This document shows positions 1-64,000 of a DNA stretch of 64,000 nt, piece after piece. The DNA comes from Agelas oroides (Eukaryota > Porifera > Demospongiae > Agelasida > Agelasidae). The translations under genes were made by a program, and so were the position numbers. The first letter of the stretch is position 1. The number at the start of each line of letters is the position of its first letter. The stretch is from assembly GCA_949130485.1 (NCBI GenBank), contig OX422204.1:4092015-4156014 (forward strand). The letters are read 5' to 3'. A model generated the notes under the pieces. It had not been told where the DNA came from. It saw only the letters and a program-made list of their open reading frames with translations, and searched no databases.

Positions 1-194
1 TGATTGGGTCTGGACAGCTTTTTAACTGCCTCAGTTGCTGCACTCATACACACTCAAGTGGCGGTCAGCTTGCTGAAGCTGTACCACTTTGTCAACCCCT
101 CTAACTGCAGCTTCTTTTATCTCCCACCTGTCAAGCAGACTAGGTATGGTGACTTCCCATCAGAGTCTTGCTCTGCTCTTATCACTGTAGACAT

Positions 195-330
195 AGAGAC
201 ATTATGCGACATCACGCAACACTATGAGACACCATGAGACATACGTAGAGATAGAGACATTATGCGACATCACACAACACTATGAGACACCACAAGACAC
301 CACAAGACACCACAAGACATCACAAGACAG
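195..330. repeat. short tandem repeats
   Basis: Two copies of a block beginning agagacattatgcgacatca start at 195 and 253 (58 bp apart). They are followed by four copies of a roughly 10-bp accacaagac unit. No gene is recognised from 1 to 805. Confidence 0.75.
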
Positions 331-805
331 AATTTTACGGAGTTACATCTTTCCTTTGCGGTCGATGCTACACATTTTTTTTTCCCGAGCATAATCGCAC
401 CCCAAGTGAAAAGAGAACGGTGATTGGGGTGCAGGTGGTAAGTGCATCCCAAGTACAGATGTAGGTGGCAGGCCATTTCATCCTGCCCGTAACAGACCAT
501 TAAGCAGAACCACTAGAGGCACACACTTCCAGGTGGTGAGCAAGCAGCAAGAGCACAACTAACAGAAAGGCCATTGGTATGAAGGGTGTGGTAAGCAATG
601 GTGAAGACAGAGGGTTAAATGAAGACATGGTCCTACTGACAACAAAGGTTGTGACAATGTGACCAACGTACTTCTGAACAGACTCTAGGTCAGCAATATA
701 AGGGTGGATTGGTGCGGGTCCCGTACAGAAGAGCAGTATTCAAGTTTTGGAAGAATGGAAGAGCAGTAAATGCAGTTTCAAGATGGAATGTACGGTGAAG
801 GAAGC

Positions 806-1790
806 CTAGTTGGTGCTTAGTGGCTCTAGTGATATTATGAATGTGGCTAGACCAGGATAAGTTTGAACTGATAGTAACACCACTGCACTGGTGGGGTAGT
901 TATTGACCTTCAGATGGAGAGGAATAGGTTTGGGTGAGCAGGTGATCGGCAAAAGAGCAGTTTTTTCAGATTTGAGGATAAGGCCATTGTCCCTACACCA
1001 TTCTGAGATGTGGTTGATGTCATCTTGTAGGGCAAGGATGTCTTGTTCAGAGTTGATCGGTTTATACAAAACTACATCATCAGCAAAGAGAGCGAGTTTT
1101 GCATTTGGTGAGAAAGGAGACTTAGAGATGGAATCCATAAAAATAATGAAAAGCAATGGGCCCAAAATTGAGCCTTGGGGAACTCCTGAAGTGACCTGGC
1201 TGAGAGGTGACGAAACCCCTTCAAGAACCACCCTTTGATAGCGGCCTGATAGATAGTTGTTGAACCATGACAAGAGGGAGCCAGGGACCCCAATTTTGGC
1301 CAGTGAAAGAAGAATTTGGTTATGAGGTACAGAATCAAAAGCCTTCCTGATGTAGAAGAAGACTGCGCCTACTTGATGGTTTGAGGCAAGCAGTTGGTGC
1401 CAGTCATTTGTCACGGATAGCAGGGCTTCCTGTGTTGAGAACCTACGTATTAGAGATTGTTTGGGATTCTATGGCAATTAGGGGAGAGTTTATGAACCAT
1501 CGACCAGAAATCTATTGAGGGATTGCTGAAAGAGGATAGCCTGAAGAAGTACTCTCTCTTGGCAGTACGGAGGGCAGAGGTGAGCTTGTTGGAAGCTTTG
1601 TTGTACTTCCAGGAATGTGGAGAGTATTACGAGGGGAGATGACCATGTCTGTTTCATGTTCACTGTTTCAATCCCGACGGATAAGGGAATACTTCTCGAT
1701 GAACAGTTCATGATCAAGGATGGAATTGTCTAGCCAGGTCTCACACAGTGTGATGAGGCATAGGCGTAGGAGGGGCAGTCAAATTGTACC
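806..1790 (-). mobile_element. LINE fragment: endonuclease remnant plus reverse transcriptase
   Basis: Read on the minus strand. About 1640-1780 encodes the CETWLDNSILDHELF segment typical of the APE-type endonuclease of non-LTR retrotransposons. After an internal deletion, 1414-806 encodes reverse transcriptase with motif A (FYIRKAFDSVPH), motif B (SGVPQGSILGPLLF) and the catalytic LFADDVVLY box. Frames are interrupted, so this is a dead, internally deleted copy. The clade (CR1/L2/Jockey-like) cannot be fixed by eye. From 1791 to 2458 I recognise no gene; a 100-codon minus-strand frame at 1730-2032 has no recognisable domain. Confidence 0.85.
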
Positions 1791-2458
1791 ATTACACCAA
1801 CTTCAGTCATCTTCCTCTTCTTTGTTATGTCTGAAACCGACAGAGGGTCAGCCGATATTTCGCAAATATTGACCCCCTCTTTGTGAGCACCCCGCAGGAG
1901 AAATTCTACATGAGCCAATTGCTCAACTATGCTCATTTTGTTTTCCCACTCCTCCATCCGTCTTTGCACTTCCTGCAATACAGGTACTAATTTAAAATTT
2001 GTACTGTATGCTGAGGTGTCCCGAAATATCAACTCCCCAAATGCTAATTTTAGAGGATTTCATCAGTAGCATATATAGGTACATGTATTGCTATTACTAA
2101 TACTTATTTGTAACTAAAGTCCAATTAGATGTCCAATAGCATCAAGGTATTCGCTTATTGATACTTGTCCTTGATCCGCTCAACGCTCTGCTCCAGTTGC
2201 CTGTACTTTACTTCCGCACTGGAGGAATGGCTCCAGTCTCTAGCTGTTGGTAAGTCTCAACCTCTATTTCTCATTGTAGCCACCACCTTTTCTGCCTTGT
2301 TTTTAGCTGAATTAGGGCCTTTGCCTTTACTGAGCACCAGTGTCTAAACCCTGTAGTACAAGACACTACTTCACCACGAGACACTGCTCGCAAAGACAGT
2401 GTTCATGTTTGTATGGAAGGGGTGGCCGACACAATACAGAACATCCAATCGGCTCCTC

Positions 2459-2663
2459 ACACTCATTCTTGCCCACCTTCTCACTTGCATGCTAGCAAGA
2501 CACTCGTTCTTGCCCACCTTCTCGCCTTCATGCTAGCAAGACACTCGTTCTTGCCCACCTTCTCGCCTTCTTGCTAGCGAGACACTCATTCTTGCCCACC
2601 TTCTCGCCTTCTTGCTAGCGAGACACTCATTCTTGCCCACCTTCCAACTTGCATGCTAGCAAG
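2459..2663. repeat. minisatellite, 5 x 41 bp
   Basis: Five consecutive 41-bp units at 2459, 2500, 2541, 2582 and 2623, each starting acactc(a/g)ttcttgcccacc and ending gctagc(a/g)ag. A partial sixth unit follows. The 2664-3039 stretch after it shows nothing recognisable. Confidence 0.9.
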
Positions 2664-3183
2664 ACACCAAATATTGCAAGCTTTTAGCGAGAACATTGGC
2701 TAGATATGTTATCACTGCACAATCTACCAATCACTAAAACTGCACTATGCATGCACTGCAATAATAGATGCGTGGCAAGAGATGCAGTTATGTTTGGCCA
2801 CGATGACAGCTGCTACAGTGAAGCTGGTTACGTAATTGCATCCCAACTTTTAACCTTTCTTGTATAGTGTATTGCAACATACGTATGACAACCAGTGTTA
2901 GCAAACAGGATTAGGAAAGGGTCGTGGAGACTACTGCAGTGGAGTTTGGTAATGTGGCTAAATATTTTCAAGGTATGAGCACATTATTTTTTCCTGCTAG
3001 TCACTTTTGCACACTGCTGTGTAAGGAAGTGACCAATTACCGTGAATTGCATTGGGTTTGCAAAAATAAGAGTACGCAGCTTTGCAAACCACAAAACATG
3101 AATATAATTACAACACTTTTGGCGGTTAATTCAAACAGCAAAAAAAGAGTAGTACTGTGTGCAACCATACTATCTTTGGTACA

Positions 3184-4248
3184 ATGTACTCCTGCGAATC
3201 TGCAAGAACGAAGGCTTACAGCAACGATCTTCGTTGGAGAATGGTGTATCAGCGATGTATGCTAGGTCTCACATACGAGGAGATCGCGTCTCGGTTGTCG
3301 GTGGATCCCTCGACAGTATGGCGTACCGTTCAGCGCTTTGGAAGAGCATGGTACGGTTGACTCTTGTTATACTCACGAAGGGCCGCCTAAAAAACTCACA
3401 GCAATTGACGAATTTATTATACTAGAGGCTGTCATCAACCGTCCTGCAATTCACCTCTGCGAAATCCAACGCCTGGTGGAGCAGACAACCGGGACGACAA
3501 TATCCGAGTCGGCCATTTGTCGCTTTCTGCACAAAAACACTTTTTCGCGCAAAAAGCTCCAGCGTGTGGCCAGACAGCGAAGTGGGGACCTTCGGGCGCT
3601 GTTCAACTCTGACTGTTCACTCTATTCGCCAGAGATGCTTGTATTTATCGACGAAACTGGGAGCGACAGGCGACATGCAATGCGCAAGTTTGGCTACAGT
3701 TTAGTAGGTAAGTCTCTTAGCACGCCTACTGACTAGTTTCTAGCCCCGCCCATCATTTGATTATGACATTGTTACTTGTAGGAAAACCTGCAGTGGACAC
3801 CCGGTTGTTGGTCAGAGGGAAGAGGTTCTCTTCAATCTGTGCAATGGATGTCAGTGGAATAGTAGACGTCTTCACTACAAAAGGAAGTGTCAATGCGGAC
3901 ACCTTTTGTGATTTTATAGAGAGGGATCTTGCCCCAAAACTAATGCCTTTTGACGGCAAAAATCCAAGAAGTGTAGTGCTGATGGATAACGTTAAGTTCC
4001 ATCATAGCAGCCAAGTTTTAGCTGCAATTGAAAGTACTGGTGCATTGGTTCACTTTCTTCCACCATACTCGCCAGACTTGAATCCTGCTGAAGAAGTTTT
4101 CTCAAAAATCAAGTACTTTCTTCAGCAGAATGATGAGGTCATTGAAGGTGCAACTGAGGAGGAGTTTGATGATTTCATTCTACAGGGGTTTTGTACCATC
4201 ACAGCGGATGATTGCTATGGTTACTTTAAGCATGCAGGATACGCATGA
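3184..4248 (+). pseudogene. Tc1/mariner (IS630-type, DDE_3) transposase of copy A1
   Basis: N-terminal helix-turn-helix region (LTYEEIASRLSVDPSTVWRT) followed by a DDE catalytic core. The first Asp is in VFIDETGSDRR, the second in VVLMDNVKFHH, and the Glu in LNPAEEVFSKIK after PPYSPD. The frame shifts by one base near 3345 (an extra G between QRF and EEHG), the only disabling change seen. A 74-bp GT-AG intron is inferred at 3708-3781. The ATG at 3184 is chosen because frames further upstream lack homology. The enzyme would cut and paste the element at TA sites. Confidence 0.85.
3708..3781 (+). other. probable spliceosomal intron inside transposase gene
   Basis: Starts GTAAGT and ends TTGTAG. 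It carries in-frame stops, and its removal joins GYSLV to GKPAVDT in frame. The paralogous transposase at 13046-14008 reads GYSLRGYPSKST through the same position without it. Confidence 0.75.
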
Positions 4249-4350
4249 TGCAGTCATGTAGCCATAGGCAATATATACAGAGATACTGGTAAATGAAAAT
4301 GCTCGTATATATACTGTATTATGTATCTCCTAGCACACATACCACTTTAG

Positions 4351-5843
4351 TCACTTGTCGTTTAGTCCTTTGATATTTTGCAGTGCATACTTTTTCTGTT
4401 CAACAAACTCCTCCTCTGTTAATGTTCCACTAGCACGTAACTCCTGCAGTGATTTCAGATGCGACAGATACATTCCAGAAATTTTTGCCTTGCTGGACGG
4501 TGAAATACCAGCAGCTGCACGTGGAGTGCTCTCCAAATTCAGGGATAGCTGGTCAGATGGTTTGGTAGCTACAGAAAAGTACTGAGAAGCAGCCTTCATC
4601 GCTGTGACAACTACATCAGACAACTCATCTCTCCTAGGTGTCTTCTTTGTTGCTACTGCCCCTGTGATCAAAGGGATGTTAGGAGGGTCATCTAAGCTCT
4701 GATGGTGGCCCCTCGCTAGCATCCGTGCCCACAGGCGTAATTGAGGTTCAGTGTATTTTCCCTCCTCGAAATGCTTATCACGCAATTTCTCCATAAACTC
4801 ATCCACATCTTCCTCGTGACTCAGAGAAGTGCGCTTACTTGAGGAATTCCCTGCATCCTTTTCCGAGGTAACTTTACGCTTCCTTCTAGCACTGGCAGTT
4901 GTATTAGTAATGTCAGTGGAAGTGGAATCATCTTTACTTTCACACCAAATAGTAACTGTACTCCCTGGCTGAAAGATGTGGTACATTGCAGTTAAATCGG
5001 CAGTATTTTCTATCCACCTCTTAGCGTTATTCCTTTTCTCAATATACCCTACCTCAAACGTTGGACTTGAAGGAAGCTTGTCAGGAAAATCTTCCATTAG
5101 CTTTTCCTGAAGTTGAATCAGTGACTCAAAGACATTGCCAACTCCATGCCATACACGTGTGATTTACTTGCTCTTCTTAGTAGGGCTTATAAATTTTACA
5201 AGGTATTGATAGGTTGGGGGTTGATCATCTTGTGTCTGCAACAGAAAGCAAACAGTGAGCACTAAATAGAATTCATGGTCACTAGCACGTCCTTGAACCT
5301 AACCAGTGTGTACAAATGAGCCAGCTAAACAGTGTTCATGCATCCATCAAGTTCCCTTGGTAATGGGCATTATATGTACCAGTTGGAATACATGGCACCA
5401 GAAATTCGGATAATTTAGTTAGTGCACAGGTACATAGCTAGGGTAAGGGTTAGGGCTGGGCGGGTGAACAGGATTTCTAGTGCCGTATATTCCATTATAT
5501 TCATGGTCAATTCAGTTTACAAGTTAGAAGGACAAATTGTGCTTCCTATGAGGCACATAAGGATGGGATTGGCAGATGACGTAGCCGGATTTTCAGCAAT
5601 TACCAAATTTCCGAAAATCCAATGAAAACCAAACCAAGCTCTTTTCACACAGTACAACAACAAACTCACAGATGCCACTGCCCCTGGGGTTGTCCCTGGA
5701 GTAACCAACAATGGTGCCGACTCCACACTAGACCGACTTGCTAGCGTTGGCGGATGAGTATACAGTGGGTAGCCACCATAGTACTGCCCGTACGTGTACA
5801 GAGGGTAGCTATAGTCAGTTTCAGATGGGTCGAAGCTTGTCAT
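4351..5843 (-). pseudogene. companion gene of the two-gene Tc1/mariner-like element, SHOCT-like tail (copy A1)
   Basis: Two exons on the minus strand: 5670-5843 (Tyr/Pro-rich, SYPLYTYGQYYGGYPLY, donor GTGAGT) and 4351-5235 (acceptor TTGCAG), about 353 codons. A conserved middle region has TFEVGYIEKRNNAKRWIE and later QLRLWARMLARGHHQ with DDPPNIP. The C-terminal end LQELRASGTLTEEEFVEQKK resembles the SHOCT motif, in which a short helix pair follows an (I/L)T-E-E-E-F signature. One in-frame TAA at 5164-5166 interrupts the frame, leaving 4351-5094 open from an internal Met. The paralogue at 14693-22731 shares all three conserved blocks. Function is unknown; a DNA-binding or assembly partner of the transposase is a guess. 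The start could also be the upstream Met at 5879. Confidence 0.7.
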
Positions 5844-6149
5844 TTCACCGCTCTTTCTCGATCCTATCCTTGCACGCACGTGTCAAAGAAATTGCGCAAT
5901 CGTTAATATTATTCATTGCTTGTGGTTTGTAGAACGCGGAACAGGATTTGGCAAACCCAACGCAATCCACGGTATGAATACTCAAAAGCCCTGAGTTAGT
6001 TACTTGCTACCACTTTAGTCAAGTGCCTAGTCTGTTACCACTTGACTCAAGAGTTATCTAGGTTACTATGATAAAGTCTGCATGTTGCCAATTTTGGGAC
6101 AACTCAAAGTATATTCAGCAATGTTGTCACAAAACTTTTAAACGTTTGA

Positions 6150-6583
6150 TGGTGGAAACTTTTTGATAGATATACAGAGTAATTTGCACTTGAAAATGTT
6201 CAGATGAAGTTGCTGAATTTGAGACCAGTTGTAGATTCTGGTAAGATCATTCTGGAGTTGGCTCTGTCTGCACTTGATCTCTCTCAACAGGATACAGTCA
6301 TCAGCAAACATCTCAGTTGGTGAATTCAGTTGTCACTAATGTCATTGACACATATCAAGAACAGCAAGAGTCCTAAAATGGACTCCTGTGGTAACCCAGA
6401 TAAAACAGAAGACCATTGGGACGGGCAGCCATCCACACAAGCTCTTTGCTGACAATTTGTTAGGAAACTCACATTCCATCTTAGAACATTGCCATGAATC
6501 CCAATATGATCAAGCTTCAGGCATAATTTCTTATGTGGGACAGTATATATCAAAAGCAATTGAAAAATTGAGGAAGATGACAT
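6150..6583 (-). mobile_element. LINE reverse transcriptase fragment
   Basis: The minus strand encodes a decayed motif B (SGLPQESILGLLLF) and, after a frame change near 6330, TEMFADDCILLREIKCR with the catalytic FADD box and the following LQNDLTRIYNW helix. It is a short relic with stops, and its family is unassigned. The stretch 5975-6149 before it is empty. Confidence 0.8.
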
Positions 6584-6639
6584 ACGTTGATGAGCGTTGG
6601 TCTAACGTTTTGGCCCATCTGTGGGCAGATTCAAAAAGG

Positions 6640-6881
6640 AGTGTCTGGCAAGAATGACACACGTCACAGGATCTGCAGTAGTCAGCCACATCTTGGAAGA
6701 CCCCAGACCAGTAGTAGGCCAGTAGTAGTGCTGGTAGTAGTGCTGGTAGTAGTGCTGCAAACCCAGTCCTTGGTCTTAGTGATTCACAGGTGGCCTGCTG
6801 TGGGAGTACACACTGCTCATGTTGGCATAAACCCTCTTGTAGAGCATCCACTAGGCCCCCAGCTGCAATAAATCGATCCAT
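6640..6881 (-). mobile_element. Gypsy-type integrase zinc-binding fragment
   Basis: The minus-strand frame contains YYWSGVFQDVADYCRSCDVC, which matches the second half of the H2C2 zinc-binding domain at the start of Ty3/Gypsy integrases (W-x-G-M pattern, then C-x2-C). A GTA/CTG-rich simple repeat at 6711-6762 sits inside the same frame. Only this scrap remains; no protease, reverse transcriptase or LTR is seen next to it. Confidence 0.6.
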
Positions 6882-6970
6882 CTTTCAACTAGGAATGGAC
6901 CCACTCATCTACAAATACAAACTGTCTCTGAGCTAGGGTCTTCAGGGATGTAGCCAGCAGAAAATAAGAG

Positions 6971-7045
6971 AGTGGTAAACCAGTACATTACCTTGAGTGG
7001 TAAACCAGTACATTACCTTGAGTGGTAAACCAGTACATTACCTTG
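6971..7045. repeat. tandem repeat, 3 x 25 bp
   Basis: Three exact copies of agtggtaaaccagtacatta plus ccttg at 6971, 6996 and 7021. The stretch 7046-7449 shows nothing recognisable. Confidence 0.9.
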
Positions 7046-7449
7046 AGTGCACCTACCACAGCCTTTCTCTGAGCCATTACCTGGTGCTCAAAATCCCTTG
7101 CGATGCCACCCTCACAACTGCCTACACTACATTTCCTTCTCAATGATGCATTGCCAATTTACTACGCCAATCTATTATGTCTTTATGTACGAACAGGGGC
7201 TTACTTGTTCACGTCCCAGCATAACTTCATTGATCAGTCTTATGCTTCATACACAACAAGTACAACACATCAATCACTACATATCACCTCCTCCTGTGAA
7301 CGGACAAAATCTACTACTGTCTTGGCTTGCCTCTATCTCAAACCTGTCACCAACCTTCAGCAGCAGAGAGCCAATCATGAGTGCTGTCCTATGACACTCC
7401 ATGGCCTATTATGCCTTCAGTCTTCAGCACAAACAAGAAATGGATAAAC

Positions 7450-9860
7450 TTCTGCTAACCAGTGGCAGCGAAAGACACTGGCTGAATGATGTATGCATGT
7501 GTAAGCACACACAACCTGGGGATGCATTTCTGAGGCCATTTTTGAGCGAAATTGTCGCTGGAATCTTTTCTTAGTCTTTCGAATCTTTCGCCTTTGTACA
7601 CTGTGACATCAAGCTTCTTTGTCACTGACTTCGTGGGTAAATTTGATTGCTCCATGGGTTTTATTTATTTTCTCCATTTATGTAGTGAATGAGATCATTG
7701 TTCCGCTCCAGATGAGGAAGATGTCATCTATAAATCTATGCCAGATGAGAATGTTGGGTTCTCCTAGTTTCAAGAGTTTAGTTTCAAGTTTGCCCATGAA
7801 GAGGTTAGCGTATGCAGGGGGCATTTTAGTTCCCATTGCTGTCCCCTACTTCTGTAGAATCGTTGAATTCAAAGACATTGTTTTGTAGGACAATGTCAAT
7901 TAGTTCCCCAACGATTTGAGGTTGTGGTTGGAGTGGGATTGGGGTGTTATTTTTATAATGGCTTCCACTGCTGCTGTTCTACCTTCTCCGTGTGGGATGT
8001 TTGTATACAGAGAAGATACGTCTATTGAAGCTAGTATGCAGCCATTTGGGAGTTTGGTGCTTTCAATAAGGTTTATAAAGTCTGTAGTGTCTCGTAGGAA
8101 TGATGGAAGTTTTTTCATTAGTGGGTTGAAGCCAAAAGCCTATAAATTGGGATATGTTTTCAGTAATGCTGTTACAGCTGGAGACATTGGGTCTTATTCC
8201 AATGGGGTTTTTGTGTATTTTTTTGTAAGAAGTAAAGTCTAGATGTTCGGTGATGAGTTGTCTGTGGTGAGGAGGCCGTTTTTATGTAGTTTGGTTAGTA
8301 TGGCATTTTTTAGCTCACCTGTGATGTCTGTGATTAGTGGTTTGTAAGTAGATTTATCTGCTAGGTGGGCTTCTCCTCTGGCTATGTAGTCAGCTGTGTT
8401 TATGATGACTACTGTGGACCTTTGTCAGCTTTGTTGATAACTATGTCTGTACGTTTGGATAGGTTGTTGAGTGCTAATCTTTCATTTCTGGTTAGATTAT
8501 GCTGATGTGTTTGTTTGAGGTTTAGAGAAGTTAGTTCGACTTTGAGTTTTTCAATGGTGGTTTTGAGGGCATCATGTAAGGTCACTCCTGGGTTGTTTTT
8601 GGATTTAGGTTGGAATGGGGTTTTGGCTTTGTGAGGTTTGTCATGGAGCTGATATTGAAGTCTGAGTTTTCTGACAAAGGTTAGTATGTCAGAATAGAGT
8701 TCCCTCATGTCCATGCTTTTTGGTTTTGGTACGAAGGATAAGCCCTTAGACAATAGAGATTCTTCATGTGGAGTTAATGCAGTGGTAGGATATTATACGA
8801 AGGGTTACAATTGTTGTGTGCATGTTTATAATATCTACGTATGTGTGTGTGTTCTGTGTCGATGTTTGTGTAGTAGTTTTGTCTCTGTGATGGTCTTGAT
8901 CTTGTTATGGTTAGTGTCTTGGTCTCTGGGGTGTGCAGCGTGGTCCCCTGGGCCGGCAGAAGCTGGCCCCTCTTTCATTTTTTGCTCCTTTTCTGTGTGG
9001 CTGGGGAACAGGGGGTGAGGTGGATGGGTCTGCTCTAGGGCGTTTAGCGCCTCCACTTCTCTTGTTGGCTAGTGTTTGTGCCAACTTTTCGGCTTCAGCC
9101 TGATGGCTTGCCAGTTTATCTGTGATGAGCCATTTTAACTCCCTTGTTTGTTGGGAGGAGAGGCTGGCCATGGTTTGCCTCCTCTCTCATGCTGGTCATG
9201 AGTGAGTTTTGTCTTTCAATTTCAGCCTCAAGCTGGTGTTTGTAAGGTTTTTCAGCAATGTGAACAAGCTGTAGGCTTGCTTCTTGTAGGGTTGTTTCCC
9301 AGTGTTCTTTGACCAGCTCTGTTGCACCGATCAGGGTGCAGGGGATGTCAATTTGTAGGCCCCTGGGTGCTAGCTTGCGTTCAAGGGCCATCATCATAAA
9401 TTCATGGTTATGGTGGAATTTGGCTGTTAAGAGAAGCGATGTTTTTATTTTATCGAGGTAGCATTTGACCTCCTGTTCATGAAGTTGACGTGTCCGTGGT
9501 TGTTATGGAGGGGGAGGGTGCGGGTACGTTTGGACAGGTTGTTGAGTGCAGGTGTGTTGGGGTTCAATTTCACAAGTAGTTTGGTGAGGTCAATGGTTGG
9601 GAACGTGTCTTGTGAAGGAAGGTTGGGGTTTGGGGGGTTGGGCCCGGTTTGGGCAGCTCTTTCGAACATCTTGACACGTTCACGGAGCTGTATGAGCTCC
9701 TGTTGGTCTTCAATTGGGTTTTCATCGAGGAGTCCCTCCTCGTCAATGTTCACCAGTGAGTCGGTGGGGTGGGTGGCCATACTGGTCCACTTAAGTAAGG
9801 AGGTGTGGCCTTGTGCAGCTGGTTCGGATGTTAGCAGTCGGCGGGGGGTGGGGCTCATTG
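7450..9860 (-). mobile_element. degenerate Penelope-like retroelement
   Basis: Minus-strand segments in order: 8753-8409 (LSFVPKPKSMDMRELYSDI ... NLSKRTDIVINKADKGP, the conserved pre-RT region); 8250-7900 (IHKNPIGIRPNVSSCNSITE, then TKLPNGCILASIDVSSLYTN = RT motif A); about 7850-7700 (GTAMGTK motif B, then [13 protein letters not shown] with catalytic FIDD); and 7655-7500 (TKKLDVTVYKGERF). These are hallmark Penelope-like RT blocks. The 5' frames 9116-9858 are probably the same element's N-terminal region. Several frame breaks occur, and no intact GIY-YIG nuclease was found at the 3' end. Confidence 0.8.
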
Positions 9861-10089
9861 CAGTTCGTTGCGGTTTGTCCAGAAGCGCTTTTCGCCAGTC
9901 CAGTTCTGGCTCTTCAGTGGATGTTCAGGCAGGGTAGTACAGTTTGAAAAAAATGTTTGAAAATTTGCAAAATCAAGGTGATTCAAACGTGAGCACAAGT
10001 AAGATTTGAGGCAAAAAATGGCCTCTCTGCTGTAACAGAAGTTAGTGGAAGTACATGTGTAACAATCAATCCACATCACAGAGGATTGT

Positions 10090-10550
10090 CTTAGGAAACC
10101 TGAGGGCGCCTTGCGAATTTCCAGTTTGTGATCTGTATTGGCCCAAAGTTAGGTTGAAAATTTTCAATTAGAGCAAGCAACCCTAATGCTTTTGTGGAAG
10201 ATTCACTACAAGAGTCAGCTCCCATTTGTAGATTTTGAAAACAGCATCAACTGAGCCAAAACAAACTGTCCATCAAGTTGGACATAAGGGTTTTAATTCA
10301 GGAGGTCCTGGGCTAAGCTGATCCCTCAAATGACAAAACAGCATTTCAGAGAAGCTTGAATAAGTGTAGCTAGCTCGGTTGTAACTCCAAGAGCATCTTG
10401 AATGCATGCACAGTTTCTTCCAAAGTCTTGTAGGCAAAGATTCAAGGAGTGAGCTGCACAATGAAAGTAATGTGCCTTTGGTTGCTCATTCTGGATGCGG
10501 CTTTTAGTAATTCCATTCAAACAGAAATGTCCCTGCATGGCCTTCAATTC
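10090..10550 (-). mobile_element. hAT-type (ZMYM1/DUF4371-like) transposase fragment
   Basis: The minus strand encodes QPKAHYFHCAAHSLNLCLQD followed by DALGVTTELATLIQAS. This is the conserved C-H-x-x-N-L region of hAT-derived transposases related to zinc finger MYM-type protein 1. It continues with frame breaks through LSPGPPELKPLCPT. It is a truncated relic without ends. Confidence 0.6.
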
Positions 10551-11430
10551 TCAGAAGTAAGGTTCGTCGTAGACAGTAGCAGCTGCAGCAACCCATAAAT
10601 TCTCAGAGTTGAATTTCTTGCGCTAGATTGGATCATGCATTTTACGTATTTGAATAAATATGGTAGTATTACACTTTTTTCACACTTCACCATGATAAAA
10701 GTGCAATACTAATCTGATTGTTCAAAAGTGTGATATTTCAAAATAAAATAACACTTTTTATATATGCATTTTATGTAGTAACTGTAATAGCTATAGTATT
10801 AGCATAGAAACAAACATCCATCACACCACATTTTAGTACTATAAGCTCTGAAGCACATGAAGTACGTACATAATTTCATCTGCTTGGTGTAGCATTCACG
10901 ATTCAATAGAGAACTCAAACTCAGTGTGCATCGAAAACAGGGGGCACAACGCAATAAATAAAACAATAGTATGCACTCCAGACAAAGACATAATTATACA
11001 TGTGATCCCTATGTGAAACAATGACGGGATAAAATTCATCGTGCATGCAGTGAACAATACGCTAACACTACACTCAAGACACTCAAGATGAGCAACGAGT
11101 AATGACGGAAATGGCAATCATACACTGAAATCTCCCAGCTTATGTAGCAGTTGCCTGCAACAGTCCAAGCAATTTTTTGCTGTGTGGCTTTGTTACACTG
11201 CACACTCTGCACAGGGCAAACACCCATGAACAAGAATTTCTGATTGTTTTTAGCAAGTGAATAACATCAGGTTAAAGTGTGCACAACATGTAGTCATGTG
11301 AAGTATCACTGACTTGTCTATGTAAGTGTGTATGCGTTGTGAAAAGCACGATCCAGCACATAAGCCTGCGAGGTCACTGTGTTGTCATAGCTAGCGCATA
11401 CTGTACTATTGTTGTTATTTTCTTCTGTAG
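10551..11430. other. no gene recognised
   Basis: AT-rich, with short scattered repeats of aagtg/cactt words around 10660-10760. No coding signal or RNA gene is recognised. Further 5' exons of the CASD1-like gene could hide here, but none shows homology. Confidence 0.5.
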
Positions 11431-14400
11431 GTTAGACTACTTCACCAAGTTGAACATAGTGCCAACACCCTATCCCCTCCTGATAGTTCTAGTGACAGTC
11501 ACCCTCTGTGGAGTTTTCAGCAGAACATCTTCAGATGAGGTAACTATAATAGCATGCGGCCAGACGACAGAAGAAGACTTGCTGTGATATGTATGTACAC
11601 ATGTTTAAAAAAGATGCTGTATTTCGTAAACCATTTCGGATCCACTACTGCACCACAAAAGTAGCTATGGAATGCATTAACAGACCAAATATGAATGTCC
11701 AGCCTGTTCATTAAAAGTACATGCACTGCGTACGTTACGTACAAGGCCTTCTGCATCATCAACAAAAACCTTCTACTGCTTCAGATATACATTTGCTTCG
11801 CAAAAAGGCTTTTCAGTTTGTGAGAAAACATCGCCAAAAATATACTCTGGAAAGGATTCTGAACAACAGCATCATTTAATATGCATATCATAATTATACT
11901 GAACAACGGGAGTCGAACTGCGCACTCACAAAAAGTACTGTTAATCTAAAGAATTTTTTCATACACGTGCACAACAATAGCACTTTTAATGAATGAACAT
12001 TCTCATGAGTTTGTTGACACTGCTTCCTAGTTCTGCATTGAATTGAATTGAAAGAATTTCTATCCAGACAAGGAAAGGGTTACACAGAGGTAGTTCTATA
12101 GTAGTGCTCCCCTACACAAAAACACTTAAGTTACAGTAGACCAGACAAAAATACGTACAGCAAACAAACAGGTAGACCAGTACTGTATAAAACATACAAA
12201 ATCTAGAAATACTAACCTACAAAAGACATACGTATTTTACTAGCTAAAGATGGTGATACAGCCACCTCATAAAACAAGGGTAGGATTTACAATTGAGAAC
12301 ATCAAGGGGAATTCTATTCCATAAATAGGGAGCATTTATAAAGAACGAATACCTAAAACTGTTTACACGAGACAAAGGACACACATGAGAGCTGGTGAGA
12401 CCTAGCTAGTACAATTTGTGTTAAAAGTAAATAACAATTAAAAGGAATGCAATCTAAGATATGGACAATTTTATAAACTTGACACAAGGATAACATTCTT
12501 CTACTTTCTAGCGTTTTAAGTTTGAGGTGTTTGCATGCCTCTTCATATGTGTTTGACCAGGTGTATGTGTGGCGGTCCCACCGGCAGCATGCCCAACGTG
12601 CAGCCCATTTTATCACAATCCTTCTTCAGGTGTGGGTTCCATACTAGTCTCGAACCCAGACCCCCCTTCAACCCTCCAAGAGGAAAGGGGGGTCTGATGA
12701 ATATAGTGCAACATTTTTGTACCTCTGGCGGAATTTCGGCTGATGTGGCAATTATCTCACCTGTATTCCTTACCACAAACCACTTAGCTTTACTCATCAC
12801 ACTTTTACAGACCTACTTAGCACACTCCAATTTGCTGAAGCCCAGCAAGCAACTTCTTAGCTTTTAGCAGAATCCATAGCAACAGCTACAACTGATTTCA
12901 CCTCACTTGGAATATAGCACTACGGAAAAAGTGGAAAAAGTGACTGCAAAATCAAAACAGCTACTTAGTTAGTAACCGCAAGCACGTGACGTGCCAGTTA
13001 CGGGTCGAGTTACAAGCTGTGCTAGATTGATGGTCGTCGTTTGTGATGGGCGAGCCGGGACGCACAAGGGTCTACCATGAGGACCTAAGGTGGCGCATTG
13101 TGTGGCAGCGTTTAGCAAATGGTCGGACTATCCAAGGAAACAGTCAAGTGTCTGTGCGTGGCCAAATCTACAGTTTGGAGAATAGTCGATAGATTTGAGT
13201 GGACTGGCAGGGTTGCTCCAAACCAAGCAACTCCTCGAACTCACCGACTCCATGAGCACGATGAACTTGTTTTGATTGAACTTGTGTGTGAAAATCCTTT
13301 ACCTTCGAGAGGTTCAGAGGGTATTGCTAGAAACCACTGAAACAGCTGCAAGTGCTGCCACTATATGTAGAACACTGAAGAGACTGGGATTTACTAGAAA
13401 AAAGATGAAGTACGTTGCTCTACAAAGGTGTGACACCTTGAGAGCAGAATACCAAGCAGAAGTGTCTACATATGACAGCAGTATGCTTGTCTTCATTGAT
13501 GAATCCGGATGTGATCGAAAGGATGCAATGAGAAGATTTGGTTACTCACTTCGTGGTTATCCATCTAAGAGTACCAAACTTTTGTCAAGGGGAAAACGAT
13601 TTTCAGCTATTGGAGTCATGACCACAACTGCTTTGTTAGATGCATATGTGGTTGAAGGAACAGTTGATGGAGATGCAATTTGTGCAATCATCTCTCTTGC
13701 CTCAACTAATGCCATTTAATGGCACTAACCATAACTCTGTTGTTATCCTCGACAACTGTTCCATCCACCACTTGCAAGATATTCTAGATCTCATCCATAG
13801 TGTGGGTGCTCTTGTGGTGTTTCTCCCTCCCTACTCCCCAGACCTCATGCCCATTGAGGAGTGTTTTAATAAAGTTAAACTCTTCCTGAAAGAACATGAG
13901 GCTGCAATCCAAGCTACTGATGATATCATAATGCTTATAAGAGCAGCATTTGCATCCATAACTTCCAAGGACTGCATTGCTTGGAGTACAGACTGTGGCT
14001 ATTATTAGAAATCGATCTTTGTGCTGGTTTATAAACATGATGTCAGATCACAGCATGCAACACCACCCTGTCATCTTTTGTTATCCCCATATAATTCAGA
14101 AGTATCTTGTTCATCAATTGGCCCAGAGAATATTTAGTGTGTGGGAGGAGAGAAAAGTAGGTATATACCTCTCTTCTCATTCTCAGGCCTCCCAAATACA
14201 GTCTGCTTGCATGTGCAACCAAAGCATAGAAACAAGGGAGGCCTGGGAATGTGCTATTCTTTATATTATACATGTTTAGGTAGGGGGGTCTCAGATCATG
14301 TTTCCGGAAACAGTGTGTGGGAGACTATTGTCTGGGGTACACTATATTCCTCTGCTAAAATGAGGCTACCTATAGCTCTCCTTCCACACAGCTAACAAGC

Positions 14401-17400
14401 TACAGTTATTTCCAGGAGTTTTTTTTGCAGGTTTCTTGAAGCAAGTGCAAGGTATGACTTGAGTGACCACAAGCTTGTGTAGCTATGGTGACAGGTTTTA
14501 CCCCCTAGACAATCTGTGGTACAAGTCACACCTATTGCTTGAAAACCTCCTTGCTATATGCAACCTGTAAGCTACTGTACCTATCTGTGATAAGGATGGA
14601 AAAGTTCTGTAAATCAACATCAGTTTCAACAATATGGGAGGGTACAATGCTAAATGAAAAACAATCCAACACTGGTTAGCACACCAAATGCCCTACAGCT
14701 TCTGCATTTTGTCCAAAATGTTACCTTTCTGCTCTTCATACTCTTCTTTAGTAATAGCTGTAAGTTCAAGTAGTTGGTGGAGTTGCTGCAACTGACTAAT
14801 GTATTGTGATCGCAGTGTTACACACTTCCCAGGCGACACACCCATTTCATTGAGTGATGGACATGGTGACGAGGTACGAGTAGGAGAATTACTGGAAGAT
14901 GTAGGTTGTACAGGTGATTTTAAAGCTCACATGAATCCTTCAGCAACACCAGCCAAAGCTTCAGTAAGACGGTTCTGTAGAAGTTTACACTATTTCCATA
15001 TTTGTCCCTTTAATAAAGGGAAAATATAGTGTCCCCCCCACACTAAATTTTCCCTTTATACAAGGGAAAAAATAGTGTCCCCCCCACACTAAATGATTCG
15101 GCACATTTCCCTCACTATTAAAGGAAAAAATAGTGTCCCCCCCACACTAAATTTTCCCTTGAAAAAAATAGTGTCCCCCCCCACACTAAAAGATTCAATG
15201 CATTTCTATCACCAATTCTTGCATCTCTATTCCGTCTCCTTGTTTGTTAGCCTAATACAAAATTCATATGAAATATTGATTTTAATGGTACATGCAAGCA
15301 AGTTCACTAGATGTTTGTGTGCTATACAGTCTAATGTTTACAGTTTTTACAGCTCCATGGCTCTCTCTTTCTTGAAAAAACTGCTTTGGGGATATTCACA
15401 CACGACTGGTGGAACCAATCTCTACATTCTAGGCACTGAGCCATCTTTGCTGATCGTTCTTCTGGCATTCGGCAGACACAGAAGACATTGATACGAAATG
15501 AAGCCCTAACTATGCCACTTGGCCTCTGAGATTTCTTAGGAAATGGCTTCATCACTTGCTTCTCCAGACATGCTTGAAGGTGTGACCGGAGCCGATTGTG
15601 CTGCCATGTGATACTAGTAGGGTCATTGCCAGCACAAAGTTCATACGCAGTTGCTAATGCATGAAGACCACAATCGTCACCATTAATCTGAAGATCAACG
15701 TCCATCACTTCGAACACAAGCTCAGCTTCCTGGCAGCGCATAATGGCAGCTACTTGGATCTTGATGTCAGCTGGAATGGCCCCCTTTATGCTGTCATAAA
15801 CACGAACTGTGCTGGAAGGACAGTGTTTGTTACTGACTGTCAGCCAATGGCTCTTTCCAACATGAAGGATCTGCACAAACTCCCCGTGCACCGGCTTCCA
15901 TGATGTTTCTTTTGAAATTGTGTCTTGTAACCCCTTCTCATTCGCAAACTTCTCTCTCAGGAGGTTCTGAGCAGCATTGATCAGTGAGCCATTCAGCCAC
16001 TTGCCTGATGCAAGTCTATTCCTGTCGTCTTCAGTTAGACAAAGTCTTCTAACCCACATTAGCTCTCCTTTCTTGGATGGACGGTCATACTTTTCTGTGT
16101 CGATAGCATTCTCCTTGTTGTCCCCTTGTTCTTTCAATCCCTGAAGAGTGATAAAGCCACGCTAGCTGTCTTGTTCAAGTTTGTAGCAACATCCCAGGTT
16201 TCCTGTGATAACATGCAGTGGTTATCAATGTTAATCGACATACCTTTCTACTCAGCTGGGTTTCAGAATCTGACCGGATCTTATGACTGCCCTGCTTTTC
16301 CACCTTGGCACCTGTTTATGGATGCATGTGAAATATGTAAGTCAATGTTTTGGATGAACTTTACAGTGATGAGTGTTCAATTTACTCTACTCACTTGTGT
16401 ACCTCTTTAACTTTAGTGCAAGTATATATTTGTTGTATGTTTTGCCCTTAAAAAATGTACCTTCCAAATGTCGCCTCTTATCTGGGGGGCCTTCACCGTC
16501 ATCCTCTTCACGAGCTCTTCGCTTCGCCCGTGCCTTGTTGGCTGTTTGTGTCCTCTTCTTGCGAGATGTTGGTGAGAGGCTCTCGTATGACACTGTAATA
16601 CCCTTGGTGTGAGCAATGTGCCTAAGTGCTGCGGCCATGTCCGTCTTGTAAGTTGCCATCATGGCAACCTCTAAGGAATCTTGAGATGGTCCCTTTGAGA
16701 GTCGGTTGTAAGCTTCAACTGCGTTGGTGGAGGTTGGCAGCTTGTTGAACTGCTCTACTGTCATCGCAGCACATGCAGCACATAGCATCTCTGAAGCAAA
16801 AGAAAGATATTAGTAGTCATGTACTGCAGCCTGTGCTAGGTGTATGAAAACATAGTATGCACAAATGTTGCACACTTACTCAGGTGCTTCTCCCGCAACC
16901 ACCATTGGGTCCAGCCATGGCAAACTCCCCAGTTGGAGGGTTTGTGCTCTGGGATGTAACTTGTGACAGCCTTACAACCAGGCAGAATTTCCACAGCTTT
17001 TTCCAATGGCAGCTGGCCTCCAAGCACTCCAAAAAGGGCTGCTACATCTTCTGCACTGGTGCACTTTGGAATAGCATAAGCTATTGAGGTAAAGGCTTTG
17101 TAACCATTCTTGGAAGATTTGTTGGCCCGATCAGCCACCCTTTTCACAGATCTTTGAAAATGGACCTATGTGTTAAACAAAGTAAGAAGATTACACAACA
17201 TACTGCAGACTGTAAGTACGTATGTTGAACAAAGGGCATTGTGTACATGCGTGAACAGGTTTTCTGGCTGAACTCATTACACAAACATTCTCACCTGGCA
17301 CCCTTTGACAACTTTGGCAGCCTTCTCTTTGGATGTGGCTTCTTCAATCCCTCGCAACTGGGTGTCTGACCAGTCTGTTAAAATGCCCTGCAGGGTCTTC

Positions 17401-20400
17401 CCAACTTCAAACTCTGGGTGGTCACTCTTTACAGCAGAAAAAGTTGCTTTGAATGCCTCTCGGTATGCCTCAGCTGTGAGCTTGTTCATTCTCACTCGTG
17501 CCACTATCATCCCTAAATGACAGAAACAAATATATTAATTATGCACATAGTATGCCATGTACGTAGGTGGATAAAGCAATTGATGTTGAGTTGCTCACAT
17601 TCCATTGTGGTGTAGTTAAATGTTACAACATTCATCAGGTACTCAAGGACAGACGCAGCATTGTAGGTGACATCTGCTTCAATAAATTCTGATTCCATGA
17701 ACACTTGGGACTGCAAGGGGCTCATTGTGAGAACCCATGTTAGAGATGGGGACAGAGCATAGTCTCTCCTGTAGGGATGGCCTAGAGTTTGATATTCAGC
17801 CAAATGTGGTCGATCACCAGTTGCTTTCGCTTGCTCTGCATCATGTTGCTTTGTCGCCTTCTCTAAACCCAAAATGCAAGCCTCTGCAGGAAGCCCGTGA
17901 GTTTTTTCTCGCAAAGCAGCAAGGCGAAGGTTCTGAACCTTTCCTTTATGGGTGGCAGCTAGTGAGGCTGCTCCAGGCATGTAACCCATCCCTTTTCCTA
18001 CACCAATAAAAACAAAACAACAACAAAGTGAACAGAATGCATGCCTAGCTGCATAAATTTGAGTCTTCAATAGTTACTGCAAGATACCACCAACTTTTTA
18101 GGTAATTTACTTGCATACATACCTTCAAGTATGTCTTTTGTCTTCAGACCAGGGTTCTTGATCACAGCTTTCTGGATATCACTCTTCACCTTCTCGGGGA
18201 TCTTGGCTGCAGCATGGAGGGGGTGGTTGTGGAGATACTGACCCTTCATGTCAGAACAACGATCAATGCCAGTTATCCACCGCCTGTTGTCTGCTTCCTT
18301 TTCAGGGCGAATGTAGATGAATTCTACAGGACAGCCTGTACTTCGTGCGAGTGGCTGGCCTTTGTGCTGTTGACAGGGTTTGATCTCCCATGTGGGAACC
18401 ACATGGTCGCAACCCTCTGCTGGACACATCTTAACTCCATTGCAAGGAACTATTTTGTATGTCACCCTCTCTTACCCCCCATCTACATCCAATTCAATTG
18501 TCCGATTTCCTCGGGCCTTTCCTTTTCCAATTTGAATGTCCTTATACATGAAATTGGGATCAGTGGCAACGTAGTTGGGGAGGATAGTGATATCTTCACA
18601 ATATCCCGTTCGTTTTGGGTGATCGTGTGAAAAGACACCAGGAAAGTGGTAGTCTTCAGGACGCTGGATAGGGTACCAGTTTTCCTTTGACTGCATGAGC
18701 TTTTTGACCGTAGGCAAAGCATGAGTACCTTTGCTTTCCCTTGTAGATTTCATGACAGCAGACTCGAGATCTTCCAGAGGCTTTGAGGTCTGGGAAGTTT
18801 TGCACTGTGTGAGAGCTGGGAGGCGAACAGCATGTGGGTTTTCAAGGAGTTCTTCTCCCTTTTCCGTCACTGTCAGGGTGTTGATAACAATGGAGCCAGC
18901 AACCTGCTCCCCACCACCCAATGACATTGACCTCATTAGGTAGCCAAGGAGCCATGCAGCACGAATCAGAAGTCGCCATGTTTCAAGTGAGTGGGACATA
19001 TGCCTGCCACAACCAAATGTGTTGTCTGTCTCACAACACACTGTGTTGGCACGATAGCAACCCTTGATCCACTCTGCAATCTGGGTAGGAAGGTATACTA
19101 GTTATAATATCCTTAACTCCTTGCACAAAAGTGGGTGTGTATTGTGTATACCATAGGTTCCCGCATAAGTTCCTGAGGGGGGGGGGGGGCGTATTTTCGG
19201 GAGCTTACGGTATCTGATTTTGAGATTGAGAATTTCAGAAATGCTCACCTTCTTTTCACCTTTGTTGCTTAGAGACTGTACACCTCGAACAACTGCTTGC
19301 ATCTCCTCCCGCATGTCTTTTTCTTCTGTAGTTGCAGCACATACATCACAGCAGTGTCCTGTACACACTAGGTCACTGGTATCCTGGTTGAAGTACTCCA
19401 GAAGTACTTGGCGACGACATTTTCCCGCAATGTGGGCTAGCACAAACCTATATGTGGTTACACATATCCACATATCATCAATGTGAATACACACAGTGCA
19501 TGTTTTAGTTAGACTACAAGGTATATAATATATGCATGTAACATACCTCCAAGATACTTGAAAGGCTTGAAGAATGTCTGGTGCTCGTGACCTTGAGTCT
19601 CCCACCCAGTAAGTAGCATGTTGAATGTCTGACTCCTGGTAGAACACAATTGCTGGAGAAAGAGAGGCATAGTCACATGGTATGTCTAGTTCAATTGTTA
19701 ACATTGATATAAGCCAACAAACTGAATGTATGGTACAAGTATAGATGGCTGCAAATACCTGTTGCTTGTCTCCCATCCCGGCCAGCTCTTCCTAACTCTT
19801 GGGACCAGTCTTCAAGGGATGGAGGGCATCCAATCCTCACCACCATATCCACATCTGGTTGGTCAATCCCCATTCCAAAGGCTTTGGTGCACACCATGGC
19901 ATGGATTACACCACTTCTCCAACTACTGACAAGCTTGCTTTTGTCACTAGCTGTGAGCTTCTTCCCATGGAATGCTGCACTTTTGATGCCTTTCTCTTGA
20001 AGTGCAATTGCTACAGGGGCAACATCTTTGACAAAGTCCATGTACACAATGGCCTTCTTTCCCTCAACTGCTTCAGCCACTTTGGTTGCAACTTGACTGT
20101 GCCATGATATACCTGCATTGGGATGCTTGTAATATATAGATGTTTTTGTGCTTCTAGTACCAAACTAACTGACAAGGTATGTACACACGTCATAATGAGT
20201 TTTCACGGGGGCGTGGCTCAATCCGGACAGGTAAGAGATACAAGAAGCTTCTACCATCTCAAAAAGACTATCTATCAATTACCCTCCAAAAGTAGTTGAC
20301 CCTGCCTATTGGTAAACCATCTATATGTATGTACGTACATACCTGTACTCTTGGAAATTTGGAGGTTTCGCACTTCCAGGTAGATGTTTGGCCTGTCCAT

Positions 20401-23400
20401 GGAGCCTAAAATGGTAGTAGCATCTGGCTTCAGGAGATCTTCAAGAATCTTCATTTGAACTGTGGGGGTTGCTGTTGCTGTGAGTGCAATGACTGGGCAC
20501 CCTGGGAAGAACCGATGGACTTTCTGCACGTACAAATACTGCATCCTGAAATTTCAGAACACCTTGATTACAACATAACTTTATAGACCATGATCGTGAA
20601 TAACTCTGATCTTAGCCAATTAAACATACCTGAATGAATTCCAGCTCCATACAAGATGTGCTTCATCAACGGCGACTAACCCAATTCTTCTCTCTTTGGT
20701 AAGTTTGGCGAAGGGATTTTGCAGCTCACCACCAGTGTTGAAGAGACGCTCAGGTGTCACATACACCACATCACAATCTCCTTGATATACCCGATCTACA
20801 GCCAAGAAGTCTTTCTGAGCCGACCCAAGGAATGTTGTGCGGATCCCCTTGGCAGACAAGCTCAAGGATTGGTCAGCCATCAAACTGATAGTTGGGGTCA
20901 CCACGAGGGTCATTTTGTGGGTGACAAGGGGAGGAAATTGGTAGCTCAGGCTTTTCCCACTGCCAGTGGGTTGCACAACCATGACATCCTTCTTCTGCAA
21001 AATGGATTGGATTGCTTCTAGCTGCCAAGGTTTGAATCTGTGTAGCTGGAAATTTCGTGCCAAAACTCCAACCAGCTCAGTGTTTTGCTTTTCTGAAAAG
21101 TTATGGAGAATATTATGTTCAACATACATGACTAGCAGTATTGATGCCCATGCTTTTAAAGTGGGAGCACTCCTTTAATGATGTGGGTCATACTCAAGCT
21201 CTACACATCAAACATATTTCTACCGTTTTCTCCACTGCATGTACTCTCATACCTGTCTGAGAGCTGGTGATCTCCTCCTCATCTTCTGTATCAAAATCTT
21301 CCAACCTCCTCACAGAATGATACGCTCTGCTCTTGTGGCCATGGTGAATGTTAGAACAGCCTCTGCAGTAGTTGTTTCTGCACTCCATGCAGTATACATC
21401 TGCTGGTTTCATGCACTGTTCACATGCTGTCAAAAAAAGGTGCCACAATGTTTGATTGCTGTGAGAAAGTTATTATAATGCTTGGTACTAGCATAACTAA
21501 TCCTGAATTCGATGTCACATCTTACCTTTTCCAGTGAAGCTGCACTGAGAAAAACCTTCCAAACTTTGATCTGAATCATCCATTTTCTTCCACTGACATT
21601 GAGAACAGCTACTAGCTTCAACAAGTGACTCACAAGTGAAAGAATATGAAGTGTCAAATTTTTGCCACCACTTCATGGGACAGGAAACAATTAATGGTTT
21701 TATGCAAAATTAGTGTGGGGGGGAACACTATTTTTCCCCTTATTAAAGGGAAAATTTAGTGTGGGGGACACTATTTTTTCCCTTGTATAAAGGGAAAATT
21801 TAGTGTGGGGGGGACACTATCCCTTGTATAAAGGGAAAATTTAGTGTGGGGGGGACACTATTTTTTCCCTTAATAGTGAGGGAAATGTGCCGAATCATTT
21901 AGTGTGGGGGGGACACTATTTTTTCCCTTGTATAAAGGGAAAATTTAGTGTGGGGGGGACACTATTTTTTCCCTTTATTAAAGGGAAAAATATGGAAATA
22001 GTGTACATTTATATTATGCCCAGTAAGACTTGTTCCTGAATTCTTTGGTGACTTGGAATTAAATCCAAACATGGGCACTTTGGGAGGTTCATCACAATCC
22101 TTGTGTGTACCAACCTGAATCGTATTAGCCCATAGCCTAAGCTGCGCTGCTGTGTAGGTGGAACCATGTTTGTCTTGTAAATCAGCATAAATTTCGTCAA
22201 CCTCATCTCGAATGACCTGGCGTTTTGAGGGAGGCTTAGACGAAGCATCATCAGTTTTGCGCTTCTTGCCACTGGCACTAATACATTCTGTATCATTTTG
22301 CTCTTATTCCTGACACCACAAGCCAATTTCATGGTCATAGTCAGTGCTATGGGCATTATACATACATTTCAGGTCTTTGCCACTTTAATCCATACTTTAG
22401 CTGAACCTCGTCCTTTGTAATAGCCCACCTCAAAAGTATCCGGAACGGAATTTCCTAATTCAGCTGAAATGTACTGCTTCAAGTCCCCTGGTGTTAGAAA
22501 TTTGCCAGAACATTGAAACTTTTCTACAACAAACTGAGATTTTTTCTTGGGGTTTATGATTTTTAGGCTATACGTATACTGACGCCTTGAGCATTCAACA
22601 TTCCCTGTAGACGGTCCACTAGGAGGTGTAGAAAGTTCTGGACCAGGGTAGGTAAGGTATAACTCACCGCTACAAGCGCTAGGGAGTGTAGGTGGGTAAA
22701 AGTTGTAGTAGGGAGGGTAGTTCCATGCCATCCTGTCGTGACTCTCGAGCACAAAACCGCTGTCAGTCACCAACGTTCAACCAGACAAAACACAGCTTTA
22801 ATAGTCACATCACGAGGCGTTCGCACGCGCGCCCTTGCACCTCACGTGCTTGCGGTTTCTAACTAAGTGGCTGTTTTGATTTTTCGGACGTTTTCGGAAG
22901 TGCTAAATTCCAAGTGAGGTGAAATCAGTTGTAGCCCATGGTGTGAGGCTGTACTATATTCACCAGACCCTCCTTTCCTCTTTGGATGAGGGTCTGGGTA
23001 TGAGACTAGTTCCATACAGATGAGCAATACTCAAGATGTGGACGTACCAAGGCGACATACGCTCTCTTTTTCGATTCCTTACAACAACCATACATGGGCC
23101 TTCTCAAGAGGCTGAGAATGTGATTTGCCTTGGCAGCAGCACTGGTAACGTGATCTGACCAGCATAACTTGCGTGTGATGTTCACCCCAAGGTACGAGAT
23201 TGAATCGACCCACTCAAGCGTTGCTGCACTGAGGTGGTAAGTGTAGATTGGAGGGATTTGCTTGTTAGAGAGGGCCTTGCACTTGGATAGGTTCAGATGG
23301 AGTTTCCATTTGCATGTCCACTGGTAGAGTTCATGGAGGTCTGACTGGAGGACCTCACAGTCCTCTCGGCCTGCTATTTCCCTGAAAATGCCGTCATTAT

Positions 23401-26400
23401 TCTAATAGAACGGTAGATCCAATCTAGCGGAAGAAATTCAATTCTTGGAATTTTTGTTAATCCAATATATGCAGAAGGCAGCTGGACTAATTGTTTTGAT
23501 TTTCGAGTGAATCCAATTTAGTGGAAGAGTAGGTACCATGAAGCCTTCTCAGCAAAACAAAATAGAAAAGTCATGGGCAGAACGAGTCTGTTAGTGCACC
23601 AGGAAGCGTTCTTATCAAAACAATACTCACTGGCAGAGGCATTGTAGTGTACCGCCCAGACTGTGTTCTTATCAAAACACGTACGGACAATGGTTGCTGG
23701 CTGACGAAGAGATGCTCAGACGATCGAAGTTCCCGGAGCCTATACACTTCTGAGAAAGACTAAGGTGATTTAGTACTGCAAGCACTACTCCTGTGGTGAA
23801 GAAGCTTCCGTGCATGGCTAGTGCTTTTCTTGGAAAATGTGCTTCCATTACAGCGGTAGATCTAATCCAGCGGAAGAAATTGGCCTTTTATGAATCTAAT
23901 CTAACGGAACCCATATTTTAAATTATTTAATTTCCTACCGTTGTATTAGAATAATGACGGTAGTGCAGTCATCAGCAGTAAGCCTGATTTGTGACTTGAG
24001 ATTGGCACCAATGTCATTAACGTGAAGCAGAACAGCAAGGGCCCAAGGATGGACCCTTGTGGAACACCGGATGAGACTGGGGACAGCAACTGGGTTTGGC
24101 ATGAGTGTCCGCTCCTGAAACCGTGCTGATATGGGTTGAGTTTGTTGTACTCATTGAGGAAGTTCATGATCTTCCCATGCACCAAACGTTCCATGATCTT
24201 CACCACAATGCTGGTAAGGCTTACAGGTCTATAGTTCTTGGGATCGCCTGACTATGCCATCATAAACATTTAGGAGGGAGGATGAGGCATGGGAAAGGGA
24301 TGAGGTGGAGGGGCTGTCACTGGTGGTGCTAACGTTTCCAAACGGAAGGTCTGACGCTATGCAGGCATGACATAACCACTCCTCGGTGTCACCAAGTGCA
24401 GTATGGAGCTTGTGACTAATACTACAACAGCCGGTGTGGCTCCAATTTTCGCACCTGTCACATAGAATAGCTCAATCGTTCTGTTTCACAGCATTACAGC
24501 ACCATGTGCATGAGAACTTCACAGGTCCGGGATTGCTTTCGACATCTCCAGAGAGCAGTATCAACCATTAATTGATAGTACGGTAGACGACGGTACCGGT
24601 AGCTCTCTTGGTCAGAGGTGCGAACATCCTCTCCAGGTGGCAACGGTGACAGTTAGGCAGCTTCCACTTGACAAAAGTTGTTTGGGGACAAACAGTAGTT
24701 GCCCAGGGAGAATCTGGTTTTCACACTCATCGCAGGAAGCGCAGGCAGCCCGATAAACCGCAAGTAACAACCACAAACACGGGAGCGTAACATTCCATCT
24801 GCTCGCCATATTGAGGTCTATGGAGACGGGGCAAGGTCCGAGACCACCATGTAAGCATTGCATTGCTATATGGCTGCTTCTTTGGCATGCAAACAAAATA
24901 ATTGCCAGGCTTTGTAGTGGTATCTGTCGTTTAGCGCCACCCACGCAAACATGCTGCTAAGCCCACAATGAAGCAACAGCTGGGTGGCTGGTAGCAGGTC
25001 TATACAAACTTTGTACATGAGGTTTCATTCAACTCGATGCTGTCAGCAGGGTGTATGGAAAACCCAGAACGCCGGAATGGCCAGAACAGCCGGAACAAAT
25101 GGAAATTAGGAGCTTGAAGTGGCAATATAGGAGTTGGGTGCACACGCCTTGAGACCGTAAACTTGCCTATTATCGCCACGTTTCTCACCACAGCATACAT
25201 AGGGTCAGCGCGCTGCAATTTATTTACTCCGGTATAGCATTTAGGAGAAAGTCCCAGCCTTGCCGCATACAGCTGTGTCAGCCTCGATGGCTCGGCTCCA
25301 CCCTCCGTGCAGTAGGATGGCTCAAGTTCAACGTGTACACATTGGCAATATGTGAAATATTTCCCCATTATTGTCACTGACAAACAAGTTGCTTTTAAAT
25401 ACTTTACAACACTAAAAAAGGAAACTGTTGGAAGAAACAAGGTGCAAAAACCTTAGAAACTCACACTACACGCTGACACATCTGATTTTGAGAAATCATT
25501 GTTGGGGCAGGGCAGTGTCTGCAGATCACAGCACATGGGTCATGCATGTATCTAGCAGAACAATTCAGATATTGGATTTTGGCCTTTGACAGTAAGTGGC
25601 AAAATTTTAATTTTGCAACGTTTCAACAGCACTTCGGCTATCTTTAAGTTGTTTATGCCTGATGAAGATAGTCAATGTACTGTCGAAATTAAAGTTTACC
25701 ACTTATCGTCAAAGGCCAAGATCCAGTGTTTCAATTATCTAGCACTGTGTTAGCTTGACTAATTGTCAGAATGTATTGCCATGACGTGGACAATTTCTCT
25801 TGTCTTGGCAGTTAGTAGGGCTGACTAGTATTGCACAGGCTAAGTCTGGCCTCTTGCCACTTAGCCTGTCTGTAACGCTGTGGAACTGCAAATTCCAGTA
25901 ATACTTCATTCATCCAACTCAGGAAGAGTTCTGAATCCACCCAGCCCAATTCACTCTTGGCATAAACTGCGTCATCTGGGCCCTTAAAGGTATAAGCACC
26001 ACCAGGAAAGGCCTTAGGGTAGATGATCATGGGGGGGAGTGTGATTCCGGCAGCAGAAGCACCACACAACAAGGTAATGTGCTCTGAGGTTCCGTGAGCT
26101 TGGGCGTATGCATACTTAGCCTTCTTCAAAGTGACAGCCTTTTCCCTCATACCATCAAGAAGGAGGAAGGTCTCATCACAATTATAAAGGCGGCGTGGAG
26201 AATTTATAAGACAGTTCTCCTCAAGTGTCTTCTTCGACAACGACCTCCAGGTCCGAGTACTCTGCTCTACTGCGGTCAAGTCGATCAACCTTTCTCAGTG
26301 TTAACTCTGGGTGGCGTTTACGGAAGCCAGTCCACCAATGTTCCCCTGGACCCAGTTCAGGGTTGAAATGACTACCTTTGCCAGAGCGCAAGGCAATTGC

Positions 26401-29400
26401 CCAAGCAAATGCCATTACCATACTGTGTGTTAGAGGAAACCCCCTTTCTGCCATATAGACTAAGTAGTTACACAAGGCTTTCTCTTCCGTGGCGCTAAGG
26501 ACAGTGTCTCTTCCTGGATTAGTTCCATGAGCAACCTGTCCCTTTACCCGATCATCAAACATCTTTCTGGGGACATTGTACATAGTTGCTGCTTGTGCCA
26601 CTGTCAATGCTTTCTTATTTACAGATTCCAGTGCAGCCATCATATCTTCATTCTTCCACAGTTTCCTCCGTTTTTTCTCGCCTCCTGATGCCATAAGGCA
26701 CTTCCTACAAGACAAATGTGATGTCTTATAGCCCAATGTCAGAGGATTCCTAGGAGCATGCAGCTACCATCACTTTGCATGAGGCATTGTTAAAAATCTC
26801 TCTGCGCATGTGTACAAAAACTTACATAAACATTACATCATACTTAATAAGTACAAAATGCACGATATTATTAATAGAAGACTTGTTCGATACAGTACAA
26901 CAAAGAATACATCTATTTTGTGAAAGCATGGCGTTACCTCTTTTTCACGTCTGGCATCGAAATAGATTTTCAGTAGGACCTCCTGATAGTTTTTTAGTAT
27001 GTACCAATCACCTGGAAATACCGTATAGCGGGAAATTTTCGCTGGGTGCAAATTTTCGCGGACAGACCTGCTTCCGCGAAAATAAAAACCGCGAAAAAAT
27101 GAACTAAGATGGAAATTGATGACGTCATTACGTGCGTAGTCGAGTACCCGTGTGAACGAGATGGTTCTCTACAGTCTGTCTGCCCTCTAAATGGTCGCTG
27201 TGAAGAAGAACCAGCCTCCTACTGTACAAAATACCAACGAAACCGTAAGAGACGTTCTGAAGATGTCGCATCAACCGGTAGGGGTGTGGTCAGATCGTCC
27301 CGCGTTCCGCGAAAATATAAACCGCGAAAATTTCTTCTGAAGAGTCAGGACGCTTTTCCGCGAAAATTTGCACCAGCGAAAATTTCCCGCTATACGGTAG
27401 TAAGAACATTGTGCTGACTGATACTGGTGCTTGAGGGCTGTCAGATGTTTGTATGTTTTGCCATCTCTAACTAGGATGAGCCAATCAGTTTTCTTTTGAA
27501 CGTCACCTGTTAGAATCTCAGTACATGCTTCATGGTCTCATGTGAGTCTGCATTTTTGGCCAACAAACAAGATTTTTAGCACTTGTCCGCCTCATAGGAA
27601 CTGCTTACTTCAAGAAATACCTCAGTACATTTGTGTCCAGGTTTGGACTGCAAACAGTTATACAACTCACTGGATCACACTAGGTCTTTTGAGGACTGTC
27701 ACCAACAGTGGCTAGAAACTGCCATCAGAACTACCACCAGAGAATGCATTACAAATGAAGAAGAGCATGTATGTACCTTCATATACAGCTCTATGGAAGT
27801 ACTGGCTGCACAAAGTGTGGAAGCAGGCAGCAAATCACAATATTGTTCTTCCACAGCCGTAATAGTATGGATGGAAGCTAATATTGATGATGGTAGCTAC
27901 TCAATAGAGTGGGAGGTCCGCAATTGTAACAGTTGCAACTGTAACAGTCATCTAAGCAGCTGAAGCGCCCAGGGGATCTTGGAGAGCATAGCTACGTCCT
28001 ATTGCAAGTGTAAAGTATCATGAAGTATCTATTTCCTGATAAGACTATCCCCAAGTTAAGTAACAAAACACAAAATACTGCACTAGTGGAAACCTTTTTG
28101 TAGCCTCGTCCCCAGGCCCCACCCAAAAATTGGGAAAAGGACCTGGTCACACTTGCAAAAATTCTCGTATGTGCTGTGTCAGCAGTCTTTGTTTGGAGTA
28201 GAGGAATCGCGTTCGTCCATTACCAATTACTAAATTTTTGACACGTGAAAGTAGTAGACTCGTTCCAAGACCATTTGAAAATGGGAATGAGGCTAGCAGA
28301 CTTTTGATAAACCTCGAATTTCGGAAACTTAGAGCGTAGTTACGGTTGCTAGGCTATATTCTTGCCTCACAGGATTTGCCTGTAGTCGCTTCGTAGCAAG
28401 ATATGCTTATCTACTCTGTAATGCCATCGTCAACCGTAGCTGGCTACCACGTGATCACGTAAGGCACGTAATTATTACATAATATGCTGACTCAGCACAT
28501 ACGAGAAAGTTTGCAAGTGTGACCAGGCCCCTTTTCCCAATTTTTGGGCGGGGCCTGGGGACGAGGCTAACCTTTTTGTACCACTGTCTAAACCCACGTG
28601 CACCACAACCACACCCACTTCTGGTTTATGTGCGGTGCAAATAAAAGTTAGTAATTACATGAGTGTGTGGTTTGACTGAACAGTACATTATTGAACGTAC
28701 CACTTCACATTAGTGGTAGACTCCTTAGAGCTTGTCCCAACTACACATACATATGTTCAAATGCATGATTATGTGTACCCATGACTCTTTCTGCCTGCAG
28801 GCGGAGTTTCTTTCTTGTGAGCAGGCCCAGGAATGGAGGGGGTGGATGGTGCTCACCCTCATTGCCTTGCACTATACTGACATGGATCAGGTAAGCTGGG
28901 GAGAGACTAAATGGAGGGGAGAGTGACTTTCTCTAATACATAACTACTAGTACCGTAATCTCCTGAAAATAAGCCCACCCTCGAAAACAAGCCCACCCCC
29001 CTTTTTTGAATGAAGTTGTTGCAAAGCGTGCTTTTCTCTCGAAAGTACGCCCACCTATTTATGCCACAGTACATGCTGTTATGTTAAGCAAGAAACACTG
29101 AAGAAACAGCACTGTGCAAGAGCTCACAAAAATACGCCAACCCCCCCTCTTTTTTTCAAGAGAGAGATTACAGTAATACTGTGCTGTTTGACTTTTGATA
29201 CGTCACGTTTCAAGCAGTGACATAGATATATTTGAAGGACATGACTTACTGCACACCAAGTGCCTGGTGTCTGTACACACACATTGCTGCATATCCGTTC
29301 AATATGTATTCATGAATGGTCTACTGTATTGTTATGCCTGTGTTTTGTATAGGTTCTGTCCCTCAAGCTGATTGGCCAGGTGTTGGTGGGAACATTCATA

Positions 29401-32400
29401 TTTCTCAGTAGCTATGGCCACTTTCTCTACTTCTGGAGGCAAGGGGAGCTCAGTTGGAGAAGGATATTCAAGGTAGAACCATTTCATATACCGTACACTC
29501 TGGTTAATAAGCGTATGTGTAACGATATGCGCTAAATAAGGGGTGCAATGAAACCCACGCCCTACAGGCGGGCATGACTGTATTATGGCAATGATGATGC
29601 AGTAGATCACTGTAGATCGTTGACGCGTTTATCTGGTGAGTATCAATGTAAAATCAGAGAACTCCATCCTCCTCAAGGAGCTAGATATGCGGGGCTCCAC
29701 ACGTCATAAGGAAATTTTACTATTAGTCTCGTAAGCCGCGAAGGATGCGGCTTGTAATTTTATGTTAGCTAAAAGTGGGAAAGTCCTGTGTAGCTCTTCT
29801 CTTGTTTGACTTCAGGATGACCATCAAGTGTACTCCGCGTACTCTTGATGCCATGGTTTTCACTCTATCTCTTGCCTACTCTATTTAATACACATGCGCT
29901 TAAGAAATGATGCAGTGTGCCAGGAAGGAAGCATGCACCTAATAAATAATATGCGCCTAATAACCAGAGTTTACGGTATGTGGCTGTAAGTTAAATATTA
30001 AAGACTTAAACATTAAAGGGAGGGTGACATGAAAAATTTTTATTTTATTTTATTGGCTATTCTTGAACCTTGGGTTGAGTACTGTTCACATAATTGTTTG
30101 GAGATTTTTTGCTCAACAAGTTTCTGCAGAAAACGAGGTTAGTTTTCACTGCTAATTGCATGCGTTGTAGCTCCATCCGGTTTTGGTGTAAGGAGGGCGT
30201 GGTTACAACGTGATGTCAGAAAAGGAACGTTGAACGCATGCCTCGAGCGTTAAATAGAGAGCAGTCGGCTACCATGAGCGACAGCTGCAACGATTCTGGC
30301 GATCTTAGCCTGTCTTGTTCAGTTTATTCCGTTGAAAGCGAAGAATCAGAGGTGGAAGGTGATCTAGAAACAGTTGAACCGTATCAGTTTGAGCCCGTAG
30401 CTAGTGATTCATCAGCAGAGTCAGATACAGAGGCAGAAGATGACGACTCTGGAGACGAAGAAAGACTCCGCAGCAGAGACTGGTAATAATTTGCATGCAT
30501 GACTATTTAAGATAATCCTAGCGTGTTCCAAAAAGTACACTACGACATATTATTGTAGGTGTCAGTGTGGAAATTATGCCCACCAGCCATGAGTGCATTT
30601 GCTGTTGTGAAGTGGAAAGGGTGGTCATGAAGAAAGAAGAGAGTGCTAGCGAGATCAGTTGCATAACCGACCATTGCCAAGCTTTCTCCTGTATACCAAT
30701 ACCAGGTTGCTGTTGATTTGGGTGCAAAATGTATGACGACGCTGTGAAATGATTCCAAGGATGATGTCTGGTATACAGGAGAAAGCTTGGCAATGGTCGG
30801 TTATGCAACTGATCTCACTAGCATTCTCTTCTTTCTTCATGACCACACTTGTCATAGGATAGGATGTTCCCCCCCCTTAAATTGTCCCCCCGGACACGTG
30901 GTCCTAGGACCAGCTGTCCCCCAGGACAACTTGTCTTAGGACCACTTGTCCCCCTAGGACAGCTGGTCCTAGGCCCATGTGTCCCCCTTAGGACGCGTTG
31001 TCCCCCCATGAGTCAGAGGTTACAGATTAGCTATATTATCCTTTGTGGCCATTCTGTCCAACAAATTTATTGTGCTTTTAGTGGCTTCTCAGTTGGCTTC
31101 TGCATAAATGAAGAGAAGGTTATCTGTTACCAACTTGAGGTCGGAAAATAACTTGCCAACGTTTCGACTGAATGCTCCAGTCGTCATCAGGGCGAAAGTC
31201 GAAAGTCGGCAGGTTATTTTCCAAGCTCAAGTTGGTAACAGATAACCTTCTCTTCAAATTTATTCTGAACTTTCATATAGCTACGCTAGACTATGCCTGA
31301 CTTGCTCGGCACACCGGATACACTGCAAACAGAATGGTTTCATGTGCTGTACTTTTGAAACATTGGACCCAAAAGTAGCTTGGTGTTGAGAAGTTGTAAA
31401 TGTTAACTCATATGCATCACAGCAGGATTGTAGACTCTTTATGGCACAAGACTGATTCAGGCAATTGAAGTGTACAGGTAGTCTCGTGCCCAGACCCCTT
31501 TTGGAAAAATCGTGAAGGGGTCTGTCTGGCAACACGGCCATACAACGCTTTGTCCCGTGCGGACCAGACCAGACCAGACCCCTTCTCGATTTTTCCGAAA
31601 GGGGTCTGGGCACGAGACTAGTGTACAGGTCGGTTGATTGGACTCCAACTTGATGTCAGTAGAAGCACAACATGGCTGCATGTGCATATACCATCCTCTG
31701 CACAAGAGTTCTCAACAAAGCCTTGTTGAATTCTGCCAGCCTTGTTCTCAGGCCCCGCACCCAGCTTCCCATCGCTAGAAAGGCAGCGCTGGTACTTAGC
31801 GGTGGGGATGGGGGGGGAGGGGGGACATCCTGTCCTGACAGGGGACATTTGGTCCTAGGACCATGCATCCGGGGGGACAGCTAGTCCTAGGACCACATGT
31901 CCGGGGGGACATCTGGTCCGGGGGGACATGTGGTCCTCCCACACCCTTTCCACTTCACAACAGCAAATGCACTCATGGCTGGTGGGCATAATTTTCACAC
32001 TGACACCTACAATAATATGTCGTAGTGTACTTTTTGGAACACGCTAGGATTATCTTAAATAGTCATGCATGCAAATTATTACCAGTCTCTGCTGCGGAGT
32101 CTTTCTTCGTCTCCAGAGTCGTCATCTTCTGCCTCTGTATCTGACTCTGCTGATGAATCACTAGCTACGGGCTCAAACTGATACGGTTCAACTGTTTCTA
32201 GATCACCTTCCACCTCTGATTCTTCGCTTTCAACGGAATAAACTGAACAAGACAGGCTAAGATCGCCAGAATCGTTGCAGCTGTCACTCATGGTAGCCGA
32301 CTGCTCTCTATTTAACGCTCGAGGCATGCGTTCAACGTTCCTTTTCTGACATCACGTTGTAACCACGCCCTCCTTAAACCAAAACTGGATGGAACTACAA

Positions 32401-35400
32401 CGCATGCAATTAGCAGTGAAAACTAACCTCGTTTTCTGCAGAAACTTGTTGAGCAAAAAATCTCCAAACAATTATGTGAACAGTACTCAACCCAAGGTTC
32501 AAGAATAGCCAATAAAATAAAATAAAAATTTTTCATGTCACCCTCCCTTTAAAAATGTAAAAGGATGTATAGGGATGGCATGCCAAAAAGTATGCAAACA
32601 AGGTAGGGATGAATTTACAAAGCCTCATCCCTGCATCGTTTTCACGTTAGTTTGCAACTGTAATGTAAAAAGATGTAGGGCTAGGGCTTTGTAAATTTAC
32701 CTTCACTATTATATCATCCCTACCTTGTTTGCATACTTTTGTGGCCAGTACAACAAGCAATCAAACGGTAAAGTTTACCTAGACATTTTACAAACAGCTG
32801 CACACCTCACAAGTTGCAAACGAATGATGTGTAGACACAAGTGGAAGGCATTTTGCATATACATTGACTGAAAGGGATGGGCAAGTGTACAACCTGGACT
32901 GCCGGATCACCTGGATCACCAAATCTGCGAGCAAACCTCCATACCCTGGATAGGAACATCTCATGTGATTCTGGCTGTAAAGCAACATGGTGGCCATCCC
33001 TCACAAAATCAACACTGCTGTCAGTCCTTTGTTTTTTCCTTCGTAATGTTTATTCATAGGTTTGTTGAGGCATTTCTTGTATGGTTTGTTCTTTTGCTCA
33101 CTCACCTGGCATGATATTTACCAGCGCAACGTAGCCACAGGCGACAAACACCAGGGAGGCAAGTCACACATCAAAGCAGGAAGTATAACTTCCAGTGAAA
33201 CAATGATCTGACGTGTAAATGAAATGTTTCCTATCCCTGATACGGAGGTTTGCAATCTATGATTTTTTGCATATGCACAGTAAACGAACATTACGCTGCC
33301 TTTCGTTCACACTAAAATATACTTTCGGCAGGTGTTTCAAGCTAGTGGCCTCCAGCTTTATTTGTATAGTGTGACTCTTCTGAGACAGTTATGTTATGGT
33401 AGATCCTCGAACAGCCGGATTCTCGTCTCAAGTTTCATGAAATCGTAGGCGTTATAATAGGGGGACAAAAACCTGAAAATGGCACACAACAATATAACGG
33501 GTCTTCGCGGAGTCTTCCCACACTTCCAGATGTCAGCAATTGAATTTTAATACACAAATGCACGACCGCGGTTTCGGCCTAAGTGGGCCTCGTCAGGTGC
33601 ATGCGGTGTACAAAATGTATACATGCGGGGCTATATATATGCTAGTACAGCATGGCGTGTGACACTCGGCATCAAGCATACCTATGCTATACAAACGCTA
33701 TACTGACGCTATATGCATTTTAGAGGCAGACTTGATGGTGGCAGGGCTTGGCAGCTTCTTCAGTGGGCCATCTTCCAAACAGTCTTCTCCACATGCAGTG
33801 TGGCCAGTGTGGCTTTCGGTTTGCAGTGAGTCTGCATTTTTGGTGACCCAGGTGATCCGGGTGATCCAGCAGTCCAGCTTTTACACTAACCCGGAAGGGA
33901 TCAGGAAAGCAGCAGGCTAAGGGCAAGTGCGTTGCTCCGTGTCAAAACAAGTGTTTGCACTTGGTCCACTACCATCAATGATGAAGAAACAGATGGTAAG
34001 ACTACTTGTAGGTTGTCTAAGCTGTTCTAGTCCTGGCTGTGAGCCTCCTTGATAATAGTGGCCCGAGTGCAGACACTTTGACCTGAAACCTCACACTTGC
34101 CCTCAGCCTGATGCTTTGCCAATCCCTTTCAGTTGATGTACACGCATAACACCTTCCACTTATGTCTACACATCATTTGTTAGTGACTTGGTACTTGCGA
34201 AGTCCTGGCTAAAAGCATTGTAGGAAGAACGAGAGTAACCCATGTGGCTCTCTGACACTATCTACATATGCATATGTAGATACCCTTGTTTCCAGGCCTT
34301 CTCCTTTTGTTATTCTTCGGTTTATGGAAATATAGCCAGGTTTCATACTTGAGTATGATCATAACATACTGATGCAGCAATCACTGCTTACTGAAACCTG
34401 TGTTTGTATCTTGTTTTGACCCTCACCGCAGGTGTTGTTTCAACTCAACTTTCTCACAATATGTGTGTGTCTGACACTGGGAACTGCCTACGGGGCTTAC
34501 TACATGGTAGCACTACTCTCTGGATGGTTTCTGTTCAGTTGTGCGTTTCTGAAAATGTGGCCTGCTTTGACCCCTGCCAAGCTTGAAGGTAAACATTGAA
34601 GGTCTGGTCCACAACATTTTGTTGACCATTTCAATAGTGATATTCAAACTATTGACACATTAATGGTATGAACAATCAATCAACTACAACTGTGGCAGTC
34701 CCGTGTAGAAATCGAACATTATTCCGTCACATATTTCGATCACATCGCTGCATTCAAAGCGCCGTATCACTGAACTTCCGTCAAGGGCGGCGCTCATATG
34801 CGCTTCATAGGCTTATCAGATATTCATGCATCTACGAAGCACGTATGAGCCCCGCCCTTAACGGAAGTTCAGCGATACGGCACTTCAAATGCAGCGATGT
34901 AATCGAAATATACGACGGAATAATCTTTGATTTCTACACGGGACTGTCACATCTACATTTCCTTATAAAAAGGCAAGCCTAGATGTTACACCAAGTCACT
35001 CACTGTGCAGGCTATGTATGAGAGCAATGTAGTACCCACCACTACTAATTCTTCAGTGTGACTACTTACATGGTGTTGCAACCTTGCATAATTGTGCATG
35101 AGCAAGGCTAACACAGGCTGTAATGACCGTCCAGCCCCAAGATAGTGGGCATATACCCACTAACAGCCATGAGACTTGGGATGTCAATGCCACCATTGTT
35201 GCCCAGCCACATCACAGCATGTGGTGATGAGAAATTTACTAGGAGTACGCATGCGTATGTTGCCTCACACCACACCATGCACCAGTGTGGCTATATGCTC
35301 ATTGAGCATGTGGGTGGGGTGTGCAAAGCAGGAAGTTCACCAACTGCTTGGAACAAGATGATGCAGATGGTTATCATTGAAGCATTGTCACATAACCCTG

Positions 35401-38400
35401 TGTTGTGCAGCAGATAAACTGAAGTTGGCCTGAAACAGAGTAATATGCAGGTCAGCACTGGAATTCTACACATGCGCAAACAGTGTGTACCAGGGTTTTT
35501 TCTTCTCCCTGCACAAGAGCCTGGGGAATGAGACCACTGTATGAGATATCCATGTACCAGAAACATATATCCACAGTTTCTCAACAATGGATTGGCAGAA
35601 GGATTGTAACAGTGTTAAAATATTGCTGTTTCTACATGCAGGCGTGAGCTGCGCTGGATGGATGTTTGCATTTAAGTTCATATCTGCATTTGTTGTGGTG
35701 ACAATCCTACCATTCGCAGAGGTGAGAGAATCATTCTAAGTAGTTGTATTCTTCCTTGGGGGTGGTCATTGTATGCATTGGTCCTGACACCAATATGCAA
35801 GACAACCTCCCCCCTCCCATCAGCAAGGGATATAACTCGCTCATTTAATTTACTTAGGCAATATACACGAATGTTATGTCTTTTTTCTACAGTGTTGTTG
35901 CCTAGGTAACACATCTGTAGAAGAGAGATGAGCAACATTTTAAATGTTGGGTTATGGTGATTTCCATGTAATCCCTTTCCTGGCCAACTATGTGCATGGC
36001 TAGCCTTGTTCCAGGCCACTCCCCCAGATTTTATCCCACAATACTCAAGTCCTGATGGCACGCAACATTCTGAATAGCAACCTTGAGCATATTGTAGCTA
36101 GTGAGCACAGCCATATTAGCTACGTTCTTCACCTTTGAAGTGTAATGCAAAGTTTCTTACCTCAGATATCCATAGCGCTTGAAAGCTGTGCTTCTCAAAC
36201 TTCCACTAGTGTGCTCAATTAGCCATGTGAAACTCACTCCTGGGTGGGCACTCATTGAAGTGAACAGGAAATTGAGCCAAAAGTAGGGGGTGGGTGCTCT
36301 TTTGCGAGACTACAGTATACTGTGGTATATGGGAGAAGATTGTTGCTTCACTGCTTTTTCTTGATCGCCAGTCACAAGATGTGATGAAATGGACAAAGAT
36401 GTGTCTGGATCTTCAGTTTGAAGTGCACAATTGGTAGCTACGTATGGCCTCTTTTGTTACCAATCTGCTTGAATAAGGACACCAGTACACTACCAGTGAT
36501 CAGTGTGAACACACATGTACACTGCATATCACTGTAGGTCTAGTATATAATCTCACACTACTCTTAGTTAATGGTTGCATGGATGCACACGGGGTAAGTG
36601 TTCTACTGAGCACCTCTAGTTTTTCAGTTTTACAAATAACAAGGTACAGTTTTGCATGTTGACTTTTGGGTGGACTTGTAAGAATGTGTAATTCTATTCA
36701 ATTATGCATTTCAGGCTACAAGCTTACAAAGGTAGTGTCCAATAAAACTGCAGCCAAATTGCAGAATGAAACCACTTTTGCCTCGATTAAGCATTGTTTA
36801 TTCTATGTGTAGAAGTAGTTGAATAGTTTTCATATCAATCTAACAGGCAATACTTCACATAGTCTCATTCCAAGACCCTCAGTACGGTATGCACGCATGT
36901 GTGCCATACCAAGGGTCTGGAAATGAGACTATACTTCACAACCACTAGACAAAATGACAATTCTGTTTGGTAAGTACATTCATAATTTGCTGTTTGCTTT
37001 CATTTTAGATTAAGTATTCTCAAAATAGTCTGGTACTAAACACTGAATGCGTGTTGAGACACTTAATTAATTTAGGGGAAGCATAACAAGTGCTGAATCA
37101 TTCCTTTCATGTAAATATATTTGATGTGTGTGTCAAGCTCAAGCACTCCAGCTAAATGTTTTCAGTTTTCCTCTCATTATTTATTCTGCAGAAATATTTC
37201 CTCCCCCTTTTCACCCTTCCTTTGGTGAAGACCCTCCTTGTCTCACATGATGGCTCTCCATACCAGCTCTATTACTTCTTCTATCAACAGAGATATGTAA
37301 GTATACTCCCAATCCCCAAATGAAATATATGAGCAGCTTCGTGAAAGACCAGTTAACTTGGATGGTACACAGTGCTTTGAGTGCCATGGAGTACATGTCT
37401 GTGGAATGTACATACATTTGCAGCCGCTTCACCACAAATTGGAATACTTCCTTCTATAGTGGAAGGCTTTTAGAATAAGGATAGTCACAGCACATCATCT
37501 TGACTACTGTGTGTGCTCATTTCCTCAATGCAGATGGCATTATGGGGCTTGTTGTTTGGTTACATTGTTGTGAATGTGAAATGTAGCCACCCCTCTGATG
37601 AACTTGTGGAGGAGCTCAAGAAAGTTGGTGGTATCATGTCAATACCAATACTCCTGGTATGTGTGTTAAGCCCTGTTTACACTAGCACTTAAACCGGTTT
37701 GGCCAAACCACATCGTTATGTGGTTTACAGAAAGCGGTTTCCAAAGCGTTTCCAAAGCGTTTCCAAAGCGCATTAGGGGCGTTTACACAGCTGCCCTAAA
37801 CCAATTTGAAACCGCTTTGAAACCGGTTTAAACTGCTAGTGTAAACGGGGCTTTAGTTTACATGTACTAGAAATGGTGCAGGTAGAAGTTTCACAGTGTA
37901 GGCACACTTCAGCTTAAAGTCACACTGTAGTATACTTATACTATAGCTAAATGAAACACTGCAATCTGATTGGTCAATTGCAGGTATATAGTATAAATCA
38001 CTTGTACCACCTGTAAATTTAACTTATAACTAAAAATGCAGTTATTACCACCAAGCGCTACAAATATAGCTTGCATACGCAAAGCGCTTAGCTCGTTAGC
38101 GGTCGTATGACGTAGCAGTCTGAAGACGTATAGATAGCGGTGAAGAAAGCTCTTTGCTCGACAGAGCTGGTCTCAAACTTGACCGGTTCACGCAGAGTTT
38201 GCCTACAGTTTCAGTGGGAGCCATAGGTAGCTACTATTAAAGAAAGCGCTAGTACTCGCCCAACACAACTCACTCACCAGAAAGTTCACGATGTAATGGG
38301 GCAGGATATTTCGATCTCATTCTCAGGCACTCTGAATTTGAATTCGGCTTTTGAATTCCAATCACGAGCTAGTAGAAAGTTGAACCGTCGCAAGGTAAAC

Positions 38401-40089
38401 AGTCAGCGAACAGCTTGAAAGAGAGCTCACTCATTGAGAATTTGAACTGTAGCCATTGCTAGGCAGTTTTGTTGCTAAGCAGAGAAATGCATGCAGTTAT
38501 ATTGCTAAGGAGAGAAACAATTTGATTAGCTATAGTACTAGAAAATGTAGAACATTGTGGGGGCGAGCCTGAGCAAGCACCTACTATGGCTACACATGAA
38601 TAGACTAAGGAAATCATGAGCTGAATCACTGGCGTTTATGATGCCGTTTATGCACGGGCCTTACCAGAAACGGTCTCAAACTGGCGTGTATAATTTGTAC
38701 GGTCTGTGAGCAGCCTGCCGTTGATGGTCGGTCCGTAGCTGCCGTGACAAACAAGAAGCAAGGTGCCGTACGTGCTTCAACTTGAGGCGTCCGTCTCCGC
38801 TACGGTTGCCAATGCTGCACTCTGGCAGTAGCCCAGCATTGCCCTTCACCTATTGAGGCTACCTATACGAAGTGCACGAGTACGTTCAATTTTCGGGAAA
38901 TATTTATGCGCATTTAAAATTTACGGTATATGGCCGCAAACAAACCAACAAACATACACACGCATCTTGCAATGCAGTCCCGCTAGTGTGGGGCTCGCTC
39001 AGGCTCGCCCCAATAAATACCTTATACGATGAAACCCTTTGGGCCTACGGGATTTAGATCCCCTTGGAAACCATAAACACCCTTGCACTTCACGCGTGGG
39101 TGTTTATATAGGTTTCCGCGGGTATCTAAATCCCATAGACCCCTTAGGTTTCATCGTATAACCTATATTTCTTTGTATGGAAGTGGCTGCCATTCACATA
39201 GTTAATAAGTGCAGCCTTGTAGTAATTATACTTGGAAAACTGGAAGCAAAGGTAGTGAGTGTTGAAATTGCATTGAGTATCCAATACAGTACAGTTATAT
39301 TATCCAATACAGTACAGTTATATTAAATCCATCCCAGCTTGCAACACGTCCACAGGGTAACAACATGAACTATGGAATGCAGGCATTGGAAGCATGATTA
39401 GTTAAATTTCTATCAAGCAATTCATACTTATATTTTATCTATATATCTACAGGTTTATGGATTATTTGTCTTCATGTGTTTGGATGAGAAAATGTGTTCT
39501 GAAGCTAATGCATTTCTATCCATGTTTCCTGTAAGTCACTAGAATGGTAGTTGCTAGCCTCGTTTCCAGGCCACTACCAGATTTTGTCTTGCAGAAGTAA
39601 CCTGGGAACAAGGCTAGGTGTAGTTACCACTGCAGCTTTCTTTAAGGAACACACTTCTGGTACCTTAGCCTTATTATTTCCAAGCCTTCAGTTGCACAAA
39701 GGAAAGACAAAGAGCCTAGTATTTCTCATTTAGCTACAACCCATGGTTGGTAATGTTTTAGCACTACTAACCTGCAATTGTTGTGCTCACTGCAGGTATT
39801 AGCATACATCCTGGTAATGAATTCCACTGCCCTGCTGCAGAACTCCCACAGCAGCCTTTTGCGGCATTTTGGCTCCTTCCCTCTCTGGTTGCTTGTCAGT
39901 CATCATCACATTCTGCTAGCCCTAAATGGACAGGGATTACTGTTCTTCTTCCCTAATGAATACTACTTAAACATGTTATCAGTGATTATCGTTTACTTAT
40001 TTGTGTACCAAGTTGTGGCAAGGAGTACCAAAACCTTGAAAGAATGCATGTTTAGCAAAACCTCTCCCCCTACTGTTTCTGAACCATGA
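11431..40089 (+). CDS. CASD1: CASD1-like sialic acid O-acetyltransferase, C-terminal multi-membrane acyltransferase part
   Basis: Exons read from splice signals and matching phases: 11431-11539 (candidate), 28801-28890, 29353-29472, 34432-34588, 35642-35721, 37192-37296, 37534-37656, 39453-39530 and 39796-40089 (stop TGA). The product matches the Cas1p-type 10-TM acyltransferase domain of CASD1: EWRGWMVLTLIALHYTD, then SSYGHFLYFWRQGELSWRRI, then QLNFLTICVCLTLGTAYGAY, ending in the SSLLRHFGSFPLWLL helix and YQVVARS tail. CASD1 acetylates CMP-sialic acid in the Golgi lumen. The membrane-spanning domain is nearly complete, but the N-terminal SGNH catalytic domain is not found, so 5' exons lie upstream of the window or were missed. 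The 11431 exon (LDYFTKLNIVPTPYPLLIVL, one membrane helix) fits in phase and in position before EWRGWM, but rests on weak similarity and would imply a 17.3-kb intron full of transposons. The other introns also hold MITEs, none touching an exon. Confidence 0.85.
11540..12009. other. intronic or intergenic, nothing recognised
   Basis: Begins with the GTAACT donor that follows the candidate CASD1-like exon. No coding frame, RNA gene or repeat family is recognised. Confidence 0.5.
12010..12635 (-). mobile_element. LINE 3' end: ORF2 C-terminus and 3' tail (outer layer of the nest)
   Basis: The minus strand from 12635 reads VWNPHLKKDCDK, then after a frame break IKWAARWACCRWDRHTY, then SRRMLSLCQVYKIVH and FFINAPYLWNRIP. 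This is the conserved end of CR1/L2-type ORF2. Its upstream half is at 23018-24560: the codons for SSVW abut the 9-bp duplication on the far side of the inserted element, so 12645-23008 split a single LINE copy. The 12010-12250 part is the non-coding tail. Confidence 0.85.
13046..14008 (+). pseudogene. Tc1/mariner (IS630-type) transposase of copy A2
   Basis: Homologous to the transposase at 3184-4248 but broken by at least three frame changes (near 13119, 13280-13310 and 13690). Recognisable pieces: HEDLRWRIVWQRLANG (13076 on), KSTVWRIVDRF, LVFIDESGCDRKDAMRRFGY with the first Asp, VVILDNCSIHH with the second Asp, and PPYSPDLMPIEECFNKVK with the Glu. The three acidic residues survive, but the reading frame does not. 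It lacks the intron found in copy A1. The following 14009-14692 contains nothing recognisable. Confidence 0.85.
14997..15190. repeat. left subterminal array of the Mutator-like element
   Basis: Four units of TAGTGT-(C)n-ACACTA, near 15028, 15074, 15132 and 15169, are separated by palindromic TTTTCCCTTTATACAAGGGA-type spacers. Each unit is itself an inverted repeat. It mirrors the array at 21705-22000. A role as transposase or helicase binding site is inferred. Confidence 0.85.
15331..21676 (-). CDS. B-box-like / RecQ helicase / MULE transposase / ULP1 protease / PHD fusion protein (transposon-encoded)
   Basis: Thirteen exons on the minus strand with GT-AG junctions in compatible phases: 21526-21676, 21253-21426, 20630-21092, 20343-20545, 19759-20112, 19557-19652, 19249-19447, 18123-19080, 17599-17998, 17295-17512, 16880-17165, about 16461-16790 and 15331-16202; about 1,560 residues. 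Order: B-box-like finger (CEQCMKPADVYCMECRNNYC); RecQ helicase with QPTGSGKSLSYQFP (Walker A), VAVDEAHLVWSW, ALTATATPT, KAFGMGIDQPDVDMVV and ELGRAGRDGR; RecQ zinc domain (CRR...CTGHCCDVC); a CPAEGCDHVVP finger; MULE core with EADVTYN, GILTDWSDTQ and LPTSTNAVEAYNR; ULP1 protease with WLNGSLINAAQ, HWLTVSN, VRVYDS and QINGDDCG (His, Asp, Gln, Cys all present); and a C-terminal PHD (CVC, CLEC, WFHQSC, WSCKNC). Lesions: one in-frame TAA at 18472-18474, and a probable one-base deletion near 16136 that makes the exon 12/13 join uncertain. Presumably a nuclear protein that mobilises the element. Confidence 0.85.
19151..19210. mobile_element. 60-bp TA-flanked MITE remnant in a RecQ intron
   Basis: Ends CCATAGGTTC and inverted CCGTAAGCTC are flanked by TA on both sides, with a run of 14 G inside. 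It resembles the other TA/CCGT-ended elements in the window and does not touch an exon. Confidence 0.45.
21705..22004. repeat. right subterminal array of the Mutator-like element
   Basis: Six units of TAGTGT-(G)n-ACACTA, near 21711, 21758, 21801, 21842, 21899 and 21944, are separated by TTTTCCCTTGTATAAAGGGA-type spacers. They are in inverted orientation to the array at 14997-15190. Confidence 0.85.
23018..23390 (-). mobile_element. LINE reverse transcriptase, C-terminal half (continuation of the split LINE)
   Basis: The minus strand encodes IFREIAGREDCEVLQSDLHE, YQWTCKWKLHLNLSKCKAL, SISYLGVNITRKLCWSDHV and RAYVALVRPHLEYCSSVW without a stop. This is the region just after the catalytic FADD box through the palm/thumb of a CR1/L2-type RT. 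It ends exactly at the 9-bp duplication of the 12645-23008 insertion and resumes at 12635. Confidence 0.88.
23391..23960. mobile_element. 570-bp TA-type MITE inserted in the LINE
   Basis: Inverted ends CCGTCATTATTCTAATA(G/C)A with GATC(T/C)AATC(T/C)AGCGGAAGAA subterminal repeats. The flanks are TA (right) and TG (left, apparently a mutated TA). Removing it restores ADDCTIFREI in the LINE reverse transcriptase. No coding capacity was seen. Confidence 0.8.
23961..24560 (-). mobile_element. LINE 5' part with 2A peptide, PHD finger and RT start
   Basis: The minus strand from 24560 reads LLSGDVESNPGP, a canonical 2A ribosome-skipping motif (D-x-E-x-N-P-G-P; core at 24523-24549). It is followed by a PHD finger: CTWCC, then an in-frame TGA, then CDRCENWSHTGC and EEWLCHAC. 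After a frame break and deletion the RT begins (DPKNYRPVSLTSIVVKIMER, NPYQHGFRSGHSC) and jumps to SSGVPQGSILGPLLF. 2A sequences at the N-terminus of CR1-like LINE ORFs are known from sea urchin and other invertebrates. This copy is dead: stop, frameshifts and insertions. Confidence 0.85.
24612..24809 (-). CDS. possible short secreted protein or first exon
   Basis: A 65-residue frame starting at the ATG at 24809 has a convincing signal peptide (NVTLPCLWLLLAVYRAACA) followed by a Cys-containing mature part (SCDECENQILPGQ). I recognise no family. It may be a first exon whose donor I cannot place, or chance. Confidence 0.3.
   Translation of the reverse strand: MASRWNVTLPCLWLLLAVYRAACASCDECENQILPGQLLFVPKQLLSSGSCLTVTVATWRGCSHL
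25000..25368 (-). CDS. hypothetical 122-residue frame
   Basis: Open minus-strand frame from the Met at 25368 (the frame is open to 25440). No recognised domain, signal peptide or repeat. It is listed because the surrounding 24.6-25.5 kb has no other explanation; it may be non-coding. Confidence 0.2.
   Translation of the reverse strand: MGKYFTYCQCVHVELEPSYCTEGGAEPSRLTQLYAARLGLSPKCYTGVNKLQRADPMYAVVRNVAIIGKFTVSRRVHPTPILPLQAPNFHLFRLFWPFRRSGFSIHPADSIELNETSCTKFV
25571..25720. mobile_element. 150-bp palindromic MITE with hammerhead-like core
   Basis: Inverted ends GGAT(T/C)TTGGCCTTTGAC...AAGTGG. The middle reads CTGATGAAGATAGTC...ACTGTCGAAA, which resembles the conserved core of a hammerhead but with an extra base and no clear stem III or cleavage triplet. 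Confidence 0.55.
25812..26694 (-). pseudogene. pogo/Tigger-like transposase, 3'-truncated
   Basis: Starts at ATG 26694 (MASGGEKKRRKLWK). It has a psq-type helix-turn-helix (LTVAQAATMYNVPRKMFDDR), a CENP-B-like second HTH (GEHWWTGFRKRHPELTLRK) and the start of the DDE_1 domain with the first catalytic Asp in LYNCDETFLLLDG, then ITLPPMIIYPKAFPGG. A frameshift near 26225-26240 breaks it. It ends after PQRYRQ, before the second Asp, so it cannot be active. No ends were identified. Confidence 0.85.
27021..27397. mobile_element. 377-bp TA-flanked palindromic MITE with an internal open frame
   Basis: Ends CCGTATAGCGGGAAATTTTC in inverted orientation, TA flanks at 27019-27020 and 27398-27399, and many CCGCGAAAAT repeats in both arms. 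The core (27109-27290) keeps an open plus-strand frame beginning MEIDDVITCVVEYPCERDG with a basic run KRRS. It could be a captured gene fragment; no homologue is recognised. Confidence 0.8.
27400..28091. other. intron/intergenic with one unassigned open frame
   Basis: A plus-strand open frame at 27631-27963 (111 codons including the stop) begins MCPGLDCKQLYNSLDHTRS. It has no recognised domain. Lying in the presumed CASD1-like intron, it is more likely chance or an unidentified repeat. Confidence 0.3.
28101..28569. mobile_element. 469-bp TAGCCTCG-family MITE
   Basis: Ends TAGCCTCGTCCCCAGGCCCC and its inverse, extended by a second inverted block (CCCAATTTTTGGG...AAAATTGGGAAAAGG). The 9-bp duplication ACCTTTTTG lies at 28092-28100 and 28570-28578. 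It is non-coding. Confidence 0.88.
28953..29173. mobile_element. 221-bp TA-flanked MITE
   Basis: Ends CCGTAATCTCC and inverted CTGTAATCTCT with TA at 28951-28952 and 29174-29175. It lies in the intron between the second and third listed CASD1-like exons. Confidence 0.6.
29491..29976. mobile_element. 486-bp TA-flanked MITE
   Basis: Ends CCGTA(C/A)ACTCTGGTTA(A/T)TA in inverted orientation, with TA at 29489-29490 and 29977-29978. It begins 18 bp after the donor site of the exon ending at 29472. It is non-coding. Confidence 0.75.
30238..30486 (+). CDS. acidic ORF, left arm of the palindrome; joins a P2X7-like zinc motif
   Basis: 82 codons, MPRALNREQSATMSDSCN at the start, then a strongly acidic segment (DTEAEDDDSGDEE). 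A GTAATA donor just before its stop and a TTGTAG acceptor at about 30557 would join RDW to CQCGN. The next frame then encodes MPTSHECICCCEVERVV and ISCITDHCQAFSC. This is the pattern of the cytoplasmic zinc-binding domain of P2X7-like proteins (W-C-x-C-G-N ... C-C ... C-I-T-x-H). A small deletion after CGN breaks the frame. The start could be the second Met (30274). Confidence 0.5.
   Translation: MPRALNREQSATMSDSCNDSGDLSLSCSVYSVESEESEVEGDLETVEPYQFEPVASDSSAESDTEAEDDDSGDEERLRSRDW
30615..30850. repeat. inner inverted duplication
   Basis: The segment 30617-30697 (GGTCATGAAGAAAGAAGAGA on) reappears inverted at 30768-30848 with nearly complete identity, duplicating part of the P2X7-like coding segment head to head. 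Confidence 0.85.
31110..31255. mobile_element. 146-bp palindromic MITE with hammerhead-like core
   Basis: Perfect inverted ends GAAGAGAAGGTTATCTGTTA and so on, about 30 bp each. The minus strand has CTGATGACGACTG...CAGTCGAAAC, a hammerhead-like core with one base too many between CTGATGA and the stem. The flanks share AAAT. Confidence 0.7.
31479..31620. mobile_element. 142-bp TAGTCTCG-family MITE
   Basis: Ends TAGTCTCGTGCCCAGACCCC and its inverse. The 9-bp duplication GTGTACAGG lies at 31470-31478 and 31621-31629. The same family provides the shell of the 12645-23008 nest. Confidence 0.9.
32079..32327 (-). CDS. acidic ORF, right arm of the palindrome
   Basis: An identical 82-codon translation of the 30238-30486 ORF on the opposite strand (start ATG at 32327), with the same GTAATA donor and CQCG continuation. 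Identity of both arms implies recent duplication or ongoing gene conversion. The downstream P2X7-like exon is cut off at about 31945 by the central insertion. Confidence 0.45.
   Translation of the reverse strand: MPRALNREQSATMSDSCNDSGDLSLSCSVYSVESEESEVEGDLETVEPYQFEPVASDSSAESDTEAEDDDSGDEERLRSRDW
32583..32744. mobile_element. 162-bp palindromic MITE
   Basis: Inverted ends CCA(A)AAAGTATGCAAACAAGG with GGCTTTGTAAATTTACC inside. It is non-coding and lies 35 bp beyond the TTAA palindrome. Confidence 0.7.
32745..33550. other. intronic, nothing firm recognised
   Basis: A short segment around 32880-32960 (minus) and one at 33830-33900 (plus) share GGTGATCCAGGTGATCC-type sequence, perhaps copies of one repeat. 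No gene is recognised up to 33550. Confidence 0.4.
33551..33610 (-). ncRNA. type I hammerhead ribozyme
   Basis: Read on the minus strand. Stem I strands TACAC + ATGCAC pair with GTGCAT + GTGTA around an internal loop (CGC/TT). The core is CTGACGA, stem II GGCC/GGCC with loop CACTTA, then GAAA, a very short stem III (ACC/GGT around GC), and the cleavage triplet GTC after which stem I resumes. All invariant core bases (CTGANGA, GAAA, GTC) are present. Tiny stem III is characteristic of hammerheads in Penelope-like elements and retrozymes, but no retroelement coding sequence is directly adjacent. Self-cleavage would occur after the C at plus position 33564. Confidence 0.85.
33611..34431. other. 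intron of the CASD1-like gene, nothing firm recognised
   Basis: Runs from the ribozyme to the acceptor at 34431. It holds an open frame 33684-33920 without a known domain. It may contain the rest of the ribozyme-bearing element. Confidence 0.4.
34696..34946. mobile_element. 251-bp palindromic MITE
   Basis: Inverted ends CAGTCCCGTGTAGAAATC, with long inner arms (ACTTCCGTCAAGGGCGG versus its inverse). It is non-coding and lies in a CASD1-like intron. No target duplication was identified. Confidence 0.75.
34947..35641. other. intron, nothing recognised
   Basis: No coding homology. A 91-codon frame at 35145-35417 has no known domain. Confidence 0.4.
35722..36850. other. intron, nothing firm recognised
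   Basis: Contains an isolated TAGCCTTGTTCCAGGCC end near 36001, probably a decayed TAGCCTCG-family MITE. No other structure was seen. Confidence 0.4.
36860..36931. mobile_element. 72-bp TAGTCTC-family micro-MITE
   Basis: Ends TAGTCTCATTCCAAGACCC and inverted TAGTCTCATTTCCAGACCC, with a central inverted repeat around GGTATG(C)AC. The 9-bp duplication TACTTCACA lies at 36851-36859 and 36932-36940. It is little more than two inverted ends. Confidence 0.9.
37669..37852. mobile_element. 184-bp MITE with TTA duplication (PIF/Harbinger-like)
   Basis: Inverted ends AGCCC(T/C)GTTTACACTAGCA with AAACCGGTTT inside, and a 3-bp TTA duplication at 37666-37668 and 37853-37855. TWA duplications are typical of PIF/Harbinger. 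It includes a short tandem ccaaagcgttt repeat. It starts 12 bp after a CASD1-like exon. Confidence 0.7.
37853..38558. other. intron, nothing recognised
   Basis: No coding, RNA or repeat signal could be supported. Confidence 0.4.
38559..39011. mobile_element. MITE-like element with GGGGCGAGCCTGAGC ends
   Basis: Inverted ends GGGGCGAGCCTGAGC(A/G)AGC at 38560 and 39011. No clear target duplication and no coding capacity. Confidence 0.55.
39022..39161. mobile_element. 140-bp near-perfect palindrome
   Basis: TTATACGATGAAACC at 39022 and its inverse at 39161, with about 60-bp arms (GGGATTTAGAT, GGTTTCC, GGGTGTTTAT) around a short loop. It is foldback DNA in a CASD1-like intron. Confidence 0.75.
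39162..39452. other. intron, nothing recognised
   Basis: Holds two short direct copies of atccaatacagtacagttat near 39278 and 39301 and nothing else. Confidence 0.4.
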
Positions 40090-41318
40090 TTTTTGGTATA
40101 CAGTTATACAGATTGAATAATTAGCTATCTTTTGAACACACTCTTTTACTATATTATATTAAAGTATTATGACTTTTTAACAATATTTATTATAATTATA
40201 TTAAAGTGTTATGACTGCCATGCACCTCATCATTGACTAAACATTTATCACTGACACCTCCTGAGCAAGAAGGATGTTTTGGTCTACAGAATTCTCTCAC
40301 TTTCTCTGTGACCTCGCTTTTTATAACTTGTAAGTTACATGCATGTGTACTTACTTCACGTCAAACTAACCTATTCCATAATTAGAAACTTGGATTTCTT
40401 ACAGTAGAAATGCATAAGAAACATAATTATTTTCAGGATTTTGGTGCAGTGGGTAATACTAACAAACCCATGGTGTGGATATTTTGATGAACACTTTGCA
40501 GTGACTAGGAGAAAGTCATGTTATTTAACTTCATTCTAAGTTATGGTTAATTTAGACTGCTACCAACAAACCCATGCATGATGTGGATTAGCATTGCTTG
40601 CAGCATGCAACTATAAGAGTCTATATAGTACACTCTACTTTAGACAATGGCCAGATCCACTAAATCATGTACACCCTGTATTGGTGTTCTAAAGCTGTTT
40701 GGTAATGCAGCAGCAATCCTATCTATCTGCAGCAACACTCAATATTGTACAATCAAGATTCCAACTCCACAATTCTTTGGACAGATATATGATAGACATG
40801 AGTTTGCAAAAGTTCTGTATCAGTGATATGGATAGAGTTCAAAGTTCAAACTGGCCCATCACTTGAAACAATTTTGAAAGGTATGCATAGACTGCTCCTA
40901 GACTCATGCAACAGATAAATGATGACTGAGTGCATTGCACATTTAATAATTATTATATAAATTGAACAATGAACCACATCCTCTGAGGCCTGACACCCTC
41001 TGTGCAGGACACATTTCTGCCAATACTGCAGAAAATGTGGGTATACACAATTATGCAAGGAGGGAAGAGGGGTAGACACACTAAATTGCACATCCAGCCC
41101 ACAACACTAAGGTGGTGCATGTATTGTCATTCCTGTGAATGGTTGTCTTTACACAATGCTTGCCCATTTGGTACTGTATAATAAATTCAAGCACTTCATA
41201 AAACAAACGATTATAACTATCAAAGTATAATAAATGTAGAATAAATTGTCCAAATACTACTTGCAGGTGAGCCTCAAAACAGGCAGTACAATAGATTATC
41301 AAAACAACCTGCTTCTCA
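40090..41318. other. convergent intergenic region
   Basis: Lies between the stop codons of the CASD1-like and PNPO genes, so it should hold both 3' untranslated regions. ATTAAA words near 40160 and 40200 could serve as polyadenylation signals. No other feature was seen. Confidence 0.5.
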
Positions 41319-42005
41319 TCATGGACCAAGACGTTTCACTGTCCACTCTCCACTGCTTTCATGCTTGTTGAACACAATTCGATCATGGAGTCGTGTGCTT
41401 TGTCCTTGCCAGAATTCAAACATGACTGGGGTCAGGATATATCCACCCCACTCCGGTGGCTTCGGGACTGGAGCTCCATCAGCAGGATACTTCTCCAACA
41501 CTTCCTGGAATTTCTGTTCAAGCACATCCCGACTCGCAATTTCTTGACTCTGGAGGTTAATAGCAGCACTGATTTGGTTTGCATGAGGCCTTGAGTGATA
41601 GTACTTAGTTGAATCCTCTTCTGGAATGCGATCAACTTTCCCCTCTATCCTTACTTGCCTGTATAGAGGTGCCCAGTAGAATAACATTGCAGCCAGTGGG
41701 TTTTCCGTTAGCTCCCTCCCTTTGCGGCTATTGTAGCTAGTATAGAAGATGAACCCTCTGTCTGTGTAACTCTTCATTAGGACAACCCTGGACGAGGGTT
41801 TCCCATCTTTGGTGCAAGTTGAGACAGAGACAGCCTGTGGTTCTACAATCTCTTTACAATTAAGCGCCTCTTGAAACCAATCATGAAATTGGGCAAATGG
41901 ATTTGTATGGGAGACAAGTTGGTCTTCGGTGAATACTGTGCTACTGTATGCACTCCGAAGTTGTGAGACATCGACCTCTTTAAACGCAACAGCCTTGCTA
42001 GCCAT
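41319..42005 (-). CDS. PNPO: pyridoxine-5'-phosphate oxidase
   Basis: 228 residues, uninterrupted. It oxidises pyridoxine- or pyridoxamine-phosphate to pyridoxal phosphate with FMN and O2, the last step of vitamin B6 salvage. Seen in order: KPSSRVVLMKSYTDRGFIFYT (FMN site), SRKGREL, FYWAPLYRQVRIEGKV, HSRPHANQISA, WGGYILTP and the family signature FEFWQGQSTRLHDR, ending in KRLGP. Length is close to the fungal enzyme and slightly short of the human one (261). The ATG at 42005 is chosen because it begins MASKAVAF, and a splice-acceptor-like CTCTTGCAG lies 63 bp upstream, so the open frame further up is probably a 5' UTR intron. The coding region is a single exon. Confidence 0.95.
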   Translation of the reverse strand: MASKAVAFKEVDVSQLRSAYSSTVFTEDQLVSHTNPFAQFHDWFQEALNCKEIVEPQAVSVSTCTKDGKPSSRVVLMKSYTDRGFIFYTSYNSRKGRELTENPLAAMLFYWAPLYRQVRIEGKVDRIPEEDSTKYYHSRPHANQISAAINLQSQEIASRDVLEQKFQEVLEKYPADGAPVPKPPEWGGYILTPVMFEFWQGQSTRLHDRIVFNKHESSGEWTVKRLGP

Positions 42006-45000
42006 CTTTCCGATGTAATTCAAATGCGACGTGTGATTAGAAGAAAGCACTTTGAACAAGATTCCTGCAAGAGTAAGACAAATGCAAAGCCTTAGTGTTG
42101 TACCACACATGCTCAGACTGGTACATACAGTGACACAACAATGAGCTTTCAACCCAAACACAACATAGCTATAATAGGCTGCATTCACAGAAGCATTCAC
42201 AACTTCATGCACTCCAATGGGGAACCACACACTTACATGAGATTATCAGTACCACTTTCTGTCATATGCTTATACACTGCATTTACAGTTTTAGCACAAA
42301 ACAGATTTCCCTTCAATTTGTGGTCACACTTCTGTGCAATAAAGCAGTGAAATGAATAGGCAAGGAAGAGTGAAAGGATATTTCTGACATTTCACTTAAA
42401 ATTAGCTGTCACAACTACCTGCATGATAGTGCTACATCAAACAGGCTTTATGAAACGTGTGAAGTGAAATCTTGGAACAGTGAGCAAACTTCTTTAACCT
42501 GTCCATTCAAAGTGACAGCTTGCCTATACTAGATAACTTTGTTCTGTATAAAGCACCCATTTGGTGAATGAAGTCAAAAATAATACTAGTCACGTCTACA
42601 CATGTCTCATCTTTCACTCTTCCTACCTGTCTCTGCCCAATTTCTCCCCCAAGTTCATACTGAATGGAGGTATAAATACCTCCCCCATTTTCTTCAATTT
42701 ACATCCACAATACACTAAAGCAGAAATATAAAGTACGAGAACTCTTATCACATGAATGATGGGTAGACATGAGGTGAGCATGGGAGGAGGGTCCAACACT
42801 AGACTTTCTCATCAAGTACTTCACCACTGGGCAGGACCCCAGACGTTTACATAATCAACAGTTTTGAACAGGATTGGTAATAAAACTCACTCTCAGGTTT
42901 AAGTGCATACATAATTGCCCCCCCCCACCCTTCATGTTCATTCACCTTGTGTCCGCCTTATGTGATAAGTGTTCCCAGCCTTTCCTATTTTTCACAGCTC
43001 TTCCACTTCTATAATTACATGATTATGAACGCAAACTGAAGATGAAAGTATGCATGTGTTTACATCAGGAAAGGAAGGTTGAATGGGCAAAGAGGTGTCC
43101 CTCCCTCCTGCTCATAACCACAATATCAATGGCCAGCACCTCAAATCCTCACATAGGATTTATATCATCAAAAATGAAAATTTCATTCACCTTCCCCAGA
43201 TTCTCAACCAAAGTTGTGGCAAAGAGGAAACATTTAGACATGAAGCAGTTACTATTACCCTACAGAATCAACTGGACACTCTGCACGGCCAAGCCAGTCG
43301 CCCAGCTACCGTAACAATTCATCCAACGAAAGAATCTCCGTTCACGTGGCTTTATTATGCAGCTTTACACAGCACAGATCTTGGGCTTGCTGGTTGCCTC
43401 CTGACAGAGAGAACAGAATGTCTGGAACATTCTGTTAAGACTCCCAAGGGTTAGCCTAGAGCTAATTACTTCAGCTTGTTCCACTGACATGTGGAGTCCA
43501 CCAACATACATTGTACCTGTCATGCTCTAGCCAACCTAGGCAACCATAGTACAGGGCTTGCCGCATAAGCTGCCTAGTATGTCTTGTAAACCACTATAGA
43601 TGATAACTTTGAAAAAGGAAAAGACACATTCATGCAGCATTAATGACTACATCCCCAGGAAAAGAGAGGACTCTACACAAAAGCAGAGAGATGATAGCTT
43701 CAAGCCCCCACTGTGATTCTACTCAGCAGCAACTGAAGTGTTCCAGCCAAGCATGCCAAGAGGACAGTTAGGCCAAAACCACTGCATCTCCTGGAATAGA
43801 AAGTAACCACATAACAGCTATCAGAAGGTACAGCCAAAAATATATAACTACTACAATTACTATAGGTGCTGGTTGCTACGTAAGTGCACATTTTATTATA
43901 CACATTAGCATATTAGGGTTCTATAATTACATGTAGTATGCTGCAAAAACTAAATAGCTTTGTCAGAAATCATGAGTGCCTAAGAAAAAAAAAAGAGGGG
44001 AGGGGGAGGGGTGGAGAAGAGATGCAACTCTCAATACAACAGCAGGATCTCCCACCAGGGCAAGTGGAAAGCACTGAAATGTGGAAGCCAAAGTATGGAA
44101 ATGGAAGTACACGAGAAAGAAAGAAAAACTGCCTGTCCATGTCCAGTGCCTTAATGACTCAACTGTGCCTTGTAGGGTAACTGTCTCTAAGTGATGTGAG
44201 AGCTGGATTCTGGGACTTTGGACTCCAACGAGCACTAACACAGCGTAAATTTAGGATGACAAAGTGAGCTCATTCCAAGACTACGCAGTCTACGCTGACT
44301 ATTTGCTAGTCTCAGGAGTAGTTCTGTAACTGGTTGATCCACTATTGAGGAATTGCTTCGAAGAATCATGACAATACTCATACATCACTGTAAAGAAAAC
44401 GTCAAGTGCACAGAACGTAGCAGCATAGAACCCACATGGTTGGCACACTCACTGTCGCATCATAAACAACCCAAGTAGCGACACTCGCTGGTGTCTGAGA
44501 TCCCAGGATCCAGCTTTTCCATTGCTGTGAAAACAGTCACCCTTTTGGCTACAAGGCCTCAGTGAGTCAGTAAGATACTAGGGTCACCGACCGAAAGAAC
44601 AAGCTCGAAGCATTACTTGTAACATCCCAGCGCTGGAGTTTCGAACATTTGCAAAGCAGAAAAGTTACCGCTCATTGTTCAGGACGAAGAACACGTGCAC
44701 AAGATGCATTATTTCGATCAGTGAACCCTCCTCCACTCTTTCTACCCAGGTAGACATGACCTCATTCACGTGATAAAATGGACCAGGCCTTTCCGCTCCG
44801 TTTGCATGCTGCAAGTGATCCGAAAAACTGGATGGTAGGAAGGCCTTGGGAACAAGGCTAATCTTAAACCAATCTACGTATATGGAGCACTCTTGTTGGT
44901 CAGGCTAGTACAAACAAATTCGACCACCTCTGAGAAAAATCCTCAGGATGCACGCGGTCTTACGCAAATAAAAACGGAACGGGGGTAATTTGGGGGTCCT

Positions 45001-45222
45001 ACTTCCGTAGAGGCGGTTTTAAACTATGAAGACAGTAGCAATCCATTGTGCATCTCAAAAACCAGGCCAACCCTTCTCTTTCTCACCTCTCTTACTGCAC
45101 CGAACTAGCTCTGTGGAACCCACTCTCACTCCAACGAATATATGCACACGCAAGGTCACCTCTAGACTCGTCCCCCGTCGGGCGCACGCGAAAAATTTGG
45201 TCTGGGGTTACCTCGATATCGT
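42006..45222. other. upstream of PNPO, nothing firm recognised
   Basis: Should contain the PNPO promoter and first non-coding exon (acceptor near 42070). Open frames at 43083-43454 (plus) and 43963-44241 (minus) have no recognisable domain. A lone ccttgggaacaaggcta MITE-like end lies near 44840. No RNA gene was seen. Confidence 0.4.
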
Positions 45223-45311
45223 AGCCTCGTTCCCAGGACCCCCACGTAACGGTTTGCTCTACATAAAGTGGGGGGGGGGGGGGGGGGTCCCGATCCTGGA
45301 ACGAGGCTGCG
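45223..45311. mobile_element. TAGCCTCG-family hairpin MITE
   Basis: TAGCCTCGTTCCCAGGACCC near 45223, with a degenerate inverse (GATCCTGGAACGAGGCT) ending near 45310 around a 17-G run. No duplication is visible, so this is an older copy. Confidence 0.6.
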
Positions 45312-45399
45312 CATCACGTTTACATTACGCACGTGGCGATATACCTGGGTTGGCTCTTATGAAAACCACTGATTTGGAACCAATGCGCACACTTTCGTA

Positions 45400-48300
45400 T
45401 TTCAGGTTGGACACCCTACCTTGAAGGTACGTAACGTCATACGCCCAAGAAGGTGACTGATAGCTCTGACTCTCTGTCTGACTTCTATACGTTTTGCTGT
45501 GCTGTGGCATGCCCGTCGTATGCTGTCGGTGTAACGCCAGCGGGCGATGCAAAAATTGCTCCTGTAGGAAAGCTGGCAGAGAATGTTTGAACTGTCTGCC
45601 CCGTCGACGAGGGCACTGTGAAAACTCATCCCCATTGGCAAGTTGCGCACATGGCCCCACAACAACGGACACTAGCCTGAATGAACCTGACTACAGCAAC
45701 CCGCAACATTCGCCCACGAACCCACGGGGGGACATGAACATGGTGGACCAGACCATGGTAACATCCATCCCTGAGACTCAAGAAACTCGAATGCCCTCCC
45801 AATCTGAAACTCAACTAGATCTTGAACAGGACATAGAGGACCTACCTACCTTCACACCTGTCCCAGAGCCCGACTTTCGATGGGGAGAAGCGAAAGAGGG
45901 CAGAAGCTTCGCCTGTGCTCTAAATAGAGTATATGACGAAATTGTGCAATGGAAGAGAAATCTCTTCAAGGTCCCGTCAGGGAATGCTGGAAAAGCGTTC
46001 GTTCGAGAACTATCACGTATGTTCAATGCCTACGCTGAAGGTTCAGCACTTGAGTGTGTGGCTATGAAGGCTGCAATGACGATGCCTGCTCTGCTCTTGC
46101 AGAAACCTAGCTCCAGATCAAAGGCAAGGGAACATGCCCTCCACCTTGAACGCCGCCTGAAACTCTGGTCGGATGGAAAGCTGGACGATCTATTGCACGA
46201 GGGCCGCACAGTCCAACGACAACTAACTCTGAGCCAGCAGTCACAGCAGAAAGACGATGATCGAACTGCTAGAGTTTTTGCCAAGCTCATGATGGAAGGC
46301 AAGGTGCGTGCAGCCCTAAGACTTGTCACACAAGCAAATGGTAGTGGTCCTCTCCCTCTGAACACCACAGCCAACCCCAATGACCCAACTAGCACACAAA
46401 CAGTGCGTGACATCCTACTTGAGAAACACCCACCCAAGCAGCCACCTAAGAAATCAACCATCGCCAAGCCTGACACACCTGTTCCTGAACCCCACCCTGT
46501 ACTTTTCGATGAAATAAACAGCCAAATGATTCGTGACACGATACTGAGAATGGATGGTGCAGCAGGTCCATCTGGCCTTGATGCTGCCTCATGGAAACGT
46601 CTATGCACTTCCTTCAAAGGTGCATCTACTGACCTATGTGAATCTTTGGCAGCCACTGCCAGACGAATTTGCACCTGCTATGTTGACCCCCGTGGTCTGT
46701 CATCTTTTGTCGCTTGTCGTCTTATTGCCTTAGACAAGTGCCCTGGGGTAAGACCAATTGGCATTGGTGAGACTGTCCGAAGAATAATTGGTCGAGCGAC
46801 TGCAAGAGTCCTTAGCGACGACATCCAAGCAGCAGCGGGACCACTTCAGCTGTGTGCTGGTCACCAATCAGGCTGTGAGTCTGCTGTCCACGCCATGCGT
46901 CAGGTGTTCGAATCCTCAGAGACACAAGCCATCATTCTAGTTGATGCGAAAAACGCTTTCAACACTCTAAACCGACAAGCTGCTCTGAGAAACATCCACC
47001 ACTTGTGTCCATCACTATCCAAGATTCTTATCAACACCTATCGGGAGGACGTTCGATTATTCATCGATGGCGAGACCCTACTGTCGCAGGAAGGAACTAC
47101 TCAAGGGGATCCACTAGCTATGGCAATGTATGCCATAGCTGTTAATCCACTCATCCACCGACTAAAATGCGACACAACGAAGCAAATCTGGTTTGCAGAT
47201 GATGCTACCGCTGGGGGAAAGCTCAGAAACTTGCGAGAATGGTGGGATTGCCTCACCAATGCTGGCCCAGACTATGGCTACTTCCCGAATGCATCAAAAA
47301 CCTGGCTCATTGTGAAAGAAGGATACAATGATGAAGCCATATCTACATTCGAAGGAACCCAAGTGGTCATTACCGAGGAAGGGAAGAAATACCTAGGATC
47401 AGCCGTAGGAAAGCAGACATTCATAGAGAGATATGTGCAACAGAAGGTCACCACTTGGGTTGGTGAGCTGGAACGCCTCTCATCAATAGCCATCACCCAA
47501 CCACATGCAGCCTTTGCTGCCTTCACACATGGTCTGACAAGCAGATGGACGTATCTAGCAAGAACCACTCCAAACATTGAAAATCTCATCAAGCCTCTTG
47601 AAGAAACCATAAGAAAAGTCTTTTTACCAAACCTCACTGGTCAGAATGCTTTCAGTGACACCGAGAGGGAATTATTGGCATTACCAGCTCGCCTTGGTGG
47701 ACTCGGTATATTTGATCCATCCAAGAAGAGTGCGCTACACTACTCTATGTGCGAGACAATCTCAGCACCCCTTGTACGCTTGATTCTAGACCAGTCAGAG
47801 GCATATGCACCTGAAGTAAAGGAAGCTCAAACAAGAATGAGAAACAATGCCCGAAAATTCCACAGACAGTGCGAAGCAAGAGCAGCAAATGACCTGGAGG
47901 AAAACTTACCCACCAAGCTGCAGAAGGCCCTCACTATTTGCTCCGAGAAAGGAGCCTCAAGCTGGCTTTCAGCCCTACCCATCTCTGAACATGGGTTTGC
48001 CCTGCATAAAGGGGCCTTCAGGGATGCTCTATGCTTGCGGTACGGTTGGCGACCATCACATCTACCCTCCCACTGTGTCTGTGGTCACCATTTCACCATC
48101 GAGCATGCACTTAGCTGCTCAAGGGGCGGATTTCCTTCTATTCGGCACAATGAGATTCGTAACATCACGGCGGACCTGCTGAGCGGAGTCTGCCACGGTG
48201 TCGGAACCGAGCCGAGCCTACAACCTGTAACTGGGGAGCAGCTTGAGCACAGGACTGCCAACCGAGAGGATGGCGCCCGACTTGACATTGTGGCACAAAA

Positions 48301-48837
48301 CTTTTGGGGGAGAGATAGACAGAGTGCATTCTTTGATGTCAGGGTTTTCAACCCCTACGCACCTTGCTATCGAAGCTCCACCCTACCTCAGTGCTATCGG
48401 AAGAATGAGTTAGAGAAGAAGAGGGCATATGAAGAACGTGTGCGGGAAATAGAACACGGCTCCTTCTCCCCATTGGTTTTTTCAGCCGCAGGAGGCATGG
48501 GCACCATTGCAACTGTTGTGTATAAGAGGCTGGCCTCTCTCTTGGCCGAGAAACAAGGAAGACCATACAGCTCGACATTGCACTGGCTAAGATGCAGACT
48601 GAACTTTTCTTTGCTGAGATCAGCCATAATGTGCATTCGGGGCTCCCGATCTATCTTCTCCCGAGACTCTACATCCCCACCCATGGAGTCCATTGACCTG
48701 GCCCTTCATGAAGGCCAGGTGCCAGCATTTTAAACCTTATGAACATCCTTTATAACTACATGCATCACTTTCTTTATTTTTAAACCCTTATCGCCACTAA
48801 ATTTTTATCTCTCATTTTGTGCCTGTACACGTTCACT

Positions 48838-48865
<28 letters not shown>
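45400..48865 (+). mobile_element. apparently intact non-LTR retrotransposon with poly(A) tail
   Basis: A single long ORF (45509-48733) is followed by a 104-bp 3' UTR and a run of about 28 A at 48838-48865. The 5' boundary is approximate. No inverted or long direct repeats flank it. The uninterrupted ORF plus pure A tail indicates recent retrotransposition. Confidence 0.8.
45509..48733 (+). CDS. non-LTR retrotransposon reverse transcriptase with restriction-like endonuclease
   Basis: 1,074 residues from the ATG at 45509 (MPVVCCRC; the open frame extends upstream without another ATG). N-terminal Cys-rich module of CXC type (CCRCNASGRCKNCSCRKAG, then CLNC). RT domain with GVRPIGIGETVRRII, motif A AIILVDAKNAFNTLNR, motif B GTTQGDPLAMAMYAIAVNP and motif C IWFADDATAGG, all catalytic Asp present. 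Near the C-terminus a CCHC-like knuckle (CVCGHHFTIEHALSC) precedes RLDIVAQ ... AFFDVRVFNP, matching the (P)D-x14-D arrangement of restriction-like endonucleases of R2-type elements. No APE endonuclease is present. It would nick target DNA and prime reverse transcription from the nick. The clade is uncertain. Confidence 0.88.
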   Translation: MPVVCCRCNASGRCKNCSCRKAGRECLNCLPRRRGHCENSSPLASCAHGPTTTDTSLNEPDYSNPQHSPTNPRGDMNMVDQTMVTSIPETQETRMPSQSETQLDLEQDIEDLPTFTPVPEPDFRWGEAKEGRSFACALNRVYDEIVQWKRNLFKVPSGNAGKAFVRELSRMFNAYAEGSALECVAMKAAMTMPALLLQKPSSRSKAREHALHLERRLKLWSDGKLDDLLHEGRTVQRQLTLSQQSQQKDDDRTARVFAKLMMEGKVRAALRLVTQANGSGPLPLNTTANPNDPTSTQTVRDILLEKHPPKQPPKKSTIAKPDTPVPEPHPVLFDEINSQMIRDTILRMDGAAGPSGLDAASWKRLCTSFKGASTDLCESLAATARRICTCYVDPRGLSSFVACRLIALDKCPGVRPIGIGETVRRIIGRATARVLSDDIQAAAGPLQLCAGHQSGCESAVHAMRQVFESSETQAIILVDAKNAFNTLNRQAALRNIHHLCPSLSKILINTYREDVRLFIDGETLLSQEGTTQGDPLAMAMYAIAVNPLIHRLKCDTTKQIWFADDATAGGKLRNLREWWDCLTNAGPDYGYFPNASKTWLIVKEGYNDEAISTFEGTQVVITEEGKKYLGSAVGKQTFIERYVQQKVTTWVGELERLSSIAITQPHAAFAAFTHGLTSRWTYLARTTPNIENLIKPLEETIRKVFLPNLTGQNAFSDTERELLALPARLGGLGIFDPSKKSALHYSMCETISAPLVRLILDQSEAYAPEVKEAQTRMRNNARKFHRQCEARAANDLEENLPTKLQKALTICSEKGASSWLSALPISEHGFALHKGAFRDALCLRYGWRPSHLPSHCVCGHHFTIEHALSCSRGGFPSIRHNEIRNITADLLSGVCHGVGTEPSLQPVTGEQLEHRTANREDGARLDIVAQNFWGRDRQSAFFDVRVFNPYAPCYRSSTLPQCYRKNELEKKRAYEERVREIEHGSFSPLVFSAAGGMGTIATVVYKRLASLLAEKQGRPYSSTLHWLRCRLNFSLLRSAIMCIRGSRSIFSRDSTSPPMESIDLALHEGQVPAF

Positions 48866-48869
<4 letters not shown>

Positions 48870-49304
48870 TCGTGCTATCGCGATCGCACGATCGTACGAC
48901 GTCGACTCCCAGCCTCTCGCGAGCTGCCTAGCGTCTATCTGTAATGCAAAAAATAAAAGGTAAGACAGCAAGAAACGAGGCATTCCGGCAGCTTTCGCTA
49001 GGTACACTAACACAGCGGCACACGAGGTTACATTCTCCACGCGCACGCTTTCAACAAAGCTGCTTTCAACAAAGCTGCTTTCAACAACAACGGGATGTCG
49101 TTTCAAAGCTCGAATCTTATTGGTTGGGTTAGGGTTAATTTAGGTGTTGTTATGGCAACGGCGAATGCATATATAAATATTGACCAATAGGATTAGAGCT
49201 TTGATAAGAGCTGCGGGGATATGGGATGTGCACACATCACGTGAGAAATATTCATTGGGGAAGCTAACGTCGGAGCAGGCAGTAAGCGACGACTGGGACT
49301 GCAA
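48866..49304. other. promoter region of the Ig-like gene (inferred)
   Basis: Contains three short direct copies of ctttcaacaaagctg-like sequence near 49050-49090 and several CG-rich palindromes (gcgatcgc). No gene is recognised. Confidence 0.4.
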
Positions 49305-50710
49305 ATGAGAGTGCAGATGGCAGGTGTTTTAATTCGGTTTTCCCTCACAACTAGCATCATGTTGATTGCTCCACAGTTGCTGAGAGTAATCGGAGGTGAA
49401 TAAACTTAGTACGTATCCGACCACGACATCGCAAGAGCGACATTTATTTTTATTTACGTCAGTCTTTACCATTAGCTTGAGATAGGCTAGTTTATGAAAC
49501 TGATATGAGTGTTAGCTATATATAGACACAAAAATGATATGGAAGTTAGGAACTGTACCGTATACTGCTAGCATTGATCATCTGCATGCGGCTTCAGCAG
49601 GCTTGGCATCCACGTCTGCTTGCAATTGTAGAAGTACCCACTGTGTACGTAATGTAACAGTACTCACTCGCTCTACTTGCATGATTGCAATACTGTGCAT
49701 GCAAGTCTCATTCCATGCACGCGACCTTTACTGATACATTATACATTATACGCACTTGAAAATGAAACATTGTTATCTGTTGTACATGCCAAGGAGGAGC
49801 ATAACCAATTAATGTAGTATGAATAATCTTTATTGGTTTACTTAATCACCTCAACGAATTCCTGTTTCCAGATTCTTATCCCCCAGACCTAGAGCTGTGT
49901 ACACTGAGGAGTGGTGAATATGAATGTGTGGTGAACAATTCAGACAGTGTCACCATCCCTTGTGGAAGTTTCCAACCCAAAAAGGGGATCTCTTTCACTT
50001 ACTACCTGCTAGAGAACAGGTCCATACTGAAAGAAGAGTTAGAGAACTATCTACAGTGGAATGTATCTTGGAGGGAATCTGGCAGTCATATATGTTGCAG
50101 ACCGAACGTCTCTGTCACAGTATTTGAGGATCCCTGCTACAGACTCAACATTACTTGTAAGTACAATATGTTCCAATAAGGGCCTGTATTTGCCACTCAG
50201 AGTCCCTCATGATGAAGGGGGACACTGTAAAATACAGAATACAGAATAAGAAATGAAATTTGCCAATATAACAGCCATCACTGCCATACATTGCTGCCAC
50301 TGCTATTTGTATCCTGGAGTTTTAGAGAGGCTACCAGGTTGTTGCCCTAAAGCTAGGGTCAGTGGTCACCATCTAGATAATCCTGTGAACCCTAGAAGGG
50401 TATGAGTGGTCACGCAAGCCAGACTCAATCAACCTGGCACAGCGCGGATGGCTTTCAGTATAACACATGAAATTGGTCCTTGGCTATGGTCTAGAGCATG
50501 AGCAGTAAGTGAGCAAAAGGTGAATCTAGGTTTTTGATATGAAAGTTAGGCACTGTTTTGAAGGACAAGAAGATTGCCAGGAGGCTAAGCAATACTTACT
50601 CATACTACTTTAATCATTTCATATTTAAAGGGTTTGTTCACACTCAAATCCAGGGGGTTGCAACAACATATCAGTGCAATTGGCTGGTACAAACACAAAT
50701 CCCAGAAAAG
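49305..50710 (+). CDS. 5' part of a putative secreted/membrane protein with Ig-like ectodomain
   Basis: Exon 1, 49305-49395: 30 codons forming a signal-peptide-like segment (VLIRFSLTTSIMLIAPQLL), donor GTGAAT. Exon 2, 49872-50156: in phase, acceptor TTCCAG and donor GTAAGT; CTLRSGEYECVVNNSDSVTI followed by NVSWRESGSHICC and NVSVTVFEDPC, with several Cys and N-x-S/T sites as in Ig-like domains. Exon 3, 50631-50710, is a weaker candidate: FVHTQIQGVATTYQCNWLVQ, donor GTAAAG, phase compatible. Later exons are not recognised. No specific family can be named. Confidence 0.45.
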
Positions 50711-52066
50711 GTAAAGGCTTCACCGCAGCTGCTGGTCTGTGAAGCGATGCATACTTGCCAATACTTGCTCTTGTCTCAGCACTGTAAGTACTGTTGCATT
50801 GTCTTCCTCCGCTTTGGCATTGGCTCAACTTCTGATGCCCTCTCACCAACACAAGCATTTGTGCACGCCATAACCTTGCTCACTAACTTTATGTAAAAGT
50901 ATCCATGCTGTGCTCTTTAGGTGCTTTTTAACGAAAGTAGTTGAGAGGAGACATCCTTGGGCCAAAACCTGATCAACAACACTGAATGTAGAGCTTAGTG
51001 CAACCCAGTAAGGGCCGTTGGCGTAAACATTAGCACATGATGTCCGTATGTGAGATGTTAATTGTTCGCTATAAGGCAAACCACATGATCCACGTTATTA
51101 AAATTCCCAGTATTTCGTATTCCACGGTTTACAGCGTTCCTGATGAAGGAGTGCCAGAACTACTTTTTCATGTAGTATTGAACTGGCTTCTAATTTTGAG
51201 GGGTATTTGAATCAACCTGTCTTCATTGTGCTATAAATTTTCTATCCTGCAACTCTGAATCAACCTGACATCGTTGCGCTCAAAATTTAGCCTATTTGAT
51301 CTGTTTTCTCATTGTTGCTCAGTGTTTAAAGCTACAGGATGGGGAATAGTTCATGGTCCAGATGCAATAATTCCGCAGGTGTGACAAAGCGAGTAGATAG
51401 TTGGGGGCAACCTGGGCAAGCCTGCCCCACTAGCTGAACTCGAGGCATACTCTGCCAGAAAAATGAGATTGAGATTGGATTTGGGGATTGAGATCAAATT
51501 TGGAACGATTGTGAGCCATGTTGAACCACAGCACTCTCACATCAGTGAAATAATGAGTAATCTGGTGGTGCTGGTGCAATTTGCAGTCACTTACAATGGT
51601 GCATGCAACAGTTCATGCATGTTATTCAGCAGTGAAAGCGTTGGAAGCAGCTGCTAGTTGGGCTAGTTAGTGTACAGTGCCAATTATCAAGCAAAACTTG
51701 TATCTGCCTTCATATCTCGGTTCAGGAGCACAGTGGGAATCTGGTTCTTGCACTAAAAGATAGAGTAGGCTCTAGCCAAATTGAATAACTTCCTTTAGGT
51801 TGGCACACACATGCATAACTAACACTTTTTCATAACATATTACCATGGCAATTATCAAACACCAGTACCAACTGTCCATACATCTTCCTACTACAGATTA
51901 TCAACCAGCACAAGATTCTGAACTGTTAAAGGTTCATTCTGCTGGAATCCATACATAGGATATTGGCTACACATAAACTCATTTAGTGGTCAAACTACAA
52001 AATACTAACAGTTTCAATCGGTCTCCAGTCCAGTAGGACAAGAGTAACCCACGTGAGTGGATAGAA

Positions 52067-52115
52067 CCCGCACTCTGGCTCAGTCAATAGAGGGACTAAT
52101 TGATGCTCGGACAAG
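52067..52115 (+). repeat. tRNA-derived SINE fragment
   Basis: CACTCTGGCTCAGTCAATAG carries a polymerase III A-box-like sequence (TGGCTCAGT). It is identical over this stretch to the copy at 52637. Confidence 0.55.
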
Positions 52116-52636
52116 TAAGAAACGTTGCGCTCTTGTTGCGCACCCAGAGGTCCAGCAGGCATAAGAACTGTAGGATACGTGGGCTAATGTTTGATAATCA
52201 ACATACTTGAAATTCTACTCCAAACAGTCTTCTACCCGGGATTTAGCAAATGAATTATTACATCTGTTCAAGCACCTATCCTCAGAAAAAAAAAAAAAGA
52301 TTCTACTAGCAGACAAGTCTGATAATCATGTATTATATCGCCTCACTAGCCAAATTTGGCAATTGCTGCAGCATAGGCATGGCCAATGGAAGGGCAAGAA
52401 CTTTGGTGTTTCCTTTTCCAAGTAAGCGGCAAAAAAGTTACGCATTGTTTTACAACGTATTTTCGGACGTGATTTTCTATCCCCACGTACTATAAACGTT
52501 TCGGGTATCGAAAACTATTCCAGCGCCAGTATGTCTTGTTGCTCTGATGATCTGGCACAGTTGCTACCATGCTTAGATCTTTAAAGTCTGTGGTCCAAAA
52601 ATATATCAGTCTGAGGATAAATTTTTGCCTCTAGAG

Positions 52637-52720
52637 GCCGCACTCTGGCTCAGTCAATAGAGCATAACCTGAGTAGGTATGAGGACAGAACCCTCGCTCT
52701 GTCTCTCCACTGGCAAAAAA
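52637..52720 (+). repeat. tRNA-derived SINE
   Basis: GCCGCACTCTGGCTCAGTCA with AGAGCATAACC after it forms a tRNA-like D-arm. A degenerate B-box-like region (GGACAGAACCCTCGC) follows. It is not a functional tRNA. Confidence 0.55.
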
Positions 52721-53550
52721 ATTGTCAAAGTTTCTTTACTTCAATTAAGGGCCAAGAGGTAAACACCCTTCTTGAGAGCGTGGGAACACTGTCTTTTCTT
52801 CAGAAGCTGGTAAGTTACTCATGAGGGTTTGGCAACGCCATCTTCCCATTAGCTTGAAAGATGCATCCCATACCTTATTGTTAAACTAGCACCTGGCATT
52901 ACACAAGAGCAGCATCGGACAAATACACTCATGCAAAAAGCATGTCATACTGTTGATTTCAACTCCCGTTGAACGCAAGACAAGTTAGTTCAGATAATTG
53001 AATCAACTACAAGACTTATCAGCCACAAACCTATCTGTATCAACTTATGGAAGTCAATGAAATGCTTACTGTGACCACTTCAATGTTCCAAGAGAGCTGA
53101 AATCAACAGTACTGTGAGTGACACTGTTCATACAACTGTATCAATGACTAGATCTATTATACAGTTAACATATGGTGTCGCAGTCCTTGCCAGCAACATG
53201 CAAGAGGAACTTAGCTGAAGAGTTTTGGCGGAGGGCGGAGGCTCTTGTGGTTAGGTGATAGGTATGCATTTATTAGCCCCTTCGTAAGCTTTTGTATTTT
53301 TTATATTATGGTAGCTATCTGCATATTCACTTGCTTTATAGCTTGGGTGAGCCCGAAGGGTATGCATACCCTGACCACCTCCCACACCCGAACCCAAGCA
53401 CCCCAACAACGTATATGTATTACAACTTAAATCAAATCACACCCAAACCCCAAGTACAATACAAATTAAAATACAACCACAATGAAACACAAATTAAGAA
53501 CTCAAAACCCAACACATGAACCCTAAACAGTTGCAGGTACGACGTCACAG

Positions 53551-56500
53551 TCAACTCATCTTTTTTGAACCGGAACTGATCAATGCTGAAACCCTTGCAA
53601 GAGACTCCCGAGGAGTGCGAATGTAAAGCTGGTAGGCAGCGCTTTCCCATCGACCTAGCATTTTTATGGTGGCCTCACTTATACTACAGAGGCTGGCCGT
53701 CGTTGCAGCCCCAATTCTGAATGAATGACCTGCATAGGACTTCTTGTCCAAGCCTGCCTCCTCTAGGGCCGCTCTCACTCATGTAACGAAGCGATCCTTT
53801 GTTAACAGCCGCCCATCAGCAAATGTGAAGAGGAAGCCCTGCTTGTTCCCTCTTATGGCTAGGAAAGCCAGCATTGCTTCAATGGGACACAACTCATTGT
53901 AGGTCCTGCCCATTACAATATCTACCCCTTTTCGAAATGGGTCGGTCTTGGATGCCTTTAGCCTAAGTTTCATGAGTGTCGGATGTCCCGGGTCATCGAT
54001 GCTAACGTCAGAATATGTCAGATGAGCCCCCGGGTCATATGCTGACTCTGATGGCACGGTTATCTCCCCAGAACGCATAAAGCCAAAAAAGCAGACAAAC
54101 ACTGCACCCATAGCATCATGTTGTCTTGATTTCTGCTATCTTTCTCCCACACTGCTCTCATTTTTTGCATAATAACTGGGGTGATTGGGAGGCGGGGCCT
54201 AACCACTGGCTGCTTCTTGGCCTGCTGAGACTTAATACCCTTTATAACTCCCTCTAGCTTTGGCATTGACGAAATATGGGGGTCAGGCAGGCTATGAGCA
54301 ATCTGTAGGTGCCTGATGGCTGACAGGTAGCATTTGATTGATACATGAGATAGCCCTGCTTCTGCTAAGAATGGCACATACTGACATAGCTGATGTTCAC
54401 TGACTGGTAATACAGGAAAATTATATTGACTACAAAACTGAGAGTAACGGTTCTTAGCTGATGCATATGTGCACTGAGTGGAAGGGGCTAGGGAGTTTTG
54501 AAAGTAGAACTCCACAGCCTGGTCCAGGTGGCTGATGTCCAGTCGGGCTTTGCATGAGCAGATCAGGAGGTCTGCCAGCGACTGAGGTATGACTGTCGGT
54601 GCCGCTTTTGCCTGGGGATAATTGGAATGAAAATAATGCACATTGTCTCTTGAAAGTGCATCGGCTAGGTCATTCTCTATCCCCCTGATATGAGATGCAA
54701 CCAGTAGAAAATTGAACTTGGCCATGATAAACGCCAGGCATCTCATTAGGTGCATTGCGTCCTGATCTCTGCTCGTACCAGAGTTAACAATGGCTACAAC
54801 TGCTGCATTGTCGCATTGAATGCAAACCGATCTTCCTGACCATTCATGACCCCAAACTGCTGCCGCCATAACCACTGGGATGAGCTCCTTTACCATTATG
54901 TGGATTGCCTCCATGCCTGGGGGCCATCGGAATTGAAACCAGGAGCCGTTGCAATAGGCCCCACATCCCCAGGAGCCCGATGCATCTGATGTGACAATGA
55001 CCTGAGGGTTTTCTGTGTCCTGCCTAAATAGCATTGAGACGCCATTCCATGACTCTGCGAATCCCCACCACCGCTGAATATCTGACCGAGCTGATATATT
55101 AAGGCGGACAAAATTGTCCATGTGCTTAACGGCCATGGAGAGGTTGATCAGCCGACGAAGGAAGGTCCTCCCTTGCCTCACTGCCTTTGATGCATGGTTT
55201 AGAGTGCCAATTAGTGACAGCAAGTCTCGCTTTTTGCCTGCCTTTCTACCTCTCCACTCCTTTAGTAGGTCTTTCAGCCTTTTTAGCTTGTCTGCTGGTA
55301 GACGAATCTCTGATGCCACTGTGTCTAATTCCATGCCAAGGAAGGTAATAACTGTAGAGGGACCTTCGCATTCAATTGGGGTACCAGTGTCCTGGCATGC
55401 CTGCTTAATTGCCCTCAGGTTTGTGGCACATAGATCACTTGCGGGTGGGGCTACTGTAATGTAATTATCTAGGTAATGGAATATGAATTCCACACCTCTT
55501 TGTTGCACGATCCACTGCAGAGCATCTGCCACGGCAGAAAAGATGATAGGGGCAGACCGCAGTCCAAACGGTAGCACCTTATCTATATATAGCTCCCCTT
55601 TCCACTGTACCCCTAAAAGATAGCGGTCTGTCGGGTGTACAGGAATATTCCTAGCCTCGTTCCCAGGCTCTCCCCTCGCCCCGACGAAAAATAAAAACGG
55701 AGGGGGAGAGCCTGGGACCGATTCGCACGTGATATCGTGGCACGACGACTTTGCACTAACCATTAAATAACCTGAAACGTCACTCACGTGAAGACCGCGA
55801 AGGAGCCGCGAAGTACTCTCAGCTCAGGAGTTTGTTACTACAACTCGTTGATTGTTGTGTAGCTATGTTGGAGCTTTAAAATGTGGTTGTGAGTTTATTT
55901 TGTACGCCAGAGTGTAGCGCTAGCCAACTAAAGTCTTTCTTCATAGCCTCGTAGCAATTTTTTTTAAAGCGGAACATGGTAACAGTAAATAGGCAAAGCT
56001 TTTCCTACGTACTGGGTACTTCTCCGCCATCGCTGCTGTTTGACCCGTGCCGAAGTCTCACCGACGCAGTCACAGCTCACTTGTTTCAGTAGTATATCGT
56101 AGCTGTTCGAGTCAGCCAATCACGTGGCTGCATAATTGCGTCACGACTTTTGTAATTATTGCTGTGACGTCTACGTGCCGCGATATCACGTGCGAATCGG
56201 TCCCAGGCTCTCCCCCTCCGTTTTTATTTTTCGTTGGGGCGAGGGGAGAGCCTGGGAACAAGGCTAGAATATTCCTGTAAGCCTGCTTAATGTCAATTTT
56301 TGCCATTAGTGCCCCCTTTCCTAGCTTCAGAATGCAATCCACAATGCTGTCAATGGATACATATGACAGGCTACACATCTCTCTGCTAATACCGTCATTG
56401 ACGCTGGCTCCCTCAGGGGAAGAGAGGTCTACGATTAGTCTCCACTTTCCCGGTCTGTTCTTCTTGGGATTCTGTCATTTTCCACATTCTATCCATGCTG

Positions 56501-56810
56501 ATTTCGTGCAACAAGTACTCATCAACTGCATGTGAGTTCTCCTTAGCTGACAGCATGTTATTCCGGCTACTGGTCAGTTTGCTCGTAATGTGATCAAACC
56601 CAATGCGGAAGCCATTCTTCAGACCTGAGACAACATAATTGGCAAACTGCCTGTCTGGGTGTTTGCTGAGTGCTTCCTCCCATGCTGACACTCTCAGTGG
56701 AGTGGTAATTACATGCAGCTCATTAGGCAGAGACAATTGCTGAATTGGTCTGCATGAATCCAATGCTTGTAACTGGCTTAGACACACGTACCCATGGGAC
56801 AATGAATCTG
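53551..56810 (-). pseudogene. DIRS-like pol: RT, RNase H and tyrosine recombinase (copy D1)
   Basis: Minus strand, 5' to 3'. 56802-56413: pre-RT region (TTPLRVSAWEEALSKHPDRQ, GLKNGFRIGFDH). 56480-56276: RT start (NRPGKWRLIVDLSSPEGASV, ALMAKIDIKQAYRN). After a 615-bp MITE, 55642-54060: RT palm, RNase H (VIVTSDASGSWGCGAY, QCDNAAVVAIVN, ENDLADALSR) and the SAM-like N-terminus of the recombinase. 54111-53551: catalytic domain with FMRSGEI (first Arg), HSFRIGA (His, Arg) and GRWESAAYQLYIR (Trp, Tyr). Lesions: a frameshift near 56460, the MITE, the RT box LDNY in place of LDDY (G-to-A), a frameshift near 54100 and a TGA at 53779-53781. The tyrosine recombinase would integrate a circular intermediate. 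Confidence 0.88.
55652..56266. mobile_element. 615-bp TAGCCTCG-family MITE splitting the DIRS reverse transcriptase
   Basis: Ends TAGCCTCGTTCCCAGGCTCT and inverted TAGCCTTGTTCCCAGGCTCT, with about 75-bp arms. An arm-internal CGGTCCCAGGCTCTCC repeat is also inverted. The 9-bp duplication GAATATTCC lies at 55643-55651 and 56267-56275. Removing it rejoins AYRNI to PVHPTDRY in frame. Confidence 0.92.
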
Positions 56811-57099
56811 AAATAGTAATGAGTACAGAGATAATGCATGCCAGGCAGGTTGGGAATCACAAGCTCACAGCTGCCATGATTGACAACAAACACACAGAGA
56901 TCAATATGCATAAATAAGGATGGATGGATGGCTAGACTAGTCCTAACTAACGCTAGCTACGGAGGTTTCAGCAATCCCTGCAGGCCAACCAAGCCATGCT
57001 TCCCTCCCATCTACTGAGATGAGTCCAGGGGCTTGGGGCACTTTGAGACTGGATGGGGGCCTTTACAGCGGCTGCATATGTGGAGGAATTTGCATGAGC
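56811..57099. other. DIRS copy D1, gag-pol linker region
   Basis: No recognisable domain. By position this is the region between the ORF1 remnant and the pre-RT block of copy D1. Confidence 0.4.
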
Positions 57100-57600
57100 T
57101 GCCAAAGTTGCAATCCCCAGCTGCCTCTGCTGAGGCCTGACAGTCACCTCTACTGAGGCCTGACAGTCGCCTCTACTGCATCTGAGGCTAGCCCTCGCCG
57201 ACGGCCAGCCTCATGCTATCCGCCTCTGCTTGTGGGCTGACTTTTGACAATCTTTGCCCACCGGCCAGCATCATGTTTAACTGCCTCTGCTGAGGGCTGA
57301 CAGTCCCCTCTACTGCATCTGAGGCTAGCCCTTGCCGACGGCCAGCCTCATGCTATCCACCTCTGCTTGTGGGCTACCCAGACTTATCTCCCCTGTCGTC
57401 TGTACTTACTGACCGCCTGCCCCTTGTGTCTGAGGCTGGCCCTTGCCGACGGCCAGCCTCATGCTATCCGCCTCTGCTTGTGGGCTACCCAGACTTATCT
57501 CCCCTGTCGTCTGTACTTACTGACCGCCTGCCCCTTGTGTCTGAGGCTGGCCCTTGACGATGGCCAGCCTGTACCTCTGTCAGGTTGCTGCCCATTTTTT
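57100..57600. repeat. GC-rich tandem repeats, main period 111 bp
   Basis: Units starting cttg(c/a)cga(c/t)ggccagcct at 57331, 57442 and 57553 are exactly 111 bp apart. Partial, shuffled copies of the same words (gcctctgctgagg, tgaggctagccc) begin near 57115. It lies within the DIRS D1 5' half. Confidence 0.85.
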
Positions 57601-57968
57601 TTTTGAGGCTGGCCTTTATCATCAGCCCGCAGTTTAACTGCTGGTCCGCCCAGTGGTATTCTGCCTCTTTTGTGGGGAATCATTGTTCATAGCCCGCTGC
57701 TATCGCTGTTGTTGTTTGGGACCTGCCTACTCACAGCGTTATCACATCAGTATCCGCTACACACCAGTACGGACACCTTAGCCTGGACGGGGCCCTGATT
57801 GATGGTGCTACTAATGGGAATGGCCATCTTATAGTGTGGCTGTTTGAACCCAGCTAGCTGCTTAGAAAGCAGCCGGCCGCCGCCCCTCTCCCAACCCGCT
57901 GGCCATGCCATGTCACATTCCAAGAATGGAGTTTGGCCGCTGGGAGGGGTTGAGTGCAACCAACTGCT

Positions 57969-58181
57969 CTAGCACCTCCTACCTGAGCTAGGGGGTGGCG
58001 TCTTAGCTTTTCCCCTAGTGTCCAGTGGCCCCGTCTCCTTCGACGCTGCTAGTCGCTGGGACACTCCTTCAATTATGGCTTCCAAGGACGCCTTGTCCAG
58101 GGTCATGCTGGTGGTTCCCTTTGGAGACCCGGAGGCCTCTGTTGTTCCGGAGGAGCCCGCTCCCTTGGGCGCGTCTTCCAT
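57969..58181 (-). pseudogene. DIRS copy D1 ORF1 N-terminus
   Basis: 71 residues from MEDAPKGAGSSGTTEASGS with a short helix (LDKASLEAIIEGVSQRLA). Low-complexity acidic/Ser-rich beginnings with such a helix are usual for DIRS ORF1. It ends in a stop; the next 200 bp (57747-57959) carry another short frame of the same region. Confidence 0.5.
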
Positions 58182-58385
58182 GTCCAAAGTACTAGCTGAC
58201 TTGCCGACGAATGGAGAAACGAGAAGAGTGACCCAGGCTGCTGACTGACGGATAATTGAGCATGTGCTTACACTTGCTTAGGCCAACTGCGCATGCGTAC
58301 ATATATTGCCCTGGCGGCCAACCATTTTTCCATTCTGATGTCAGCTCCCCTGAGCCGCCAGGCATGCTGGACTTGCTCCTCTATG

Positions 58386-58433
58386 TTAACTCCGTTTAAC
58401 TCATAGTTAAACTCCATCTAACAGCTAACAAGG
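58386..58433. repeat. DIRS 5' terminal motif, copy D1
   Basis: TTAACTCCGTTTAACTCATA followed by GTTAAACTCCATC, a short inverted repeat around ATG. A closely related sequence in the same orientation is at 62476-62516 upstream of the second DIRS ORF1, so both probably mark 5' ends of minus-strand DIRS copies. Confidence 0.6.
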
Positions 58434-58439
58434 CAGGAT

Positions 58440-59233
58440 GGACTTCCACCATGGACAGACACACAGGTAATAGTAGGTGTTACTGAGCTAAAGAGCTCCC
58501 CACAAAACTTCAAATTTCTCTGCTGGTATAGACAAATAGTATCTCCAATCAATGCCGTTCCTTCACGAAATAGAAGCATACATATGCCCCTGTCTTGTAA
58601 ACAAATTCAGTAAAACTGTCATGCTCTCAGGTGCATTAAGGCATGACCACTGTGCTTAAAACTTTGAAGCAGTGTTAATCACAATGGATTTATACTATGA
58701 ACTTGATACTTGGTGAGTGCTTAATTGTCATCAAAGTAAATTATGGTATCATTTTTGGCCACACCCATACCCACCCTTTAAGCAAAGAGAAAAAAACGCT
58801 GTCAGAAAAACGGCAAAACCCAGAGCAGTTCCCTCTAGTGCTCTGTAAAATGCCTGGAGTTTTTGGACATAGTGATACACTGTACCTTAGAGTTAACTGC
58901 CCGTCTCCTCTTTTGAGGTACTTTGGGTTCAGGGAGTACAAGTATGTCACTGAGTGTGCTGCTTGCGGTGGTACTACCACAATGCGTAGAGCAAACAGAT
59001 TGGCCTGCAAAGTAAGGGTAGATATCCACTAATTAATAACACCACATTCAGAACATTAGTAGTGAGAAGTCAACACATCATATGAGAAGAACAATTTTAC
59101 CCGTGCATGTTGGTTGCTGTGTTACAGCTGTTACATACTTTTAAAGATTTGTGTAAGCAGAAGTGATGTTGACAAAAGCCAAAGAGAAAGAGAGAGAGAG
59201 AGAGAGAAAGTCTGCAGGAAAATCATTCATCTA
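58440..59233. other. no gene recognised
   Basis: An exon-like plus-strand open stretch near 58880-59010 (YKYVTECAACGGTTTMRRA, followed by GTAAGG) has two Cys and a donor-like end but no known family. A GA-rich simple repeat lies at 59185-59210. Confidence 0.35.
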
Positions 59234-59286
59234 ACTGGGAATCAAACTAGGAACAGGAGGTCCTGGGTTCGATCCCCAGCTCCCAA
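59234..59286 (+). repeat. tRNA-derived SINE tail with B box
   Basis: CTGGGTTCGATCCCCAG forms a perfect tRNA T-arm including the polymerase III B box GGTTCGATCC. The remaining cloverleaf is degenerate. Confidence 0.6.
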
Positions 59287-59399
59287 TTTTTCTGCACAAT
59301 TGTTTCTCTCCATAGTTCAACATTCTAATGCACCATACCTAAACAATGCAGCATAACACAGATAATTAAATGTAATACTTACTGCTTGCAGTAACTGGA

Positions 59400-59950
59400 G
59401 GACTGTCACTACTGCCAACAGAAGGGAGCACCAGTAGTGGTCAATGAGGTGATGTTCGATCGGAGGGATGGACTCAAGATGATGACGACGCAGCCAAGCA
59501 ACATATTCTTTGTCGTATATGTCATAACCTTCTTCATAATGTTTTATAAAGGTGGATTCAAGATTAGGGCTAGTCGAGGATTGTGTATCAGGTAGTGAGT
59601 GATGTGCTAATCTCTTCTGATCGTGTACATTCCTTCTGATTCGAATAAGTGGTGTTTGAAGGTGCAATTTGACGATCGGTAACCTCCCCAGGTTTCAGGG
59701 GGTACACTCCACACTTCTTAAAGCAATAACTTCTGTTGTGACCACTCTTCCTGGGTGTTCAGTTATATACTTCTTGCAGGCTTTGTAGTAATAGGTCTTG
59801 AGAGATTTGAAACCCTACATCTAACGGTTGCAGTATATGCGTCGTGTGGGCAGGCGGGCAGAGCATGTGGATGTCATTTCTTCGGGCCAGCTCGACCACA
59901 TCCACTGTGACGTGCGATGCATGACCATCAAGGATAAGTAAAACTCATGA
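59400..59950 (-). pseudogene. pogo/Tigger-like transposase C-terminal fragment
   Basis: The minus strand encodes LLILDGHASHVTVDVVELAR and HMLCPPAHTTHILQPLDVG, the second-Asp region and H-T-T-H-x-L-Q-P-L-D-V signature of DDE_1 transposases. The tail region HYEEGYDIYDKEYVAWLRRH follows in another frame. It lacks the N-terminal half. The fragment at 25812-26694 ends just before this region of the family, so the two could be complementary pieces of related copies. Confidence 0.75.
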
Positions 59951-60044
59951 CGGATTCCAGGTCTTTCCGAGTGCATGCCTTGCGGCTCTCCCACTGGGAT
60001 ATACTGTCTCTGTCCAACTTATATAGCGTTCTTTGTGCATGTTA

Positions 60045-60741
60045 TCAGTGTTCACTTTTTAATTCTGGCTCTAGGAGAATCTGGTCTTGGAAACTTGGCT
60101 GGGGGTGGCTTGCTTCTAGTGCAGAGGGCTTGTGGATGGGGGCCTCGGCATTCCATGCACACATGCGTATATTTGCAATGAGTGAAGCAGCATTTCTCCC
60201 CGTATCTGTTGTTAAACATATCTGTGATGGGAACTTGGAGGGCTTCGATGCTGTGCGAGCTGCGGGGTCGTGCTTAACTGGGGGGATGTCTGGAGCGAAT
60301 GCACATTCATTCGATGCATGGTGCTCACTCAGACAATAGCAGCATCTTGAAATCACCTTTGCTCTACCAGCAAATGTTTCGTTGTATAACGTGAAGTCCA
60401 CCTGCCCCCAATCTAATGACTTGGAGTATGCTGCTTTTCGACGACAGCACAAATCATACGTTACCTATGAATGACCTGTGAGCCCTCACTATGGTTTTTT
60501 GATAGGCCATCAATTCTGGCATCTTGTCAGGGAATTTTGATGCCAAGATTGCAACCATGGTTGAGTAGCATTCCACCCATAGGAGAATGTCTGTGACTGG
60601 TCCTCTGCGCTGCGGGCGACGCAGACTGTGGCAGCATCTCTGGTCTTCCTCCCGGGTTAACCAACCATCTGGCAGCAGTTCTGCCATATCCACGTATTCC
60701 AGATCCAGTATTTCTTCACTAGCTTGGGTGGTAAGGACCAT
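60045..60741 (-). pseudogene. DIRS-like ORF1 (gag) body, copy D2
   Basis: Two frames joined near 60453. MAELLPDGWLTREEDQRCCH, RRGPVTDILLWVECYSTMVA and PELMAYQKTIVRAHRSF are followed by YNETFAGRAKVISRCCYCLS and HHASNECAFAP, the conserved zinc knuckle (C-x2-C ... H ... C) of DIRS ORF1 proteins. The N-terminal segment is probably at 60751-61176 and 62319. No pol follows downstream; a pogo fragment adjoins instead. Confidence 0.8.
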
Positions 60742-61074
60742 GTTCGCAGGCTACCATTGATAGGTGCTACTGGAGGATTCACTGTCGTCATGGTGGGTGG
60801 GGTGGCTATCACCAATGTCAATGGAATTTGGGGGCAGGGGGGGTACTGAAGTAACCTCGGCTGGGAAAGTTGGGAAGGTTGCGATCGTATGGATGATGGT
60901 GGCAGCACTCCCATTCCTATATTGTGTAATTAAGCACTGAGGGTAAGTACATTTGCAATACCAACAGTCAGTAGTATAGGGTATAGGGCTGCTTACTGCC
61001 CGTGTTGTATAGGGTGGGTACACATATTCCTGGTTGTGCTGTATGCAGTGTGGGGTGGGTAGGTGTGCCTGGGC

Positions 61075-61800
61075 GGGCTTGCCTGTGGCAGCACTATGCA
61101 GGGGCAAGCATAACCATAGCCGCGCACTGTGCAGGGGCAAGCATGCCAGTGGTAGCACTATGCAGGGAGCAATCATACCCTATGCAAGAGCAAGCCCGCC
61201 AACGGCAGCACTTTGCAGGGGGCAAGCATGCCTGTGGCGGCACTATGCAGTGGCAAGCATGCCTGTGGCCGCACTATGCAAGGCAACCATGCATGCAAAC
61301 GATGGGATTTGCAGGGGCAAGCATGCCCAATGGCGGCACTATGCAAGAGCAAGTATGCCAATGGCAGCACTTTGCAGGAGCAAGCATGCCCGTGGCAGCG
61401 CCATACGCGGGGAAGCAAATTTACAACAGCACCATACAGGGGCAGACATACTCATGGCGGCACTATGCAAGAGCAAGTATGACAATGGCAGCACTTTGCA
61501 GGGGCAAGCATGCCCATGGCAGCACCATACGTACGCGGGGAAGCAAATTCACAACAGCGCCATACAGGGGCAGACATGCTCACGGCAGTACCAAGCGTGC
61601 CCCTGGCAGCACTATGCAGGGGCAAGCATGCCCAGGGCACCATTATGCGGGGGCAAGCATGCCCAGGGCACCGTTATGCGGGGGCAAGCATGCCCAGGGC
61701 ACCGTTATGTGGGGGCAAGCATGCCCAGGGCACCATTACGCAATGGAAAGCATAGCACCTGACAAGGGCAAACATGCGCTATGCAACGGCAAGCATGGCA
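61075..61800. repeat. minisatellite, about 31 bp period
   Basis: Units like ggcaagcatgcccagggcac recur at 61621, 61652, 61683 and 61714, exactly 31 bp apart. Looser copies (gcaggggcaagcatgcc, gcagcactatgc) extend from 61075. Open frames of 278 and 242 codons through it are by-products of the repeat. Confidence 0.9.
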
Positions 61801-62099
61801 ACCATGGTGGGGAAGTGGGGGGGGGGGGGCAGGTATGAGTGCACAAGTTATGTGCAAGCCTGTAGCAATGTGATGTATGGACAGGTATAATTAACCAGAA
61901 TATAATCTCCTGGGGCATACTTGTGGTGTATTGAGGCATGGTATCGATATTCAGACCTGGGGTGACGGCTCGAGATAGGCTAGTCGTGTACAATCGGCTC
62001 GTGATGTTGAAATTGTTTGGGCTTTTTGGGTTTTTTTTTTGTGTGTCTGATAGTCAATTGTCGGGACAACCGCTCGACTTTCCATGACTGCAACCTTAT

Positions 62100-62319
62100 A
62101 GATACACACGAACAAATACCATTGCCCAAGACTGCTGTGTCTTGACTATCCTGGGACTTACCAACGCCGCCTGCGTTTGAGATGGGGAGTGTACTTGCTG
62201 ATGGGTAGTGGAGGTCAGAGGAGCGACAAGTGCAACTTTTCGGCAACAAGTTGCTTGATTCAGGCTTGTTGGGCAGGAGTGAAGGACGGAGCGGCTTCCT
62301 GTTGTTCTTCGTCGGACAT
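62100..62319 (-). pseudogene. DIRS copy D2 ORF1 start
   Basis: ATG at 62319 gives MSDEEQQEAAPSFTPAQQA, then an in-frame TGA, then IKQLVAEKLHL. This is the short acidic N-terminus and helix seen at DIRS ORF1 starts. The 5' terminal motif lies 157 bp upstream. Confidence 0.5.
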
Positions 62320-62475
62320 TCTGAATGATTCGACCAGATCGGAGTGGATTGAGCGCTAACAAAAAGGTAGCCAACTGTGGTGCAAACTTCTTCACATGGC
62401 CTGGGTGCTTCCTGCGCATGCGTGACCTTCTAATAATTCCCACACCCCATCCAGCACTGGAGGGGGAACTCCTTC

Positions 62476-62516
62476 CATTAACTCCGTTTAATCTGTGGAT
62501 TAAACTCCATGCTGGG
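62476..62516. repeat. DIRS 5' terminal motif, copy D2
   Basis: TTAACTCCGTTTAATCTGTG then GATTAAACTCCATG, the counterpart of 58386-58433. Confidence 0.6.
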
Positions 62517-62519
62517 ACA

Positions 62520-63830
62520 ATATGGTAGAACTACGCACTGCAATATTTGGACTCAAACACCGCAAACAGCTGTCTCACACTGCCCACACTTCCAAGTCCA
62601 AAGTTCAGTTTTTGCGCAATAACTACAATCTTTGCAGCGAAGAAGTACACCCGCAAGTAGTACAGTATTCACCCTATACCTGCTGTGAGTTTTGTTATTT
62701 TATGCGCAAGTGACTGATAATACATACCCCCTGACTCATAATAGGAGCATCTACCTTACACTCATGTTCACTCAGCCACAACTGCTAAGCATACAGTGCT
62801 CCATGTAAAAAGTTGGGGGGAGGCCTAGGGGGGAGCGGTGAGCACAAAGCGTGAGGCACAGGCTCAGTCAAACCTTAACCTGGTCAAAGCATAGATAATA
62901 GAAGCATAGTATGCTCTATTATCTATGGTCAAAGTCATCTCAGCGTAGTTAAGGCCTGGATCGGTGAAATGCCATGCGCGCCGTACGTATCCATGGAAAT
63001 GATTGCACACGGCACGATCTGTCATATGATTGCGGTTAGTTCTACACGCGGCACTGTGATTTGTTTACGTTTGACTGTTGAGAAGGACTGGCTGTAGCGG
63101 TAGACTGATGAAGGCCGACGTTCGATGACATGTTACTAGATGCCCGAGACAGCTGTACGTGTGTTGTGGGTGTTTCGCAGGTAAACGTTCGTAGTACCAC
63201 GTGAAAAGGGTAGGGCGTGGCTACATATCCGCATGACTTCCAGAGAGACAGCCGCATAGAGTGCAGTGAATGAAAAAGTTGAACGAGGCGGAAATTATAT
63301 AGCTTGGTATTCTTTACCTTACCGACTGCATTCCAATGAATAGGCATCAAGGAGTTTGCCTACCGCGTAGATTGTGGAAATATTGTTCGTAAGCGTTGCT
63401 GTGACCGAAAGGATGCTCCAACTGTCCATCTCTTGAGGGCCTGTTTGCTTGGTAGAGCATCTTCCCAGAGGAATTTGCGTTATCTACCCGGTGAGGTTTA
63501 AGCTAGTTATAAATACATTCGAATGGTACTGTTAAGGTCACTCTAGCTACCCGGCATAATTTCCGCCTATCAGCTTCTGTGTTTGTTTTTGCTGGTGATG
63601 GCAGTCCCACCCATCTTTGTCACGTGACAGATATAACCTAATTAAGTGCGTGGGTGGAAGGGTAAATCTTTCAGTTTCATAATATTAACAAGTCATTATA
63701 GAAACACTGATGTGTGTATGAACCGTATTGAAGTACTGATGGAACACAAATACATGTGAAATAGCCTGACCCAGGCCTTAGCTACACTGAGATTGAGAAA
63801 TACGTGTGAGAAAGAAAGAGGGAGAAAAAT
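62520..63830. other. no gene recognised
   Basis: A short palindrome (catagataatagaagcatag...ctattatctatg) lies near 62889-62930. Open frames lack domains. Confidence 0.4.
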
Positions 63831-63903
63831 GACTCAGGGATGGACTTGAACCCGCAACCTGGCAAATGGCCTGCCATGCTCTAGCCTACTGAGCTACCGA
63901 GTC
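63831..63903 (-). repeat. tRNA-like SINE head
   Basis: The minus strand folds as a tRNA: GACTC acceptor pairs, D-stem GCTC/GAGC, anticodon stem TGGCA/TGCCA and a GGTTCAAGTCC B box. The anticodon loop GGCCATT lacks U33 and the T-stem is mismatched, so it is a tRNA-derived repeat rather than a working tRNA. Confidence 0.55.
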
Positions 63904-64000
63904 ATTCGGCAACCCAGTGGCTGAGTTCAAGTACTTAAGGCTGAGCTGCCTGCGATCCAGCCAAAGCGGATACCAAGCTGGCATGTTTGATGATAAGGGT

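Follow-up and report, generated by a model that had tools for sequence, protein, structure and literature searches.

A low-copy sponge transposon joining a RecQ helicase, a DDE transposase and a predicted ULP1-PHD tail in one putative fusion gene: a probable AcademH-like element

Most cut-and-paste transposons rely on host helicases and repair. Kolobok duplications are TTAA, and the hallmarks of Mutator elements are a DDE core with a CxxH motif, a 9-bp duplication and long terminal inverted repeats (TIRs). By the title of Kojima's 2020 report, AcademH is said to consist of Academ DNA transposons of animals and fungi that encode a helicase. In the published excerpts used for comparison, a RecQ helicase occurs in Academ (PMC3627910), the target-site duplications (TSDs) of AcademH measure 9 or 10 bp (PMC10045372), and in KolobokH of fungi a RecQ helicase is found alongside a DDD/E transposase (PMC9587614). 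Further excerpts describe a Ulp1 domain in Mutator elements from hydra, lancelet and plants, place Ulp1 at the C-terminus of Ginger1, to which Ginger1-9_HM adds a PHD finger, and include a figure legend for an alignment of Ginger1 with Mutator transposases over their Ulp1 and PHD domains (all PMC2836005); Zisupton duplications are given as 8 bp (PMC12730594).

The window analysed here, a stretch of 64,000 nucleotides from contig OX422204.1 of the sponge Agelas oroides, contains a DNA transposon of 7,050 bp with long inverted repeats, a 9-bp duplication and GG...CC termini (14971-22020, minus strand). Its boundaries are defined by TSD and TIRs as well as by the near-identical copy C15, which is flanked by its own TSD ATTTGATCA. 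The duplication expected by the earlier note is present as CAGTAAGAC, with the same letters on the left (14962-14970) and on the right (22021-22029) of the element. The left (14971-15190) and right (21710-22020) terminal repeat regions contain arms of 190 nt that are 95% complementary (14978-15167 versus 21824-22013), and both are arrays of short palindromic units, with fold z-scores of -8.9 and -14.0 and with 6 and 12 perfect hairpins per 320 nt, respectively. All 10 inverted repeats tested are hairpin-rich, the excess being bare in the relative C4b (4 hairpins per repeat versus 3 in the richest internal window), and in the window element one internal stretch also reaches 4 hairpins; at the relative L081 no inverted repeats were found within the 6.5 kb covered. 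This hairpin richness is new here and plausibly makes the repeats a candidate substrate of the built-in RecQ helicase; alternatively, the arrays may serve protein binding.

A search of the genome with a transposase profile yields 108 matches. Five of the six elements with both ends located have a TSD of 9 bp (in C8a, the sixth, its length may be read as either 8 or 9 bp), and the duplicated sequence varies, with five different 9-mers and inverted repeats at all five places. A domesticated host gene instead of a mobile element would be compatible with the low copy number, with the dN below dS between two copies and with the chromatin and SUMO domains of the encoded protein, but not with five distinct loci that each show inverted repeats and an exact 9-bp duplication, or with the broken, partial and internally deleted copies. 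Such an origin is scarcely credible, and for the window locus it is already refuted.

The gene of the transposon is modelled on the minus strand (15331-21676) with 14 exons and 1,572 codons including one in-frame TAA; every donor is GT, every acceptor is AG and the phases agree. A single spliced gene had been proposed for this interval, and splice sites and phases bear this out, but not the proposed 13 exons and roughly 1,560 residues. The exons 19249-19447 and 18123-19080 at the junction were predicted exactly, whereas the stop at codon 753 (18472-18474), which interrupts exon 8 between the helicase and the transposase core, had been overlooked. Owing to this TAA, which is missing in C15 and in C4b, the window copy is broken. 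Exon lengths in C15 equal those in the window save for the end of exon 11. Since a single stop is observed in 1,572 codons versus about 74 expected for random codons, and since the alignment to C4b scores 2,982 versus 60 for a shuffled protein and 46 for the wrong strand (one control each), the coding signal is more than chance.

The domains follow each other in the order B-box, RecQ helicase with zinc domain and RQC, a second zinc domain, DDE transposase, ULP1/SENP protease and PHD finger, all on the minus strand. For the intron-split B-box-like finger (aa 50-92, 21302-21529), the earlier proposal finds some support in near-threshold Pfam scores, which nevertheless stay below the cut-offs (ANCHR-like_BBOX 25.6 of 27 bits, zf-B_box 23.4 of 24.1 bits). 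The RecQ helicase core and RecQ zinc domain, with introns inside (aa 110-520, 19339-21090), match RECQ1 in the PDB at 1.6e-59, and the winged-helix RQC domain (aa 524-638, 18817-19329) extends across the exon 7/8 junction. Four Pfam families over cut-off confirm a RecQ helicase with its zinc domain, namely DEAD (1.3e-22), Helicase_C (5.6e-17) and, just above their limits, RecQ_Zn_bind (25.8 bits, cut-off 25) and RQC (23.6 bits, cut-off 23). The SF2 motor, Walker A, DEAH, RecQ zinc and RQC features of a RecQ helicase are thereby all found.

Fusion of this helicase to the transposase recurs elsewhere. Three diverged elements of the genome exhibit the same domain order, most of the introns, including a junction intron at aa 550 in phase 0 common to all three, and 9-bp duplications; one of them encodes 1,456 aa without a stop. 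In another relative, helicase and transposase lie within a single intronless frame of 1,511 aa, and in 18 of 49 database relatives the helicase and the catalytic D1 share one ORF. In favour of a rival view, by which helicase and transposase are adjacent genes within one transposon and the fusion is an artefact of exon joining, one may cite the stop between the two halves of the window copy and the 20 of 49 database proteins that start downstream of the helicase. These 20 have the look of fragments, none with more than 69 N-terminal residues left unaligned, and P0001, at 93% identity to L081, is no independent case. The two-gene arrangement is very improbable and, because intronless ORFs carry both halves, largely refuted; the shared junction intron and the lack of the codon-753 stop in C15 and C4b speak against it as well. 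Relatives with the parts always on separate genes, the outcome named beforehand as fatal to the fusion, are thus not what was found, and comparison of the sequences supports a single-gene RecQ-transposase fusion.

Upstream of the DDE core, aligned columns delineate a Cys/His zinc-binding domain (aa 755-840, 18211-18468), presumably of the FLYWCH/WRKY-GCM-like type, with Cys and HxH columns that are each conserved in at least 17 of the 18 rows aligned. In the core itself (aa 960-1230, 16612-17728) D978, D1049, E1196 and C1074xxH1077 are conserved in the alignment. A Mutator-like D-D-E transposase had been claimed; the catalytic residues stand, but the Pfam MULE family PF10551 matches neither half of the window (E up to 0.1), nor the L081 ORF or the C4b piece (E up to 1), nor P0001, P0002, P0004, P0007, P0010 and P0013 (E up to 0.1). 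PF10551 is likewise missing from the precomputed Pfam columns consulted, not one of the 119 PF10551 locations listed for the genome (150 of 194 candidates scored) falls inside the window element, and no Pfam transposase family exceeds its cut-off in the sequences scanned.

These data bear on whether the element belongs to the true Mutator clade, distinct from Academ, with an independently acquired RecQ helicase and a ULP1-PHD tail as in Mutator and Ginger1. The 9-bp duplication and the repeats hundreds of bp long agree with the Mutator hallmarks as generally understood, and the CxxH motif is located between D2 and E. The nearest match to the predicted RNase-H-like fold of L081 (AlphaFold model, middling confidence) is ISCth4, which we take to be a transposase of the IS256/Mutator type, although Hermes (Z 9.6), P (Z 9.2) and many retroviral integrases (8-9) are nearly as close; the transposase fold would thus be nearest to IS256-type enzymes, with hAT and P close behind. 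Of the 12 proteins or protein pieces scanned, two give sub-threshold matches to Transposase_mut (E 0.074 and 0.014), and when the profile is aligned with two MULE sequences from the same genome, the result is in register but weak (P 0.004, probability 8%). Published excerpts, too, cut both ways, with Ulp1 on Mutator elements (PMC2836005) and with helicase and 9-10-bp duplications already joined in AcademH (PMC10045372). Together with the silence of PF10551 this leaves a MULE identity of the transposase plausible but unproven, and descent from the Mutator clade unlikely.

In the C-terminal region, the proposed ULP1/SENP-type cysteine protease (aa 1330-1500, 15550-16062) is borne out by His1401, Asp1419, Gln1454 and Cys1460 in the correct order and by a predicted C48 fold that matches SENP5 at 8.5e-8 (AlphaFold, middling confidence; mean pLDDT 64.9 for this top model of five, against 35.9-46.5 for the rest). 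The Pfam ULP1 family has no match in the window protein at E up to 0.1, and stays below threshold in C2 (Peptidase_C48 19.9 bits, cut-off 20.7; the YopJ acetyltransferase family, 21.0 for a cut-off of 24.4, does so too) and in C4b (14.9 bits). The PHD finger (aa 1521-1572, 15334-15489) is located at the C-terminus as predicted (Pfam 32.4 bits, cut-off 24, 9.3e-8), and with profile A3 the region matches PHF2 at 1e-9; in C2 it scores 14.0 bits against a cut-off of 24, and alignments of C4a and C4b do not reach it. The L081-type relative has no ULP1 or PHD match, and L081 has a ubiquitin-like start.

Mechanistically, the zinc domain and DDE core would bind the repeats, cleave them and integrate the element with a 9-bp stagger, while the tethered 3'-5' RecQ motor may melt the hairpin arrays, or branched DNA arising from excision or insertion, and so let synapsis, fill-in and repair proceed. 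ULP1 might free repair or chromatin proteins of SUMO or a comparable modifier, and the PHD finger could anchor the complex on chromatin. As both halves belong to a single chain that is conserved among diverged elements and in other public assemblies, it can be tested directly whether transposition needs a RecQ motor of its own. With its different end modules, ULP1-PHD in the window and the ubiquitin-like start in L081, the wider family would be an example of transposons that manipulate ubiquitin or SUMO signalling in their host.

A RecQ-MULE fusion had been held to be undescribed. As such it is absent from the literature matches listed, and the term 'helicase' was not found in the main text of two MULE surveys, but RecQ-bearing elements are known from Academ, KolobokH and AcademH in the excerpts, and since helicase-carrying transposons are already known, the window element is an unusual variant and not a new kind. 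It shares Ulp1 with Mutator and differs in lacking the Pfam MULE match. With Ginger1 it has the C-terminal Ulp1 and PHD in common, but Ginger1 belongs to another superfamily, with a Gypsy-integrase-like transposase and, in the excerpts, no mention of a helicase. Some Zisupton/KDZ elements carry accessory enzymes (TET/JBP in fungi), RecQ not being mentioned in the available text. The TTAA rule of KolobokH fails here, with five different 9-mers; by its published description KolobokH is confined to fungi and carries the helicase downstream of the transposase, in contrast to the upstream helicase here. An XPG_I profile finds only 3 matches in the genome and thereby no AcademX for comparison. It is possible, if rather doubtful, that we face the first known transposon lineage to weld RecQ, DDE transposase, SUMO-type protease and PHD into one enzyme, with a helicase that co-evolved with the hairpin-array repeats and must melt them for cutting, copying or repair, and with a transposase that stands as a separate superfamily, between Mutator/IS256 on one side and hAT/P on the other. 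The reading that we prefer, with a probability of roughly two in three, is a low-copy cut-and-paste transposon whose one gene encodes the whole chain from B-box to PHD in one polypeptide. We tentatively file the element with AcademH, the lineage for which a RecQ helicase and 9-10-bp duplications are already known: it too carries a RecQ-type helicase, its 9-bp TSD lies within the AcademH range, and the ULP1-PHD tail and single polypeptide, which the available AcademH accounts do not mention, would set it apart. Going by the description of AcademH, an AcademH-like transposon bearing a ULP1-PHD tail is its most likely identity.

The fusion gene occupies positions 15331-21676 of the window on the minus strand. 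Its model comprises 14 exons joined at canonical splice sites, 1,572 codons in all, and the two exons said by the earlier note to form the junction (19249-19447 and 18123-19080) recur in it exactly. The single spliced gene proposed there stands as a model, but an in-frame TAA at 18472-18474 (codon 753) had been missed; a random stretch of 1,572 codons would contain about 74 stops. The whole protein cannot be made from the window copy. DEAD, Helicase_C, RecQ_Zn_bind, RQC and PHD exceed their Pfam cut-offs in the window protein and the B-box lies just below, while comparison with PDB sequences groups the helicase with RECQ1, bacterial RecQ, WRN and BLM. By eye, the aromatic-rich loop following the DEAH motif (aa 251-266, exon 3-4 junction) appears shorter than in canonical RecQ, likewise in the relatives, and this may alter the coupling of ATP use to DNA.

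To judge from the sequences, the helicase-transposase fusion is real and old. Within the 259 Mb (141 contigs) of the genome searched, three diverged elements, C2 (L076), C4a (L078) and C4b (L079, L026, L080), align to the whole domain order, with amino-acid identities to the window protein of 28-64% by stretch for C2 and C4a. The C2 alignment (aa 52-1571) contains one stop and that of C4a (aa 45-1520) one frameshift, part of the helicase being gone; C4b (aa 52-1509, 1,456 aa) has neither stops nor frameshifts and so reads through unbroken. Introns match those of the window gene in place and phase in 10/13, 9/12 and 10/12 cases (C2, C4a and C4b), and the junction intron at aa 550 is common to all three. 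Further removed from the window element is L081, a relative located on C1 (L081 positions 1784-6319, minus strand). There a single 1,511-aa frame free of introns encodes both RecQ and transposase; DEAD and Helicase_C exceed the Pfam cut-off, B-box and RecQ zinc domain fall below it, and the N-terminus resembles ubiquitin (31.4 bits to Pfam ubiquitin). Pfam found neither ULP1 nor PHD in L081, and no inverted repeats were found within 6.5 kb of sequence around the locus. In place of ULP1-PHD it has a different C-terminus, which to the eye looks Tudor-like.

With L081 as query, public assemblies yielded 17 proteins, and the precomputed annotation of 16 includes a helicase domain; a profile of the transposase retrieved 45 (weakest 1.6e-29), 25 of which carry PF00270 or PF00271. 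Among 49 distinct database relatives, 29 contain some or all of the helicase; 18 extend from it through the catalytic D1 and eight through the catalytic E. The fusion order thus recurs, as the earlier note had proposed to check, and separate genes throughout are not seen, given the order in C2, C4a and C4b, the single frame of L081 and the 18 proteins reaching D1.

The ULP1 identity of the tail is supported less by sequence than by predicted fold. C48 has no Pfam match in the window protein and falls below the cut-off in two relatives, and a profile match to SENP1 reaches 2.7e-4, whereas structure prediction gives the last exon a fold that matches those of SENP5, SENP1 and Ulp1 (lowest E 8.5e-8; mean pLDDT 64.9, against 35.9-46.5 for the other four models). 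The His-Asp-Gln-Cys set is kept among the relatives aligned. The window PHD is nearest to PHF2 (1e-9); that of C2 is weak (14.0 bits versus a cut-off of 24), and the alignments of C4a and C4b stop short of it.

The gene is enclosed by a 7,050-bp element (window 14971-22020) with termini GG...CC, inverted repeats of 190-nt arms (95% complementary) and identical 9-mers on both flanks (CAGTAAGAC). C15, a near-identical copy elsewhere in the genome with the duplication ATTTGATCA, has all 14 exons and lacks the window's stop, the end of exon 11 being missing. Between the two, dN is 0.0041 and dS 0.0158 (31 differences), which in this small sample fits selection on the protein. The remaining copies looked at are partial or internally deleted. 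Duplications of 9 bp also flank C2 (GTGAGAGAG), C4a (TGTGAGCAC) and C4b (TTACCTGGG, read by eye off the flanking sequence); that of a sixth element, C8a, is ambiguous at 8 or 9 bp. A short, internally deleted copy (L042, 556-1786) has repeat sequence at both ends, one apparently truncated, and is likely a non-autonomous derivative. Related, widely spaced inverted repeats at L077 (C3:11194000-11203400) enclose no fusion-protein match and perhaps mark another family with the same kind of ends.

Just outside the element lies a frame-broken Tc1/IS630-like transposase (13276-14008, plus strand), whose second piece matches Pfam DDE_3 at 1.6e-15. On the minus strand follow two open frames adjoining the insertion site (21962-22303 and 22369-22776) without Pfam match, a sub-threshold LINE-like reverse transcriptase piece (23006-23401, RVT_1), a nearby PHD-bearing ORF (24229-24471; 24.4 bits versus a cut-off of 24) and a sub-threshold DDE_1 fragment (25815-26294, E 0.0007), presumably Pogo/Tigger-like.

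Folded as single-stranded DNA, the first 300 nt of 10/10 repeats give z-scores of -8.9 to -15.6, against -1.4 to +1.8 for 10 stretches from the interior of these elements. The repeats come from five elements but four families, the window copy and C15 being near-identical. Each 320 nt of repeat contains between 4 and 12 perfect hairpins with 6-bp arms, against means of 0.56 to 1.19 for 16 windows inside each element. The internal maximum is 4 for the window element and 3 for C4b, so that the hairpin count is weak for C4b, which has 4 in each repeat. The unit sequence varies between families while the palindromic plan is retained. RecQ helicases unwind hairpin-type structures, and by analogy we infer that the RecQ of the fusion protein unwinds those of the repeats. 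In the probable mechanism the zinc and DDE parts would bind and cut the repeats and insertion would proceed with a 9-bp stagger, matching the observed duplication; the tethered RecQ motor would melt hairpins or branched intermediates at the element ends, ULP1 would remove SUMO or some comparable modifier, and chromatin would be held by PHD.

Several of these modules occur in known transposons, as far as the published excerpts describe them. A RecQ helicase, as in the window element, is named for Academ (PMC3627910) and present in fungal KolobokH (PMC9587614), and a survey of fungal fusion proteins traces helicase domains to AcademH, KolobokH or Helitron (PMC10799480). AcademH makes 9- or 10-bp duplications (PMC10045372), compared with 9 bp here. 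Ulp1 is present in Mutator elements, and one Ginger1 element combines Ulp1 plus PHD (PMC2836005), resembling the tail of the window element. On the RecQ of Academ and the duplication length of AcademH in these excerpts, we provisionally file the window element as AcademH-like, and as new in it the union of all modules in one chain, the ULP1-PHD tail and the hairpin-array ends.
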